Origin: Burkholderiales bacterium
GTDB taxonomy: Bacteria; Pseudomonadota; Gammaproteobacteria; Burkholderiales; WYBJ01
Length of the DNA stretch: 64,000 bases
Direction of reading: 5' to 3'
NCBI GenBank assembly: GCA_022841915.1
Contig: JALHQN010000002.1
Coordinates: 186,001-250,000 of the forward strand
Shown here: in pieces, positions 1-64,000 of the stretch
Layout: each line of letters starts with the position of its first letter
Numbering within the stretch: the stretch's first letter is position 1
Notes under the pieces: generated by a model
The model's input: the letters and a program-made list of their open reading frames with translations, nothing else
Database searches by the model: none
Told to the model about the DNA's origin: nothing
Made by a program: the position numbers and the translations under genes

Positions 1-2028
1 ATCGAGTCCATCCAAGTCGCCAGCCAGCAAGGCGGGCAAGTGGTCGTGAAGGTCACGCTGGCGCAGCCCATGGCAAATCCGCCCGCGGGTTTTTCGGTGA
101 ACAACCCGCCGCGCATTGCCCTGGACTTCCCGAACACGATCAACGCACTCGGTCGCAACAGCCAGGACGTCAAGGAAGGCGATCTGCGTAGCCTGAATAT
201 CGTCCAGGTAGGCCAACGTACGCGGTTGGTGATGAATCTGGGCCGTGCGCTGGGTTTTGAAACCAAGATGTCGGGCAAAGAATTGTTGGTGACGCTCCAG
301 GGCGCGACGACCGCTTCTGCGACCTCCACCACGGTGTCGCACTTCGCCGAAGGCGGCGCGGGCCCACAAAAACACAGCGTGCGCGACATCGATTTTCGCC
401 GCGGTCGGGCTGGCGAGGGCCGCGTGGTGATCGATCTCTCGGATAGCTCGACCGGAATCGATTTGAGGACCCAGGGCCGCACCATCGTCATCGATCTACT
501 GCAGACCTCGCTCCCAAAGAACCTGGAGCGGCGGCTGAGCGTGGTGGATTTCGCCACGCCGGTACAGTCGATCGAGGCGTTTCGCCAAGGCGAAAACACG
601 CGCATCGTCATCGAGCCCAAGGGTCAATGGGAGCACGCCGCATACCAAACGGATTCGCGCTTCATTCTCGAAGTCAAGCCGGTGGTGGAAGACCCCGACA
701 AGCTGGTTAAAGGGGGGCGCTACTCGGGCGAAAAGCTTTCCTTGAATTTCCAAAACGTCGAGGTCCGGGCGGTTCTTCAGGTCATCGCCGATTTCACCAG
801 TCTCAACATCATCACCAGCGACACCGTGGGTGGAAACCTGACGTTGCGACTCAAGGATGTCCCCTGGGACCAGGCTCTGGACATCATCCTCCAGAGCAAG
901 GGCCTGGACATGCGAAAGACAGGTAACGTCGTCTGGATCGCACCCCGCGACGAGCTCGCCACGAAAGAAAAGCTCGCTCTGGAAGCGCGCCAACAAATCG
1001 CCGACCTGGAGCCAACCCGCACGGAAAGCTTCCAGCTCAACTACCAGAAGGGTGACGATTTCCGCAAGCTGCTGACCGACAAGGAGCAGCGCATCTTGTC
1101 TCGGCGAGGCAGCGCAGTCGTCGATCCGCGCACCAATATGGTTTTTGTGCAAGACACACCCTCCAAGCTCGAGGAGGTGCGCCGCCTGCTGCGCCAGATC
1201 GACGTGCCCGTGCGTCAGGTCATGATCGAGGCGCGCGTGGTGGAAGCATCGGACCGCTTCAGCCGGAATCTGGGCGCGCGGCTGGGGTTCAACAATGTGC
1301 CTAATGCCAACACGGGTGTCACTGGCAGTACGATCGCGGGGTCGAACGTGCGCGGTACGATCGGCGGGCAGCTCGATACGACAGGGTTCATGACGGGCCA
1401 AATATTGACCCGACCGAATTTCAACCAGTCGTTGGGTGTCAATCTCCCGGCAAGCAGCATCGCCGGCGCCAGCCCCGGCGTATTTTCGGTGGTGCTGTTC
1501 AATCAAGGCCTCACGCGCTTCTTGAATCTGGAAATCTCCGCGCTACAGGCCGATGGCCGCGGCAAGGTGATCTCCAGCCCGCGCGTCATCACGGCTGATA
1601 AGGTCGAAGCAGTCATCGAACAGGGAACGGAGATTCCCTACCAGCAGGCGACATCGAGTGGCGCGACGAGCATCGCGTTCAAGAAGGCCACCTTGTCGCT
1701 CAAGGTGAAGCCCCAGATCACCCCCGACGACCGCGTGCTCATGAATCTTGCCGTCCACAAGGACAGCCGCGGCACCGATACGCCCGCGGGGCCCTCGATC
1801 GATACCAAGCAGGTGACCACCGAAGTGCTGGTCGACAACGGCGGCACCGTGGTCATCGGAGGCATCTACGAGCAGACCCAGCAAAACACGACGACGAAGG
1901 TCCCCGTGCTCGGCGACTTGCCCTACGTCGGATTCTTGTTCAAGCAGAATCAGAAACTCGACGACAAGAGCGAACTGCTGGTCTTCATCACGCCGAGAAT
2001 TCTCAAGGACAATCTGACGCTCCGATAG
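1..2028 (+). CDS. pilQ: Type IV pilus secretin PilQ (5' end outside window)
   Basis: Outer-membrane secretin through which type IV pili are extruded and retracted. The frame is open from base 1, so the start and the expected signal peptide lie upstream; 675 residues are visible. In order I see AMIN-type peptidoglycan-binding sequence (roughly visible residues 1-220), a secretin/TonB short N-terminal domain (about 245-300, around LSLNFQNVEVRAVLQVIADF), a NolW-like ring domain (about 345-410, ending VRQVMIEARVVEA) and the C-terminal secretin core (about 500-670) with the signature VLVDNGGTVVIGGIY and the end motif GDLPYVGFLF...LLVFITPRIL. PilQ normally closes a pilMNOPQ operon, which would lie left of the window. 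The aroK-aroB pair follows, as is usual in beta- and gammaproteobacteria. A strong hairpin follows the stop. Confidence 0.97.
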   Translation: MESIQVASQQGGQVVVKVTLAQPMANPPAGFSVNNPPRIALDFPNTINALGRNSQDVKEGDLRSLNIVQVGQRTRLVMNLGRALGFETKMSGKELLVTLQGATTASATSTTVSHFAEGGAGPQKHSVRDIDFRRGRAGEGRVVIDLSDSSTGIDLRTQGRTIVIDLLQTSLPKNLERRLSVVDFATPVQSIEAFRQGENTRIVIEPKGQWEHAAYQTDSRFILEVKPVVEDPDKLVKGGRYSGEKLSLNFQNVEVRAVLQVIADFTSLNIITSDTVGGNLTLRLKDVPWDQALDIILQSKGLDMRKTGNVVWIAPRDELATKEKLALEARQQIADLEPTRTESFQLNYQKGDDFRKLLTDKEQRILSRRGSAVVDPRTNMVFVQDTPSKLEEVRRLLRQIDVPVRQVMIEARVVEASDRFSRNLGARLGFNNVPNANTGVTGSTIAGSNVRGTIGGQLDTTGFMTGQILTRPNFNQSLGVNLPASSIAGASPGVFSVVLFNQGLTRFLNLEISALQADGRGKVISSPRVITADKVEAVIEQGTEIPYQQATSSGATSIAFKKATLSLKVKPQITPDDRVLMNLAVHKDSRGTDTPAGPSIDTKQVTTEVLVDNGGTVVIGGIYEQTQQNTTTKVPVLGDLPYVGFLFKQNQKLDDKSELLVFITPRILKDNLTLR

Positions 2029-2050
2029 CCGTCACCGCCGGTGAACTGAG

Positions 2051-2083
2051 ACGGGGAGGCTCGCTGCCTCCCCGTGTTCATTT
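2051..2083 (+). terminator. Hairpin terminator after pilQ
   Basis: A perfect 10-bp stem (2051-2060 paired with 2066-2075, sequence ACGGGGAGGC and its complement) with a 5-base loop lies 22 bases after the pilQ stop and is followed by the T-rich GTTCATTT. The U tract is short, so termination may be partial. Confidence 0.7.
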
Positions 2084-2127
2084 CGGGCCCTGGCAAATGC
2101 GGAGCGTCTTTCCGCTAGAATTCGCCC

Positions 2128-2736
2128 ATGACGCCCCCCGCCCCACAGACCCGGACCGACACAGACCTGCCAGGCAACATCTACCTGGTAGGCCTCATGG
2201 GTGCGGGCAAGACTTCCGTGGGAAAAATTCTAGCCAAACGCCTGCGCAAGACGTTTCTCGATTCGGATCATGAGATCGAGCACAGAACGGGCGTACGAAT
2301 CCCGATCATCTTCGAGATCGAGGGCGAAGCTGGCTTTCGGCGCCGCGAGGCCTCGATCGTGCAGGAACTGGTGCATCTGCCGGAGATCGTGCTTGCAACG
2401 GGAGGAGGCGCGGTGCTCGATCCCGAAAACCGCGCTGCTCTTCACTCCACCGGCACCGTGATCTACCTGCGTGCGTCGCCCAGCGAGCTTTACATGCGTA
2501 CGCGACACGATCGCAATCGACCGCTGCTGAGAACCTCCGACCCACTTGGGAAGCTCGAGGAGTTGCATCGCGTCCGCGATCCGCTTTATCGGGAGTGTGC
2601 CCATCTCATTGTCGATACCGGCCATCAGGCGATTCGCTCTCTGGTCGCCAAGCTCGAGCGCGAGCTGCGCGTACGCCACCCAACCGGCCGGCCCGACCCC
2701 TCGGAACCTCAACAGCTTTCCGCGATGAATCGATGA
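2128..2736 (+). CDS. aroK: Shikimate kinase AroK
   Basis: Cytoplasmic kinase that phosphorylates the 3-hydroxyl of shikimate with ATP in chorismate synthesis. The 202-residue protein has the P-loop GLMGAGKT at 22-29, the shikimate-binding segment with DSDHEIE (about 47-53), FRRREASIV and the glycine stretch ATGGGAVL, and the lid region [11 protein letters not shown]. The length is slightly above the usual 170-190 because of a non-conserved C-terminal tail. The stop overlaps the aroB start in an ATGA (2733-2736), which suggests translational coupling. No Shine-Dalgarno sequence precedes the ATG. A TAGAAT -10-like hexamer at 2116-2121 would place the transcript start almost at the start codon, so a leaderless message is possible. 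Confidence 0.97.
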
Positions 2737-3833
2737 ATACAACGCCGTCTACCGTCCGCGTGTCCCTGGGGGACCGGAGCTATCCGATACTGATCGGGGA
2801 AGGGCTGCTGGACCAACCGCGACTGCTGGTTCCGCATCTGATTCAGAAGCGGGTCGCTATCGTGACCAACACGACCATCGCGCCCATTTATCTCGAGCAG
2901 TTCACTCGAGGTCTCGAAGCCGAAGCTATCCAGACGCTGGCGATCACCCTGCCTGACGGCGAGGCGTTCAAAACCTGGGAAACGCTCAACATCGTCTTCG
3001 ATCGACTGCTCGAAGCACGATGCGAGCGCAACACGACACTGATTGCATTGGGCGGTGGTGTCATTGGCGATATCTGCGGATTCGCCGCCGCAACCTACCA
3101 GCGCGGCATGCCGTTCATTCAGGTGCCCACGACACTGCTGGCCCAAGTCGACTCCTCGGTCGGCGGCAAGACAGCCATCAATCACCCCTTGGGCAAGAAC
3201 ATGATCGGCGCTTTCTATCAGCCCAAGTTGGTCCTGGCCGACACGTCGAGCCTGGACACGCTGCCCGACCGAGAGCTCTCAGCGGGCATCGCGGAGGTCA
3301 TCAAGTACGGCCTCATTAGGGACCTGGCATTCCTGCAATGGCTGGAGGACAACATGTCGCGCCTGCTGGCGCGAGATCGGGGAGCGCTCGCCTACGCGAT
3401 CCTGCGATCCTGCGAGCACAAGGCCGAAGTCGTTGCTGCGGACGAGCGGGAGAGCGGTGAGCGCGCGCTGCTGAACCTTGGGCATACCTTCGGCCACGCG
3501 ATCGAGTCCGGCTTGGGCTACGGCGAGTGGCTGCACGGCGAGGCGGTTGCCGCAGGCACCGTTCTCGCGGCCGAGCTTTCGGCGCGGATGGGCATGCTGA
3601 CCGAGTCGGACGTCGGCCGGGTGCGCCGTATCTTCGAATCCGCGCGCCTGCCGATCCGCGCACCCAAGCTCGGCGTAGCCCGTTATCTCGAGCTGATGGG
3701 CCACGACAAGAAAGTCGACGCCGGGCGGTTGCGCCTGGTGTTGCTGCGAGCCTTGGGCAGTGCATTCCTCACGGCGCAGTTTCCCGAGGACACGTTGGCC
3801 GAGGTGCTCTCGGACTGCACGTTCGATGGCTGA
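2733..3833 (+). CDS. aroB: 3-dehydroquinate synthase AroB
   Basis: NAD-dependent enzyme converting DAHP to 3-dehydroquinate, the second step of the shikimate pathway. It has 366 residues, the normal length. The start at 2733 was chosen over longer in-frame possibilities because it overlaps the aroK stop by four bases and gives the family N-terminus ([19 protein letters not shown]). Diagnostic motifs are the NAD-binding [15 protein letters not shown], the segment [16 protein letters not shown] with [11 protein letters not shown], and the metal-ligand region [12 protein letters not shown] with a later His in LHGEAVAAG. It forms a coupled unit with aroK, and its stop overlaps the start of the following dGTPase-like gene by eight bases. 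Confidence 0.98.
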
Positions 3834-4950
3834 ACTTGCGCCTTACGCCTCGCGCCCGGAGGATTCGCGCGGCCGGCACTACGCGGAAGACGCCCCGCAA
3901 GGTCGCAGCGAGTTCCAGCGGGATCGGGATCGCATCGTACATTCGACCGCGTTCCGGCGCCTGGAGTACAAAACCCAGGTCTTCGTAAACCACGAGGGAG
4001 ACCTTTACCGGACCCGGCTGACGCACAGCATCGAGGTCGCCCAGATCGGACGCTCGATTGCCCGGGCATTACGGCTCAACGAGGATCTCACCGAAGCAAT
4101 TTCGCTAGCTCACGACCTCGGACACACGCCTTTCGGACATGCCGGCCAGGACGCATTGCACGCATGCATGCGCGGCAGCGGCGGATTTGAGCACAATCTG
4201 CAGTCGTTGAGAGTCGTCGACCTGCTCGAAACCCGGTATGCCGCTTTCGATGGCCTCAACCTCACGTTCGAAACGCGGGAAGGCATACTCAAGCATTGCT
4301 CGGTGGCCAATGCCCGCAAGCTCGGAGAACTCGGCGAGCGGTTCGTCCGCAAGCAGCAACCCTCGCTCGAGGCCCAGATCGCCAACATCGCCGATGAAGT
4401 CGCATACAACAACCACGATGTAGACGATGGATTACGTTCCGGACTGCTGACGCTCGATCAATTGCGCGATGTACCTGCCTTCGCACGCCACCTTGACGAG
4501 GTCACGAGGCTTTATCCCGACTTGGTGGACCGGCGCCTCATTCACGAAACGGTGCGCCGGATGATCAATGCGCTCATCAACGATCTCGTGACCAACAGCC
4601 GATTAAACATCCGCCGAGCCGGGGTCGCTTCGCCCCAGGAGGTGCGCGCCTCTCGTGCCTTGGTGTGCTTCAGCGCGGACATGGCGGCGGAACAGCGACA
4701 GCTCAAGCAATTTCTGCGACACAATCTATATCAGCACTACCTCGTCGCGCGGATGGCCAACAAGGCGCGACGCATCGTGAGCGATCTGTTCGGCGCGTTC
4801 CAGGCCGATCCCCGGATGCTGCCGCCGCAGTATCGGACAGAAGCGGGCGCCACAGCCCTTGCGCGCTCGATCGCCGACTACATCGCCGGCATGACCGACC
4901 GATACGCGATTCGCGAGCACCGCCGCCTCTTCGCCGTCGCCGAAATCTGA
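3826..4950 (+). CDS. dgt: Deoxyguanosinetriphosphate triphosphohydrolase-like HD protein
   Basis: Predicted metal-dependent dNTP triphosphohydrolase of the HD superfamily, which releases tripolyphosphate from dGTP or other dNTPs. The 374-residue protein has the N-terminal [20 protein letters not shown] signature, the HD metal site His67 ([10 protein letters not shown]) and His96-Asp97 ([15 protein letters not shown]), and a later conserved Asp in [15 protein letters not shown]. The ATG at 3826 lies inside the last codons of aroB (8-base overlap), so it is probably translated with aroB. The sequence resembles the shorter dGTPase-like family rather than enterobacterial Dgt (about 505 residues), so the preferred substrate is uncertain. 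Confidence 0.93.
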
Positions 4951-4976
4951 ATCTCGCGTAAACTAAATGTCGTTTA

Positions 4977-5005
4977 TTGTGACTCGTGCTGCAGCGAGTT
5001 ACACT
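4977..5005 (+). promoter_or_regulatory. Candidate gltB promoter
   Basis: TTGTGA (4977-4982), a 17-base spacer and TACACT (5000-5005) form a sigma70-like pair. A transcript from here would begin near 5012, downstream of the ATG at 4967, which supports the GTG at 5078 as the gltB start. Each hexamer differs from consensus at two positions. Confidence 0.45.
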
Positions 5006-5077
5006 TTACCGCTTTTTCTATCAATTGGTGCGGCGCGCAAAAGTCGCCTAACCCTCGACCGCTTCAGGAGATGTGCC

Positions 5078-8000
5078 GTGGATGCACTGAGGCCACCCGA
5101 ACCACAGGGACTCTACGACCCGAGCAATGAACACGACGCCTGTGGCGTCGGTTTCGTCTGCCACATCAAGGGTAAGAAGTCGCATGAGATCGTAGAGCAA
5201 GGTTTGCTCATCCTGAAGAATCTGACGCACCGCGGCGCGGTGGGCGCAGATCCCAAGGCGAGCGACGGCGCCGGAATCCTGGTGCAAATGCCAGACCGCT
5301 TCTTCCGCGAGGAGTTGGCCCGGCAGGGCATCAAGCTCCCCCCTCTGGGCCAATACGGCGTCGGCATGGTATTCCTGCCGCGCGAACCCGCTTCCCGTCT
5401 CGCCTGCGAATACGAGATCGAGCGCGCCATCAAGGAGGAAGGCCAGGTACTTCTGGGTTGGCGGGATGTCCCGGTGGACAGTTCTGACCTGGGAGAATCG
5501 GTCAAGGCGCTGGAGCCGGTCATTCGGCAGGTGTTCATCCGGCGAGGCTCGGGCGTTACGGTCACCGACGCCCTCGAGCGCAAGCTGTACGTGATCCGCA
5601 AAAGCGCCGGACATGCGATTCAAGCCCTGAAGCTCGCGCACGGCAAAGAGTTCTACGTAGCCTCCATGTCCGCCCGGACGATCGTCTACAAGGGCATGTT
5701 GATGGCCGACCAAGTCGGCACCTACTACCAGGACTTGCAGGATTCCCGCTTCGTTTCAGCGCTCGCCCTGGTCCACCAGCGATTCTCCACCAACACCTTT
5801 CCGGCCTGGAATCTCGCGCATCCCTTCCGCCTCATCGCGCATAACGGCGAGATCAACACGTTGCGGGGCAACGTGAACTGGATCCGCGCGCGCCAAGGGG
5901 CCATTTCTAGCCCGATTCTCGGCAACGACGTCGAAAAACTCTGGCCGCTCATCTATCCCGGGCAGTCGGATTCAGCCGCCTTCGACAACGCACTCGAACT
6001 GCTCGTGATGAGCGGCTACTCCGTGGCGCACGCCATGATGATGATGATTCCCGAGGCGTGGGAAGGCCATACGCAGATGGATCCCGCGCGGCGTGCGTTC
6101 TACGAGTACCACGCAGCCATGATGGAGCCGTGGGATGGTCCGGCCGCAATCGCCTTCACCGATGGTCGCCAGATCGGCGCAACGCTCGACCGCAACGGGT
6201 TGCGTCCCGCACGCTACATCGTCACCGATGACGACTTGGTGATCATGGCGTCGGAGGCCGGCGTGCTGCCCGTACCGGAAGATCGCATCATCAAGAAGTG
6301 GCGTCTGCAGCCGGGCAAGATGTTCCTCGTCGACTTGGAGCGCGGCCGCATCATCGACGACAAAGAGCTGAAAGAGACCCTGTCCGCATCCAAGCCCTAC
6401 AGCGAGTGGGTGGAGCGGATCTCGGTCAAACTGGACGACTTGCCGGCGCCGCACGAGCGGCGCCCCGAACCGCGGGAGTCGATCCTCGATCGTCAGCAGG
6501 CATTCGGCTACACCCAGGAAGACATCAAGTTCATCCTGTCGTCCCTCGCCGCCAACGGCGAAGAGGCCATCGGATCGATGGGCAATGACTCGCCTCTGGC
6601 CGTCCTTTCGTCTAAGAACAAGACGCTCTACAACTACTTCAAGCAGCTGTTCGCGCAGGTCACCAACCCGCCGATCGATCCGATTCGCGAAGAGCTGGTG
6701 ATGTCGCTGGTGTCGTTCGTCGGACCGAAGCCGAACCTGCTCGGGGTCGACGAAATGAATCCGCCTCTGCGCCTGGAAATCAGCCAGCCTGTGCTCGATT
6801 TCGAGCAGATGGAAACCATCCGCCATATCGAGCACTACACGGACGGAAAATTCAGGTCGTTCGAGATCGATATCACCTATCCGCTCGCCTGGGGCAACGA
6901 AGCCATCGAAGCGCGTCTGGCTTCGCTTGCGGCACAGGCCGAAGACGCCGTGCGCTCGGGCTTCAGCATCATCATATTGTCCGATCGAAAACTCGATGCC
7001 GACCACGTTGCCATTCCGGCCTTGCTGGCGCTGTCCGCCATTCACCAGCATTTGGTAAACCGAGGCCTGCGAACATCCACCGGCCTGGTGGTGGAGACCG
7101 GCTCTGCCCGCGAAGTTCACCATTTCGCCCTTCTTGGCGGCTACGGCGCCGAAGCGATTCATCCCTACCTTGCCCTGGAAACCGTCATCGAACTCGCCGA
7201 GAGCGGCAAACTCGCCTCCGGCGTCGATGGCAGCAAAGCCTGCAAGAACTTCACCAAGGCGATCGGCAAAGGGTTGCGCAAGGTGATGTCGAAGATGGGC
7301 ATCTCCACATATATGTCGTACACCGGCGCGCAGATCTTCGAGGCAGTGGGGCTATCGCGCGCGCTCATCGAAAAATACTTCACGGGCACCACGTCATCGG
7401 TGGAAGGCATCGGGGTGTTCGAGGTTGCCGAAGAAGCAATTCGCGTTCATCGGGGCGCCTTCAGCGACGATCCGGTGTTGTCGAACGCGCTCGACGCAGG
7501 CGGTGAGTACGCATGGCGCGTGCGCGGCGAAGAACACATGTGGACGCCGGACGCCATCGCCAAACTGCAAAGCTCGGCACGCCAGGGCAGCTATTCGACC
7601 TACAAGGAGTACGCAAGCCTCATCAACGACCAATCGCGGCGCTTGATGACGTTCCGGGGCTTGTTCGATTTCAAGTTCAACCGTTGCAAACCCGTCCCCA
7701 TCGAGGAGGTCGAGCCTGCTGCGGATATCGTAAAGCGCTTCTCCACCGGAGCCATGTCGCTCGGTTCGATCTCGACCGAAGCCCACACGACGCTCGCCAT
7801 CGCGATGAATCGCATCGGCGGCAAGTCGAATACGGGCGAGGGCGGAGAAGACCGCCGTCGCTACGCGCCCATACAGTCGGGCGAGACGCTACAGGCTCGA
7901 TTGGGCGCGGCACGCATCGAAGTCGATCATGCGCTCAAGGACGGCGATTCACTCAAGTCCAAGATCAAGCAGGTCGCTTCCGGTCGCTTCGGCGTGACAG

Positions 8001-9739
8001 CGGAGTATTTGTCCAGCGCCGAGCAGATCCAGATCAAGATGGCTCAGGGCGCGAAGCCAGGCGAGGGCGGTCAGCTGCCCGGGCGCAAGGTATCGGAATA
8101 CATCGCGGAACTGCGGTATTCCACGCCGGGCGTCGAGCTGATTTCGCCGCCGCCGCATCACGACATCTATTCGATCGAAGACCTGGCTCAGCTGATTCAT
8201 GATCTGAAGAACGCCAATTCCCGCGCTTCCATCTCCGTGAAACTGGTATCCGAGATGGGGGTAGGCACGGTCGCCGCTGGCGTGGCCAAGGCCAAGGCCG
8301 ACCACGTCACGATCTCCGGGCATGACGGCGGCACGGGCGCAAGCCCCTGGTCGTCGATCAAGCACGCCGGCACGCCTTGGGAACTGGGCTTGGCCGAAAC
8401 GCAACAGACGCTGGTCCTCAATCGCCTGCGCAGCCGCATCGCCGTGCAGGTGGACGGCCAGATGAAAACGGGGCGCGATGTCGTGATCGGCGCGATGCTG
8501 GGCGCCGACGAGTTCGGCTTTGCCACGGCACCGCTGGTCGCCGAAGGCTGCATCATGATGCGCAAGTGCCATCTCAATACGTGCCCCGTCGGGATCGCAA
8601 CCCAGGATCCGGTGTTGCGCAAGAAGTTCAGCGGCAAGCCGGAGCACGTGGTGAACTTCCTGTTCTTCGTGGCCGAGGAAGCACGCGAGTTGATGGCCCG
8701 CCTCGGCGTCCGCAATCTCGACGAGCTCATCGGCCGCTCCGATCTGCTCGATACGGCCAAAGGCATCGAGCACTGGAAGGCCAAGGGGCTCGACTTCAGC
8801 CGCATCTTCCATCAGCCGAACGTGGGGCCCGAGGTCTCTCGCCGTCGTTGCGAGAGCCAGGATCACGGCCTGGACAAAGCGCTGGACGTGCGCCTCATCG
8901 AGCTCGCGAAGGACGCGATCGAAGGACGCGGCCCGGTCTCGATCGACATGCCGATTCGCAACATCAATCGGACCGTCGGAACCATGCTCTCGGGCGAGAT
9001 TGCGCGCCGCTGGGGCCATGAGGGCCTGCCGGCGCACAGCGCTTTGCACATTCGGTTTGCGGGTTCGGCAGGACAAAGCGTGGGGGCTTTTCTCGCGAAA
9101 GGCGTGACGCTCGAACTGACCGGAGACACCAACGATTACTGTGGCAAGGGGCTGTCGGGCGGACGCATCATCGTTCAGCCCTCGCCGAAATTCCGCGGCG
9201 ATTCGGCGCAGAACATCATCACGGGCAACGTGGTCCTGTATGGAGCGATCTGCGGTGAAGCCTACTTCCGCGGAGTGGCTGGCGAACGGTTCGCGGTGCG
9301 CAATTCCGGCGCACTCGCTGTCGTCGAAGGCGTGGGCGACCACGGTTGCGAATACATGACCGGTGGTACCGTGGTCGTGCTTGGGCCGACGGGGCGCAAT
9401 TTCGCGGCAGGCATGAGCGGGGGGGTCGCCTATGTCTTCGATCCGGACGGTGAATTCGAGCAGCGCTGCAATGCCTCGATGGTCGCCCTGGAGAAGGTGC
9501 TGACCGAGGCCGAGCAGGAGGCCAAGCTCGACCGGAATCTCTGGCACATGGGGCGCGCCGACGAAGCGCTTCTGCGCGAACTGCTCGAGAACCATGCCAA
9601 ACTCACGGGCAGCAAGCGCGCTGAGCTGCTGTTGACTAATTGGACAGAGGCGCGCGAGCAATTCGTAAAGGTGTTCCCGAACGAGTATCGTCGGGCTCTA
9701 CTCGAAATGGCTGGCAAGAACAGCAAGCTGGCCGCCTAG
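5078..9739 (+). CDS. gltB: Glutamate synthase (NADPH) large subunit
   Basis: Large subunit of GOGAT, which transfers the amide of glutamine to 2-oxoglutarate and works with GltD. The 1553-residue protein has an N-terminal class II glutamine amidotransferase domain (catalytic Cys22 in HDACGVGF, exposed after propeptide removal), a central domain, the FMN-binding synthase domain with [11 protein letters not shown] and [10 protein letters not shown], the 3Fe-4S cysteine cluster in [17 protein letters not shown], and the C-terminal beta-helix GXGXG domain with [12 protein letters not shown] chose the GTG at 5078 because CAGGAG lies seven bases upstream and because a 37-residue extension from 4967 resembles no family N-terminus. 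gltD follows after 57 bases. Confidence 0.97.
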
Positions 9740-9796
9740 GCATGGCGCCGGGCACACACCTGACGACGAAGCAAACGTTAACTGGGATGAAGCACG

Positions 9797-11272
9797 ATGG
9801 GTAAGGTCACCGGATTCCTCGAATTTCAGCGGCTGAACGAAGCAGCCGAGGCGCCTGTCGAGCGACTCAAGCACTGGCGTGAGTTCGTTGGCCACCTGAG
9901 CGACGAGCAGGCTGCCGTGCAAGGGGCCCGCTGCATGGACTGCGGCACGCCGTTTTGCATGAGCGGCTGCCCGATAAACAACATCATCCCGGACTGGAAC
10001 GACCTCGTTTACCGCAACGCTTGGCAGTCTGCGCTGGACGTGCTGCATTCGACCAACAATTTTCCCGAGTTTACGGGCCGAGTCTGCCCCGCGCCCTGCG
10101 AGGAAGCTTGTACGCTGCGCATCAACGACGATGCCGTCGGAATCAAGTCGATCGAACACGCCATCATCGACAAGGGCTGGGAAAACGGTTGGGTGACGCC
10201 CCGGCCCGCTCCGCGCCGCACCGGCAAACGTGTTGCTATCGTGGGATCCGGCCCTGCAGGGCTCGCTTGCGCGCAGCAGCTTGCCCGCGCCGGTCATGAT
10301 GTCGTCGTGTTCGAGAAGAACAACCGGGTGGGTGGCCTTCTGCGATACGGCATCCCGGACTTCAAGATGGAAAAGTCGCTGATCGACAAACGTCTGGAGC
10401 AGATGCAGGCCGAGGGTGTGCAATTCCGAACCAACTGCAGCATCGCCGGAATTTCCGCCGGCGCGGGCAATGGCGCTGCCGAGTCTGTCGATCCCAAACA
10501 ACTGCTTGCCGAGTACGATGCGGTGGTCGTGGCGACGGGAGCGGAGCAGCCGCGCGATTTGCCCATCCCCGGCCGTGAGTTGGACGGAATCCATTTCGCG
10601 ATGGATTTCCTTCCGCTGCAAAATCGCCGCGTCGCGGGCGACACCGATGTCCCGGACATCAATGCCGCGGGCAAGCACGTCATCGTCATCGGTGGGGGCG
10701 ATACAGGCTCGGATTGCGTCGGAACATCCAATCGACACGGGGCCGCCTCGGTGACTCAGTTCGAGCTTTTGCCGATGCCGCCTTCCCCTTCGAACAATCC
10801 CGCATGGCCGTATTGGCCGATTCGGCTACGCTCCTCGTCCTCGCACGAGGAAGGCTGCAACCGGGATTGGGCGGTCAGCACCAAGCGTTTCGAGGGCACC
10901 AACGGCCGCGTGACCAAGCTCGTCGCGGTGCGTGTGAACTGGGACAAGAATCCGGATACGGGCCACATGCGCATGGTCGAGGTGCCCGGCAGCGAGTTCG
11001 TGCTGCAGGCGGATCTCGTACTGCTCGCGATGGGGTTCGTCGCTCCGGTCGCCAAGGTGCTGGATGCCTTCGGTATCGAGCGCGACCCTCGGGGCAACGC
11101 ACGCGCCGACACCGATGGCAACTCGAGCTACCGAACCTCGGTGGACAAGGTTTTCGCGGCCGGCGACGCGCGGCGGGGGCAGTCGCTGGTGGTATGGGCG
11201 ATTCGCGAGGGTCGGCAGTGCGCCCGCTCGGTCGACGAATTCCTCATGGGACATTCCGATCTGCCGCGCTAA
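9797..11272 (+). CDS. gltD: Glutamate synthase (NADPH) small subunit
   Basis: Supplies electrons from NADPH through FAD and 4Fe-4S clusters to GltB. The 491-residue protein has the N-terminal iron-sulfur cysteines ([15 protein letters not shown] and [12 protein letters not shown]), the FAD-binding [14 protein letters not shown] followed by the acidic end of a beta-alpha-beta unit (VVVFE), and a second nucleotide-binding motif [14 protein letters not shown] for NADPH. The C-terminal [18 protein letters not shown] is typical of the family. It is certainly co-transcribed with gltB. hemE follows 51 bases downstream without a visible terminator. Confidence 0.97.
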
Positions 11273-11323
11273 GATCATCGGGCGCCTATTCCGGCGTCCG
11301 AGCCGCCGAGAGTTCGAGCGCCC

Positions 11324-12391
11324 ATGACCCGACCACGCAACGACACCTTCCTGCGAGCACTGCTACGTGAACCCACGCCGTACACGCCGGTGTGGATCAT
11401 GCGTCAAGCGGGTCGCTATCTGCCCGAATACAATCAGACGCGCGCGCGTGCCGGCAGCTTCATGGCCCTGTGCCGCAGCCCGGATCTGGCGACGGAAGTC
11501 ACCCTGCAGCCTCTTGCGAGGTTCGCCCTCGACGCGGCCATCGTGTTTTCCGACATCCTCACCATTCCCGACGCGATGGGCTTGGGTTTGCAGTTCGTCG
11601 AAGGTGAAGGGCCTCGTTTCGAACGGCCGTTGCGCGAAGAATGGGAGATTCGAAATCTCGCCCCCCCCGACCCGGCGGAGCACTTGGGCTACGTGCTCGA
11701 CGCGGTAGCACAGGTGCGCAAAGCCTTGGCTGGCGATATCCCGCTCATCGGCTTCTCGGGCAGCCCCTTCACCCTGGCCTGTTACATGATCGAGGGCAAA
11801 TCCGGCTCCGACTTCGCGACCGTGAAGAAGATGCTCTATCGTCGACCGGATCTGTTGCACCACATTCTAGACATCAATGCGCAGGCAGTGACGTCGTACT
11901 TGAACGCCCAGATCGAGAACGGGGCCCAAGCGCTGATGATCTTCGATACGTGGGGTGGGATCTTGTCGCACGCCGCGTACGAGCAGTTTTCGCTGAACTA
12001 CATGACCCAGATCATCTCGGGTCTGACCAAGGTCCATGAAGGCGTGCGCGTTCCCACCATCGTGTTTACCAAGGGCGGCGGCCTCTGGCTCGAGCGTATC
12101 GCAACGTCCGGGTGCGACGCAGTGGGTCTGGATTGGACGATCGACATCGGCAGCGCGCGGCAACGCGTCGGGTCCCGAGTCGGTTTGCAGGGCAATCTCG
12201 ATCCAGCCGTGATGCTCAGTTCGGCCGAGGTCATCCGATCGAGTGCAGCCGACGTGCTCGCCTCCTTCGGCGCCGGAAACGGACATGTCTTCAATCTGGG
12301 CCATGGCGTCTCTCAATTCACCCCGCCCGAGCACGTCCGAGTCTTGGTTGATGCAGTACACGAACTGAGCGCTCGATACCACGTCTCGTAG
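11324..12391 (+). CDS. hemE: Uroporphyrinogen decarboxylase
   Basis: Cofactor-free cytoplasmic enzyme that decarboxylates the four acetate side chains of uroporphyrinogen III to give coproporphyrinogen III in heme synthesis. The 355-residue length is normal. Signatures are the N-terminal [15 protein letters not shown], the catalytic-Asp segment [28 protein letters not shown], the FDTWGG loop and a C-terminal [15 protein letters not shown]. It is the last gene before a 320-base AT-rich gap and priA. Placement of hemE beside a DnaA-box-containing gap recalls the Caulobacter origin, where hemE flanks Cori. Confidence 0.98.
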
Positions 12392-12460
12392 TCGCTTGGA
12401 CGACGACCTGCCGTCCTAGAATCCCGGCCAAGGCATGTCCGAGCACTGCATGGCGGGAAG

Positions 12461-12469
12461 TTATGCACA
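12461..12469 (+). promoter_or_regulatory. DnaA-box-like 9-mer
   Basis: TTATGCACA has one mismatch from TTATCCACA. It is followed by a GC-rich stretch and then the AT-rich part of the hemE-priA gap. Confidence 0.5.
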
Positions 12470-12635
12470 GGACGCGCTCGCCTCATTTTGTATACGATAC
12501 CTATAAGCGTTTCTCGCCAATACTCTGCAAAGCATTGAAATAAATATATGTTTGCCTCTTGAATTTCGACATTGGCTTGACGATGTGCCATAGCACACCC
12601 CCATGCCTTCGGCGCTAGGGAAACCATCAACAGTT

Positions 12636-12644
12636 TTATCCACA
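12636..12644 (+). promoter_or_regulatory. Consensus DnaA box
   Basis: An exact TTATCCACA 68 bases upstream of the priA start, at the edge of the AT-rich part of the gap. Confidence 0.6.
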
Positions 12645-12711
12645 GGTCCGAGGTCTTTCCCGCCGTGACGCCCCCGGCTTCGCTCGGGGACTTTCGGCCA
12701 TTCCGCGCACC

Positions 12712-14901
12712 ATGTTTATTCAAGTCGCGATAGACGTTCCCCTGCCGACTTTGTTCGACTACCGCTGCCCGGAAGCGACAGGCGAAGATATCGGCCGGCG
12801 AGTGCGCGTGCCGTTCGGACGCAAGCGCGTGGTGGGCGTCATCCTGGCGTTGCTCGATCAGACGCCGATCGATGCGGCAAAGGTGCGCGTAGCCGGCGAG
12901 ATTCTTCGCGACATGCCCGCCGTTCCGCCCGATGTGCTGCAAGTGATGCAGTTCTGCAGCGACTATTACCACCACCCGATCGGCGAAGTGGTGTTGTCCG
13001 CATTGCCATCGCGGTTCCGCAAAACGCCCGAGCTGACCGATCGCGTACGCCTTTCGGTCGAGGTAACGGCAGCGGGACGGGCTGCGCTCCTTGCCGGTCT
13101 CAGGCGCTCGCCGTCGCTCGAACAAGTTCTGGCCAGGATATCGACGGCGGGGGTTCTCAGTGCTGAGCGCGTTGCGGCACTCCCGCCCTCGGAGCGGCGG
13201 GCCTTGAAACGGCTCCTGGAACGAGGGTGGGTCAGCGAGACGCTCAGAGCGGCCGAGCACTTGATCGATGAGGCGAGCGATTCGGTCGACAGCACGAAGC
13301 CGGAGCTCACGCAGGAGCAGCGAGCCTCAGTCGAGGCGATGTTGGCAGCGCCGCCAGGGTTCAAGACCTGGCTGCTGCACGGGATCACGGGAAGCGGCAA
13401 AACCGAGGTTTACCTGCGGGCGATGGAAACCGCACTCGAGACCAACGGCCAAGTGCTCTTTCTGGTGCCGGAGATCGGGCTGACGCCACAACTCGAATCT
13501 CGGATACGGATCCGTTTCGCCGGCCACGAGTTAGTCACTTTGCATAGCAATCTGGCGGCCGGCCAGCGCGCCGCGAACTGGCAGGCCGCCCATTCGGGGC
13601 GTGCGAGGATCGTTCTCGGAACACGATCGGCGATCTTCGCCCCTTTGCCACGGCTCGCACTGATCGTCGTCGACGAGGAACACGACGCATCCTTCAAGCA
13701 GATCGAAGGCATGAAGTATTCTGCACGCGATCTGGCGGTGTGGCGCGGGCATCAGCGCGGCATTCCCGTCATTCTGGGATCGGCGACGCCCTCACTGGAA
13801 TCGTATCAGGCCGCGCTCAGCGGGCGATATCGCATCCTGCGCCTCACGCAGCGAGCGAACGATGCGCCCATGCCGAGGATACACATGGTCGCCGTGAATG
13901 GACCGGCCGCCTCGAACGGTTTGGCGAGCCAGCTGCTCGACGCTATTCGCGCTCGAGTCCAGAATCGCGAGCAGGTCCTCGTCTTCATCAATCGACGAGG
14001 TTACGCGCCGGTGCTCGTGTGTTCTGCTTGCGCCTGGGCGCCGAGCTGTCATCGCTGCTCGGCACGCTTGGTGCTGCACAAGGCACGCTCTCGGATGGTC
14101 TGTCACCATTGCGGGCATGCCATGCCGGTGCCTGTCGCATGCGCCAGCTGCGGCAACGTCGATTTGCATCCGCTCGGCTATGGGACGCAACGGGTCGAAA
14201 CGACTCTGCGCCAAGCGCTGCCCGATGCCCGCATCTTGCGCGTCGACAGGGATACGACCCAGAGCCGAGACGCCTGGCCGCAGATGCGCAACCTGATCGA
14301 AAAGGGGGAGGTCGACGTGCTTGTCGGCACGCAGCTCCTGTCGAAGGGACACGACTTTCCGGGACTCGGGCTGGTGTGCGTCCTCAATGCCGACCAGTCT
14401 TTGTACAGCACCGACTTTCGCGCCTCGGAACAGCTGTTCGCGCAGCTGACGCAGGTCGCAGGCCGAGCCGGGCGCGGGCGCATTCCGGGCGAGGTGCTCA
14501 TCCAAACGCAGTTCCCTTCGCATCCGCTTTACCGCGCGGTCCAGGAGCACGATTACGACGGCTTCGCTCGTGTGCTTCTTGACGAACGTGCGCAGGCCGG
14601 CTTTCCTCCGTTCGTGCATCAGGCTGTCCTGCGAGCCGAGGGTACAAGCATGGAGCAGGCGTTGAATTTCCTGCGCGATGCGGCGCAGCTGGCGCAGGCG
14701 TGCGCGCACGAGGTGGAGGTCTTCGATCCCGCGCCCGCCGTGATGGAACGGCTGAAGGGAAAAGAACGCGCGCAGTTACTGGTTCAGGCACGCGCTCGTT
14801 CGCAGCTGCACGCATTCCTCGACCGCTGGGCGCAGCAACTCGCCAGCGCGCGAGCGTACGGCGCGCGCTGGGCGATCGACGTGGATCCTCTCAGTATCTG
14901 A
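12712..14901 (+). CDS. priA: Primosomal replication protein PriA (helicase)
   Basis: Superfamily 2 helicase that recognises stalled or collapsed forks and reloads DnaB. The 729-residue protein has the N-terminal 3'-DNA-binding domain (MFIQVAIDVPLPTLFDYRCP, GRRVRVPFGRKRVVG), Walker A GITGSGKTE at about 224-232, the DEEH box (about 321-324), and two zinc sites built from eight cysteines between about 437 and 480 (CSACAWAPSCHRC and later CHHCG, CASCGN). Helicase motifs V and VI are in GTQLLSKGHDFPGL and QVAGRAGRGRIPGEV. No clear Shine-Dalgarno sequence precedes the ATG. The upstream gap with DnaA boxes makes DnaA control of priA conceivable. Confidence 0.97.
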   Translation: MFIQVAIDVPLPTLFDYRCPEATGEDIGRRVRVPFGRKRVVGVILALLDQTPIDAAKVRVAGEILRDMPAVPPDVLQVMQFCSDYYHHPIGEVVLSALPSRFRKTPELTDRVRLSVEVTAAGRAALLAGLRRSPSLEQVLARISTAGVLSAERVAALPPSERRALKRLLERGWVSETLRAAEHLIDEASDSVDSTKPELTQEQRASVEAMLAAPPGFKTWLLHGITGSGKTEVYLRAMETALETNGQVLFLVPEIGLTPQLESRIRIRFAGHELVTLHSNLAAGQRAANWQAAHSGRARIVLGTRSAIFAPLPRLALIVVDEEHDASFKQIEGMKYSARDLAVWRGHQRGIPVILGSATPSLESYQAALSGRYRILRLTQRANDAPMPRIHMVAVNGPAASNGLASQLLDAIRARVQNREQVLVFINRRGYAPVLVCSACAWAPSCHRCSARLVLHKARSRMVCHHCGHAMPVPVACASCGNVDLHPLGYGTQRVETTLRQALPDARILRVDRDTTQSRDAWPQMRNLIEKGEVDVLVGTQLLSKGHDFPGLGLVCVLNADQSLYSTDFRASEQLFAQLTQVAGRAGRGRIPGEVLIQTQFPSHPLYRAVQEHDYDGFARVLLDERAQAGFPPFVHQAVLRAEGTSMEQALNFLRDAAQLAQACAHEVEVFDPAPAVMERLKGKERAQLLVQARARSQLHAFLDRWAQQLASARAYGARWAIDVDPLSI

Positions 14902-14904
14902 GAG
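14888..14904 (+). other. Small hairpin over the priA stop codon
   Basis: CTCTCAG (14888-14894) and CTGAGAG (14898-14904) form a 7-bp stem with a 3-base loop across the priA stop. No U tract follows, so a terminator role is doubtful. Confidence 0.3.
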
Positions 14905-14923
14905 AAGATTCGTGCCTGCGTGC

Positions 14924-14929
14924 TAGAAT
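14924..14929 (+). promoter_or_regulatory. Candidate extended -10 element for argS
   Basis: TAGAAT preceded by TGC gives an extended -10 motif 61 bases before the argS start codon. I see no good -35. Confidence 0.35.
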
Positions 14930-14989
14930 CCTTGCCGTTCAGCAAATCCCACCGCGTCGCGCCTCGGCGCCATCGCCGGCACTCCATCC

Positions 14990-16765
14990 GTGACAAACTC
15001 GCTGCAAGAACAGGTCATCGCGCTGCTGCGTGCAGCACTAGCGAAAGTGGCTCCCCAAGCGGCCGATACGCCGATCACGCTTGAGCGTCCCAAACAAGCG
15101 AGCCACGGGGATTATGCCAGCAACATTGCCATGCAGCTCGCGCGTGTCCTGAAGCAGCCGCCACGCGCCATTGCTCAGGCGCTGGTCGATGCGATGCCCG
15201 CCTCGGACGACGTTGCGGCGATCGAGATCGCAGGCGCCGGATTCATCAACTTCCGGCTCCGCAACGAAACCAAGGTTCGCATCGTGCACGACGCCCTCGA
15301 GGCAGGCGATTTGTTCGGTGCGACGAAACCCGGGCTTGGAGAAAGCGTTCAGGTCGAGTTCGTATCGGCGAACCCGACCGGCCCATTGCACGTCGGTCAT
15401 GGTCGTGGCGCGGCCTACGGCGCCTGCATCGCCAACATTCTCGCGGCCGCCGGCTACCAGGTGACGCGCGAATATTACGTCAACGACGCGGGCCGCCAAA
15501 TGGATATCCTGGCCCTGTCGACCTGGCTTCGTTACCTTGAGTTAGGCGACGAGAAGGTCGCCTTTCCTGCGAACGCCTATCAAGGCGACTATGTAAGGGC
15601 CATGGCCGAGGGTTTGCACGTGCGCCATCAGCGGCGCTTCATGCGGCCCGCGCACGACGTCGAAGCAGCCAGCGTCCGGCTGCTGGTGCACGGCGCGCGC
15701 CATGTGAACGCGGACGGTGAGGCCGTGAGCGACGCCGAGCAGACACTCGATGCCCTCATCGCTGCCGCGAAGGAGCTACTCGGCGGCGACTACGGGATCG
15801 TTCACGCTTTCGCCCTCGAAGAACAACTGGCCGACTGTCGGCAGGATCTCGAAGAATTCGGCGTCACTTTCGATCGTTGGTTTTCTGAACAATCCCTGTA
15901 CTCGAGCGGCCAAGTGGAACAGGCCGTGGCAAAGCTGGAAGCCGCAGGACACACCTACGTGCACGACGGGGCCTTGTGGTTCCGCTCGACGGCCTTTGGC
16001 GACGAGAAAGACCGCGTGATACGGCGCGAGAACGGGGTATTTACCTACTTCGCCTCGGATATCGCCTATCACCTCGAGAAATTCTCCCGTGGCTTGACCC
16101 GCGTCATCGATGTTTGGGGTGCGGACCACCATGGGTACGTTGCCCGCGTCAAGGGCGCGTTGCGCGCCTGCGGTGCCGACGCAGAGCGCTTGACCGTGGC
16201 GCTGGTCCAGTTCGCCGTGCTCTATCGAGGCGGCGAGAAAATCTCGATGTCGACGCGAGCCGGTCAGTTCGTCACCTTGCGTGACTTGCGGCGAGAAGTC
16301 GGCAACGACGCGGCTCGGTTCTTCTATGTGCTGCGCAAGAGCGAGCAGCATCTAGACTTCGACCTCGATCTCGCCAAAAGCCAGAGCCTCGACAACCCTG
16401 TTTACTATCTGCAGTATGCGCACGCTCGCATATCCAGCGTGCTCGCCAACTGGGGCGGCGATGGGTCGGCATTGAAAGACGCAGACCTCAACCTCTTGCA
16501 GCACGAGCAGGAGATCGGTCTCACCAGCTTGCTGACAGAGTATCCAGAAATCGTCGAGGCGGCAGCACGCGATCTTTCACCGCATATGGTCGCCTTTTAC
16601 CTGCGCGAACTGTGTGCGGGCTTTCACAGCTACTACAACGCCGTCCCGTTTCTGGTCGACGATGAGCCGCTCAAGTGCGCCCGGCTTGCGCTGATCGCAG
16701 CTGTACGCCAAGTCCTGCGCAATGGACTGACATTGCTGGGTGTATCCGCACCCGAAAAAATGTAA
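14990..16765 (+). CDS. argS: Arginyl-tRNA synthetase
   Basis: Class I synthetase charging tRNA-Arg in the cytoplasm. The 591-residue protein starts with GTG and has the N-terminal Add-1 domain (about 1-110), the HIGH-equivalent HVGH at 134-137 within ANPTGPLHVGHGRG, the active-site segment YYVNDAGRQMDIL, and the degenerate KMSKS-equivalent KISMSTRAGQFVTL that is usual in ArgS. The C-terminal DALR anticodon-binding domain ends the protein. The GTG start is accepted because the family N-terminus begins close by (LQEQVIALLRAAL) and no better start exists, although no Shine-Dalgarno sequence is evident. A SPOR-domain gene follows after 47 bases. Confidence 0.97.
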   Translation: MTNSLQEQVIALLRAALAKVAPQAADTPITLERPKQASHGDYASNIAMQLARVLKQPPRAIAQALVDAMPASDDVAAIEIAGAGFINFRLRNETKVRIVHDALEAGDLFGATKPGLGESVQVEFVSANPTGPLHVGHGRGAAYGACIANILAAAGYQVTREYYVNDAGRQMDILALSTWLRYLELGDEKVAFPANAYQGDYVRAMAEGLHVRHQRRFMRPAHDVEAASVRLLVHGARHVNADGEAVSDAEQTLDALIAAAKELLGGDYGIVHAFALEEQLADCRQDLEEFGVTFDRWFSEQSLYSSGQVEQAVAKLEAAGHTYVHDGALWFRSTAFGDEKDRVIRRENGVFTYFASDIAYHLEKFSRGLTRVIDVWGADHHGYVARVKGALRACGADAERLTVALVQFAVLYRGGEKISMSTRAGQFVTLRDLRREVGNDAARFFYVLRKSEQHLDFDLDLAKSQSLDNPVYYLQYAHARISSVLANWGGDGSALKDADLNLLQHEQEIGLTSLLTEYPEIVEAAARDLSPHMVAFYLRELCAGFHSYYNAVPFLVDDEPLKCARLALIAAVRQVLRNGLTLLGVSAPEKM

Positions 16766-16812
16766 TATTCCCCTCTCAACGCGCGTCGTTCGATGCCATT
16801 CCTCCTCGGGCC

Positions 16813-17433
16813 ATGACCCGCGACTACAAACCTCCTTCTCGCAGCAAGAAGACTCCCGCCTCGGGCTCCGGCAGCTCGCTATTGGTGGGGATTCTGATCG
16901 GGCTCCTGCTCGGCCTGGGCATTGCCTTGGCCGTCGCGATCTATCTCAACAAGGTGCCCGGGCCGTTCCTCTCGCAAGACAAACCGGGTGGGCAGAGCAC
17001 CACCGCGAAACCCGCGGCCCCTAAGGCCCCCGCCGGCGTCAAGGCGCCCGAGCCCGTCGCCAAGTCGGAGTCGATTCCGGAAGAGAAGCCTCGTTTCGAC
17101 TTCTACAACATTCTTCCGGGCGGAGACGACGCCACCAAGTCGAAGCCAGCCTCCAAGACGCCACCCGCGGTTTCGTCCGAGACCAAGGAAACCTTCTATC
17201 TCCAGGCGGGCGCGTTTCAGGGCGCGGCGGACGCTGACAACATGAAGGCTCGGCTCGCCATGCTTGGCGTTGAAGCAGCCGTTCAAACGAGTACCTCGAG
17301 CGAGCGCGGAACCCTCCACCGGGTGCGCATCGGCCCGTTCAGGCAAGTGGAGGAAGTCAACCGCACCCGCGAGACCTTGAAACAAAACGGCATCGAGAGC
17401 ACTCTGATCAAAGGTCGCGATAAAGCGAACTAG
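16813..17433 (+). CDS. SPOR-domain inner-membrane protein (FtsN-like)
   Basis: The 206-residue protein has a short basic cytoplasmic N-terminus (MTRDYKPPSRSKK), one transmembrane helix (about 23-46, LLVGILIGLLLGLGIALAVA), a proline/alanine/lysine-rich periplasmic linker (about 50-125) and a C-terminal SPOR domain (about 130-205, FYLQAGAFQGAADADNMKAR and VRIGPFRQVEEVNRTRETL). SPOR domains bind denuded septal peptidoglycan, and this single-pass layout is that of FtsN-type division proteins, so a role at the septum is likely but not proven. I chose the ATG at 16813 over longer in-frame starts inside argS because it directly gives the charged tail and membrane helix. argS-SPOR-dsbA is a recurring betaproteobacterial string. 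Confidence 0.88.
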   Translation: MTRDYKPPSRSKKTPASGSGSSLLVGILIGLLLGLGIALAVAIYLNKVPGPFLSQDKPGGQSTTAKPAAPKAPAGVKAPEPVAKSESIPEEKPRFDFYNILPGGDDATKSKPASKTPPAVSSETKETFYLQAGAFQGAADADNMKARLAMLGVEAAVQTSTSSERGTLHRVRIGPFRQVEEVNRTRETLKQNGIESTLIKGRDKAN

Positions 17434-17614
17434 CGTCCTGAGGTCCAAAGTCGTTGCGGAATTTCCGATCATGATGGTGGCGCTCGTTAGTCGGCATGAG
17501 GCTGGGAATCGAAGCGAATCAAGGCCAGCGTGGGTAACGCGCGTGGTGGGCATTCACGACAGGCCGGCTATGCACCGCTTCTCATCTGGCGCTTGAACTC
17601 AGGCCCCTACTGCA

Positions 17615-17633
17615 GGGCGACATGGCGTCGCCC
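17615..17633 (+). other. Hairpin in the dsbA leader
   Basis: GGGCGAC (17615-17621) and GTCGCCC (17627-17633) form a perfect 7-bp stem with a 5-base loop, 22 bases upstream of the first dsbA start. It could act on translation or as a weak terminator of the upstream operon. The rest of the 222-base gap holds no recognisable feature. Confidence 0.35.
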
Positions 17634-17655
17634 GGCCATACGATTAGGAGACACG

Positions 17656-18333
17656 ATGATCGGCAAGTGGATTGCGGCAACCTTGAGCGGCCTCGCTTTT
17701 CTGGCCAGTGCGTCGGGCGCCTTGGCAGCGTCAGCCCCCGTCAAGGACAAGGAGTACACGCTGGTCGATCCGGCTCAACCGCCGGTCGAAGCCACCGATG
17801 GCAAGAAGGTCGAAGTCCTAGAGTTCTTCTATTACGGTTGCCCTCACTGCTACAGCCTGCAACCGGCGCTGAAGTCCTGGCTCAAGAATGCGCCGAAAGA
17901 TGTCGAGTTTCGGCGGATGCCGACCGTTTTTAGAGAATCGTGGGTACCGCTGACGCGCACCTACTATGCGCTCGAGGCAATCGGCGTCATCGACAAATTC
18001 CACGACGAAGTTTTCAGCGCCGTCCATCGCCAAAGCGTGAATCTTGGAGACCGCCGGGTTCTGCTCGAGTGGGCTGGCAGACGAGGCATCGACGTAAAGA
18101 AGCTCGGTGAGGCGTACGATTCGTTCGCGGTACAAACCAAGACGCAGCGCTCGCTGCAGCTCACACGAGCCTACGGCATCACCGGCACACCCTCGATGGT
18201 TGTCGGCGGTCGCTACTTGACCGGCCCCTCGATGACCCTGAACGCCGACAACTCGATCAATTATCAGCGGTTCACGCAGGTTCTGAACGAGTTGGTCGCA
18301 ATGGCGCGCAGCGCGCCGCCCGTGAAGAAGTGA
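17656..18333 (+). CDS. dsbA: Periplasmic thiol:disulfide interchange protein DsbA (copy 1)
   Basis: Thioredoxin-fold oxidase that introduces disulfides into exported proteins. The 225-residue precursor has a signal peptide with likely cleavage in GALAASA (about 21-26), the DsbA active site CPHC at 62-65 (FFYYGCPHCYSL), and the cis-proline loop GITGTPSMVVGGRY. TAGGAG lies ten bases before the ATG and decides the start; a longer in-frame extension from 17530 has no signal-peptide character. A second DsbA-family gene follows after only 27 bases. The CPHC dipeptide is that of classical oxidising DsbA. Confidence 0.95.
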   Translation: MIGKWIAATLSGLAFLASASGALAASAPVKDKEYTLVDPAQPPVEATDGKKVEVLEFFYYGCPHCYSLQPALKSWLKNAPKDVEFRRMPTVFRESWVPLTRTYYALEAIGVIDKFHDEVFSAVHRQSVNLGDRRVLLEWAGRRGIDVKKLGEAYDSFAVQTKTQRSLQLTRAYGITGTPSMVVGGRYLTGPSMTLNADNSINYQRFTQVLNELVAMARSAPPVKK

Positions 18334-18360
18334 TGCGGTAGCGAGGAAGGGAGTCTCGGC

Positions 18361-19002
18361 ATGCCAACCATCGTTCGCGCGGGACTCTTCGCATTATGCT
18401 GCATGTGGGCAGCGACGGTACTGGCGCAATCGGGCCAGCCGGTCAAACTGCAGCGGGGAAACAACTACCGCGAGATTCCGCAGCAGCCTGTCCTGGAGCG
18501 CGATCGGGTCGAGGTCATCGACTTCTTCTTCTACGCGTGCCCTTATTGCAACGAGATGCGACCAGCATTGGAGCAATGGCGCAAGTCCTTGGGCAACAGC
18601 GTGGTGTTTCGACGCGTTCCGACAGTACGCCGGGATTCCTGGGCTCCGCTGGCGCGTACCTATTTCACCCTCGAAGCGCTGAACGAAGTGGAGCGCCTAC
18701 ACGACGAAGTCTACAAGAGCTATCACGACGAGAAGCTGCACATGAGCAAGCCGGACGTGATGGCAGACTGGGCGAGCCGGCACGGTATCGATCGGCAGAA
18801 GTGGCTGGAGATCTACCAATCTGACGATGTGACGCGCAAAGTCGAACAAGCGCGCAAGATGACCACCGATTACGACATTCAGGGCACACCGTCCATCGTC
18901 ATCAACGGCCGGTATCTTACTTCCAGCGGCCTGACGGACGATGTCGGGCGCGTGGTTCCCGTCGCACAGGCATTGATCGAGCTTGTGAACGCGCGCAAGT
19001 AG
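18361..19002 (+). CDS. DsbA-family thiol:disulfide oxidoreductase (copy 2)
   Basis: This 213-residue paralogue of the preceding gene has a signal peptide (cleavage probably after VLAQ, about residue 23), active site CPYC at 60-63 and the cis-proline loop IQGTPSIVINGRYL. Like copy 1 it keeps the FRRVPTVRRDSWAPLARTY segment, so the pair probably arose by tandem duplication. The Pro-Tyr dipeptide differs from the Pro-His of copy 1, which in this family alters redox potential and may mean a different partner or direction. It has no CX repeats of a DsbC-type isomerase. It converges on glmS with only 15 bases between the genes and no visible terminator. Confidence 0.92.
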   Translation: MPTIVRAGLFALCCMWAATVLAQSGQPVKLQRGNNYREIPQQPVLERDRVEVIDFFFYACPYCNEMRPALEQWRKSLGNSVVFRRVPTVRRDSWAPLARTYFTLEALNEVERLHDEVYKSYHDEKLHMSKPDVMADWASRHGIDRQKWLEIYQSDDVTRKVEQARKMTTDYDIQGTPSIVINGRYLTSSGLTDDVGRVVPVAQALIELVNARK

Positions 19003-19017
19003 CCGCGCGGTCGGGAA

Positions 19018-20844
19018 TCACTCGACAGTCACCGACTTGGCCAGGTTGCGGGGTTTGTCGACATCCGTGCCTTTCTGAAGTGCCACGTGGTAAGCCAGCA
19101 GCTGCAGGGGAAGGACATGCAAAATGGGCGACAACAAGCCCGCATGGTCCGTCAGCTTGATCACATGCACGCCGTCTGACGCTTCGATGTTCGTGTCTTC
19201 ATCAGCGAAGACGTAGAGCTCCCCACCGCGCGCGCGCACCTCCTGCATGTTCGACTTCAGCTTCTCCAGCAAGGCATCGTTCGGCGCCACGGTCACCACC
19301 GGCATGTCGGCGTCGACAAGCGCCAACGGGCCATGCTTGAGTTCCCCAGCGGCATAGGCCTCGGCGTGAATGTACGAGATTTCCTTGAGCTTCAACGCGC
19401 CTTCCATTGCGATCGGGTAATGAATCCCTCGTCCTAGAAACAACGCATGATGCTTGGAAGCGAAGCGCTCGGCCCACTGAATCACTCGCTCCTCGACCTG
19501 CAGGACAACTTGCAGTGCAGCCGGTAGATGGCGCAATGCAGCCAGATGCCGCGCCTCTTCCTCGGCGGATAGTCGGTTCCGGCACCGCGCCAGCACGAGC
19601 GTCAGCAGAAACAACGAGGCGAGTTGCGTGGTGAAGGCCTTGGTCGAGGCCACCCCGATCTCAGGCCCGGCGCGCGTCAGATAGCGCAGTCTTGACTGAC
19701 GCATCAACGCAGACTCGGGCACATTGCAGATCGTCAGCGTGCGCTCGTAACCGAGGGCCGCGGCATGCGCGAGGGCAGCGAGCGTATCGGCTGTTTCGCC
19801 CGATTGAGAAATCGTCACGAACAGGCCCGTGGGGTCGGCAACACTTGTCCGGTATCGATACTCGCTGGCGATCTCGACATTGCAGGGCAAGCCGGTCACG
19901 CTCTCGATCCAGTATCTCGCCACCATCCCGGCGTGATAACTCGTGCCGCAGGCAACGATATTGACCGAGGTTAGCCCTTTGAACATCTCGGCTGCGTCGA
20001 CGCCGAACAGTTCGGGCTGCAGGGAGCGCGCACCGAAGACGTTCTCGAGCGTATTCGCGACCGCGCCGGGCTGCTCGAAGATCTCCTTCTGCATGTAATG
20101 GTTGTAGGGACCGAGCTCGATTGCCTGTGCGGACAGTTGGCTTACGTGGACGACTCGCTCGACCGGGTGGCCGCTTGCATCCTTGATCAAAATGCCCTGA
20201 GTCGACAAAGAGGCGCAATCTCCCTCTTCCAGATAGATCACCCGCTGAGTCACTTGCAATAGGGCCGACACATCGGAAGCCGCAAAATTCTCGCTCTCCC
20301 CCAGCCCTAGCAGCAGCGGCGCGCCCTTGCGAGCCACGATCAAGGTATCGGGCATCGTTGCGCTGACGACCGCGATGGCATAAGCGCCCTCGAGTTTGGC
20401 TACGGCCATTTGCGTGGCTTCGAACAAATTTTTTCCGGTCTTGAGCAGCGACTCGACGAGATGCGCGATGACTTCGGTGTCGGTATCCGACACAAACACG
20501 TACCCCTGAGCAGACAGCTCTTTGCGCATGGCGTCATGGTTCTCGATGATGCCGTTGTGCACGACAGCCAGATCCCCGCTGATGTGCGGATGCGCATTGC
20601 GCTCGCTGGGCGCACCATGCGTCGCCCAGCGGGTGTGTGCGATTCCGAGGGTGCCTTCAACAGCGGCGGACTGCGCACGATCGGCAAGATCCGCCACGCG
20701 CCCGGTCGAACGAAGGCGCTTGAGCCCGTCGTTGACCACAGCGAGGCCGGCAGAGTCGTAACCGCGATACTCGAGCTTGCGCAGGCCCTCGATTAGAACG
20801 GGCACGATGTTGCGGCTGGAGGCCGCGCCGACTATTCCACACAT
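19018..20844 (-). CDS. glmS: Glucosamine-6-phosphate synthase GlmS
   Basis: Makes glucosamine-6-phosphate from fructose-6-phosphate and glutamine, the first step to UDP-GlcNAc. The 608-residue protein begins MCGIVGA, so the catalytic Cys2 becomes N-terminal after Met removal. It carries the class II amidotransferase domain (to about 220) with [11 protein letters not shown], then two SIS sugar-isomerase domains (about 280-450 and 455-600) with [26 protein letters not shown] and [20 protein letters not shown]. It ends with the typical [21 protein letters not shown] lies eight bases upstream of the ATG. It is downstream of glmU on the same strand, separated by 136 bases that contain a hairpin. 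Confidence 0.98.
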
Positions 20845-20957
20845 TTGTTGGCTCCTCGCCTATTCGTATTCGGCGATTGGCTGATGAGAATCACTGACCG
20901 CGCCGACCTGCCGCGCGATATCAGAACATGCGGCAAACCCAGGCAAGCTCCGTACCT

Positions 20958-20977
20958 GCTCGCCTAGGCAGGCGAGC
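20958..20977 (-). other. Hairpin between glmU and glmS
   Basis: GCTCGCC (20958-20964) and GGCGAGC (20971-20977) give a 7-bp stem with a 6-base loop just past the glmU stop. No U tract follows on the minus strand, so this may be an mRNA processing or stability element rather than a terminator. Confidence 0.4.
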
Positions 20978-20980
20978 GCA

Positions 20981-22351
20981 TTACGAACCCTTCTTGGATG
21001 GTCGCTTCCAATTGGGCCGGTGCAATTGATCCTTGCTGTTGAGCACCAGGCCTCCCGGGGGGACATCCTTCCAGACTGTCGTGCCCGCTCCCACGGTGGC
21101 CCCTCGTCCCACCGTGACAGGCGCCACCAACTGGACGTCGGAACCGATGTGGACGTCGTCCTCGATGATGGTTCGATGCTTGTAGGCCCCGTCGTAATTG
21201 CAGGTAATGGTTCCTGCGCCCACGTTCACGTTTCTGCCGACGACACTATCGCCAATGTAGGCGAGGTGATTCACTTTCGACCCATCGCCAAGTTCGCTGG
21301 CTTTGACTTCGACGAAGTTGCCGATGTGGACGTCTTCGCCCAGCCGTGCGCCGGGACGGATGCGCGAAAATGGGCCGATCCGGCACCGCTCTCCCAACTC
21401 GCCTTCGGCGAGATGACAGAAAGGCAGAATCTCGCACCCGTCGCCAATCGAGACGTTGCTCAACACACAATTGGGCCCGATGGTCACGTCGTTGCCCAGC
21501 CGGACATCCCCTTCGAATACGCAATTGACATCGATGCGCACGTCCGTTCCCGCCACCAGGCTGCCCCGGATATCGATGCGATTCGGGTCGGCGAGGGTGA
21601 CGCCCTGTTCCATCAAGGTATCCGCCTGACGCCGCTGATAGATGCGCTCGAGATGCGCGAGTTGGCTCTTGCTGTTCACACCGAGGGTTTCCCATTCGAC
21701 CGGCGCACACACGCCCGTCACCGGGACGCGATCGGCAATCGCGAGCCGTACGACATCGGTCAAATAGTATTCGCCCTGCGCATTGTCGTTTTTCAACGCC
21801 GCGAGCCACGTGGCGACCCTGTTGCCTGGGAGCAGCATGATGCCGGTGTTCACCTCGCGGATCGCACGCTGTTCGGGCGAGGCATCTTTTTCCTCGACGA
21901 TGCCGGTGATGCGATGCTCGCTATCGCGCAGGATGCGCCCATACCCGGTGGGATCGTCGAGAACGACGCTCAGTACCCCGACGCCGTCGCCGGTGGCCTT
22001 CAGGAGCTCGGAAAGCGTCTCGCTTCTGACCAAGGGGACGTCTCCGTAGAGAATCAAGGTGGCGGCCTGGTCATCCAGATGCGGAACCGCCTGCTGAACC
22101 GCATGCCCCGTCCCCAGTTGAGGCTCTTGCCGGGCGAAGGACAAGTCCGGAGCTCGGAAGGCCTCGGGGACAGCCTCGCCGCCGTGGCCATAGATCACGC
22201 ATATGCGTGCTGGCTGCAGCGCGCGCGCCGCGTCGATCACATGACCTAGCAGGGGCTTTCCTGCGAGCAGGTGCAGAACTTTTGGCTGGCGGGAGCGCAT
22301 GCGCTTGCCCATGCCTGCGGCAAGCACGACAACGTTGAGCGCTTTAGTCAT
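20981..22351 (-). CDS. glmU: Bifunctional GlmU (GlcN-1-P acetyltransferase / UDP-GlcNAc pyrophosphorylase)
   Basis: Catalyses the last two steps to UDP-N-acetylglucosamine for peptidoglycan and LPS. The 456-residue protein has the N-terminal nucleotidyltransferase domain with [19 protein letters not shown] (about 8-26), the uridine-binding [13 protein letters not shown] and YGDVPLV, then a left-handed beta-helix of hexapeptide repeats (about 255-440; SVIGRN-like repeats such as [20 protein letters not shown]) with the acetyltransferase site. It starts with ATG at the 3' side of glpD and precedes glmS, an order widely kept in proteobacteria. All three genes share the strand of the atp operon. 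Confidence 0.98.
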
Positions 22352-22398
22352 GGCCGTGCACTCGTGTAGGGTGGAGATGGCTAGGGTACATGCCTGCT

Positions 22399-23913
22399 TC
22401 AGACCTTGCGTAGAGAGGATGTTGCTCGCTCCGCGATGTAGCGGGCTAGTGCATCATGATCATTATCGTCCAAGACCAAACCTGCTTTAGTCCGCCGCCA
22501 AAGGATGTCATCCGCGGTTCGAGCCCATTCGTGATCGATGAGGTAGTCGACCTCGCACGCATACAACGCGTCGCCGAAGCAGCGACCGAGCTCGGCGGGC
22601 GTACGCCGCTCGCCGAGAATTGCTTCCGTATTCGACCCATGGCGAGCGACGAGCGCCTGAAGATAGTCGAGCGGAAGACCAGGATAACGCGCGGCAAGCA
22701 GCGCGGCGTAGGCAGAAGTTCCGCCGCTGAAATCGCCCCCGGGCAAGGGCGCCGTGCTGGTCCAGGCCGGTGCGAGACCGGGGAACCAAGCTTGCATCTT
22801 CTCCAGCGCGTGCTCGGCAAGACGTCGATAGGTCGTAATCTTGCCGCCATAGATGGACAGCAGCGGGGCGCCGCTTTCCACGTCCACCAGCAACTTGTAA
22901 TCCCGAGTGACTTCGGAGGGATTGGCGGATCCATCGTCATAGAGCGGCCGCACCCCACTGAAGCTCCAAAGCACATCCGCTGAAGAGATCCTTCGAGTGA
23001 AGTAGCGGTTAACCGCGCGGCAAAGGTAGCTCAGCTCGTCGGCAGAGATCACCGCATCTTCCGGACGGCCGTGATGAGGGATGTCGGTCGTTCCGATCAA
23101 CGAGTATGCGTCGCGATAGGGAATTACCAGGACCACCCGCCCGTCGTCGTTCTGCAAAATGAAGGCGTGGTCGCCCGTGTAGAGCGCGCGAGTCACGATG
23201 TGACTGCCCTTCACCATGCGGATGCTGTGGGCCGGTTGCTGTCCGAGGCCCTCGGTGAGGAAGCTGCGGACCCACGGACCAGCGGCATTCACCAGCGCCC
23301 GAGCCTGGTAGGTTTTGCGCCTGCCCTCGCTATCCAGTGTCGTCACTCGCCAGTGCTTTGCCTCGACGCGAGCACTCGTCACCCGCGTCCCGACCAGAAT
23401 GTCGGCGCCATGCTGCGCAGCCGACATGCAATTGGATATGACCAAGCGCGCGTCGTCCACCCAGCAATCGGAGTAGGAAAACCCATCCACGATGGCCGGG
23501 TCGAGACCCACCCCATACGGCGACGTCGCGAAGCGCACAAAGCGCGCGCCGGACAAGACGCTGCGCCGCGCGAGGCGGTCATAGAGCCAGAGACCGAGAC
23601 GCAACATCCAGCGGGGCCGCATGCCTACGACCCGCGGCAGCACGAAGGTCAGCGGGGCAACCAGATGCGGCGCGATACGCAGCAAGGCTTCACGCTCCGC
23701 CAGCGCCTCGGCGACGAGCCGAAACTCGTATTGCTCGAGATAGCGCAGTCCGCCATGGATCAGTTTGCTGCTCGCCGAGCTGGTCGCACTTGCGAGGTCT
23801 GCTTGCTCGAAGAGGACGACCTTGAGCCCTCGACCCGCAGCATCACGGGCGATGCCGGCGCCATTGATGCCACCACCAATGATGGCCAGGTCATAAGGGA
23901 CTGCTTCGGTCAC
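22399..23913 (-). CDS. glpD: Glycerol-3-phosphate dehydrogenase (aerobic, FAD)
   Basis: Membrane-associated flavoenzyme oxidising sn-glycerol-3-phosphate to dihydroxyacetone phosphate with electrons to quinone. The 504-residue length is that of GlpD. The FAD-binding motif is near residue 11 ([20 protein letters not shown]), followed by the family signature [20 protein letters not shown], the [10 protein letters not shown] segment and a C-terminal [12 protein letters not shown]. The start is GTG with GGGAG twelve bases upstream. No glpK, glpF or glpR is beside it. It stands between atpC and glmU, genes that are usually adjacent, and follows the atp terminator, so it probably has its own promoter in the short gap. 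Confidence 0.96.
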
Positions 23914-23972
23914 GGTGCGTGCTTTCTCCCGGATGAAACGCCGACGAGCAGTTTCGCACTATCCGTGCCAAC

Positions 23973-23994
23973 AAAAAAGGCAGCCGAGGCTGCC
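23973..23994 (-). terminator. Intrinsic terminator of the atp operon
   Basis: Read on the minus strand, GGCAGC (from 23994-23989), a CUCG tetraloop and GCUGCC (from 23984-23979) are followed directly by six U residues (complement of 23973-23978) and a further U-rich run. It lies 22 bases after the atpC stop and is a textbook rho-independent terminator. Confidence 0.88.
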
Positions 23995-24015
23995 CTTGTT
24001 GTTTGACGCGAACAA

Positions 24016-24438
24016 TCAGCGCTTCTGGCGCAATTTTCGGATCGCCGCCAGCTGTGCGGCCACCATGGCAAGCTCGCTCTCGACGGTGGCGATTTCCTGG
24101 GCGCTTCGTGCTTGCGTGCGCGCCTCCTCTGCCTTCTTCTGGGCCTCGAGTGCCTTGGCTTCGTCGAGGTCATGACCACGTATAGCCGTATCCGCGAGCA
24201 CGGTGACCATGTTCGGCTGGACCTCGAGGATGCCGCCGGCGACGAAGATCAGCTCTTCGTCAGCCTGGCCCGGAACACGAATGCGGACCGCCCCCGGCTT
24301 GATGCGCGTAATCAGCGGGGCATGACGGGGGTGCACGCCCAACTCGCCAGCCTCCCCGGGAAGCACGACGAATTCCGCCGTGCCCGAGAAAATCTGCTGC
24401 TCCGCGCTGACCACGTCGACCTGGATGGTATTTGCCAT
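24016..24438 (-). CDS. atpC: ATP synthase epsilon subunit
   Basis: Central-stalk subunit of F1 that couples rotation and can inhibit ATP hydrolysis. The 140-residue protein has the N-terminal beta-sandwich ([38 protein letters not shown]) and a C-terminal two-helix domain (about 90-140, [20 protein letters not shown]). It is the last gene of the atpIBEFHAGDC operon, 28 bases after atpD, and is followed by the intrinsic terminator. Confidence 0.97.
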
Positions 24439-24466
24439 TGTCTACCTCATGCGCCCGCAGTTCGCC

Positions 24467-25903
<1,437 letters not shown>

Positions 25904-25930
25904 CTATCGAAAAGGATTCTCTGGCGGTCG

Positions 25931-26794
25931 TTATACGGCCGCTGCTCCGCCCACGATCTCGGCGATCTCCTTGGTGATCGCCGCCTGCCTGTTCTTGTTG
26001 TAGATCAGCGTCAGTTCGTCGATGAGGGTCGCAGCGTTGTCGGAAGCCGACTTCATGGCGACCATTCGCGCGGACTGCTCGGAGGCCATGTTTTCTGCGA
26101 CCGTCTGGTAAATGATGGCTTCGACGTAACGGGTCATGACCTCGTCGAGGACCGATTTGGCGTCGGGCTCGTAGAGGTAGTCCCAGGTACTCTCCGGCGC
26201 ACCTAACCGATCACCGGACAGGGGCAGGAGCTGCTCCATCACAGGCTCTTGCTTCATGGTGTTGATGAAGCGCGTGTAGAACAGCAGCACCTGATCGAAT
26301 CGATCCTTGCAGTAGCCGTCGAGCATCGTCTTGACCGCGCCGATCAGCGCCTCGATCTGAGGGCGATCTCCAAGGCCGGTCGCCTGAGAGACAACGTTGG
26401 CGCCGAGTCGCTGCATGAAGCCCAGACCCTTGTTGCCGATGCAACAGACGTCGATTTCCTCGCCAGCCGCCTGGCACTCCTTGTACTTGGTGAGGGCCAA
26501 ACGCAACACGTTGGTGTTCAAGGCGCCACACAAACCCTTGTCGGTGGTGACGACGATGATCCCCACGCGCTTCACGCTATCGCGGTGGACGAGAAAAGGA
26601 TGCTGATATTCCGGATTGGCGTGGCTGATGTGTGCCGCGACGTTACGGATCTTTTCGGCGTAAGGACGGGCGGTGCGCATGCGCTCCTGCGCCCGTCGCA
26701 TCTTGGATGCAGCCACCATCTCCATCGCCTTGGTGATCTTCCGCGTGTTCTGCACACTGCGGATCTTCACCCGGATTTCTTTGGTTCCCGGCAT
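25931..26794 (-). CDS. atpG: ATP synthase gamma subunit
   Basis: Rotor shaft of F1. The 287-residue protein shows the conserved N-terminal helix [20 protein letters not shown] followed by [16 protein letters not shown], the [16 protein letters not shown] segment, and the C-terminal helix with [18 protein letters not shown] and [19 protein letters not shown]. Length is normal. It is co-transcribed with atpA upstream (57-base gap) and atpD downstream. Confidence 0.98.
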
Positions 26795-26851
26795 CGCGTC
26801 ACCTTCCGCCCACGCGAGTGGGCGAGCAAGCGGCCATCGAGCTTACGGCGC

Positions 26852-28399
<1,548 letters not shown>

Positions 28400-28407
28400 G
28401 GCTACTC

Positions 28408-28944
28408 CTAATGTTTGAGCGCGGCTTCGAGCGCGGTCAACTGAGCCCGCGCCGAACCATCAATGACTTTATCGCCGATCACTATGCGCACCCCGGCGAT
28501 CAATTCCGGGTCGATGCTCACCTGGGCGTTGACGCGCTTTCCGGTTCGAGCCTCGATCTGACCGACCAATTCCGCCAGCTGGGCGTCGCTCAGGGCGAAA
28601 GCGGAAGCAATCTGCGCCTCGACGACTCCCTCGCGGTCGTTTTTCAGGGAGCGGTACTGCTTTGCGATCTCGGGAAGAAGCTCGAGGCGATGATTCTCGG
28701 CGAGGACGCGGACCAGATTCTCCCCTTCGCCCGTCAACTGTCCGGAAAGCACGTGGATGAACAAACCAGCCACCTTAGCGGATGAAACGTTCGGATCGTC
28801 GATCGCCGTTGCGATCGAGGGATCCGCCGCAACCGTCGCAAGATTGGACAAGGTTTCGGACCATTCACCGAGTTTTCCGCTCGCATCGGCGATACGGAAA
28901 ACCGCTTCGGCGTAGGGTCGGGCAAGGGTGCTTATCTCAGCCAT
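28408..28944 (-). CDS. atpH: ATP synthase delta subunit
   Basis: Peripheral-stalk subunit that links F1 alpha to the b dimer. The 178-residue protein begins with the family N-terminus ([20 protein letters not shown]) and ends with the conserved strand [21 protein letters not shown] followed by [10 protein letters not shown]. It lies between atpF (6 bases) and atpA (8 bases). Confidence 0.96.
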
Positions 28945-28950
28945 TTTGGT

Positions 28951-29421
28951 CTAGATCTGCTGCCTGATTGCTGAGAGCAGATCGCCGTGGGCCTTGGCAT
29001 CCACCTCGCGGCGCAGGATTTTTTCCGCGCCGGCGACTGCCAGCGCGGCAACATGCTCGCGCAACTGCTCGCGCGCTCGCGCGTACTCCTGGTCGATTTC
29101 GGCCTTGGCAGCGATCTTCTCCCGGGCGCCCTCGTCCCTGGCCTGATTCTTCGCCTGCTCGATCATCTCGGTGGCCCGCTTGTCCGCCTGGGCCAGAATC
29201 TCGGCGGCCCGTGCGCGCGCTTCCTTGAGAGCCTCTTCAGCCTGGCGTGAGGAGAGCTCGAGCGCCTGACGGCCTTTCTCCGCTGCGGCGAGCCCGTCAG
29301 CGATACGCTTGTTGCGGTCGTCGATTGCGTCGGTCAGCATTGGCCAGACGAAGCTGACCGTGAACCAGATCAGCGCGGCGAACGAGAGCGCCTGCACCAG
29401 CAGGGTCGCGTTGATATTCAT
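28951..29421 (-). CDS. atpF: ATP synthase b subunit
   Basis: Peripheral stalk of F0F1. The 156-residue protein has one N-terminal membrane helix (about 5-27, [20 protein letters not shown]) followed by a long charged coiled coil (about 30-150) rich in Ala, Glu, Lys and Arg. Length and order between atpE and atpH fit the usual F-type operon. Confidence 0.97.
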
Positions 29422-29449
29422 GGCAACGACCTCTAGCTAATTGTGGCGA

Positions 29450-30962
<1,513 letters not shown>

Positions 30963-30990
30963 CGAGAACGCCTACCGGGGAAAACGCTGG

Positions 30991-31019
30991 ATTCTACGAC
31001 GGATAATCGGATGCGCCAA
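30991..31019 (-). promoter_or_regulatory. Candidate atp operon promoter
   Basis: On the minus strand TTGGCG (31019-31014), a 17-base spacer and TAGAAT (30996-30991) form a good sigma70-like pair in the 64-base parB-atpI gap. The predicted transcript start is about 22 bases before the atpI ATG. Confidence 0.65.
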
Positions 31020-31026
31020 GACCTAG

Positions 31027-31887
31027 TCATGGCCTCGTTGACAGACGGGCAACCAAGTCGTCGAAATGATCATGGCTCGCATAACGAACCACAATCTTGC
31101 CGGTACCCCTTGTCCCGGGCTTGATCTCGACGCGAGTGCCGATGCGCTCGGAAAGTTCTTCTTCCAGGCGTGCGACATCGCGGTCTACTTTGCGTTTCGG
31201 TGGTGTCGTCGCATCTCTCAAAAGATTAGCGACGAGCTGTTCGGTCTCACGCACCGAGAGCCCTTTGGTCACGACTGTTCTGGCGGCTTCCGTCTGACGC
31301 GATGGGGAGAGCGCGAGCAGTGCACGAGCATGCCCCATGTCGATGTCTCCGCGGTCGAGCAGATCGCGGACCGACGGCGTGAGGCTCAACAGGCGCAACA
31401 GATTGCTGACGGCACTGCGAGAGCGACCGACGGCCTCCGCGGCCGCCTCGTGAGTCATGCGGAATTCGTCGATCAGTCGCTGGATACCCGCAGCCTCTTC
31501 GAGCGGATTGAGATCCTCTCGCTGGATATTCTCGATCAGCGCCATCGCGAGTGCCGCATTGTCGCCCACTTCTCGGACCACGACGGGAACGGCGGTCATA
31601 CCCGCGATACGGGCCGCGCGCCAACGCCTTTCGCCCGCGATGATCTCGTAGTTGCCCGGCGACACCGAACGCACAAGAATGGGCTGCATCAATCCTTGGG
31701 CCTTGATGGAGCTGGCCAGGTCCTCCAGAGCAGATTGATCCATCCGTGTCCGCGGTTGATAGCGCCCTGGCGACAGTGCATCGATATCGACAGTCGCCAG
31801 TGTGTCGCCGGCGCCGCTTTGCTTAACGGGCTTTTCGGCCCCCAGCAACGCATCCAGACCGCGTCCGAGTCCACGCAGCTTTGCCAT
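31027..31887 (-). CDS. parB: Chromosome-partitioning protein ParB
   Basis: CTP-dependent DNA clamp that loads at parS and spreads to organise the origin region. The 286-residue protein begins LRGLGRGLDALLG (the ParA-stimulating N-terminus) and has the CTP-binding GERRWRAA (about 86-93), the ENIQREDLNPLEEA motif, the helix-turn-helix around THEAAAEAVGRSRSAVSNLLRL, and a C-terminal dimerisation domain. Its ATG shares one base with the parA stop (TAATG). An exact parS site lies about 3.3 kb upstream in the same transcription unit. Confidence 0.98.
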   Translation of the reverse strand: MAKLRGLGRGLDALLGAEKPVKQSGAGDTLATVDIDALSPGRYQPRTRMDQSALEDLASSIKAQGLMQPILVRSVSPGNYEIIAGERRWRAARIAGMTAVPVVVREVGDNAALAMALIENIQREDLNPLEEAAGIQRLIDEFRMTHEAAAEAVGRSRSAVSNLLRLLSLTPSVRDLLDRGDIDMGHARALLALSPSRQTEAARTVVTKGLSVRETEQLVANLLRDATTPPKRKVDRDVARLEEELSERIGTRVEIKPGTRGTGKIVVRYASHDHFDDLVARLSTRP

Positions 31888-32675
31888 TAGGGTGTGGTCT
31901 CCAAGGTCGTCTCGCTGCGGGAGATCATCTCGCCGGCCAACGCCAGGTAGGCGAGGGCCCCTTTGGACCGGCGGTCCAAACCAAGCACGGGAACGCCATA
32001 GCTCGGTGCCTCTGCGAGGCGGATGTTTCTCGGCACGATGGTTCGGTAGACCTTGTCTCCGAAATGACTCATCAAATCGCGCGACACCTGTTGCGCCAAT
32101 GTATTGCGTGGATCGTACATCGTGCGCAAGAGCCCTTCGATCTCCAGTTCTGGATTCAAATGTTCGCGCACCCGCTTCAGCGTTTCCACCAAGTCGCTCA
32201 GACCCTCGAGCGCATAATATTCACATTGCATAGGTATAAGAACCGCGTTGGCCGCGACCAGTGCGTTCACGGTCAGCAGATTCAGCGCAGGAGGACAGTC
32301 GAAGAAGACGTAGTCGTACTTTTCGAGGACCGGGTTCAGAGCAGTCTTCAGCCGGTCTTCGCGGTGATCCATATCGACGAGTTCCACCTCGGCACCTGCC
32401 AGTTCTCGGTTGGAGGGAATCAGGTCGTAACCCCCGACAGAGGATGAGACAGTAGCCTGCAGAACATCGCACTGGCCGAGTAAAACGTCATAAACCGTTG
32501 GTTTCGTGTTGCGCTTGTCGATGCCGCTGGCCATGGTTGCATTACCCTGCGGATCAAGATCGACCAGCAAGACGCGACGCTTCGCGGCGGCCAGGCTCGC
32601 TGCGAGATTGACCGTTGTGGTCGTCTTGCCGACGCCGCCTTTCTGATTCACGACGGCCAGAACGCGCGCACTCAT
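31887..32675 (-). CDS. parA: Chromosome-partitioning ATPase ParA
   Basis: Deviant Walker-type ATPase that moves ParB-parS complexes (Soj family). The 262-residue protein has KGGVGKTTTTVNLAASLA at about 12-29, the Walker A' VLLVDLDPQGNAT and Walker B YVFFDCPPALNLLT. There is no N-terminal DNA-binding extension, so it is the chromosomal rather than plasmid type Ia form. It overlaps rsmG by four bases upstream and parB by one base downstream. Confidence 0.98.
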   Translation of the reverse strand: MSARVLAVVNQKGGVGKTTTTVNLAASLAAAKRRVLLVDLDPQGNATMASGIDKRNTKPTVYDVLLGQCDVLQATVSSSVGGYDLIPSNRELAGAEVELVDMDHREDRLKTALNPVLEKYDYVFFDCPPALNLLTVNALVAANAVLIPMQCEYYALEGLSDLVETLKRVREHLNPELEIEGLLRTMYDPRNTLAQQVSRDLMSHFGDKVYRTIVPRNIRLAEAPSYGVPVLGLDRRSKGALAYLALAGEMISRSETTLETTP

Positions 32676-33301
32676 TTTGATGCCTTTGTCATTATGACGA
32701 GGTGGCGTTGCGCGCCCAGACCGGGCACATCGGTTTTGACGACCTCCTGCACGCTCACCTCGGGCGGCAGATGGGAGAGTTCGTCGTGCGGGTAGGTGCC
32801 TTTCATCGCGAGCATGAGTCCGTCAGGTGCGAGGCATGAGACCGCGACGCGAGCAAAGAGCGGCGTTTCCGCGAATGCGCGCGAGACGACCGTGTCGAAA
32901 GGTCGCGCTGGCCGATGGTTCTCTATGCGCGCGCAGGCGACTTCAGCATTGTGCAGGCCCAATTCGATCACGACTTGGCGCAAAAACGCGCAGCGCTTTT
33001 GGCTTGCGTCCAGCATCGTGACGCGCCAATGCGGGCGCGCAATGGCGACCGGGATACCCGGCAAGCCTGCTCCGCTACCGATATCCAGGATACGGTCAGG
33101 GCGAATATGCGGCACGATCGCCAGACTGTCGAGGATATGGTCCGTCGCCATGCGCTCCGGATCCTGAATTGCGGTGAGATTGTAGACCTTGTTCCATTTA
33201 ACAATCAGGTCGATGTACTGAACGAGTGCGGCGACCGCCTCTGCGGATGCGGCCACCCCAAGTTGGGGCAAGCCGCGCGCGATGATCTCACGATTCATCA
33301 A
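32672..33301 (-). CDS. rsmG: 16S rRNA (guanine527-N7)-methyltransferase RsmG
   Basis: SAM-dependent methyltransferase modifying G527 of 16S rRNA. The 209-residue protein has the SAM motif [20 protein letters not shown] (about 70-90), the preceding [20 protein letters not shown] and the VVSRAFA segment, all typical of the GidB family. It overlaps mnmG upstream and parA downstream by four bases each, so these three genes are probably translationally coupled. Confidence 0.97.
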
Positions 33302-35184
33302 GCCGTCTGTCCAAGGACGCCGGAACGGCGCTTGAGATGGACCACCAACAGATTCATCGCGGCAGGCGTGATGCCGGAGATCCTCGCTGCCTGCCCTAGG
33401 GTTTCAGGCCGCTGCTTCGCCAACTTCTGACGAACTTCGGTCGAAAGCCCCGGCACCGCACCGTAGTCGATGTCTTCGGGCAAGCGCCAAGTCTCGTACC
33501 GTTTCTGGCGCTCTACCTGCTCTTGCTGCCGATCGACATATCCTTGATATTTGGTGGATATTTCGACCTGCTGGGCAACGTCAGCGGTCATCGTTTCCGC
33601 CTCGGGGATCCAGTGCGCGATATCGGCGAACGACATGCCGGGGCGTTTGACGATCTCCGCGAGCGTTATGTCGCGTGCGCCCCCGTCAGGGAATAAGCGC
33701 GTAGCCAGTTCCGAGGGAAGGGCTTTGGCACCGAGTCGGGTACCCTTCAGGTGTCCGAGGGTACGCTCGATCGCGTCTCGGCGGCGCTGATAACTGACCC
33801 AGCGCGCCTCGTCCACCACTCCGAGGCGGCGCCCGATTTCTGTCAGCCTGAGATCCGCATTGTCTTCGCGAAGACTGAGTCGGTACTCGGCTCTACTCGT
33901 GAACATCCTGTACGGCTCGTTGACCCCTCGGGTGACGAGATCGTCGACCAATACACCCAAATACGCTTCGTCACGCCTGGGAGACCACCCGTCGAGACCC
34001 CGGGCAGAGCGCCCGGCGTTCATTCCGGCCAGCAGGCCCTGCGCGGCCGCCTCCTCGTAACCGGTCGTGCCATTGACCTGGCCGGCAAGGAAGAGACCAC
34101 GGATTGCTTTCGACTCCAAAGTCGCGGAGAGAGCACGCGGATCGAAATAATCGTATTCGATGGCATAGCCGGGACGCAGCACATGTGCGTTCTCCAGGCC
34201 TGCGATCGAGCGTACAGCGGCGACTTGCACGTCGTAGGGCAAGCTCGTGGAGATTCCGTTGGGGTAGATCTCGTGGGTACCTAGCCCCTCGGGCTCGAGG
34301 AAGATCTGATGAGCGTCTTTCTGGGCGAATCGAACCACCTTGTCTTCGATGGACGGGCAGTATCTCGGCCCAATGCCCTCGATGACTCCGGTGAACATGG
34401 GCGAGCGGTCCAACCCTCCCCGGATGATGTCGTGGGTGCGCTCGTTCGTGTGGGTGATCCAGCAAGGCAGTTGCCTCGGATGCATCTCGGCGGAACCGAG
34501 GAACGAGAACACCGGCGAAGGCTCATCCCCGGGCTGGACTTGCATGCCTGAAAAATCGATGGTTCTGCCGTCGAGGCGGGGAGGGGTCCCCGTCTTCAGG
34601 CGACCGACGGGAAGTGCGAGCTCACGCAATTTTTCGGACAGCGTCATCGACGCGGGATCGCCTGCCCGACCAGCCTGGTAGTTTTCGAGACCGACATGCA
34701 CACGCCCCGCCAAGAATGTGCCTGCAGTAAGGACGACGGCACGCGCGCCGAAGCGCAGCCCCAGTTGGGTGGTCACACCCGTCACATGCTCGCCCTCGAG
34801 GATGAGGTCTTCCACGGCCTGCTGAAACAGCTTCAAGTGGGTTTGATTCTCTAACCGACGACGAATGGCCGCGCGATAAAGGACTCGATCCGCTTGAGCG
34901 CGCGTGGCCCGGACGGCAGGGCCTTTACTTGCGTTTAGGATCCGGAACTGGATACCCGCTTCGTCCGTAGCGATGGCCATCGCACCCCCGAGGGCATCGA
35001 CTTCCTTGACCAGATGCCCCTTGCCAATGCCGCCGATGGAAGGGTTGCAAGACATCTGACCCAACGTGTCGAGATTGTGTGTGAGGAGGAGGGTAGAGCA
35101 ACCCATTCGTGCGCTGGCCAGGGCGGCCTCGGTACCGGCATGCCCGCCACCGACCACAATCACATCGAAACGCTCGTCGAACAT
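33298..35184 (-). CDS. mnmG: tRNA uridine 5-carboxymethylaminomethyl modification enzyme MnmG
   Basis: FAD- and folate-dependent partner of MnmE in making cmnm5U34 of tRNAs. The 628-residue protein has the FAD-binding [19 protein letters not shown] (about 10-28), the family signatures [18 protein letters not shown] and [17 protein letters not shown], a Cys-containing active-site segment, and the C-terminal MnmE/tRNA-binding helices. A promoter candidate and the parS palindrome lie directly upstream. Confidence 0.98.
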
Positions 35185-35213
35185 GGGAGTCCTCGACCTC
35201 TTGAACCTCGCGC

Positions 35214-35229
35214 TGTTTCACGTGAAACA
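35214..35229. promoter_or_regulatory. parS site (ParB binding)
   Basis: An exact 16-bp palindrome TGTTTCACGTGAAACA, the consensus chromosomal parS, lies 30 bases upstream of the mnmG ATG in the mnmE-mnmG gap and 3.9 kb from dnaA. It is immediately downstream of the candidate mnmG promoter, so bound ParB could affect transcription of mnmG-rsmG-parA-parB. I noticed no second copy in the window. Confidence 0.96.
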
Positions 35230-35243
35230 ACCAACGGGCGCGC

Positions 35244-35272
35244 AGTATAGCTTCAGGAAGTATGGATTGCGA
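35244..35272 (-). promoter_or_regulatory. Candidate mnmG-rsmG-parAB promoter
   Basis: On the minus strand TCGCAA (35272-35267), a 17-base spacer and TATACT (35249-35244) give a strong -10 and a weak -35. The predicted start, near 35237, is just ahead of parS. Confidence 0.5.
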
Positions 35273-35286
35273 GACGACGCCAGGAA

Positions 35287-36624
35287 CTACTTGCCAATGC
35301 AGAACTTCGCGAAAATCTCTCCAAGTATATCGTCCGCGACCACTTCACCCGTGATCTCGGACAGAGCTCCTTGGCACAACCTTAACTCCTCCGCCGCAAT
35401 TTCAGGCTCCGACAAAGCCTCCACCGCCCGCGAGAGAGCCTCTCGCGCTCCGCGCAGCGCCCGAAGCTGCCGTTCGCGCGCCGCGAATGCGCTCTCTACC
35501 TCGCCGCCGTCGCATCCGAAAGACACGAGGGCACGCCGCAACTCTTCTAGTCCCGCGCCCGTCCTTGCCGACAGCCACACGTGAACCCCGTCGCTGCGCG
35601 TTTCCGTACCGGGCTGTCGTCCGACCAAGTCGATCTTGTTATGGACCCAAACACGACGAGTCTCTGCGGGTAGACGACCGAGCATCTCGTCGTCGAGTCG
35701 CAGAGAAGACGACTCATCCACCACCACCACAAGCACGTCCGCTGTGGCGACAGCCCCCCACGTGCGCTCAATACCCAGTTCCTCCACCGGATCTTCCGTA
35801 CACCTGAGCCCGGCGGTATCCACCACTTGAACGGGAATGCCATCGATCTGGACGACCTCCTTGACGAGATCGCGCGTCGTACCCGGGATGGGCGTCACAA
35901 TCGCGACGTCATCATTACATAACCCATTGATTATGCTAGATTTTCCTGAGTTTGGAGGGCCAACGAGGGCAATACTGATTCCCTCGCGCAAGATCTTGCC
36001 GACCGTTCCAGCCCGCTCCGCGCTGGCGAGCGCCCCTACGAGCGTCTTCAGACGATCACCCACACCGGCTTCGCCGAGGAAGTCTATCCCCTCTTCCGGA
36101 AAGTCTAGCGCGCCCTCGAGCAACACCCTCAGCGCCATCAGTTCCTCTTGAAAGCGAGCGACCCTTCGAGAGAACTCCCCCGTAAGCGTTCTGGCAGCGC
36201 TCTTGGCTGCCTGATCGGTACGGGCGACGATAAGATCCGCGACCGCCTCAGCTTGTGCCAAATCGAGCCGGCCATTCAAGAAGGCCCTCTTGGTGAACTC
36301 GCCGGCCTCGGCCAGACGGGCCCCCAGATCGAGGCAACGCCTGAGCACCTGGTTGATGACGACAGGGCCCCCATGGCCCTGGAGTTCCAACACGTCCTCG
36401 CCCGTATAGGAGCGCGGTGCGGAAAACAGCAGCCCTATGCCCTCGTCGATCGTGCCGTCATCCGCATCGAGAAAGCGGACCAGACAAGCTCTCCGGAGCG
36501 GCAACGACCTGCCACAGAGCACCCGTGCGATCTGGGTCGCGCGCGGTCCGGAAACCCGGACTACGCCAATACCTCCCACCCCCGGCGGCGTTGCTATCGC
36601 CGCGATGGTATCAGCGACGTCCAT
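35287..36624 (-). CDS. mnmE: tRNA modification GTPase MnmE
   Basis: Potassium-dependent GTPase that works with MnmG on U34 of tRNAs. The 445-residue protein has the tetrahydrofolate-binding N-terminal domain (DTIAAIATPPGVGGIGVVRV), a helical domain, the G domain with GPPNSGKSSIINGL (G1), PIPGTTRD (G2), DTAGLR (G3) and a NKID-type G4, and the C-terminal FCIGK motif. I chose the ATG at 36624 over an upstream one at 36675 because it gives the family N-terminus. The start lies inside the last codons of yidC (14-base overlap), so coupling is likely; a GGAGG about 20 bases upstream is too far to be ideal. Confidence 0.97.
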   Translation of the reverse strand: MDVADTIAAIATPPGVGGIGVVRVSGPRATQIARVLCGRSLPLRRACLVRFLDADDGTIDEGIGLLFSAPRSYTGEDVLELQGHGGPVVINQVLRRCLDLGARLAEAGEFTKRAFLNGRLDLAQAEAVADLIVARTDQAAKSAARTLTGEFSRRVARFQEELMALRVLLEGALDFPEEGIDFLGEAGVGDRLKTLVGALASAERAGTVGKILREGISIALVGPPNSGKSSIINGLCNDDVAIVTPIPGTTRDLVKEVVQIDGIPVQVVDTAGLRCTEDPVEELGIERTWGAVATADVLVVVVDESSSLRLDDEMLGRLPAETRRVWVHNKIDLVGRQPGTETRSDGVHVWLSARTGAGLEELRRALVSFGCDGGEVESAFAARERQLRALRGAREALSRAVEALSEPEIAAEELRLCQGALSEITGEVVADDILGEIFAKFCIGK

Positions 36625-38275
36625 GGGCAGGCGCAGCCTGTTCCATCCTCCGCGTGATGTGCCACTGCTGCGCAATCGACAAAATGTTGTTCACTAGCCA
36701 GTAAAGGACCAGGCCTGCGGGAAAGAAGAAGAAAAAGACACTGAAGGCGATCGGCATGATCTTCATGATCTTCGCCTGAATGGGATCGGGGGGTTCCGGA
36801 TTGAGGCGCGTCTGAATGATCATGGTCGCTCCCATCAGGATGGGAAGAATGAAATACGGATCGGTCGCCGCCAGATCCTTGATCCAACCGAAGAACGGCG
36901 CTTGCCGCAACTCGAAACTCGCCAACAAAACCCAGTAAAGCGCAATAAAAACAGGGATTTGTACGAGAATCGGAAGACATCCGCCCAGCGGGTTGATCTT
37001 CTCTGTCTTGTACATTTCCATCATCGCCTGTTGCATGCGCTGACGGTCGTCCCCGTACTGTTCCTTCAGTCGCTGCATCTTGGGCGCCAAGACTCGCATC
37101 TTCGCCATGGACCGATAACTCGCTGCGGACAACGGGTAAAAGATGAGCTTGATCAGGCAAGTCAGCAGGATGATTGCCACACCCCAGTTGCCTACCCAGG
37201 CATACAAGTTCTTGAGCACCCAGAACAAGGGCGCTGCAATGATGGTGAGCCAGCCGTAATCGACCGTGAGTTCTAGTCCGGGTGCGATGGTCGCGAGTTT
37301 GTCTTGGTCCTGGGGGCCCGCGTACAGCGTTACTTCTTGAACCAATGTGCCGTCCGTACCCTGCGCCGCCAAGGGAACGATGACGCCCGCTGTGTACAGA
37401 TCGCCGTCGACCTTCTTGGTATAAAACTCACGTGCAATAGGCGGCTGGACTATCCAAGCACTCACGAAATAATGCTGCACGAGGCCTATCCACCCCTCGT
37501 TCGCGGTCTTCGGGTACGTCACCTTGCCCTTTTCGATATCACCAAAGGCAACCTTCTGGAACTTGTTCAGCTCTGTGTAGACCGCCACGCCCGTGTAGGT
37601 CGGCAGCATGGCAGAGTCGCCTTCGGGCGGTGTACTATCGCGAAGCACTTGATAGTACGCGTATATTTGTCGCGGCGACGCGCCCCCGGCAGTTCGAAGT
37701 TCCTGCCTGATCCGAACGGAGTAACTGCCGCGTTCGAAGACGAAGACCTTACTGGTCACGCTGCCATCGGAGGCGGTGCTTTCGAGACGCACCTCGAGTA
37801 CCTGCTGCCCATCTTGGAGCTTGTACTCCCGGGCAGCCGCCGTGAACTTGGAGTTGTGGTTGGGCAATCCTTCCCCGATCAGCCCGCTTTGCGCCACGTA
37901 TGTCCGCTGCGGCCCGCGTTCGAGCAGCACGAAATTCTTGGAGGTGTCCACCGTGCCCCGATGTTTGGGCAACTCGATGTGCTTGATCGTCCCGCCGATG
38001 GTGTCGATCTGAACGTTCAACACATCCGTGAAGACTTGAATGGTCTCCCCGTCCTGTCCCTTTTGAGTCGTCGCAGCTGGGCCCGTATTGAGGATAGGCG
38101 CGTCGAGGGCCTTGGTCGGACCGGAAGGAACATCAGCCGCCGGCGTCTTTGTGCCCGGCTGGGCGGGCGTAGCCGTAGCCGGCTGCGGAGGCCGGCTTTC
38201 TCGCTGCCATGCTTCGAACAGCATGAACATCGAGAAAAAAAAGATCATCGCGAGTATGAGACGTTGCGTATCCAT
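36611..38275 (-). CDS. yidC: Membrane protein insertase YidC
   Basis: Inner-membrane insertase acting with or without SecYEG. The 554-residue protein has an N-terminal membrane helix (about 6-22), a Pro/Ala/Thr-rich stretch, a large periplasmic beta domain (about 60-330), and the conserved 60 kDa core with five membrane segments (about 345-545), including YGWLTIIAAPLFWVLKNLYA and NPLGGCLPILVQIPVFIALY with the hydrophilic-groove Arg upstream. It lies in the canonical rpmH-rnpA-yidD-yidC-mnmE string and is 12 bases from yidD. Confidence 0.98.
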   Translation of the reverse strand: MDTQRLILAMIFFFSMFMLFEAWQRESRPPQPATATPAQPGTKTPAADVPSGPTKALDAPILNTGPAATTQKGQDGETIQVFTDVLNVQIDTIGGTIKHIELPKHRGTVDTSKNFVLLERGPQRTYVAQSGLIGEGLPNHNSKFTAAAREYKLQDGQQVLEVRLESTASDGSVTSKVFVFERGSYSVRIRQELRTAGGASPRQIYAYYQVLRDSTPPEGDSAMLPTYTGVAVYTELNKFQKVAFGDIEKGKVTYPKTANEGWIGLVQHYFVSAWIVQPPIAREFYTKKVDGDLYTAGVIVPLAAQGTDGTLVQEVTLYAGPQDQDKLATIAPGLELTVDYGWLTIIAAPLFWVLKNLYAWVGNWGVAIILLTCLIKLIFYPLSAASYRSMAKMRVLAPKMQRLKEQYGDDRQRMQQAMMEMYKTEKINPLGGCLPILVQIPVFIALYWVLLASFELRQAPFFGWIKDLAATDPYFILPILMGATMIIQTRLNPEPPDPIQAKIMKIMPIAFSVFFFFFPAGLVLYWLVNNILSIAQQWHITRRMEQAAPAHGRR

Positions 38276-38287
38276 TGTTCAGTTCGC

Positions 38288-38497
38288 TTACGGGACCGGG
38301 TCGTGACCGCCGCAATGCCAAGGATGGCAACGCAACAGACGTCTAATCGCTAGCCATGTACCACGAAGCACGCCATAGCGGCCTATCGCTTCGTGTGCGT
38401 ACTCGGAGCACGAGGGATAGAAACGACAAACGGGGCCAATCAGGGGACTGATCGCGTAGCGATATGCGCGAAGCAACCACAAAGCGATCTTGGTCAT
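38288..38497 (-). CDS. yidD: Membrane protein insertion efficiency factor YidD
   Basis: Small membrane-associated protein that improves YidC-dependent insertion. The 69-residue product has the family signature [19 protein letters not shown] (about 24-42) and the C-terminal [18 protein letters not shown] with conserved Cys and His. An N-terminal amphipathic helix ([17 protein letters not shown]) precedes it. It lies between rnpA (4 bases) and yidC (12 bases) as in most bacteria. Confidence 0.96.
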
Positions 38498-38501
38498 GGT
38501 C

Positions 38502-38837
38502 CTAACGGTGAAACAAAATCTCCAACTCCTGCCGCGCGTCTAGCAGGCTGGGATGCTTATAAGGCTGGATCAGCGAGACGAAGAAATCGACGGACGCCAA
38601 CTCGCCTCGCTGGTGCCGAAAAACTTCGCGTACGCATCGTTTCATGCGGTTACGGTCTACCGAACTTCTTAGAACCTGTTTCGCCACGCGAACCAGAATG
38701 CGGGCGTATCCGACCTCATTGTGAATGCGGCGGACCACGAACCATCGTCCGCGCGTTCTGGCGGCATTTCGGAGCTTGACCGCCTGCTCGTCACTGGTCA
38801 CCCGCGCCGTGCGTGGGAGCCGGTTCCGAGGCTTCAC
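38502..38837 (-). CDS. rnpA: Ribonuclease P protein component
   Basis: Basic protein subunit of RNase P, which matures tRNA 5' ends together with the M1 RNA. The 111-residue protein has the RNR motif as [17 protein letters not shown] (about 58-74) and RGRWFVVRR upstream. The start is GTG at 38837, the last sense codon of rpmH read in another frame, giving a 4-base GTGA overlap and probable coupling. The RNase P RNA gene is not in this window. Confidence 0.93.
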
Positions 38838-38968
38838 ACTGCCAAGCGTGTTCGACCTTTGGCGCGACGAGCACGCAGTACGGCACGTCCACCGGGTGTT
38901 TTCAGGCGGGCTCGAAACCCGTGCGTCCTCGTGCGACGCGTTTTGGAGGGCTGGTATGTGCGCTTCAT
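38834..38968 (-). CDS. rpmH: 50S ribosomal protein L34
   Basis: A 44-residue highly basic ribosomal protein, normal length. It begins [12 protein letters not shown] and continues through [20 protein letters not shown] to [10 protein letters not shown], the textbook L34 sequence. A well-placed promoter lies about 30 bases upstream. It starts the rpmH-rnpA-yidD-yidC unit, pointing away from dnaA, and marks the left edge of the origin region. Confidence 0.98.
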
Positions 38969-38998
38969 CGCGTCACTCCGTTAATTAAAAAGCCTCGT

Positions 38999-39028
38999 AT
39001 TAGACATTCCGACGCAAAGTCCTGTCAA
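38999..39028 (-). promoter_or_regulatory. rpmH promoter
   Basis: On the minus strand an exact TTGACA (39028-39023), an 18-base spacer and TCTAAT (39004-38999, one mismatch) form the best sigma70-like promoter I found in the window. The predicted start is about 38992, some 24 bases before the rpmH ATG. Confidence 0.8.
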
Positions 39029-39092
39029 TCGACAAACTCTGTCCCTAGCTTGGTAGCACCACGGATTCACCGCACCGCTACTGCCTGGTGCT

Positions 39093-39106
39093 TGTGGATA
39101 ACCACA
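39093..39106. promoter_or_regulatory. DnaA box in inverted repeat upstream of dnaA
   Basis: TGTGGATAA (39093-39101) is an exact DnaA box on the minus strand. It is part of a symmetrical TGTGG-ATAA-CCACA element (39093-39106). It ends 12 bases before the candidate dnaA -10, over the -35 region, suggesting that DnaA controls its own gene. Confidence 0.75.
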
Positions 39107-39118
39107 GGTGAAAAGCGA

Positions 39119-39124
39119 TAGAAT
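39119..39124 (+). promoter_or_regulatory. Candidate dnaA -10 element
   Basis: TAGAAT 64 bases before the dnaA ATG, with the DnaA-box inverted repeat over the -35 position. No good -35 hexamer is visible. Confidence 0.4.
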
Positions 39125-39188
39125 CGACAGTCCCGCGCCACGAATCGGCCATCAGAGCCGCGCGTCACACCGAGACCCTTGTCATCCC

Positions 39189-40538
39189 ATGAGCAGCTTC
39201 TGGCGTTCCTGCCTCGAATATTTTCAGCGCGAACTGACGCCGCAGGAATTTTCCGCCTGGATCAAGCCTATTCGCTTTACCCGAACCGAAGAATCGGTTC
39301 TTCTGGAAGTACCCAATAGACTGGCATTGCGCTGGATCAAGGACACCTACCTGAGCCGGATCCAGCTGCTCGCCGACGAGCATTTCTCCACGCCCACGAC
39401 AATATCGGTGAACTTACTCCCCCGGCCTGTAGAGAGCGTCCCTACGCCGGCTCCTGCCGAACCTGCGACCCCTCGAGTTGTGTCGCCGTCGATGCAGGCG
39501 CAGTCAGCAGCGAGTGATGCGTCCCGGCTCAACCCCGCCTACACATTCGAAACTTTCGTGACGGGTCGCGCAAATCAGCTCGCGCGCGCGGCAGCGATTC
39601 AGGTCGCGGACAGTCCCGCCACCTCGTACAACCCGCTTTTCATATACGGCGGCGTCGGCCTGGGCAAGACGCACTTGCTCCATGCTGTCGGCAACCTCGT
39701 GAGGGAACGCACACCGAACGCCAAGATCCGCTATCTGCATGCCGAGCAGTATGTTTCCGACCTCGTCCGTGCTGTGCAACACCGATCGTTCGACCAGTTC
39801 AAGCGCTATTACCAATCACTCGATTTGCTGCTCATCGACGACATACAGTTCTTCGCCGATAAGAACCGAACTCAGGAAGAATTCTTTTACACTTTCAACG
39901 CCCTCCTCGAATCCCGGCGTCAAATCGTGATCACATGCGACTCCTTTCCAAAAGAGATCGCCGGGATGGAAGACCGCCTGAAGACTCGCTTCGGCTGGGG
40001 CCTCACGGTCTCTGTGGAGCCACCCGACCTCGAAATGCGGGTGGCCATTCTGCTGAAGAAGGCCGAACTCGAGAACGTCATTCTCGACCAGCCCGTGGCC
40101 TTCTTCATTGCTCAGCAAGTGCCCTCCAACGTTCGTGAACTCGAAGGGGCATTGAAGCGCGTACTGGCGTTCTGCCGGTTCTCCGGTCAACCGTTGCGCA
40201 TCGATACCTGCAAAGAAGCACTGCGCGATCTCATTGCTGTCCAGAGTCGCCAAGTAACCATCGACAATATCCAACGCACCGTTGCCGAGTACTACAAGAT
40301 CAAGGTCTCAGAAATGTACTCGAAGAAACGCAGTCGCCTGATCGCACGTCCGCGCCAGATTGCAATGGCGCTCGCCAAGGAACTCACACCTTTGAGCTTG
40401 CCCGACATTGGCGAGGCGTTCGGCGGCAGAGACCATACGACTGTACTTCACGCTTGCCGCAAAGTGGCTGAGTTGCGGACGACCAATTCAGACATTACGC
40501 GCGATTTCAACTCGCTTCTGCAAGTGTTGAGAAACTGA
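39189..40538 (+). CDS. dnaA: Chromosomal replication initiator DnaA
   Basis: AAA+ initiator that binds DnaA boxes and melts oriC. The 449-residue protein has domain I (about 1-80, SSFWRSCLEYFQRELTPQEF), a short Pro/Ala-rich linker (about 80-112), the AAA+ domain with Walker A GGVGLGKT at 154-161 and Walker B LLLIDDIQFF (about 213-222), and domain IV with the box-binding signature GRDHTTVLHACRKV near 412-425. I chose the ATG at 39189 because it yields the family N-terminus; an in-frame start at 39108 would add a 27-residue extension lying across the candidate promoter. Confidence 0.98.
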   Translation: MSSFWRSCLEYFQRELTPQEFSAWIKPIRFTRTEESVLLEVPNRLALRWIKDTYLSRIQLLADEHFSTPTTISVNLLPRPVESVPTPAPAEPATPRVVSPSMQAQSAASDASRLNPAYTFETFVTGRANQLARAAAIQVADSPATSYNPLFIYGGVGLGKTHLLHAVGNLVRERTPNAKIRYLHAEQYVSDLVRAVQHRSFDQFKRYYQSLDLLLIDDIQFFADKNRTQEEFFYTFNALLESRRQIVITCDSFPKEIAGMEDRLKTRFGWGLTVSVEPPDLEMRVAILLKKAELENVILDQPVAFFIAQQVPSNVRELEGALKRVLAFCRFSGQPLRIDTCKEALRDLIAVQSRQVTIDNIQRTVAEYYKIKVSEMYSKKRSRLIARPRQIAMALAKELTPLSLPDIGEAFGGRDHTTVLHACRKVAELRTTNSDITRDFNSLLQVLRN

Positions 40539-40557
40539 TGACAGCTTGGGTACAAAG

Positions 40558-40566
40558 TGTGGATAA
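40558..40566 (-). promoter_or_regulatory. Consensus DnaA box downstream of dnaA
   Basis: An exact TTATCCACA read on the minus strand, 20 bases after the dnaA stop. Confidence 0.75.
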
Positions 40567-40703
40567 GCCGGGCGTTTCCTTCATCGCAACATTTCATACA
40601 GAATTCATGCACAGGCCATACACGTATTCTCCCGCACTGGCAGAGGGGATTTTTTCCCTACGTTTGAATCGCTTGGCCAGTTATCCCAAATTTTCAGCGA
40701 TGC

Positions 40704-40718
40704 CTACCACTACTACTA
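40704..40718. promoter_or_regulatory. DnaA-trio-like repeat
   Basis: Five consecutive triplets CTA-CCA-CTA-CTA-CTA on the plus strand. The complementary strand reads 3'-GAT-GGT-GAT-GAT-GAT-5', the form and polarity of DnaA-trio elements (3'-[G/A]AT-5' repeats) with the DnaA boxes on the correct side. Confidence 0.5.
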
Positions 40719-40731
40719 TTTCGGATAAGAA

Positions 40732-41838
40732 ATGAAGTTATTGGAATGCTCGCGCGACGAACTGTTGGCCCCTCTTCAAACCGTAAGCGGTATCGTCGAA
40801 CGTCGCCATACGCTGCCAATCCTGTCCAACGTTCTGCTCGAAAAAGGGAATGACGGATTGACGCTGCTGGCTACCGACCTAGAGATTCAGATCTGTAGCA
40901 GATCCCAGATCAGTTCCGGATCGGACACCACCACGATAACGACCTCCGCACGCAAGCTCCAAGACATCCTGCGCGCGTTGCCCGCAGATGCGAAAGTCAG
41001 TATCGAGAGCAACGCCAATCGACTTCAACTCAAGTCAGGGCGCAGCCGGTTTACCCTCCAGGCATTGCCGCCCGAAGATTTTCCCCGACTGGCCGCCGGC
41101 GCCGAAGTGGTCGATGAAGTGACCTTGACCCAAAAGGCGCTTCGTTCATTGCTGCTGCTCGTGCAGTACTCGATGGCCCAGCAGGACATCCGTTACTACC
41201 TCAACGGCTTGTTGCTCTGCCTGGAAGAACGGGAACTACGTGTGGTTGCAACAGACGGCCATCGCCTGGCGTTTGCCAAAACATCCCTGGATGAAGATCA
41301 TTCTCGCCAGGAAGTCGTTCTGCCGCGCAAGGCCGTGCTAGAGCTTTGCAAATTGCTCCAAGACACCGACGACCCGATCCGCATCGGGCTTCTCGGCAAT
41401 CAGGTGAGGTTCAATTTCGGTTCAGTCGAGCTGGTCACGAAGATCGTCGACGGCAAGTTCCCCGACTACGGCCGAGTGATTCCAACGGGACACCAGAACC
41501 TGATTACGGTCGAGCGCACTGCGTTGCTCCAGGCTTTGCAACGAACAGCGATTCTTTCCAACGACAAGTTTCGCGGGGTACGTTGGGTTCTCACCGAAAA
41601 CAGCCTTCGAGTTTCGTGCACCAATACCGAGCAAGAAGAGGCGCAGGAAGAACTGGAACTTCAGTACTCCGGACCTGCCATCGACATCGGTTTCAATGTC
41701 AATTACCTACTTGACGTCCTCAATGCATTGGCCGGGACACATGTCCGCTGTGCTTTCGGCGATGCAAGCAGCAGTGTCTTGATGACGGATCCGACGCTCG
41801 AGAACTTCAAGTACGTCATTATGCCGATGCGCATCTAA
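40732..41838 (+). CDS. dnaN: DNA polymerase III beta sliding clamp
   Basis: Ring-shaped processivity clamp that tethers polymerases and other partners to DNA. The 368-residue protein has three similar clamp domains (about 1-120, 128-245 and 248-368) and starts with MKLLECSRDELLAPLQTVSG. Conserved partner-pocket elements are the central TDGHRLAF and the C-terminal YVIMPMRI, ending in the usual MPMR-hydrophobic motif. It follows dnaA by 193 bases containing the candidate origin, and gyrB begins 18 bases after its stop. Confidence 0.98.
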   Translation: MKLLECSRDELLAPLQTVSGIVERRHTLPILSNVLLEKGNDGLTLLATDLEIQICSRSQISSGSDTTTITTSARKLQDILRALPADAKVSIESNANRLQLKSGRSRFTLQALPPEDFPRLAAGAEVVDEVTLTQKALRSLLLLVQYSMAQQDIRYYLNGLLLCLEERELRVVATDGHRLAFAKTSLDEDHSRQEVVLPRKAVLELCKLLQDTDDPIRIGLLGNQVRFNFGSVELVTKIVDGKFPDYGRVIPTGHQNLITVERTALLQALQRTAILSNDKFRGVRWVLTENSLRVSCTNTEQEEAQEELELQYSGPAIDIGFNVNYLLDVLNALAGTHVRCAFGDASSSVLMTDPTLENFKYVIMPMRI

Positions 41839-44283
<2,445 letters not shown>

Positions 44284-44316
44284 TCCGTTTGACTACGTAG
44301 CGAGCACTGCTGAACA

Positions 44317-44784
44317 ATGAAAAGCCGTAACGTTCCCACTTCGGGCCCCCGTTTTGTTCGTCGCCGTTCACCGATCCATGGTTATGGTCTGTTCGCCAGA
44401 CGCCCGATTCCGAAAGGCACCCGCCTGATGGAGTATGTCGGCGAACTGATCAATGCCGACCAAGCCGAAGGTCGCTACCCCGAGGTCGATATCCCGCCCC
44501 ATACGTTTCTTTTCGACGCCGAAGATGACATGTACATCGATGGCGGCGTCGGAGGAAATTCATCGCGGTTCGTCAACCATTCCTGCAAGCCGAACTGCGA
44601 GGCTGTGCAGGATGGAAAGCGGATCTTCGTCGAAACGATCCGAGCGATCCGGCCGGGCGAGGAATTGTTCTACGACTACTGCATCACGCTCGACGAGCCC
44701 CACAATGCGGCTGCCAAGAAAAAGTGGATCTGCAAGTGTGGCGCCCCGAACTGTCGGGGACATATGCTGGGCAAGAAGCGTTGA
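44317..44784 (+). CDS. SET-domain protein-lysine methyltransferase
   Basis: The 155-residue protein is almost entirely a SET domain, the fold of SAM-dependent protein-lysine methyltransferases. Visible motifs are SPIHGYGLFARRPIPKGT (about 18-35, SAM binding), SSRFVNHSCKPNCEA (82-96, with NHSC 87-90), GEELFYDY (114-121, catalytic Tyr) and a post-SET zinc segment with Cys139, Cys141 and Cys146 (CKCGAPNCRG). The organisation is complete, so an active enzyme is likely. Its substrate is unknown. It lies 33 bases after gyrB on the same strand and converges on topB with a 3-base gap; no histone-like gene is nearby. Confidence 0.93.
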   Translation: MKSRNVPTSGPRFVRRRSPIHGYGLFARRPIPKGTRLMEYVGELINADQAEGRYPEVDIPPHTFLFDAEDDMYIDGGVGGNSSRFVNHSCKPNCEAVQDGKRIFVETIRAIRPGEELFYDYCITLDEPHNAAAKKKWICKCGAPNCRGHMLGKKR

Positions 44785-44787
44785 ACG

Positions 44788-47343
44788 CTAGCTTGCCCGA
44801 CGTCGGGTGCGGGTTGCTGTCGTAGTAGGCTCGCCGTCACCGGAAGAGGCTGCGGACTTGCTGGCGCGAGGCTGAAACTCGAAGCCGATTCCGCCGCCCG
44901 CATTCTTTACCAAGTAGGCGCGGAACGGCCGGCCTTTCTTAGAGATGAAGCGGGGCAGCAGGTCGGTTCGACCCTCTTGCAGCAGCTTCTGCAATTGCGC
45001 GCGCTCGATGGGCTGCTGCAGGATGATGCGGCTTACCCGGAAATCGCACGCCTTGTCCGGGCCGACCGCGCGCTCGCAAATATAGCCGCTGCCGTGCTCG
45101 TAGACGCTCGCATTGCATTTTGGACAGCTGCCTATCGCTTCTTGCGTGCTGAAATCCGGCTTGGTCTCGCCGCCTTCGCCATCCAGATTTTGGCCGAAAT
45201 CGAATTCCGCCTTGTGCTCGTCGTTTAGCCGCATGGACGCTGCAAAGGGGCGTCCCTGACGGCTTCGGAATCCCGTCAGCGGACCGATGCGCTTGTCGCG
45301 AATCAGTTGCTCCACTTCTTCCAATGCCCACTCGCGCCCGGCGGTGACCTTCCAGATCGAGAAATCGCACGCCTGGCACTGAAACTTGCGATAGTTTTCC
45401 TGAACGATGCCGCCGCACTTCGGACAGGGAACGTCAAGCGTGGCAAACGCAGTATCGGGAATATCCCCGTTCTTGATGCGAGACACCAGATCCTGCGTGA
45501 CGGCAGTGATGTGCTCCATGAAGAGCGGTCGTGCCAGCTTGCCGAGCTCCATCTGCTTGAGCTTGAACTCCCAATCTCCAGTCAGTTCCGGAGAGGTCAG
45601 TTCGGTCACGCCAAAGTGACGCAGAGCGAAGAGCAAGGAGAAAGCCTTGGGCGTGGGCACTAGCTCTCGCCCTTGGCGTATGACGTACTCTTCGCTGATC
45701 AATCCTTCGATGATGGCTGCTCGGGTGGCCGGCGTACCCAATCCCTTGGCGTCCATCGCTGCTCGCAACTCGCCGTCTTCCACGAGCTTGCCCGCACCTT
45801 CCATGGCGGACAAGAGGGTGGCTTCCGAATACCGTGCAGGTGGCCGAGTCTGCTGAGCGACTGCGTTCACTTCCTCTGCGAGAGGTTTTTCTCCGCGCTC
45901 GACGGCGATGAGTCGCGCATCTTCCACCTGTGCTTCCCGGCCATAGACGGTAAGCCAGCCGGGTTTCTGAAGGACCTTGCCCTCGCTCTTGAAATGATGC
46001 TCTTCGACGACGGTGATTCGAGTCGTCTGAAAGTATTCGGCAGCGGGATAGAAAACAGCCAAGAATCGCCGCACGACCAGATCGTAGAGTTTCTGCTCGG
46101 GTTCGGAGAGAGACTTCGGCAACTGCAGCGTCGGAATGATGGCGAAGTGATCCGAAATCTTGCTGTTGTCGAAAATTCGCTTGTTGGGCTTGACCCATTC
46201 CTTGGAAAGAATTTCGGCCGCGAACGAGGCGTAAGGCGTAGCATTCTCGTCGACCGGCGCCTTCTTTCCCTTGGCCGCTTCTTGCGATTCGCCCCCGAAC
46301 ATCGCGAGCGTGCTGCGTACGGTACCGAGGTAATCCTCAGGCAGCGCCCGCGCGTCCGTTCGGGGATAGGTCAATACCTTGTGCCGCTCGTACAGCGCCT
46401 GGGCGATGGCCAAAGTGCTCTTTGCCGAGAAACCGAAACGGGCGTTTGCCTCACGCTGCAGACTCGTCAAGTCGAACAGCAAGGGCGAGAGCTGAGTCGA
46501 AGGCTTGCTCTCTTCTGTGACCGTGCCGATCTTGCCAGCGCATAGGGCGACGATCCGGTCAGCGTCTTCTCTGCGCCATATCCGCTCGGGACGGCGCTCG
46601 GCATCGTCGTCTTTGCGGAATTGCGGGTCGAACCATCGGCCTTCGTAGTGGCCAGCCTTAGCCGCGAAGCGCCCGTGCACTTCCCAGTAGTCGCGCGACC
46701 TGAACGCCCGGATCTTCTCTTCGCGCTCGATCAACACCACCAGGGTTGGCGTCTGGACTCGTCCGACAGTGGTCTTGTAGAAGCCGCCTTCCTTCGAGTT
46801 GAAGGCGGTCATGGCGCGCGTGCCGTTGATTCCGATCAGCCAATCCGCCTCGGAGCGGCACTTTGCCGCATCCGACAAAGGAAGCATGTCGCTGTCCGAA
46901 CGCAACGACGCGAAACCTTCCCGAATCGCGGCGGGCGTCATCGACTGCAGCCAGAGGCGCTGAATCGGCTGCTTGGCTTTGCAGTACTGAACGATGTAAC
47001 GGAAGATGAGTTCGCCCTCGCGGCCTGCGTCGCAGGCGTTGACCAAGGTGGTCACGTCTTTGCGCTTGAGCAGCTTGGCGAGCAACTTCAGCCTCGCTTC
47101 GGACCGAGCGATCGGCTGCAGGTCGAAGTGTGGCGGTATGACAGGAAGATTATTGAAAGACCACTTCCCTCGTTTGACCTCGAAGCCCTCGGGCACGGTC
47201 AGTTCGAGCAGATGGCCTACTGCGGAAGTGATGATCCGGTCATCGCTCTCGAAGTAATCGTCATGACGAGCGAATCCGCCGAGGGCTCGGGCTATATCCC
47301 CCGCGACAGAAGGCTTTTCGGCAATGATCAGCGTTTTGCCCAT
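44788..47343 (-). CDS. topB: DNA topoisomerase III (type IA)
   Basis: Type IA topoisomerase that relaxes and decatenates DNA. The 851-residue protein has the N-terminal TOPRIM domain (TLIIAEKPSVAGDIARALGG; ACDAGREGE at 103-111), the GRVQTPTL segment (194-201) and the active-site Tyr326 in LTYPRTD. The C-terminus is longer than in E. coli TopB (653) and carries two zinc-ribbon-like CPKC...C units and two repeats of the FxSKKGRPFRAYL type (the C-terminal TOPRIM-associated repeat), ending in a basic tail. A promoter candidate lies about 45 bases upstream. It is the third gene of the lysM-dprA-topB strand. Confidence 0.95.
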   Translation of the reverse strand: MGKTLIIAEKPSVAGDIARALGGFARHDDYFESDDRIITSAVGHLLELTVPEGFEVKRGKWSFNNLPVIPPHFDLQPIARSEARLKLLAKLLKRKDVTTLVNACDAGREGELIFRYIVQYCKAKQPIQRLWLQSMTPAAIREGFASLRSDSDMLPLSDAAKCRSEADWLIGINGTRAMTAFNSKEGGFYKTTVGRVQTPTLVVLIEREEKIRAFRSRDYWEVHGRFAAKAGHYEGRWFDPQFRKDDDAERRPERIWRREDADRIVALCAGKIGTVTEESKPSTQLSPLLFDLTSLQREANARFGFSAKSTLAIAQALYERHKVLTYPRTDARALPEDYLGTVRSTLAMFGGESQEAAKGKKAPVDENATPYASFAAEILSKEWVKPNKRIFDNSKISDHFAIIPTLQLPKSLSEPEQKLYDLVVRRFLAVFYPAAEYFQTTRITVVEEHHFKSEGKVLQKPGWLTVYGREAQVEDARLIAVERGEKPLAEEVNAVAQQTRPPARYSEATLLSAMEGAGKLVEDGELRAAMDAKGLGTPATRAAIIEGLISEEYVIRQGRELVPTPKAFSLLFALRHFGVTELTSPELTGDWEFKLKQMELGKLARPLFMEHITAVTQDLVSRIKNGDIPDTAFATLDVPCPKCGGIVQENYRKFQCQACDFSIWKVTAGREWALEEVEQLIRDKRIGPLTGFRSRQGRPFAASMRLNDEHKAEFDFGQNLDGEGGETKPDFSTQEAIGSCPKCNASVYEHGSGYICERAVGPDKACDFRVSRIILQQPIERAQLQKLLQEGRTDLLPRFISKKGRPFRAYLVKNAGGGIGFEFQPRASKSAASSGDGEPTTTATRTRRRAS

Positions 47344-47388
47344 GTGCGAACGAGCCCTCCGGTTCCGGCTGGCGGCAAAGAGCGGCAG

Positions 47389-47417
47389 ATGATAAGAACA
47401 ATCACAAGCGAAGGCAA
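47389..47417 (-). promoter_or_regulatory. Candidate topB promoter
   Basis: On the minus strand TTGCCT (47417-47412), a 17-base spacer and TATCAT (47394-47389) give a sigma70-like pair in the 125-base dprA-topB gap. Confidence 0.5.
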
Positions 47418-47418
47418 G

Positions 47419-47432
47419 GAACAGTCCTGTTC
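47419..47432. promoter_or_regulatory. Inverted repeat next to the topB promoter
   Basis: GAACAG-TC-CTGTTC is a perfect 6+2+6 palindrome adjoining the -35 of the topB promoter candidate, the position of an operator. It is not the CTGT-N8-ACAG spacing of proteobacterial LexA boxes, so the regulator is unknown. Confidence 0.4.
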
Positions 47433-47468
47433 AATACGTACGAGGAGGTTCAGGGAAGGGTGCCTGTG

Positions 47469-48557
47469 TTACCTCAGGCGTTCATATCTTCCGTCGGGCA
47501 GGCGGCAAATCCACTCATCGAGTTCCAGTTGCATGAGCAGCGGCAGCAACTCGTCGGCCCCCATGCGAACGATAACGGCGAGTGTGTCCACGTCGCAGGG
47601 CTCGTAGCCCAATGCGGCTAAGAGCTCCGACGCAGCACCCACAGGCGGCTCGACAGGGGCAGTGGGTACCGGAGCGGCGACTTGCAGCCCAAGCTCCTCC
47701 AGAATGTCTCTGGCGGTCTCCACCAGTTTCGCGCCCTGCTTGATGAGATGATGGCAGCCTCGACTCAGGGGCGAATGTATCGATCCAGGGATGGCGAAAA
47801 CATCTCGTCCCATGTCGGCGGCGAGGCGAGCGGTGATCAGCGATCCGCTTGCCATTGCAGCCTCAACGACAAGGCACCCGCGAACGAGTCCACTGATGAT
47901 CCGGTTTCTGCGCGGAAAGTTGGCCGCGACCGGCGGCGTGCCCAAGGGAAACTCTGACAAGATCAGGCCACGACTCGCAAGCAGCTCGAAGAGCCTTGCA
48001 TTCCGGCGCGGATACACGACGTCGATACCGGCGCCGAGCACGGCGACCGTCGAGCCGCTTCCATCGATCGCTGCTTCATGAGCAGCGGCATCGATGCCCA
48101 GAGCCAGGCCACTCACCACGCAGATTCCGGCTGTCGACAGTTCCCGTGCGAACGCCTTCGCGTTGCGCATTCCCTGCATGGTGGCATTGCGGCTGCCTAC
48201 GATCGCAATGGTTGGCCTCTGGAGCAATTCCAGTCGCCCCTTCGCATAGAGCACGGGAGGGGCACCAGCCGTTTCCCGCAGAAGGGCCGGATACCGCGGG
48301 TCGTCCGGCGTGAGGATGAAATGATCCTCGGCACGGGCAAAGTCTAGGGCTGCCCGCAAGCGAGAGTCGTTCTCCCCGTGCGCGATCGACTTGGCGACCT
48401 CGCTGTCGACGAAGCCCATCAGGACTTCGGCCGATTGCTTGACGACTTCGGACGGGCTGCCAAACGCGTCCAGCAACCGACGCCAGCCGGCGCTGGTCAG
48501 CCCCGGTGACAGGCTCAAACGCAGCCAGTGCGCCAGGGAGGGATGCGGGTCTGCCAC
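47469..48557 (-). CDS. dprA: DNA-processing protein DprA
   Basis: Binds incoming single-stranded DNA during natural transformation and loads RecA. The 362-residue protein has an N-terminal SAM-like helical region (about 1-75), the Rossmann-like core with IVGSRNATMQGMRNAKAFA (about 117-135), SGLALGIDAAAHEAAI, VLGAGIDVVYPRRN and FPRRNRIISGL, and a C-terminal winged-helix-like domain (about 300-362). Complete signatures suggest a functional gene, and with pilQ in the window competence is possible. The usual downstream neighbour smg (DUF494) is absent. Confidence 0.96.
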   Translation of the reverse strand: MADPHPSLAHWLRLSLSPGLTSAGWRRLLDAFGSPSEVVKQSAEVLMGFVDSEVAKSIAHGENDSRLRAALDFARAEDHFILTPDDPRYPALLRETAGAPPVLYAKGRLELLQRPTIAIVGSRNATMQGMRNAKAFARELSTAGICVVSGLALGIDAAAHEAAIDGSGSTVAVLGAGIDVVYPRRNARLFELLASRGLILSEFPLGTPPVAANFPRRNRIISGLVRGCLVVEAAMASGSLITARLAADMGRDVFAIPGSIHSPLSRGCHHLIKQGAKLVETARDILEELGLQVAAPVPTAPVEPPVGAASELLAALGYEPCDVDTLAVIVRMGADELLPLLMQLELDEWICRLPDGRYERLR

Positions 48558-48602
48558 TGCTGGCGGAAATCCTGCGCTCAGGGAATCATCCGGGACGCGA
48601 AA

Positions 48603-49706
48603 TCAGGGATTTTGCACCCGATCGAGCACATGGATGGGTGCTGTCGCCTGCATGACGAGTGCGTAAGAAACCTTCTCGAAGGTCCGGAATACGAACACGA
48701 GACCATGTCGTTCCGGGGGCAGATTTGTTTCCGGGGCAGGCGGTGCTGCCTGGTCCCCGCGACCCGTGGGGCCGGTACGGCCCCAGAGCGGGGTATCGCG
48801 AAAACCCGTCAGCGGTTGTGCATAGCGAATGTTCGTGGCGCTCTCCGCGCTGCGGAATACCGCGAGCACGTTTCCGACTTCCAGGCCATCGCGGGTTCCG
48901 CGGTTCAACGTAATTACGCTGTTCGTGCCGACCTCGGACAATCCGCCGTAAGCCGAGATCACGCGACCCTGGACGCTTTTCTCCGGCGCGCGCGGCACAT
49001 AAGTGACGAACGAAGGGGGTGGTGCGGCGAACATGCGGTCGCCAACATACATCTCCTGGTTCGACTTGACGATCTCGAGCAGCGTGACCTCGCCCTCTCG
49101 AACCACTCGGGCATCGCCCAGGTAGACCGCTTGCAGCCCCAGGGCCTCTTTGCTGTCGGGATCGACGAGAGCTTCTCCCGGTCGGAAGACTTGCCAGAAC
49201 TGGCCGACTTTGCCGTTGATTCCGCGCGCGTAAGCCCGGCTGCCGGCACCCACCACCATTCGGTTCTCTTCGGTTGCGACGATCCTGGGCGCACTCTCGA
49301 GCGTGGCCTGATCGATCACCAGCGGCTGGGTGAGGAACGGTTCGATGGAGGCAGGCGGAATCGCCGGGATGGCTTCGGACTCGCGGGGCTCGACCCGGAC
49401 GCGCGGCGTGAGAGCCACGGTTTCGCTCTTGACGATGCGAGCGCGGCCCGCGGCCCGATCCAAGACCACAACATCGCCAGGGTAAATGCGATGCGGATTC
49501 CTGATCTGGTCTTTATTCAGCTCGAACAGCTGCGGCCACCGCCATGGATCTTTCAGGAATCGCCCCGATATTCCCCACAGTGTGTCTCCGGGGACGACCA
49601 CATAGCGATCGGGTGCACCGGGATCGATGGTCGGCTGGGCTGCCAGGGCGCTGCTCCCTGCATGTCCGAGCAGCAGCACGAGGCCTATAATGAACGACTT
49701 GCGCAT
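48603..49706 (-). CDS. Secreted LysM peptidoglycan-binding protein
   Basis: The 367-residue protein has a signal peptide (MRKSFIIGLVLLLGHAGSSA, likely cleaved after ALAA, about 23) and one LysM domain directly after it (about 34-85, YVVVPGDTLWGISGRFLKDP and NPHRIYPGDVVVL). The rest, with no catalytic motif that I recognise, is typical of the uncharacterised LysM proteins encoded divergently from def in betaproteobacteria. I chose the ATG at 49706 because it yields the signal peptide and has a GGGGGG-containing Shine-Dalgarno-like run upstream; an in-frame ATG at 49739 adds 11 residues without such character. dprA follows 45 bases downstream. Confidence 0.9.
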   Translation of the reverse strand: MRKSFIIGLVLLLGHAGSSALAAQPTIDPGAPDRYVVVPGDTLWGISGRFLKDPWRWPQLFELNKDQIRNPHRIYPGDVVVLDRAAGRARIVKSETVALTPRVRVEPRESEAIPAIPPASIEPFLTQPLVIDQATLESAPRIVATEENRMVVGAGSRAYARGINGKVGQFWQVFRPGEALVDPDSKEALGLQAVYLGDARVVREGEVTLLEIVKSNQEMYVGDRMFAAPPPSFVTYVPRAPEKSVQGRVISAYGGLSEVGTNSVITLNRGTRDGLEVGNVLAVFRSAESATNIRYAQPLTGFRDTPLWGRTGPTGRGDQAAPPAPETNLPPERHGLVFVFRTFEKVSYALVMQATAPIHVLDRVQNP

Positions 49707-49806
49707 AGCAGCCCCCCTTGATGAGGCATTGACGGGCAACGATGGCCCCAGTTTTTCAGAACTCGGTTTAAATTGTGCATTTAGCCACCTAAATTAGCAA
49801 GCATTT
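49707..49806. promoter_or_regulatory. Divergent lysM / def promoter region
   Basis: A 100-base gap between divergent genes, AT-rich from about 49755 to 49800. On the minus strand TTGCTA and CACAAT 17 bases apart are a weak promoter candidate for the LysM gene. For def only AT-rich sequence with no convincing pair is seen. Confidence 0.35.
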
Positions 49807-50310
49807 ATGGCACTGCTCACCATTCTGCAATACCCTGATCCCCGGCTGCACAACACGGCAGCGCCTATCGTCCAGGTCGACGATTCGGTTCGATCGCTCA
49901 TCGCCGACATGGCTGAAACCATGTACGCGGCACCTGGCGTCGGATTGGCGGCGACGCAAGTCGACGTGCATCGGCAATTGATCGTGATCGACGTTTCGCC
50001 AACGCACGATCAGCTGAAGGTCTTCATCAATCCCGAGATCCTGGAGTCCCGGGGCGCTTCGGGCGTCGAGGAGGGATGCCTGTCGGTACCGGGCGTCTAC
50101 GACAAGGTGCAGCGCGCGGCCTGGATCCGGGTGCGTGCCCTGGATGCCAAGGGTGCGCCTTTCGAGCTTGAAGCCGAGGGATTGCTGGCCGTATGTATTC
50201 AACACGAAATGGATCATTTGAAAGGCAAGGTCTTCGTCGAGTACCTGTCGCCACTGAAGCGTAATCGCATCCTTACCCGCCTGCGAAAACACGAAAAACG
50301 CGCAGGCTGA
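49807..50310 (+). CDS. def: Peptide deformylase
   Basis: Iron-dependent enzyme removing the formyl group from nascent N-termini. The 167-residue protein shows the three diagnostic motifs GVGLAATQ (about 45-52), EGCLSVPG (about 89-96, metal-ligand Cys) and [12 protein letters not shown] (about 133-144, two metal-ligand His and catalytic Glu). fmt lies downstream after 146 bases, and the two enzymes act at opposite ends of formyl-Met metabolism. Confidence 0.98.
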
Positions 50311-50456
50311 GCGGTTTTCCAGCGCTGCCGAACGGCGGACTGGTTCCGATATCGGCCCTTATGCGCGCAAACTCAACGGCTGCAGCGGATTAAACGCCCA
50401 TTGCCTCGGGCGGTACGACCCGTATCCGCCTCCAATTCAACAATGAGTTCGCATTC

Positions 50457-51392
50457 ATGCGTCTGATCTTTGCTGGTACGCCGACCTTCGCAGCGGTGGT
50501 GTTGCAGGACCTACTTGCTCACGCATACGACGTTGTGTCAGTGCTTACTCAGCCCGATGCGACGGCAGGGCGCGGCTTGCAGTCGAAGCATAGTCCAGTC
50601 AAGCAGGTCGCCCTGGATCATGGCATCGCGCTGCAGCAGCCAGCGACGCTAAAGAACAACGACGGTACGATCGCAGATTTGGCCGCGTTGCGGCCGGACG
50701 TCTTCGTCGTCGTCGCATACGGCCTCATTCTTCCCCCGCCGGTTTTGGCCATACCGAGGCTGGGCTGCTTGAATATCCACGCTTCCCTGCTTCCCCGGTG
50801 GCGGGGTGCCGCGCCGATCCAAAGGGCCATCATGGCGGGCGACGACGAGACAGGCGTTTGCATCATGCGCATGGAGGCCGGACTCGATACCGGCCCTGTC
50901 TACCTGTGCAGACGCACGCCGATCGCCAGCGACGATACTGCAGGCAGCCTCCATGATCGACTCGCCAACTTGGGCGCCGAGGCCCTGAGAACGGTCTTGG
51001 CGACATTGGCCTGCCCGGACACGAAACCGGAGCCCCAGCCGGCGGAGGGCGTCACGTATGCCGCGAAAATCTCCAAGGCGGACGGACTGATCGACTGGAC
51101 GAGGCCAGGCGCGGAGATCGAGCGTCTCCTGCGCGGGCTCGATCCAGTTCCCGGCGCATACACCACTTGGCGCGGACAGCCGTTGAAGCTGTGGCGCGGC
51201 ACGGCGAGTGCTTCGGTCGCCGATGTCCCTCCAGGCACTGTTGTCGGCTTGACCTCGGAAGCCGTTCATGTCCGTTGCGGTGCAGGAGTTTTGAGCGTCT
51301 CGGAACTGCAACGCCCTGGCGGCCGCCGTTTGCAGGCGGCCGAGTTTCTGCGGGGCTCCAAGCTCGCGGTGGGCGATCGATTGGGCGACTGA
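50457..51392 (+). CDS. fmt: Methionyl-tRNA formyltransferase
   Basis: Formylates initiator Met-tRNA with 10-formyl-tetrahydrofolate. The 311-residue protein has the N-terminal MRLIFAGTPTFAAVVLQDLL, the folate and active-site segment LNIHASLLPRWRGAAPIQRAI (about 106-126, with Asn, His and an Asp further on), and the OB-like C-terminal tRNA-binding domain. rsmB begins one base after its stop. Confidence 0.98.
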   Translation: MRLIFAGTPTFAAVVLQDLLAHAYDVVSVLTQPDATAGRGLQSKHSPVKQVALDHGIALQQPATLKNNDGTIADLAALRPDVFVVVAYGLILPPPVLAIPRLGCLNIHASLLPRWRGAAPIQRAIMAGDDETGVCIMRMEAGLDTGPVYLCRRTPIASDDTAGSLHDRLANLGAEALRTVLATLACPDTKPEPQPAEGVTYAAKISKADGLIDWTRPGAEIERLLRGLDPVPGAYTTWRGQPLKLWRGTASASVADVPPGTVVGLTSEAVHVRCGAGVLSVSELQRPGGRRLQAAEFLRGSKLAVGDRLGD

Positions 51393-51393
51393 C

Positions 51394-52680
51394 GTGACGC
51401 CAACGATCGTGACAGCGCAAACAATGGCGGCGGAGGCGGTGTGCCGGGTTCTCGCAGGGCGTAGCCTCACACCCGTTCTGGAGGACCTTTTGGCACGGCA
51501 TCCGGATTTGCCTGCCGGCGAGCGTGGAGCCCTCTGGGATTTGAGTTACGGCACCTTGCGCCACCTCGGGTTGCTGGAGGGGCTGCTCCAGCAGATGATT
51601 CTCAAGCCGGTCACGGAAGCCGGTCTGCGATCCTTACTCGCGGTCGCCCTCTACCAGATGCACTTCACTCGGGCGCCGGCCTACGCGATCGTCAGCCAGG
51701 CCGTCGATGCGTGCGTGGCCAGCGGGTGGCCTTGGGCGAAGGGCATGGTGAACGCCGTATTGCGGCGATTCCAGCGGGAAGAGGTTGCGCTGCTTGCCGG
51801 TGCCCGATCCACGTTGCGGGGCCAGTATTCCTATCCGGAGTGGTGGATCAGGCGCATCCAGGTCGACCATCCGCATCAATGGGAGGCGGTTCTCGCAGGA
51901 GGCAATACGCGGCCATCGATGGGCTTGCGGGTGAATCTGCGACGCACGTCCGTCGAAAGCTATATGGCGCAGTTGACGGCAGAGGGCCTCTCGGCCCGCG
52001 CGTGCGGCGATGCAGCCGTGATCGTGGACAGGGTGCTTCCGGTGGCGCGGCTACCGGGATTCGCCGAGGGGCTGGTATCGGTGCAGGACGCGGGCGCTCA
52101 GATGGCTGCGCGGTTCCTCGACCTGCACGCAGGACAACGCGTACTGGACGCATGCGCGGCACCCGGAGGCAAGAGCGCGCATATTCTCGAGCGGGCGGAT
52201 GTCGAACTGACCGCAATCGACGACGATGCCGCTCGCCTGGTCCGGATCGAACAAAGTCTCCACCGCCTGGGCCTCGTCGCTCAAGTGCGTTGTGCCGACG
52301 CAAGGCAAGCCGAAGCGTGGTGGGACGGGCGTGGTTTCGATCGGGTCCTCGCCGATGTTCCCTGTACGGCGTCGGGGGTAGTCCGCCGGCATCCGGACAT
52401 CAAGTGGCTCCGACGTGAAGGCGATGTGTCTAAACTGCGCAGCGAAGCCGCGACGATCCTGGACTCGCTGTGGCGTGTGCTGGTGCCTGGTGGTAAATTG
52501 CTGTTCGTCACGTGTTCTGTATTTCAGGAGGAAAACAGAGCACAGATCGATGACTTCGTCGGACGCCACGCGGACGCGCGAATGGAGCCGCTGCCCGGGA
52601 TAGACGGTCGCGATTTGCAGCTATTGCCCGACGAAAGCCATGATGGTTTCTATTTTGCGTTGGTCGAGCGGCAGCGGTGA
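51394..52680 (+). CDS. rsmB: 16S rRNA (cytosine967-C5)-methyltransferase RsmB
   Basis: SAM-dependent methyltransferase of the RsmB/Sun/NOL1 family. The 428-residue protein has an N-terminal NusB-like RNA-binding domain (about 1-140), SAM motif I VLDACAAPGGKSAHILE (about 249-265), and the two catalytic Cys regions DVPCTASGVV (with VRRHPDIKW) and FVTCSVFQEENR. The start is GTG one base after the fmt stop, indicating coupling; an in-frame ATG lies further in (MAAEAVCRVL) but would cut the domain. Confidence 0.96.
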   Translation: MTPTIVTAQTMAAEAVCRVLAGRSLTPVLEDLLARHPDLPAGERGALWDLSYGTLRHLGLLEGLLQQMILKPVTEAGLRSLLAVALYQMHFTRAPAYAIVSQAVDACVASGWPWAKGMVNAVLRRFQREEVALLAGARSTLRGQYSYPEWWIRRIQVDHPHQWEAVLAGGNTRPSMGLRVNLRRTSVESYMAQLTAEGLSARACGDAAVIVDRVLPVARLPGFAEGLVSVQDAGAQMAARFLDLHAGQRVLDACAAPGGKSAHILERADVELTAIDDDAARLVRIEQSLHRLGLVAQVRCADARQAEAWWDGRGFDRVLADVPCTASGVVRRHPDIKWLRREGDVSKLRSEAATILDSLWRVLVPGGKLLFVTCSVFQEENRAQIDDFVGRHADARMEPLPGIDGRDLQLLPDESHDGFYFALVERQR

Positions 52681-52778
52681 TGGCAGCTTGATCGGAGTCC
52701 CGGAGCGCGCTGCCTTGCGTGGTTCTTTGGTTCTGAGACCGTGCTCCGCCCATGACGCAATGGCGCTATCGACAATAA

Positions 52779-53333
52779 GTGCGCGAGATGCGGGCTAGTC
52801 GGCTCTTCGCTGTTTTTTGCCTGACCTTCATCGCGCTGTTCGCGCACGCGGAGAACATCGAGGTTCGTTCAGCTTCGATTGCGCTACGCGAAGAAGCGTA
52901 CGCCCTCGATGTCGACTTCGATATCACGCTGACGCCCACGCTGGAGGACATCCTGGCCAAAGGGGTCGCGCTCAATTTTCTGCTTGAGATCGACGTCATT
53001 CGTCCGCGCTGGTACTGGCTCAACGACAAAGTGGTCAGCGCCACCCAGCAATACAAGCTCTCGTACAACTCGCTCACCCGACAGTACCGAATCTCATTGG
53101 GTACGCTGTTCCAGAACTTTGCAACAGCGGGCGAAGCCGTCCGCTTCATCAGCCGCGTGCGCAATTTTCCCGTCGCGGAGAAGTCTGCCCTGCAGCCCGG
53201 AACGCCTTATCAGGCGGCCGTACGCATGCGCCTCGACGTGTCGCAGCTGCCCAAGCCTTTCCAGATCACTGCGCTGGGCTCGCGCGAGTGGAATCTGAAC
53301 TCTGATTGGCATCGCTTCCCGGTCGCGCCATGA
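52779..53333 (+). CDS. DUF4390 secreted protein
   Basis: The 184-residue protein has a signal peptide (ASRLFAVFCLTFIALFAHA, cleavage about residue 24) and a predicted beta-rich domain (DUF4390) of unknown function, with the family segment RWYWLNDKVVSATQQYKLSY. Start is GTG at 52779, or ATG at 52788, and the sequence does not decide between them. Its stop overlaps the start of the sensor kinase by four bases (ATGA), so it is likely translated together with ntrY, as is usual in betaproteobacteria. It may act in the periplasm near the kinase sensory domain, which is inference. Confidence 0.9.
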   Translation: MREMRASRLFAVFCLTFIALFAHAENIEVRSASIALREEAYALDVDFDITLTPTLEDILAKGVALNFLLEIDVIRPRWYWLNDKVVSATQQYKLSYNSLTRQYRISLGTLFQNFATAGEAVRFISRVRNFPVAEKSALQPGTPYQAAVRMRLDVSQLPKPFQITALGSREWNLNSDWHRFPVAP

Positions 53334-55525
53334 GCAGCCCCGCGGGAACTGTTCGCCTCAATCTTTTCTCGCGACCGATGCGCTATGCGGTGATCATGTG
53401 CGTTGGGCTGGGCGCGATTTCCCTCTATCTGCTGTCCACCGCGACAGCCAATACCACACTGTTCGCCGAGCATTATCCGACCCTGCTCCTGATCAACGGC
53501 GCGCTGGTGCTCATCCTCGTTTCGCTGGTCACGTATCAGCTGATACGTCTGGGCATGCGCCTGCGTCGTCAGGAGTTCGGATCGCAGCTTGCGCTGCGTT
53601 TCGTGCTGCTGCTGGCGCTCATGTCGCTGCTGCCGGGGGCGCTGGTCTATGCGGTGTCGGTTCGCTTCCTCGCGCGTTCCATCGATTCATGGTTCGAGGT
53701 TCGGGTGGACAAGGCGCTCGAAGGCGGCTTGAACATCGGCCGGGGGGCGCTCGACACGATGCTCAAGGAGCTGGCGGCAAAGGCAGACACGATGACTGCC
53801 GCACTGTCCCTGCTCCCTGGTTCCGAGCAGGTCCGCGCGCTCAACGCGCTTAGGGAGCAGGCCGGCGTGCAGGAAGTGACGCTCTTCAACAGTCGGGGGC
53901 GCATTCTGGGTTTCGCGGGGGACGAGCGTTCCGGTCTCATGCCGGAGACGCTTCCTCAAAACGTTTTGCGCCAGGTCCGACAAATGCAGCGCTACAGCGC
54001 GGTCGAGTCCGGTGCCGAGGGCGGTCTCTATCTGCGCACTGCCGTACCTCTGGATGGATTTACGTTCACCGAAGAAGCCCGGGCTTTGCAGCTGATTCAG
54101 CCCGTTCCCGTTCAGCTCGCTTCGGACGCGGAAACCGTGCAGGCGGGCTACCGCGATTATCAGGAGCTCTTGTTGGCTCGAGTCGGATTGAAGCGCCTAT
54201 ACGGTGTAACGCTTACGCTCGCGCTCCTGGTTGCGTTGTTGTCGGCTTTCCTGCTTGCATTCATTCTGAGCGAGCGTCTCGCGGCGCCGCTTGCCACGCT
54301 TGCCCGCGGCACACGGGCCGTGGCGCAGGGAGATTTCAGCGAGCGCATTCCGGTCGAAAGCCGGGACGAGCTCGGCGTTCTCACGCAATCCTTCAACACG
54401 ATGACGCAGCAGTTGAGCGAGGCTCGACAGTCCGCCGAACGGCACGAGGCGGAGCTTGCCCGCGCGAACGTCTATCTCGAAAGCCTGCTCGCGCATCTGT
54501 CTGCGGGCGTGATGTCGTTCGATCGCGAGATGCGGCTGCGCTCGGCCAACCCCAGTGCCGGCGTCATTCTGGAGACCGATCTTGCCGCGATGTTCGACGT
54601 CGGGCTGCGCGACTGGACCGCGCACGAACCGGCGCTGGCGCCGGTGGCCTCGGCCATCGAAGCAGCATTCCACAACGAAAAGACGCCCGAGTGGGAACAG
54701 CAGATCACCTTGAGCCAAGGCGGGGTCGACAAGGCGCTGTTGCTACGGGGGACCACGCTCGGCTCGGCCACCGAGGGCGGGTTCGTGGTGGTCTTCGACG
54801 ACATTACCCATGTGGTGCAGGCGCAGCGCCATGCCGCCTGGAGTGAGGTCGCTCGTCGTCTCGCGCACGAGATCAAGAATCCGCTCACGCCGATCCAGCT
54901 GTCCGCCGAACGTCTGCAATTCAAGCTCGCGAGCAAACTGCCTCCCGCCGAAGCGGAGATGCTTGGACGTTCGACACGGCTGATCGTCGAGCAGGTCGCC
55001 GCGCTCAAGAGCATGGTCGACGCGTTCAGCCAGTATGCGCGTTCCCCCGAACCGCGGGTGCAAGCCCTCGATCTGAACCAACTGGCGCGCGAGATCCTCG
55101 GCCTGTACGAGAGCATAGGCAAGATCATCCACCTCGAGCTCGCCGCCGGTCTGCCGCCTGTCATGGGCGATTCGCGGTTGCTGCGCCAGGTCTTTCACAA
55201 TCTGCTGCAGAATGCACAAGATGCGCTGGGCGAGATGTCCAATCCGCGTATCGTGATACGAAGCGAAGACACCGGCGATCGCATACGGCTTTCGATAGAG
55301 GACAATGGCAGCGGTTTTCCCGACCACCTCCTGCAGCGCGCGTTCGAGCCGTATGTCACTACGAAGCAGAAGGGCACAGGCCTCGGACTCTCGATCGTGA
55401 AAAAGATCATCGAGGACCACGGCGGAAGCGTGACAATCGCGAACCTGAAGCCCCATGGCGCCCGCGTCAGCCTCGAGTTCCCGCGGCGGGCCGAGGCATC
55501 CGGCCACGCCGCTGCGCAGGCTTGA
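53330..55525 (+). CDS. ntrY: NtrY-type sensor histidine kinase
   Basis: Membrane sensor kinase of the NtrY family. The 731-residue protein has three N-terminal membrane segments (about 17-36, 50-72 and 88-112), a periplasmic or extracytoplasmic region (about 115-280), a further membrane segment (about 285-305), a HAMP linker (about 306-365), a PAS domain (about 385-500), a HisKA domain with phospho-acceptor His in RRLAHEIKNPLTPIQLSAER (about 515), and an HATPase domain with DNGSGFP and GTGLGLSIVKKIIEDHGG (about 665-700). The start was chosen by overlap with the DUF4390 stop. The partner regulator follows. Confidence 0.95.
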   Translation: MSSPAGTVRLNLFSRPMRYAVIMCVGLGAISLYLLSTATANTTLFAEHYPTLLLINGALVLILVSLVTYQLIRLGMRLRRQEFGSQLALRFVLLLALMSLLPGALVYAVSVRFLARSIDSWFEVRVDKALEGGLNIGRGALDTMLKELAAKADTMTAALSLLPGSEQVRALNALREQAGVQEVTLFNSRGRILGFAGDERSGLMPETLPQNVLRQVRQMQRYSAVESGAEGGLYLRTAVPLDGFTFTEEARALQLIQPVPVQLASDAETVQAGYRDYQELLLARVGLKRLYGVTLTLALLVALLSAFLLAFILSERLAAPLATLARGTRAVAQGDFSERIPVESRDELGVLTQSFNTMTQQLSEARQSAERHEAELARANVYLESLLAHLSAGVMSFDREMRLRSANPSAGVILETDLAAMFDVGLRDWTAHEPALAPVASAIEAAFHNEKTPEWEQQITLSQGGVDKALLLRGTTLGSATEGGFVVVFDDITHVVQAQRHAAWSEVARRLAHEIKNPLTPIQLSAERLQFKLASKLPPAEAEMLGRSTRLIVEQVAALKSMVDAFSQYARSPEPRVQALDLNQLAREILGLYESIGKIIHLELAAGLPPVMGDSRLLRQVFHNLLQNAQDALGEMSNPRIVIRSEDTGDRIRLSIEDNGSGFPDHLLQRAFEPYVTTKQKGTGLGLSIVKKIIEDHGGSVTIANLKPHGARVSLEFPRRAEASGHAAAQA

Positions 55526-55641
55526 ATCCAGAGCATGAGACCAACCATCAGAATCCCAATGTATCAATCGACGTGCGTACCTTCGCAGTTCGCTCGCCGG
55601 ACTCGGGCGGTAAACGCATAGGACGATTGGAGAGCGAACCC

Positions 55642-56913
55642 ATGCAGCAAATACTAGTGGTCGATGACGAAATCGGGATCCGCGAGCTGCTCTCGGAGAT
55701 CCTGCGCGACGAAGGCTATCAGGTGCGGCTAGCCGAGAACGGCAGTCAGGCGCGTGAGATGCGGGCTCTCGCGCGGCCCGATCTGGTGCTGCTGGATATC
55801 TGGATGCCGGATACCGACGGCATTACCTTGCTCAAGGAATGGGCTGCGGCCGGGCTACTCACCATGCCGGTGGTGATGATGTCGGGCCACGGCACAATAG
55901 AGACTGCGGTCGAGGCGACCCGCATCGGCGCATTCGACTTCCTGGAGAAGCCCATCGGCTTGCAGAAGCTGCTCGGTGCGGTCGGCCGGGCGCTCAAGCG
56001 CGGCTCGGTCGAGCCCCATGCGCCCCTGTCGCTGGGGAGTCTGGGCAAGGCCTCGGTGATCAACGAACTGAAGCATCGACTCGAGCGCGTGCGCAGCTTG
56101 CGAAGTCCCATTCTCCTTGCTGCTGAGCCGGGCAGCGGCGCGGAGGTCTGCGCCCGCTTTCTGCATCAGCCGAACGCGGCCTGGGTCGCGCCCGAGAATA
56201 CGTCCGTCCTCGCAGATGCGCCCTTCGACCTGGCCGAGAAAGCTCGCGACGGCACGCTTTATCTGCATGAAGTCAGCGAGCTGACCCGCCTGGAACAGAA
56301 GGGATTGCTGCTGCTTGTCGGGAAGCTCGACAAATACAACGTGCGTCTGATTTGCGCCGTATCCCGCTCCTTGCCCGAGCTGGTAGCCAGCGGCCGATTC
56401 GATGTAAGGTTGTTCGGTGCGCTGTCAGCCGTGACCGTTTCGGTGCCCAGCCTGCGCCAGCACAGGGAGGATGTGCCCGAGCTGGCTAATCTCATGCTTG
56501 CGCGCGGTATCGAGGCGAAGGCGCTGCCGGCTTGCCATTTCAGCACGGCAGCCCTCAACGCGTTGCGCAATCATGACTGGCCGGGCAACCTGCTCCAGCT
56601 GGAGAACGTGGTGCGCAGCGCGGCCCTGAGCGCCCTAGGCGAAGAAATCACGCTCGACGACGTGCAGCGGGTCGCTGCGAGTTTCGATCTCGAACCGGTC
56701 ACGCCGGCGTCGAGTCTCCCGCTGGATCTGCCTTTGCGCGATGCGCGGGATGCCTTCGAGCGCGTGTACTTCGAGCATCATCTCGGCTTGGAGAGCAGCA
56801 ACATGAGCCGGGTGGCCGAGCGGGTCGGGCTCGAGCGCACCCATCTCTACCGGAAGCTGAAGCAACTCGGAATCCGGGTATCCAAGCGGCAAGACGAGAC
56901 CAGCGAAACCTGA
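55642..56913 (+). CDS. ntrX: NtrX-type response regulator with degenerate AAA+ domain
   Basis: The 423-residue protein has a receiver domain (about 1-115) with the phospho-acceptor Asp52 (LLDIWMPDTDG) and Lys103 (LEKP), a central domain homologous to sigma54-activating AAA+ domains (about 130-330), and a Fis-type helix-turn-helix (about 371-411). The central domain is degenerate: the Walker A site reads EPGSGAEV (162-169) without the catalytic Lys, the Walker B site reads DGTLYLHE (203-210) with His instead of Asp, and no GAFTGA loop is present. It therefore probably cannot hydrolyse ATP or open sigma54 promoters. GGAGAG eleven bases upstream decides the ATG at 55642. Confidence 0.92.
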   Translation: MQQILVVDDEIGIRELLSEILRDEGYQVRLAENGSQAREMRALARPDLVLLDIWMPDTDGITLLKEWAAAGLLTMPVVMMSGHGTIETAVEATRIGAFDFLEKPIGLQKLLGAVGRALKRGSVEPHAPLSLGSLGKASVINELKHRLERVRSLRSPILLAAEPGSGAEVCARFLHQPNAAWVAPENTSVLADAPFDLAEKARDGTLYLHEVSELTRLEQKGLLLLVGKLDKYNVRLICAVSRSLPELVASGRFDVRLFGALSAVTVSVPSLRQHREDVPELANLMLARGIEAKALPACHFSTAALNALRNHDWPGNLLQLENVVRSAALSALGEEITLDDVQRVAASFDLEPVTPASSLPLDLPLRDARDAFERVYFEHHLGLESSNMSRVAERVGLERTHLYRKLKQLGIRVSKRQDETSET

Positions 56914-56978
56914 GCGGGCACGCGAGGCGGCAAAACGCCTGCTTACGGACGCCGCCATCAAACCGAGCGGTGCGAAGG

Positions 56979-58043
56979 TCAGTTGACCACTTGTTTGAGG
57001 TCCCCGCTCGCGTATCGGGCAGCGATGCGGGCCAGCTCGATGGCCTTGACGCGCGAAGCCTGCCCGGCGCAGCCGAACTGCTCGTAGCGGGCTTTGCAGA
57101 TGGCCTTGGCGGCATCCCGCGCGGGTTTCAGATACTCGCGCGGATCGAACTTGCTCTTGTTCTGGTTCATGAACAAGCGGATCGCGCCGGTCATGGCCAG
57201 CCGTATGTCGGTGTCGATGTTGACCTTGCGCACCCCGTGCTTGATGCCTTCCTGGATCTCTTCCACCGGCACGCCGTAGGTCTCTTTCATGTCCCCCCCG
57301 TTGTCGCGGATCATCTGTAACAGCTCCTGGGGCACGCTGGACGAACCGTGCATCACCAAGTGCGTGTTGGGGATCCGCTGGTGGATCGCCTTGATGCGGT
57401 CGATCGCGAGGATGTCACCGGTGGGTTTGCGCGAGAACTTGTAGGCCCCGTGGGAGGTGCCGATGGCGATGGCCAAGGCGTCGAGCTGGGTTCGGTTCAC
57501 GAAGTCCGCGGCTTGGTCGGGATCGGTGAGGAGCATTTCGCGAGTCATGGTGCCTTCGGCGCCGTGGCCATCCTCCTTGTCGCCCATCATCGTCTCCAGC
57601 GATCCCAGGCACCCGAGCTCGCCCTCGACGGTGACACCGAGTTGATGAGCCATGTCCACGACCTTGCGGGTGACCTCGACGTTGTAGTCGTAGTCAGCGA
57701 CCGTCTTGCCGTCCTCGCGCAGCGAGCCGTCCATCATCACGCTGGAAAAGCCGAGCTTGATGGCCGACTCGCAGACCGCGGGCGATTGGCCGTGATCCTG
57801 GTGCATGACGACAGGGATGCGGGGATAGGCCTCGATAGCTGCCTGTATGAGGTGCTTGAGGAAAGTCTCGTTGGCGTATTTGCGCGCGCCGGCCGACGCC
57901 TGCATGATCACCGGGCTGTCGGTTTCGTGCGCAGCCTCCATGATGGCTTGTACCTGCTCGAGGTTGTTCACGTTGAAGGCCGGCAGGCCATAGCCGTTTT
58001 CCGCCGCGTGATCGAGAAGTTGGCGCATCGATACGAGAGGCAT
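56979..58043 (-). CDS. fba: Fructose-1,6-bisphosphate aldolase, class II
   Basis: Zinc-dependent aldolase of glycolysis and gluconeogenesis. The 354-residue protein begins [20 protein letters not shown] and has the zinc ligands in [11 protein letters not shown] and in the later GTSHGAYK and VMHGSSSVP segments. AAGGAG nine bases upstream decides the ATG at 58043 over a much longer unlikely upstream frame. It is convergent with ntrX (65-base gap) and divergent from tkt (310-base gap). Confidence 0.97.
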
Positions 58044-58353
58044 GGTTCGCTCCTTGCGATTAGAGGTGAGACGGGGTCGCGTTCGCCACAAGCATCGTCC
58101 GAGCAGCGATCCGTAATCCGGCGATGATAATGCAATCCCGGGGCCCCGAATCTTCGCGCTGCCGGGGCGCCGACGGGCGGGGGATCGACGTTCCGGCCAG
58201 ACTGCATGGTCGGCGCCAGCGACCCGGTTTGCGCACCCTCGTGGCGCTGCGGGATAATCGCGCCTTTCGATCGGACGGCAAACCGGCGTCCCCGTCTTTG
58301 TGACGGCGCGCCTCTGTCCGTCCCGTCGCCTCTCTCCATAAGGACTCTCCGGC
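58044..58353. other. 310-base gap between fba and tkt
   Basis: This divergent intergenic stretch contains no convincing gene. It is GC-rich with an AT-richer spot around 58110-58130 (TGATAATGCAATC) that may hold the fba promoter. The tkt-side promoter candidate is listed separately. I see no operator-like palindrome. Confidence 0.5.
58229..58258 (+). promoter_or_regulatory. Candidate tkt promoter
   Basis: TTGCGC (58229-58234), an 18-base spacer and GATAAT (58253-58258) form a possible sigma70 pair. The -10 is good and the -35 weak. The leader would be about 90 bases. Confidence 0.4.
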
Positions 58354-60375
58354 ATGGCAACCCGTCAAGATCTGTGCAACGCTATTCGCGCTCTGGCGAT
58401 GGACGCCGTTCAACAGGCCAATTCCGGCCATCCCGGCATGCCGATGGGAATGGCGGAGATCGCGGAGGTGGTCTGGCGCCATCACCTTCGCTACAACCCG
58501 GTCAACCCTCACTGGTCCGACCGGGATCGTTTCGTGATCTCGAACGGCCACGGTTCGATGCTGCTCTACGCCTTGCTGCATCTGACCGGATACGATCTGC
58601 CGCTCACGGAGTTGAAGAACTTCCGCCAGCTTCATTCCAAGACCCCCGGGCATCCCGAGTACGGAATGACCCCCGGGGTGGAAACCACGACCGGCCCGCT
58701 CGGCCAAGGCATCAGCAACGCCGTCGGCATGGCGATCGCCGAGCGTGTGCTGGCGGCGGAGTTCAATCGTCCGGGTCACGACATCGTCGATCACCATACC
58801 TACGTGTTCCTCGGTGACGGCTGCATGATGGAAGGCCTCTCGCACGAGGCCTGCGCATTGGCCGGCACCCTCGGGTTGAACAAGCTCATCGCCCTCTACG
58901 ATGACAACGCGATATCGATCGATTCGGAGAAGGGCAACATCACCGGCTGGTTCACCGACGACACGGTGAAGCGCTTCGAGGCCTACGGCTGGAATGTGAT
59001 CGCCGCTGTGGACGGGCACGACAGTGCCGCCATCGATGCGGCGATACAGCGGGCCAAGCAAAGTGCGGACAAGCCCACACTGATCTGCTGCAAGACGATT
59101 ATCGCGAAGGGCTCCCCCAACAAGGCGAACACGGGCGCGGCCCATGGCGCGCCGCTGGGCGCCGACGAGATCGCGGCGACCCGCGTCAATATAGGCTGGC
59201 CGCATGCGCCGTTCGAGATTCCGGCCGAGATCTACGAAGCGTGGGACGGACGTCCGCGCGGGGCTCAACTGGAGCAAGCGTGGACCGAGCGGTTCCAGGC
59301 CTATGCCGCGGCGCATCCTGAGGCGGCGACTGAATTCAAGCGCCGCATGAGCGGGGAGTTGCCCGCTGACTGGAATGCTCGCAAGCGCGCGATCATCGAG
59401 GGGGCTGTCGCCAAGGGCGAGACCATCGCGACGCGCAAGGCTTCCCAAAACGCCATTGAGGCGCTCGGGCCGGTGTTGCCCGAACTGCTGGGCGGATCGG
59501 CCGATCTGGCGGGCTCCAACCTCACCATGTGGTCGGGGTCGAAGCCGGTAACGCGCTCGAGCGGCGGCAACTACCTCTTCTATGGTGTGCGGGAGTTCGG
59601 CATGTGCGCCATCGCGAACGGCTTGGCGCTGCACGGCGGGTTGCTGCCCTACACGGCGACCTTCCTGGTGTTCTCCGACTATGCGCGCAACGCCTTGCGG
59701 ATGTCGGCTCTGATGCATCAACGCGTCGTGCACGTGTTCACTCACGATTCGGTGGGGCTGGGCGAGGACGGCCCGACCCATCAGCCCATCGAACATGCCT
59801 CGAGCTTGCGGCTGATGCCCAACATGGACGTCTGGCGCCCGTGCGACACCGCCGAGACGGCTGTCGCGTGGACGTTTGCCGTCGAGCGCCGGGATGGGCC
59901 GAGCAGCCTGCTGTTGAGCCGTCAGAACCTGCCGTTCCAGAAGCGGGATGCCGCGACCGTCGAGAACATCGCCCGAGGCGGTTATGTGCTTGCGGACGCT
60001 GCGGGCGCAGCGCCTGCGGTGGTCATCATCGCGACCGGGTCGGAGGTGGCGCTCGCCATGGGAGCGCGGGAGAAACTGGCTGGTCAGGGCGTCGCAGCAC
60101 GCGTCGTCTCGATGCCTTCGACCAACGTTTTCGATCGCCAGGAGCCGGCCTATCGAGCGTCCGTGTTGCCCCACGGCATTCCGCGGCTCGCCGTCGAGGC
60201 CGGCGTGAGCGATTTGTGGCGCAAGTATGTCGGGCTGGAAGGCGACGTGCTCGGAATCGACCGGTTCGGGGAGTCTGCCCCGGCGAGCGAGGTATTCAAG
60301 CTGTTGGGGTTCACGGTCGATGAGGTGGCTCGGCGCGCGCACGCACTGGTCGAAGTCGCGGGCGCGCGCGAGTGA
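58354..60375 (+). CDS. tkt: Transketolase
   Basis: Thiamine-diphosphate enzyme transferring two-carbon units in the pentose phosphate pathway (and Calvin cycle where present). The 673-residue protein begins with [16 protein letters not shown] (about 22-37), has the ThDP motif [20 protein letters not shown] (about 153-172) with the closing YDDN, and the central pyrimidine domain with [14 protein letters not shown] and [24 protein letters not shown] twelve bases upstream supports the ATG. gapA, pgk and pyk follow on the same strand. Confidence 0.98.
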
Positions 60376-60423
60376 CTTTGCCCGGGTGCGCTGCATGCGA
60401 GTCCCTGGAACCGCGGTTAGCGG

Positions 60424-60429
60424 TAGAAT
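60424..60429 (+). promoter_or_regulatory. Candidate gapA -10 element
   Basis: TAGAAT 36 bases before the gapA start codon. No good -35 is present, so confidence is low. Confidence 0.3.
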
Positions 60430-60465
60430 GATTATGTTTTGCCTTCTCTTTGCACGGAGCTTCCC

Positions 60466-61476
60466 ATGACGATCCGCGTCGCCATCAACGGTTATGGCCG
60501 CATCGGCCGCAATATTCTTCGCGCGCACTACGAGTCCAACAAGTCGCATCCGATCGAAATCGTCGCCATCAACGATCTGGGCAGTGCCGAAACCAATGCT
60601 CACCTGACGCGTTACGACACAGCCCACGGCAAGTTCGCCGGCAAGGTCGAGGTGGACGGGGATTGCATGGTGGTCAACGGCGACCGGATCAAGGTGCTTG
60701 CGGTGCGCAATCCCGCCGAACTGCCCTGGGGCAGCCTCGGGGTCGACGTGGTCATGGAGTGCACCGGGCTGTTCACCAGCAAGGACAAGGCAGGTGCCCA
60801 TCTCAAGGGCGGCGCGAAGAAGGTCATCATTTCGGCGCCCGGCGGTAACGACGTCGATGCAACCATCGTCTATGGTGTGAACCACACCACGCTCAAGGCG
60901 AGCGACACCGTGATCTCCAACGCTTCGTGCACGACGAACTGTCTGGCGCCGGTCGCCAAGGTGCTGCACGAGAAGATCGGTCTGGTCAACGGTTTGATGA
61001 CCACCATCCATGCGTACACCAACGATCAGGTGCTCACCGACGTCTATCACGAAGACTTGCGGCGTGCGCGCTCGGCCACCCAGTCGATGATCCCCACCAA
61101 GACCGGCGCGGCCGGTGCGGTCGGTCTGGTGTTGCCCGAACTGAAGGGCAGGCTCGACGGCTTTGCCATGCGTGTGCCGACCATCAATGTGTCCATCGTG
61201 GATCTCTCCTTCGTCGCGGCGCGCAGCACCACGGTCGAGGAAGTGAACTCGCTGATCAAGGCGGCGGCCGAGGGCGAACTGAAGGGCGTGCTGGGTTACA
61301 ACCAGGCGCCGCTGGTCTCCGTCGACTTCAATCACACGACCGAATCGAGCATCTTCGACGCGTCGCTGACCAAGGTCTCGGGCAATCTCGTGAAGTGCCT
61401 GGCTTGGTATGACAACGAATGGGGCTTCAGCAACCGCATGCTGGACACCACCGTTGCGTACATGAACGCGAAATAG
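60466..61476 (+). CDS. gapA: Glyceraldehyde-3-phosphate dehydrogenase, type I
   Basis: NAD-linked dehydrogenase of glycolysis. The 336-residue protein has the Rossmann motif [14 protein letters not shown] (about 7-20), the active-site [12 protein letters not shown] with catalytic Cys155, and the C-terminal [18 protein letters not shown] seven bases upstream decides the ATG at 60466; a longer frame from 60439 adds only nine unrelated residues. A strong hairpin separates it from pgk, so expression of the two genes may be partly uncoupled. Confidence 0.98.
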
Positions 61477-61520
61477 ACCCGGGGGTGCGCCTCGTTCCCC
61501 GTGCTTGTTTCGGCTGACTT

Positions 61521-61547
61521 TTCGGCGACCGCATCCCGGTCGCCGAA
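61521..61547 (+). terminator. Strong hairpin between gapA and pgk
   Basis: TTCGGCGACCG (61521-61531) pairs perfectly with CGGTCGCCGAA (61537-61547) around a 5-base loop. It lies 45 bases after the gapA stop and 21 bases before the pgk start. No long U tract follows, so it may be a partial terminator or an mRNA-stability element for gapA. Confidence 0.6.
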
Positions 61548-61568
61548 CCATTTCAGGAGCACAGTGCC

Positions 61569-62750
61569 GTGAAGTTTCAACGCATGACCGAGCTCGATCT
61601 CAAGGGCAAGCGCGTCTTCATTCGGGTCGATTTCAATGTGCCTCAGGATGACGCCGGAAGTGTGACCGACGACTCGCGCATTCGGGCGGCCTTGCCCGGA
61701 ATACGTCATGCGCTGGATGCCGGCGCCGCTGTCATGCTGACCTCCCATCTGGGGCGGCCGACGGAGGGCGAATTCAAGCCCGAAGACTCCCTTCAGCCCG
61801 TGGCCGACCGCTTGTCCGAACTGCTCGGACGCACGGTGCCGGTGAAGCCGAACTGGGTCGACGGCGTGCAGGTCGCGCCCGGCGAGGTGGTGCTGCTCGA
61901 GAACTGCCGGATCAACAAGGGCGAGAAGAAGAACAGCGACGAACTGGCGAAGAAGATGGCTGCCCTGTGCGACGTCTACGTGAACGACGCGTTCGGCACG
62001 GCGCATCGGGCCGAGGCCACCACACACGGAATCGCCAAGTTTGCGAAGGTTGCCTGCGCAGGTCCGCTGCTCGCCGCCGAACTGGACGCCTTGGGCCGAG
62101 CCCTGGGTGATCCCGCGCGGCCCCTGATGGCCATCGTCGCAGGCTCGAAAGTGTCGACCAAACTCACCATTCTCGATGCGCTCGCCGACAAGGTCGATCA
62201 GCTGATCGTCGGCGGCGGCATCGCCAACACTTTCATGGCTGCGGCCGGGCTTGCGATCGGCAAATCGCTCGCGGAGCCCGATCTGGTGCAGGAGGCGCGC
62301 AAGGTGATGGCCAAGATGAAGGCCCGCGGCGCGGAGGTCCCGCTGCCCTCGGACGTCGTGGTCGCGAAAGCGTTCGCGGCGGACGCGCCGGCGGAACACA
62401 AGGCGGCCGAGGCCGTTGCCGCGGACGACTTGATTCTCGATATCGGACCGCAAACGTCGGCGCAGTACGCGCGCCTGATCGCGGCCGCCGGCACCATCGT
62501 ATGGAACGGGCCGGTGGGCGTGTTCGAGTTCGATCGTTTCGCGGCGGGAACGCAGGCGGTCGCGCACGCGATCGCCGCGTCCAAGGGTTTTTCGATCGCA
62601 GGGGGCGGCGACACGGTTGCGGCCATTGCGAAGTTCGGCATCACCGATCAGGTCTCGTACATCTCTACCGGAGGCGGCGCCTTCCTCGAGTTTCTCGAGG
62701 GGAAGAAGTTGCCCGCCGTCGCTATCCTGGAAGAGCGCGCCCGTACCTGA
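61569..62750 (+). CDS. pgk: Phosphoglycerate kinase
   Basis: Makes ATP from 1,3-bisphosphoglycerate in glycolysis. The 393-residue protein shows [15 protein letters not shown] (about 15-29), the substrate-binding [11 protein letters not shown], the [11 protein letters not shown] segment and the nucleotide-binding WNGPVGVFE and GGGDTVAAI near the C-terminus. The GTG at 61569 is preceded by CAGGAG ten bases upstream; an ATG five codons later ([12 protein letters not shown]) is an alternative start. pyk follows after 72 bases. Confidence 0.97.
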
Positions 62751-62822
62751 CACTGCGGGCACTCCGCAGCCCTGCTGCTCATCCATCCTAGGTTCGCCAT
62801 CCAGCTCACGGAGCGCCCCAAC

Positions 62823-64000
62823 ATGCCTCGTCGTACAAAAATCGTTGCAACTCTCGGCCCGGCGTCTACCGATCAGGCGACCTTGGCTCGCATGATCGAG
62901 GCCGGCCTCGACGTTGTTCGCCTCAATTTCTCCCACGGCACCGCCCGCGAGCACGAGGCACGCGTGGAAATGGTTCGCGCGCTGGCGCGCAAGGCCGGAC
63001 GCGCGATCGGCGTCCTGGTCGATCTGCAGGGCCCGAAGATTCGCATCGGGCGCTTCGAGAACGACCGCATCGTGCTGGTTCCCGGCGCGAAGTTCACGCT
63101 CGACGCCGAGTGCAAGCTCGGCAATCAAACGTGTGTCGGCCTCGACTATCCCAACTTGCCGCAGGATGTGCGCCCCGGCGACACGCTGCTGCTCGATGAC
63201 GGCGCCATCGTGCTGCACGTCCACGATGTCAAGGGCTCGAAGATCTTCACCATGGTCGAGGAAGGCGGCGAGCTCTCGAACAACAAGGGCATCAATCGCA
63301 AGGGCGGCGGACTGACCGCGCCCGCGCTCACCGAGAAGGACATGGAAGACATCCAGACGGCAGCCCGGCTGAAAGCCGACTTCCTCGGGATCTCGTTTCC
63401 CCGCTCGGGCGCAGATATCGAGTGGGCGCGCGATTTGCTGGTCAAGGCGGGCGGGCGCGCCTTGCTCGTCGCCAAGATCGAGCGTGCCGAAGCCATCACG
63501 GCGCTCGAGGACATCATCATCGCCTCGGACGCGATCATGGTGGCTCGGGGTGACCTCGCGGTCGAGGTCGGCGATGCGGCTGTGCCGGCCTTGCAGAAGC
63601 GCATGATCCGCATGAGCCGGGAGCACAACAAGCTCGTCATCACGGCCACGCAGATGATGGAATCGATGGTGAACAATCCGAGCCCGACCCGGGCCGAGGT
63701 CTCCGATGTGGCCAACGCCGTGCTGGACGGCACCGATGCCGTGATGCTCTCCGCCGAGACGGCGCGCGGCAAGTATCCGGTGCAGACGATACGCGCGATG
63801 GCGCGGGTCTGCGAGGCTGCCGAGAGCGACGACTTCTTCACGGCCGACCGGCTTCGGGTGAATCCGCCCCAGAACGTGGAGGAGGCGATCGGTCGGGCCA
63901 CGATGTTCACGGCGAACTCCCTGAACGTGAAAGCCGTCGCTGCGATGACCCAGAGCGGCAAGACCGTGCAGTACATGTCCAGGTTGGCGGGCACCGTGCC
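62823..64000 (+). CDS. pyk: Pyruvate kinase (3' end outside window)
   Basis: Converts phosphoenolpyruvate and ADP to pyruvate and ATP. The first 392 codons are visible and open to the last base. The N-terminus RRTKIVATLGPAS and the segments VVRLNFSHGTAREHE, DLQGPKIRIGRFE, the catalytic-Lys region LVAKIERAEA, the metal ligands in VARGDLAVEVG and TATQMMESM are all typical, and DGTDAVMLSAETARGKYP precedes the C-terminal domain, which is cut off. It is the last gene of the tkt-gapA-pgk-pyk string. Confidence 0.97.
   Translation, partial: MPRRTKIVATLGPASTDQATLARMIEAGLDVVRLNFSHGTAREHEARVEMVRALARKAGRAIGVLVDLQGPKIRIGRFENDRIVLVPGAKFTLDAECKLGNQTCVGLDYPNLPQDVRPGDTLLLDDGAIVLHVHDVKGSKIFTMVEEGGELSNNKGINRKGGGLTAPALTEKDMEDIQTAARLKADFLGISFPRSGADIEWARDLLVKAGGRALLVAKIERAEAITALEDIIIASDAIMVARGDLAVEVGDAAVPALQKRMIRMSREHNKLVITATQMMESMVNNPSPTRAEVSDVANAVLDGTDAVMLSAETARGKYPVQTIRAMARVCEAAESDDFFTADRLRVNPPQNVEEAIGRATMFTANSLNVKAVAAMTQSGKTVQYMSRLAGTV

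Follow-up and report, generated by a model that had tools for sequence, protein, structure and literature searches.

A candidate datA-like DnaA–IHF control element between hemE and priA in a Burkholderiales bacterium

The intergenic region between hemE and priA in this Burkholderiales bacterium almost certainly carries a genuine DnaA–IHF element, comprising a strong DnaA box on one side of a predicted IHF site and a weak and a strong box in tandem on the other (Table 1). It is best read as a control element of the datA/DARS type, which in this genome most closely resembles datA, and by analogy with Escherichia coli datA we lean towards an inactivating role in this species. This reading draws on features observed here: the anatomy, orientation, spacing and conservation of the element, its origin-proximal position, a DARS-like sister copy, and genes for IHF-alpha and Hda. 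The window referred to throughout is the whole stretch of 64,000 nucleotides that was analysed; it lies on contig C2 of a source genome made up of 66 contigs. The genus and the family were each represented by this genome and three others.

Table 1 Features of the hemE–priA region, in window coordinates
Feature	Position	Strand	Remarks
hemE (uroporphyrinogen decarboxylase), 5′ neighbour	11324..12391	+	ORF; homologues matching by tblastn score as URO-D
Whole DnaA–IHF–DnaA module	12461..12644	+	184 bp: TTATGCACA, 58 bp, IHF site, 83 bp, weak box, 3 bp, TTATCCACA; all boxes point the same way
Outer strong DnaA box TTATGCACA	12461..12469	+	E. coli datA box 2 slot; invariant in 4/4 genus members
IHF site, predicted	12528..12540	-	Plus strand reads CAAAGCATTGAAA, 1 mismatch against YAANNNNTTGATW; 58 bp past outer box
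Weak DnaA box CCATCAACA	12624..12632	+	DARS box III / datA box 3 slot; 83 bp past IHF site
Inner strong DnaA box TTATCCACA	12636..12644	+	DARS box II slot; 95 bp past IHF site; invariant in genus
priA (replication-restart helicase; presumed name of this ORF), 3′ neighbour	12712..14901	+	ORF; homologues in 156/160 order genomes at E<=1e-100

An initial annotation of this DNA had pointed to two DnaA boxes between hemE and priA, and both were found where it had placed them, on the plus strand and each followed directly by GG. The gap is, as it said, AT-rich for its surroundings, with a G+C content of 0.544 within a region of roughly 0.61, and the distance to dnaA (39108–40538), put there at about 27 kb, is about 26 kb by coordinates. 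Exact TTATNCACA boxes occur four times in the window against 0.41 expected, a number reached in 0 of 100 shuffles, and 24 times in the 6.21 Mb of the genome. Boxes with one mismatch are present over the window at the level of chance (31 vs 33.6), so only the exact boxes stand out. The other two exact boxes of the window lie on the minus strand, just before and just after dnaA (39093–39101 and 40558–40566), and likely belong to oriC or to the control of dnaA. Within the hemE–priA gap, the weak box starts 12 bp 5′ of the inner strong box, and no box was found at 12650–12658, where an inverted box I would lie in the window copy.

Comparison of the four genomes of the genus shows the sites preserved between spacers that have changed nearly throughout: invariant positions number 30 of 40 in the sites and 42 of 280 elsewhere (Fisher 2e-14). 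Seven of the nine bases of the weak box are invariant, and the invariant bases of the IHF site are its AA and TTG core. On the scale of the order, TTATGCACA followed by TTATCCACA after 160–181 bases (169–190 bp start to start) occurs in 74 of 160 genomes and 31 of 50 families, most matches sitting just upstream of priA, and the reversed pattern occurs in none of the 160.

The region upstream of priA was compared directly in 131 stretches: one from G002, and 130 from the 156 genomes of the order in which PriA was matched (26 were left out). Stretches were chosen roughly in hit-list order, together with about 20 genomes with diverged PriA N-termini; 12 in which the PriA start could not be placed were dropped, and 119 remain. 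The initial annotation had made its reading depend on boxes being kept in this gap among relatives, and two direct TTATNCACA boxes 150–200 bp apart are indeed present in 65 of the 119 regions. The full module was found in 45 and the half comprising the IHF site and inner box in 57, and neither appeared in 50 dinucleotide-shuffled sets. As searched for here, the IHF and inner-box core is absent from 62 of the 119 regions. In 12 regions the hemE–priA gap measures less than 220 bp and could not accommodate the module; in 27, no hemE was detected upstream. A scan for PriA by exact short peptide patterns yielded 13 loci, all from remote groups; betaproteobacteria were missed because of the exactness of the patterns.

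The consensus for IHF is printed as WATCAANNNNTTR in PMC4585315, and YAANNNNTTGATW is its reverse complement. Between 69 box pairs, this consensus was matched with no mismatch in 25 and with at most one in 55, while 1380 shuffles gave 5 and 121. The fine structure was read from 75 elements, a set admitting only exact boxes and no more than one mismatch in the IHF site (two duplicate loci removed), so that the frequencies that follow are conditional on that choice: the outer box lies 57–62 bp from the IHF site in 42 elements and 68–71 bp in 33, with none at 63–67 bp; the IHF site lies 94–99 bp from the inner strong box; a direct box matching at least 6 of 8 bases stands 12 bp upstream of the inner strong box in 92%, and an inverted box of at least 6 of 8 bases stands 14 bp downstream of it in 63%. 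The two outer-spacer classes differ by about one helical turn. Of the two flanking boxes, the window copy has only the direct one, in weak form. The orientation of the IHF site matters, since the pattern of inner box and IHF site matches 62 of the 160 order genomes and only 3 of 160 when the IHF site is flipped. A single T at −32 from the inner strong box is kept in 68% of the 75 elements and in 70% of the loci from the inner-box and IHF search; the spacer is otherwise unconserved.

In E. coli, datA lies near oriC and drives hydrolysis of DnaA-bound ATP after initiation; its minimal form is 183 bp long and contains boxes 2, 3 and 7 and one IHF site, the essential boxes sharing one direction, as described in PMC5742627. 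In the datA sequence of MG1655 (locus L155) we located, in this order, a weak box (133), a strong box (145–153), an IHF site (210–222), a second strong box (307–315) and an inverted box (319–327). The spacers are 56 and 84 bp, and the span that starts with the weak box and closes with box 3 measures 183 bp. By our own assignment, made from order and length, these sites would be boxes 7, 2, the IBS, 3 and 4. The window element shares with datA (DDAH, glyVXY-queG) a single IHF site of the same orientation flanked on either side by strong boxes, an origin-proximal place, and outer, weak and strong boxes in a single direction (all plus) with no inverted box at +14. The spacing is also close, at 58 and 83 bp here (the second measured to the weak box) against 56 and 84 bp, and 184 bp in all against 183 bp. 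The two differ in locus and gene neighbours, and in the placing of the tandem: weak box 7 of datA lies on the outer side of box 2, whereas here the tandem is inner and runs weak then strong. Likewise, box 3 of datA is strong and followed by an inverted box, whereas here the box 3 slot holds a weak box, a strong box lies 12 bp on and no inverted box follows. At the position corresponding to box 7, 12 bp beyond the outer box on its 5′ side, nothing box-like was seen in the window (by eye, 1 of 8 bases agrees) or family-wide.

The core boxes of DARS1 and DARS2 read direct, 12 bp, direct, 14 bp, inverted, an arrangement that recurs as the inner module of elements in other genomes examined here. 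The inner weak and strong tandem, 12 bp apart, corresponds to DARS boxes III and II, and the IHF site lies upstream as in DARS2, with a spacing to the core about 10 bp longer than that from DARS2 IBS2. Unlike DARS, the window copy lacks the inverted box I, possesses an outer strong direct box and is origin-proximal. From this comparison of layouts, the family joins a datA-like outer arm to a DARS-like core; the window copy retains the part that is datA-like, with its boxes all running one way. The element stands outside datA (no box 7, another locus) and outside DARS (no box I) while being datA-like in design. To our knowledge, detailed work on datA is confined to E. coli and its close relatives. 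Chromosomal DnaA-box clusters that lie off oriC and restrain initiation are described for Bacillus subtilis and Streptomyces in PMC5742627 and PMC10950094, where the description likens them to datA. A full-text literature search returned no paper placing a datA-like element at priA or hemE, a weak result since “datA” is indistinguishable from “data” in such a search.

If the element works as proposed for datA, IHF would bend the DNA that separates the outer box from the inner weak/strong pair, and so bring DnaA on the two arms together head-to-tail. The likely outcome, by analogy with E. coli datA, would be stimulated hydrolysis of DnaA-bound ATP together with some titration; this would take place soon after the origin-proximal locus has been copied, and would hold back re-initiation. 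What we infer here is that the proteins bind, that the DNA loops and in which direction DnaA is affected; this direction is deduced from the absence of box I, the strength of the outer box and the closeness to the origin. The partners for such a mechanism exist, as the genome encodes IHF-alpha (C9:73303) and Hda (C1:683754), both above family cut-offs. The main facts against a uniform datA role are the 62 priA-upstream regions lacking the core and the inverted box in 20 of 35 strict priA copies, which points towards DARS.

In 15 of the 17 genomes that have a strict element, it lies no more than 12% of the chromosome away from dnaA, the exceptions being G007 (31%) and G146 (36%). These distances were worked out by hand from coordinates in a set of 22 genomes, five of which (G023, G055, G056, G096 and G143) have no strict element. 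Among genomes with the element, the distance to dnaA spans 23 kb to 1.14 Mb. The map positions given in PMC5742627 place E. coli datA at about 10% of the map from oriC and the DARS loci at about 20% and 33%.

The search for an inner box with an IHF site, positive in 62 genomes, led to two main places, the hemE–priA gap and the intergenic region between xseA and exbB/exbD, where many families carry the element. The copy at the latter place in the source genome (C18:39688–39805; L195, G000:C18:38000–41400) has its IHF site 96 bp off; besides two direct boxes that match exactly, it carries box I in inverted form, 14 bp on as in DARS. For a comparison of xseA with priA copies, both groups were picked by IHF site and inner box only, with one duplicate xseA locus dropped; eight non-priA loci matching neither gene (L216, L236, L243–L246, L249 and L252) fall outside both. 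Box I matches at least 7 of 8 bases in 18 of 20 xseA copies and in 10 of 35 priA copies (20 of 35 at 6 of 8 or better), while an exact outer box is present in 0 of 20 and 29 of 35, respectively; the Fisher values for these contrasts, 1e-5 for box I and 5e-10 for the outer box, overstate the evidence because the copies come from related species. In all five genomes measured, likewise by hand (G021, G056, G096, G141 and G143), the xseA copy lies 23–40% of the chromosome from dnaA. DARS-like sequences are described as conserved in many proteobacteria (PMC10380432), and DARS2 as conserved in beta- or gamma-proteobacteria (PMC5742627), which makes the DARS-like sister element less new than the datA-like one.

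Two further sites were seen in the source genome. A third copy (L194, G000:C2:91500–94700), with boxes at C2:93034–93054, stands beside a gene for a TctC-type receptor; it resembles the xseA copy along its length and looks like a duplication. At L197 (G000:C6:317000–320000), a perfect IHF site lies 96 bp before a TTATCCACA box at C6:318559, with no weak, inverted or outer box, and is either a degenerate copy or a product of chance.

Beyond the order, two TTATNCACA boxes flanking an IHF site at these spacings were found in 61 of 323 genomes of the class, mostly of other orders, and the reversed pattern in none. Among the matches listed, comprising 20 loci, priA lay beside or near the element in 12, two from the window's own order. 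For the loci fetched from other orders of the class, the module was next to priA in 10 of 18; elsewhere it sits with hemE and a 5-formyltetrahydrofolate (5-FTHF) cyclo-ligase gene, TatD, aroE, a HemN-like gene or HerA. The module is thus not tied to priA, which is the commonest neighbour in the loci read. At L180 and L181 (G118 and G151), the element is still beside hemE with priA not adjacent, and in L180 the cyclo-ligase gene is on its other side.

Several other explanations were weighed. The element might be a DARS-like reactivator that promotes ADP release from DnaA and favours initiation, as the weak and strong tandem at 12 bp corresponds to the DARS III–II pair and an inverted box follows 14 bp on in 20 of 35 priA copies. 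Box I is missing, however, from the window copy and its three genus relatives, the intact DARS core of this genome sits at the xseA copy (box I in 18 of 20 of that group), and the origin-proximal position is unlike that of DARS1 and DARS2; we consider reactivation by the hemE–priA element unlikely. Passive titration, in which the boxes merely hold DnaA, IHF aids binding and nothing is catalytic, would suit strong boxes that are conserved and origin-proximal, and titration of E. coli DnaA on the chromosome has been reported (PMC12371093). There are only two strong boxes here, though, and simple titration would not need so strict an IHF orientation and helical register, which makes this explanation distinctly unlikely. 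Control of priA in cis by DnaA and IHF, also raised in the initial annotation, would fit a module that stays with priA where hemE is not found upstream (for example L055, L063, L073, L090 and L102) and adjoins priA in the 10 other-order loci. It is not needed to account for the element, because the same module occurs without priA at hemE/5-FTHF cyclo-ligase (L180, L181), TatD (L178, L179), aroE (L161, L163) and xseA–exbB; nor was any promoter scored. As the main function it is most unlikely, and as a side effect it is possible.

A relic or secondary replication origin could be imagined from the DnaA boxes, the IHF site and the AT-rich middle of the gap, and hemE adjoins oriC in Caulobacter. 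This proposal gained no support: the cumulative GC skew of the window is lowest at about 41–42 kb, beside dnaA, and not at 12.5 kb, and an alternative oriC was rejected on this skew minimum and on the variable distance to dnaA given above. The box layout also differs from that of E. coli oriC, and the prospect of an origin here is very remote. A non-coding RNA of about 260 nt had been suggested from a −10-like hexamer and a small hairpin framing the stretch. The letters are there (TAGAAT and CCCCG/CGGGG), but a promoter and terminator scan found no sigma-70 promoter and no terminator, and only 1 of 18 hairpin bases is kept in the genus. Rfam gave no match at gathering thresholds or at E<=10, the predicted fold is no more stable than that of shuffled versions (z 0.23), and a structured RNA was rejected on this z-score and on the lack of spacer conservation in the genus; we give the transcript practically no credence. 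Of the initial interpretation, it is the datA-like suggestion that finds support, from the conserved IHF site, weak tandem box, fixed spacing and wide conservation, all of which it had overlooked.

The datA/DARS-type reading also bears on ancestry. We suggest, tentatively and as a possibility that is on balance doubtful, that a single DnaA–IHF module (outer box, IHF site, boxes III–II–I) gave rise to both datA and DARS2 of E. coli and was present at two loci before the betaproteobacteria and other gammaproteobacterial orders split; the origin-proximal priA copy would have become or stayed datA-like, and the mid-replichore xseA copy DARS-like. If so, paired off/on control of DnaA would be an ancient trait rather than an enterobacterial one. 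Given conservation across very distant relatives, this layer of cell-cycle control may be much older than one would gather from E. coli. An element of this design, conserved at a fixed gene across the betaproteobacteria and several other orders, would open DnaA inactivation to study in many new organisms, let evolution show which spacings are important and make the off/on ancestry of datA and DARS testable, with the priA/xseA pair offering two defined loci to delete in one organism.

Multiple copies of the module were also observed near priA. Tandem repeats lie in the hemE–priA gap of L134 (G008; two copies) and L153 (G159; two or three copies), and in two genomes of family f8 a second box–IHF–box pair is present about 1 kb farther upstream of the priA-linked one (L186, 3606–3790; L187, 3817–4000).

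Follow-up and report, generated by a model that had tools for sequence, protein, structure and literature searches.

The closest described counterpart of the locus analyzed here is the basal unwinding system (BUS) of Bacillus subtilis, which lies in the same gene gap, arranges DnaA box, spacer and triplets in the same order and polarity, starts with a proximal trio of 3′-GAT-5′ and possesses extra distal boxes (PMC6669920, PMC8287927, PMC10721633). In a survey of 2070 origins, BUS elements were predicted for 85%, and the survey tree marks all five proteobacterial classes (PMC8287927); since these predictions span the proteobacterial classes, the presence of such an element in betaproteobacteria is to be expected. 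The published rule demands at least three consecutive central-adenine (NAN) trios starting no more than 16 bases from the box, and paired boxes accompany the trios in 57% of the published cases (PMC8287927). Pelliciari et al. require the central adenine and themselves suspected that there are exceptions (PMC8287927).

In B. subtilis, a central G in the trio impairs both unwinding and growth, and residues Glu183 and Asn187 of DnaA make contact with its middle base (PMC10721633). Whether DnaA homologues recognize other sequences is a question that the authors of the BUS structure did not settle (PMC10721633). An origin is opened only by its own DnaA; for the B. subtilis oriC, melting is noted to be species-specific (PMC13220808). 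TAG triplet repeats like those described below are also found in oriC of Thermotoga maritima, where DnaA binds them as a single strand (PMC10316083). This system differs in that DnaA on a box array captures the strand, the annotated trio beside the box being only supportive (PMC10316083).

Here, we describe the dnaA-dnaN gap in a betaproteobacterial lineage whose family, among the relatives searched, consists of four genomes of a single genus. The window analyzed comprises 64,000 bases (C2:186001-250000) of a 6.2-Mb draft assembly in 66 contigs. Taken together, our comparisons make it highly likely that this gap is an origin and a variant of the DnaA-trio BUS. Its triplets, which the initiator-specific motif would read, appear to covary with DnaA residues 183 and 187 and, less clearly, 193.

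Results

The dnaA-dnaN gap is very probably the chromosome origin

The genes mnmE, yidC, rnpA, dnaA, dnaN and gyrB follow each other in this order, as checked with NCBIfam. Between dnaA, the replication initiator (39189-40538, plus strand; TIGR00362, 571 bits), and dnaN, the sliding clamp (40732-41838, plus strand; TIGR00663, 318 bits), lies a gap of 193 bp (40539-40731). Just 3′ of gyrB, an ORF at 44317-44784 resembles, by eye and from its translation, a small SET-domain protein.

The first-pass annotation had read this gap as a probable oriC with a DnaA-trio and had proposed GC skew as a check. Computed on the window's 482,546-base contig alone, the genome being a draft, the cumulative skew reaches a single clear minimum, at window position 41721, 1 kb from the gap. 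The curve slopes in opposite directions on either side, the skew over 200 kb being -0.018 to the left and +0.024 to the right, which speaks in favor of oriC. Stability calculations point to the same place: the weakest 30-bp duplex of the entire window is found at 40711-40740 and the weakest 190-bp duplex at 40551-40741, nearly all of it inside the gap. With the conserved module described below, skew and duplex stability lend good support to the original reading, and the gap is very probably the chromosome oriC.

Because a skew minimum cannot resolve sites 1.6 kb apart, we also considered that the functional origin might be the rpmH-dnaA gap, with the dnaA-dnaN gap holding regulatory boxes only. 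The upstream gap does contain an exact DnaA box (39093-39101, minus strand) and a weak duplex at 38980. Nevertheless, we regard this as very unlikely: there is typically one box upstream, it overlaps the -35 hexamer of the dnaA promoter at 39095-39124, the sole one predicted, one congener lacks it, and boxes average 2.2 per dnaA-dnaN gap versus 0.9 upstream. Since the upstream box overlaps the -35 hexamer and persists in most relatives that have lost the box-bearing gap, as autoregulation predicts, it probably serves dnaA autoregulation rather than unwinding.

Elsewhere in the window, the hemE-priA intergenic region (12392-12711; gene names from by-eye reading of the translations) carries TTATGCACA at 12461-12469 and TTATCCACA at 12636-12644, 175 bp apart; for lengths of 60 and 100 bp, the least stable duplexes in the window sit between them. 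This pair is kept in all four congeners, and two plus-strand boxes 162 to 187 bp apart precede priA in 15 of 30 loci examined, the genus included; the second of these boxes is usually preceded at 12 bp by a weaker one. We rejected the pair as the main origin, there being no skew turn at this place and, by eye, no triplet run; it is a candidate for an accessory DnaA locus (datA- or DARS-like) or for priA regulation. Outside the window, 133 kb to the left of oriC, the densest DnaA-box cluster on the contig has four boxes (at most one mismatch) in about 200 bp (C2:92867-93068).

Architecture of the box-plus-triplet module

The distal part of the gap holds an exact DnaA box, TTATCCACA, on the minus strand (40558-40566), whose sequence and distance from dnaN (-174) are invariant in the four congeners. 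It is followed by three weak, co-oriented DnaA-box-like repeats on the plus strand, TCATACAGA, TCATGCACA and CCATACACG (40594-40624), which lie 11 bp apart and are kept in the genus alignment. That is, CATNCA recurs at 40595, 40606 and 40617 with an exact 11-bp period, and the middle copy, TCATGCACA (40605-40613), shows two mismatches to TTATCCACA. Closest to the triplets is a further weak plus-strand box, TTATCCCAA (40681-40689), likewise with two mismatches to TTATCCACA. Many relatives have TTATCCACA itself where the window has the weak TTATCCCAA, and in two of the four congeners this proximal box is unrecognizable by consensus. A spacer of 14 bases (40690-40703; usual length in relatives, 13 to 14) separates it from the triplets; here, the four-mismatch 9-mer TTTTCAGCG is, by eye, the sole candidate for a tandem box beside the trios.

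The DnaA-trio run itself spans 40704-40718 and reads CTA CCA CTA CTA CTA on the top strand, corresponding to 5′-TAG TAG TAG TGG TAG-3′ on the trio (minus) strand. One trio of the five thus has a central G, owing to the CCA at the second top-strand triplet. The first-pass annotation had listed one exact and two weak boxes and five CTA/CCA triplets 14 bases past the proximal box and 13 before the ATG, and had claimed that polarity and side agree with B. subtilis. All of these coordinates held, with the exact box on the minus and the weak ones on the plus strand, and box, spacer and triplets do match the B. subtilis polarity. Directly observed here are the location of the module with its polarity, spacing and conservation, the GC skew and the low duplex stability.

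The run exceeds chance expectation: only 0.06% of dinucleotide shuffles equal the gap in their best triplet score. Five consecutive CYA triplets occur a single time in the 6.2-Mb assembly, and a box (at most two mismatches) with a 9- to 16-base spacer and five YYA triplets is found once on both strands of 482 kb, this hit being the gap module.

Compared with described BUS elements, the module shares the location at a probable origin, a trio-facing box that deviates from consensus at no more than two positions, a spacer below the 16-base limit, conservation at the same place in relatives, and a DnaA with initiator-specific motif and arginine finger, including equivalents of K222, E228, R264 and V190 (B. 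subtilis numbering). It lacks three consecutive central-adenine trios within 16 bases of the box, and so the published rule misses it: the CCA interrupts the run, and three canonical trios begin only 20 bases past the box (plus strand). The rule likewise fails in three of the four genus members. With its weak proximal box and CCA as second triplet, the module is, judging by its layout, an off-consensus BUS.

The triplets follow the origin rather than dnaN

Across the genus, the alignment keeps TGTGGATAAG, ATTCA..CACA, TT.TCCC and GCCTAC.A.TAC.AC.A, while intervening sequence diverges. The phased boxes and every third A of the run are retained, with the middle base alternating between T and C in three of the five triplets. 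Conservation in relatives had been suggested as a further check, and boxes and triplets are indeed kept in three congeners and in most betaproteobacterial gaps. In 84 of the 123 relatives whose gap measures 150 bp or more (or is of undetermined length), a box with at most two mismatches stands 35 to 95 bases before dnaN, commonly followed after 13 to 14 bases by YTA-rich triplets. A box, spacer and three YTA triplets are present in 12.2% of gaps versus 0.04% of shuffles; for the published BUS rule, the figures are 53% and 10%.

Many relatives (for example, L122, L125, L135, L136 and L182) show a one-base slip within the run at the same place, CTATTA-N-CTACTA, which is puzzling because B. subtilis assays suggest that register matters.

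Given that the run ends 13 bases 5′ of the dnaN ATG, it might be a feature of the dnaN leader, connected with ribosome binding or a leader peptide, instead of an origin element; a small ORF, MPTTTTISDKK (40700-40735), even overlaps the dnaN start with its stop (ATGA). We consider this very unlikely. The congeners do not keep the run in one reading frame with respect to the ATG (13 versus 14 bases), the run commonly stands 13 to 14 bases past a DnaA box, and modules of box plus triplets also occur away from dnaN in family f7. A leader peptide encoded by the triplets was rejected, its reading frame not being conserved in congeners, and the ORF is probably a coincidence. In 17 relatives with gaps below 150 bp (loci L041, L049, L055, L059, L070, L079, L081, L087, L088, L089, L133, L134, L156, L169, L172, L175 and L187), dnaN is never preceded by a run of at least three triplets, and in 16 of them the gap is free of boxes. 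Their origin probably lies elsewhere. As the run vanishes with the box-bearing gap while dnaN is kept, it appears to follow the origin rather than dnaN. The initial proposal that unwinding is coupled to dnaN expression is therefore unsupported, even if the run does lie in the dnaN leader.

The family f7 loci (L197-L203; genomes G009, G057, G353, G238, G208, G326 and G177) carry, away from dnaA, a cluster of DnaA boxes with box-plus-triplet modules in at least two copies, 0.4 to 0.9 kb apart. In G057, the module locus is 346 kb from dnaA-dnaN, and the noisy, sampled GC skew changes direction at the module locus, near 1.80-1.86 Mb, and not at dnaN (2.20 Mb).

Non-canonical triplets recur in the order

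A middle-blind pattern search in 399 genomes of the order, with the listed matches hand-selected for a box-like start, returned modules whose central top-strand base was T in 144, C in 31, A in 22 and G in 3 cases, part of the A counts being TAA at the first triplet. Central-C triplets also occur in several other families. By this tally, non-canonical triplets are recurrent in the order, the CCA of the window being one case.

As for the cause of the CCA triplets, we rejected V193 and R196 of the window genus, since genus g125 of family f10 has both and shows CTA runs without CCA. Nor does residue 183 explain the tolerance of CCA. Three members of the window genus with at least three YTA units belong to the E183/YTA class introduced below, and the fourth, L034, falls short of three because of its CCA triplets; CCA tolerance is thus not accounted for by residue 183. 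With E183 and mixed CTA/CCA triplets, the genus would nonetheless represent the E183/YTA class.

Covariation of triplet class with residues of the DnaA initiator-specific motif

Residue numbers refer to a B. subtilis DnaA sequence whose residues at the cited positions agree with PMC10721633. Aligned to it and to 129 relatives, the window DnaA has E183, S187, L189, V190, V193 and R196 in the motif spanning positions 183 to 196 (codons at 39744-39785, plus strand).

In about 190 relatives, the class of triplet covaries with this motif. Counting clear runs, that is, three or more units (a strict table from which many gaps without a run of three are excluded), E183 goes with YTA in 42 of 42 cases, A183 with TCA in 9 of 9, and Q183/D187/I193 with CAA in 5 of 5. 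Three TCA runs accompany N183/N187 and three CAA runs N183/Q187/I193; S183 has five YTA and one TCA, and single runs belong to K183 (CAA), H183 (TCA) and T183 (YTA). Register is ambiguous in the TCA and CAA runs, and with runs of two included there are six exceptions to E183. TCA runs without E183 were noticed first, and genomes were then added from the families that had suggested the pattern (f10, f2 and f9), such that the hypothesis arose from a portion of the data and the additions come from the same families. With near-duplicates of earlier loci removed, they contributed 13 E183/YTA and 7 A or N183/TCA cases and no exception.

By normalized mutual information, column 183 ranks first among 440 DnaA columns, and six of the top ten columns fall within the motif (hypergeometric P = 7e-6; the P values of the table ignore kinship). 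A DnaA tree that leaves out the motif implies five changes of triplet class, three of them exactly on a branch where residue 183 changes and four within one branch of it. In family f10, an S183/YTA clade is nested among A183/TCA lineages. Triplets and residues 183 and 187, less clearly 193, thus appear to change together in the order.

Could the association reflect shared ancestry rather than recognition? The tree holds only five triplet-class changes, many DnaA changes fall on long branches such as that of family f9, and in the number of same-branch changes column 183 is equalled by columns 321 and 266. Against this, four of the six best low-change columns (180, 183, 186 and 187) are in the trio-contacting motif, the nested f10 clade breaks with its A183/TCA surroundings, the non-duplicate added genomes fit (13/0 and 0/7), and Glu183 and Asn187 touch the middle base in B. 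subtilis (PMC10721633). Shared ancestry remains in our view a serious but somewhat doubtful explanation. We lean, with modest confidence, toward recognition, in which the betaproteobacterial trio would have switched between YTA, TCA and CAA several times along with residues 183 and 187, sometimes 193, forming a replaceable recognition code between initiator and origin.

A loose pattern for TCA-type modules is matched in 40 of 369 genomes of the wider class, with no full TTATCCACA start among the matches listed. Judged by eye on their box starts, these look like chance matches.

Discussion

The module of the window is, as far as comparison of sequences can tell, a known type of unwinding system in a form particular to its lineage. 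Different from B. subtilis, its proximal box is weak and without a clear tandem partner, one of its five trios has a central G, and residue 187 of its DnaA is Ser instead of Asn. With other betaproteobacterial BUS elements it shares position, a spacer of 13 to 14 bases and triplets before the dnaN start; many of these have a stronger box and TTA/CTA runs, and in some lineages TCA or CAA runs go along with changed residues in the DnaA motif.

From this arrangement, we infer DnaA binding, oligomer growth and strand opening at the gap. DnaA on the exact box and the 11-bp-phased weak boxes would raise the local DnaA concentration, and a molecule on the weak proximal box TTATCCCAA could seed an oligomer growing rightwards. 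The oligomer, reading the triplets through the initiator-specific motif, would capture the minus-strand triplets at 40704-40718, and their capture would open the weakest duplex of the region, adjoining the dnaN start.

The element itself is a variant of a known system, and the part that would be new to specialists is the covariation: the literature searched, some of it accessible in part, yielded no prior account of trio-DnaA co-evolution. As to whether DnaA homologues recognize other sequences, the comparison offers natural candidates, namely, homologues with other target sequences and trios without a central adenine. It also points to the residues that are probably responsible and provides matched pairs within family f10, A183/TCA versus S183 or E183/YTA.
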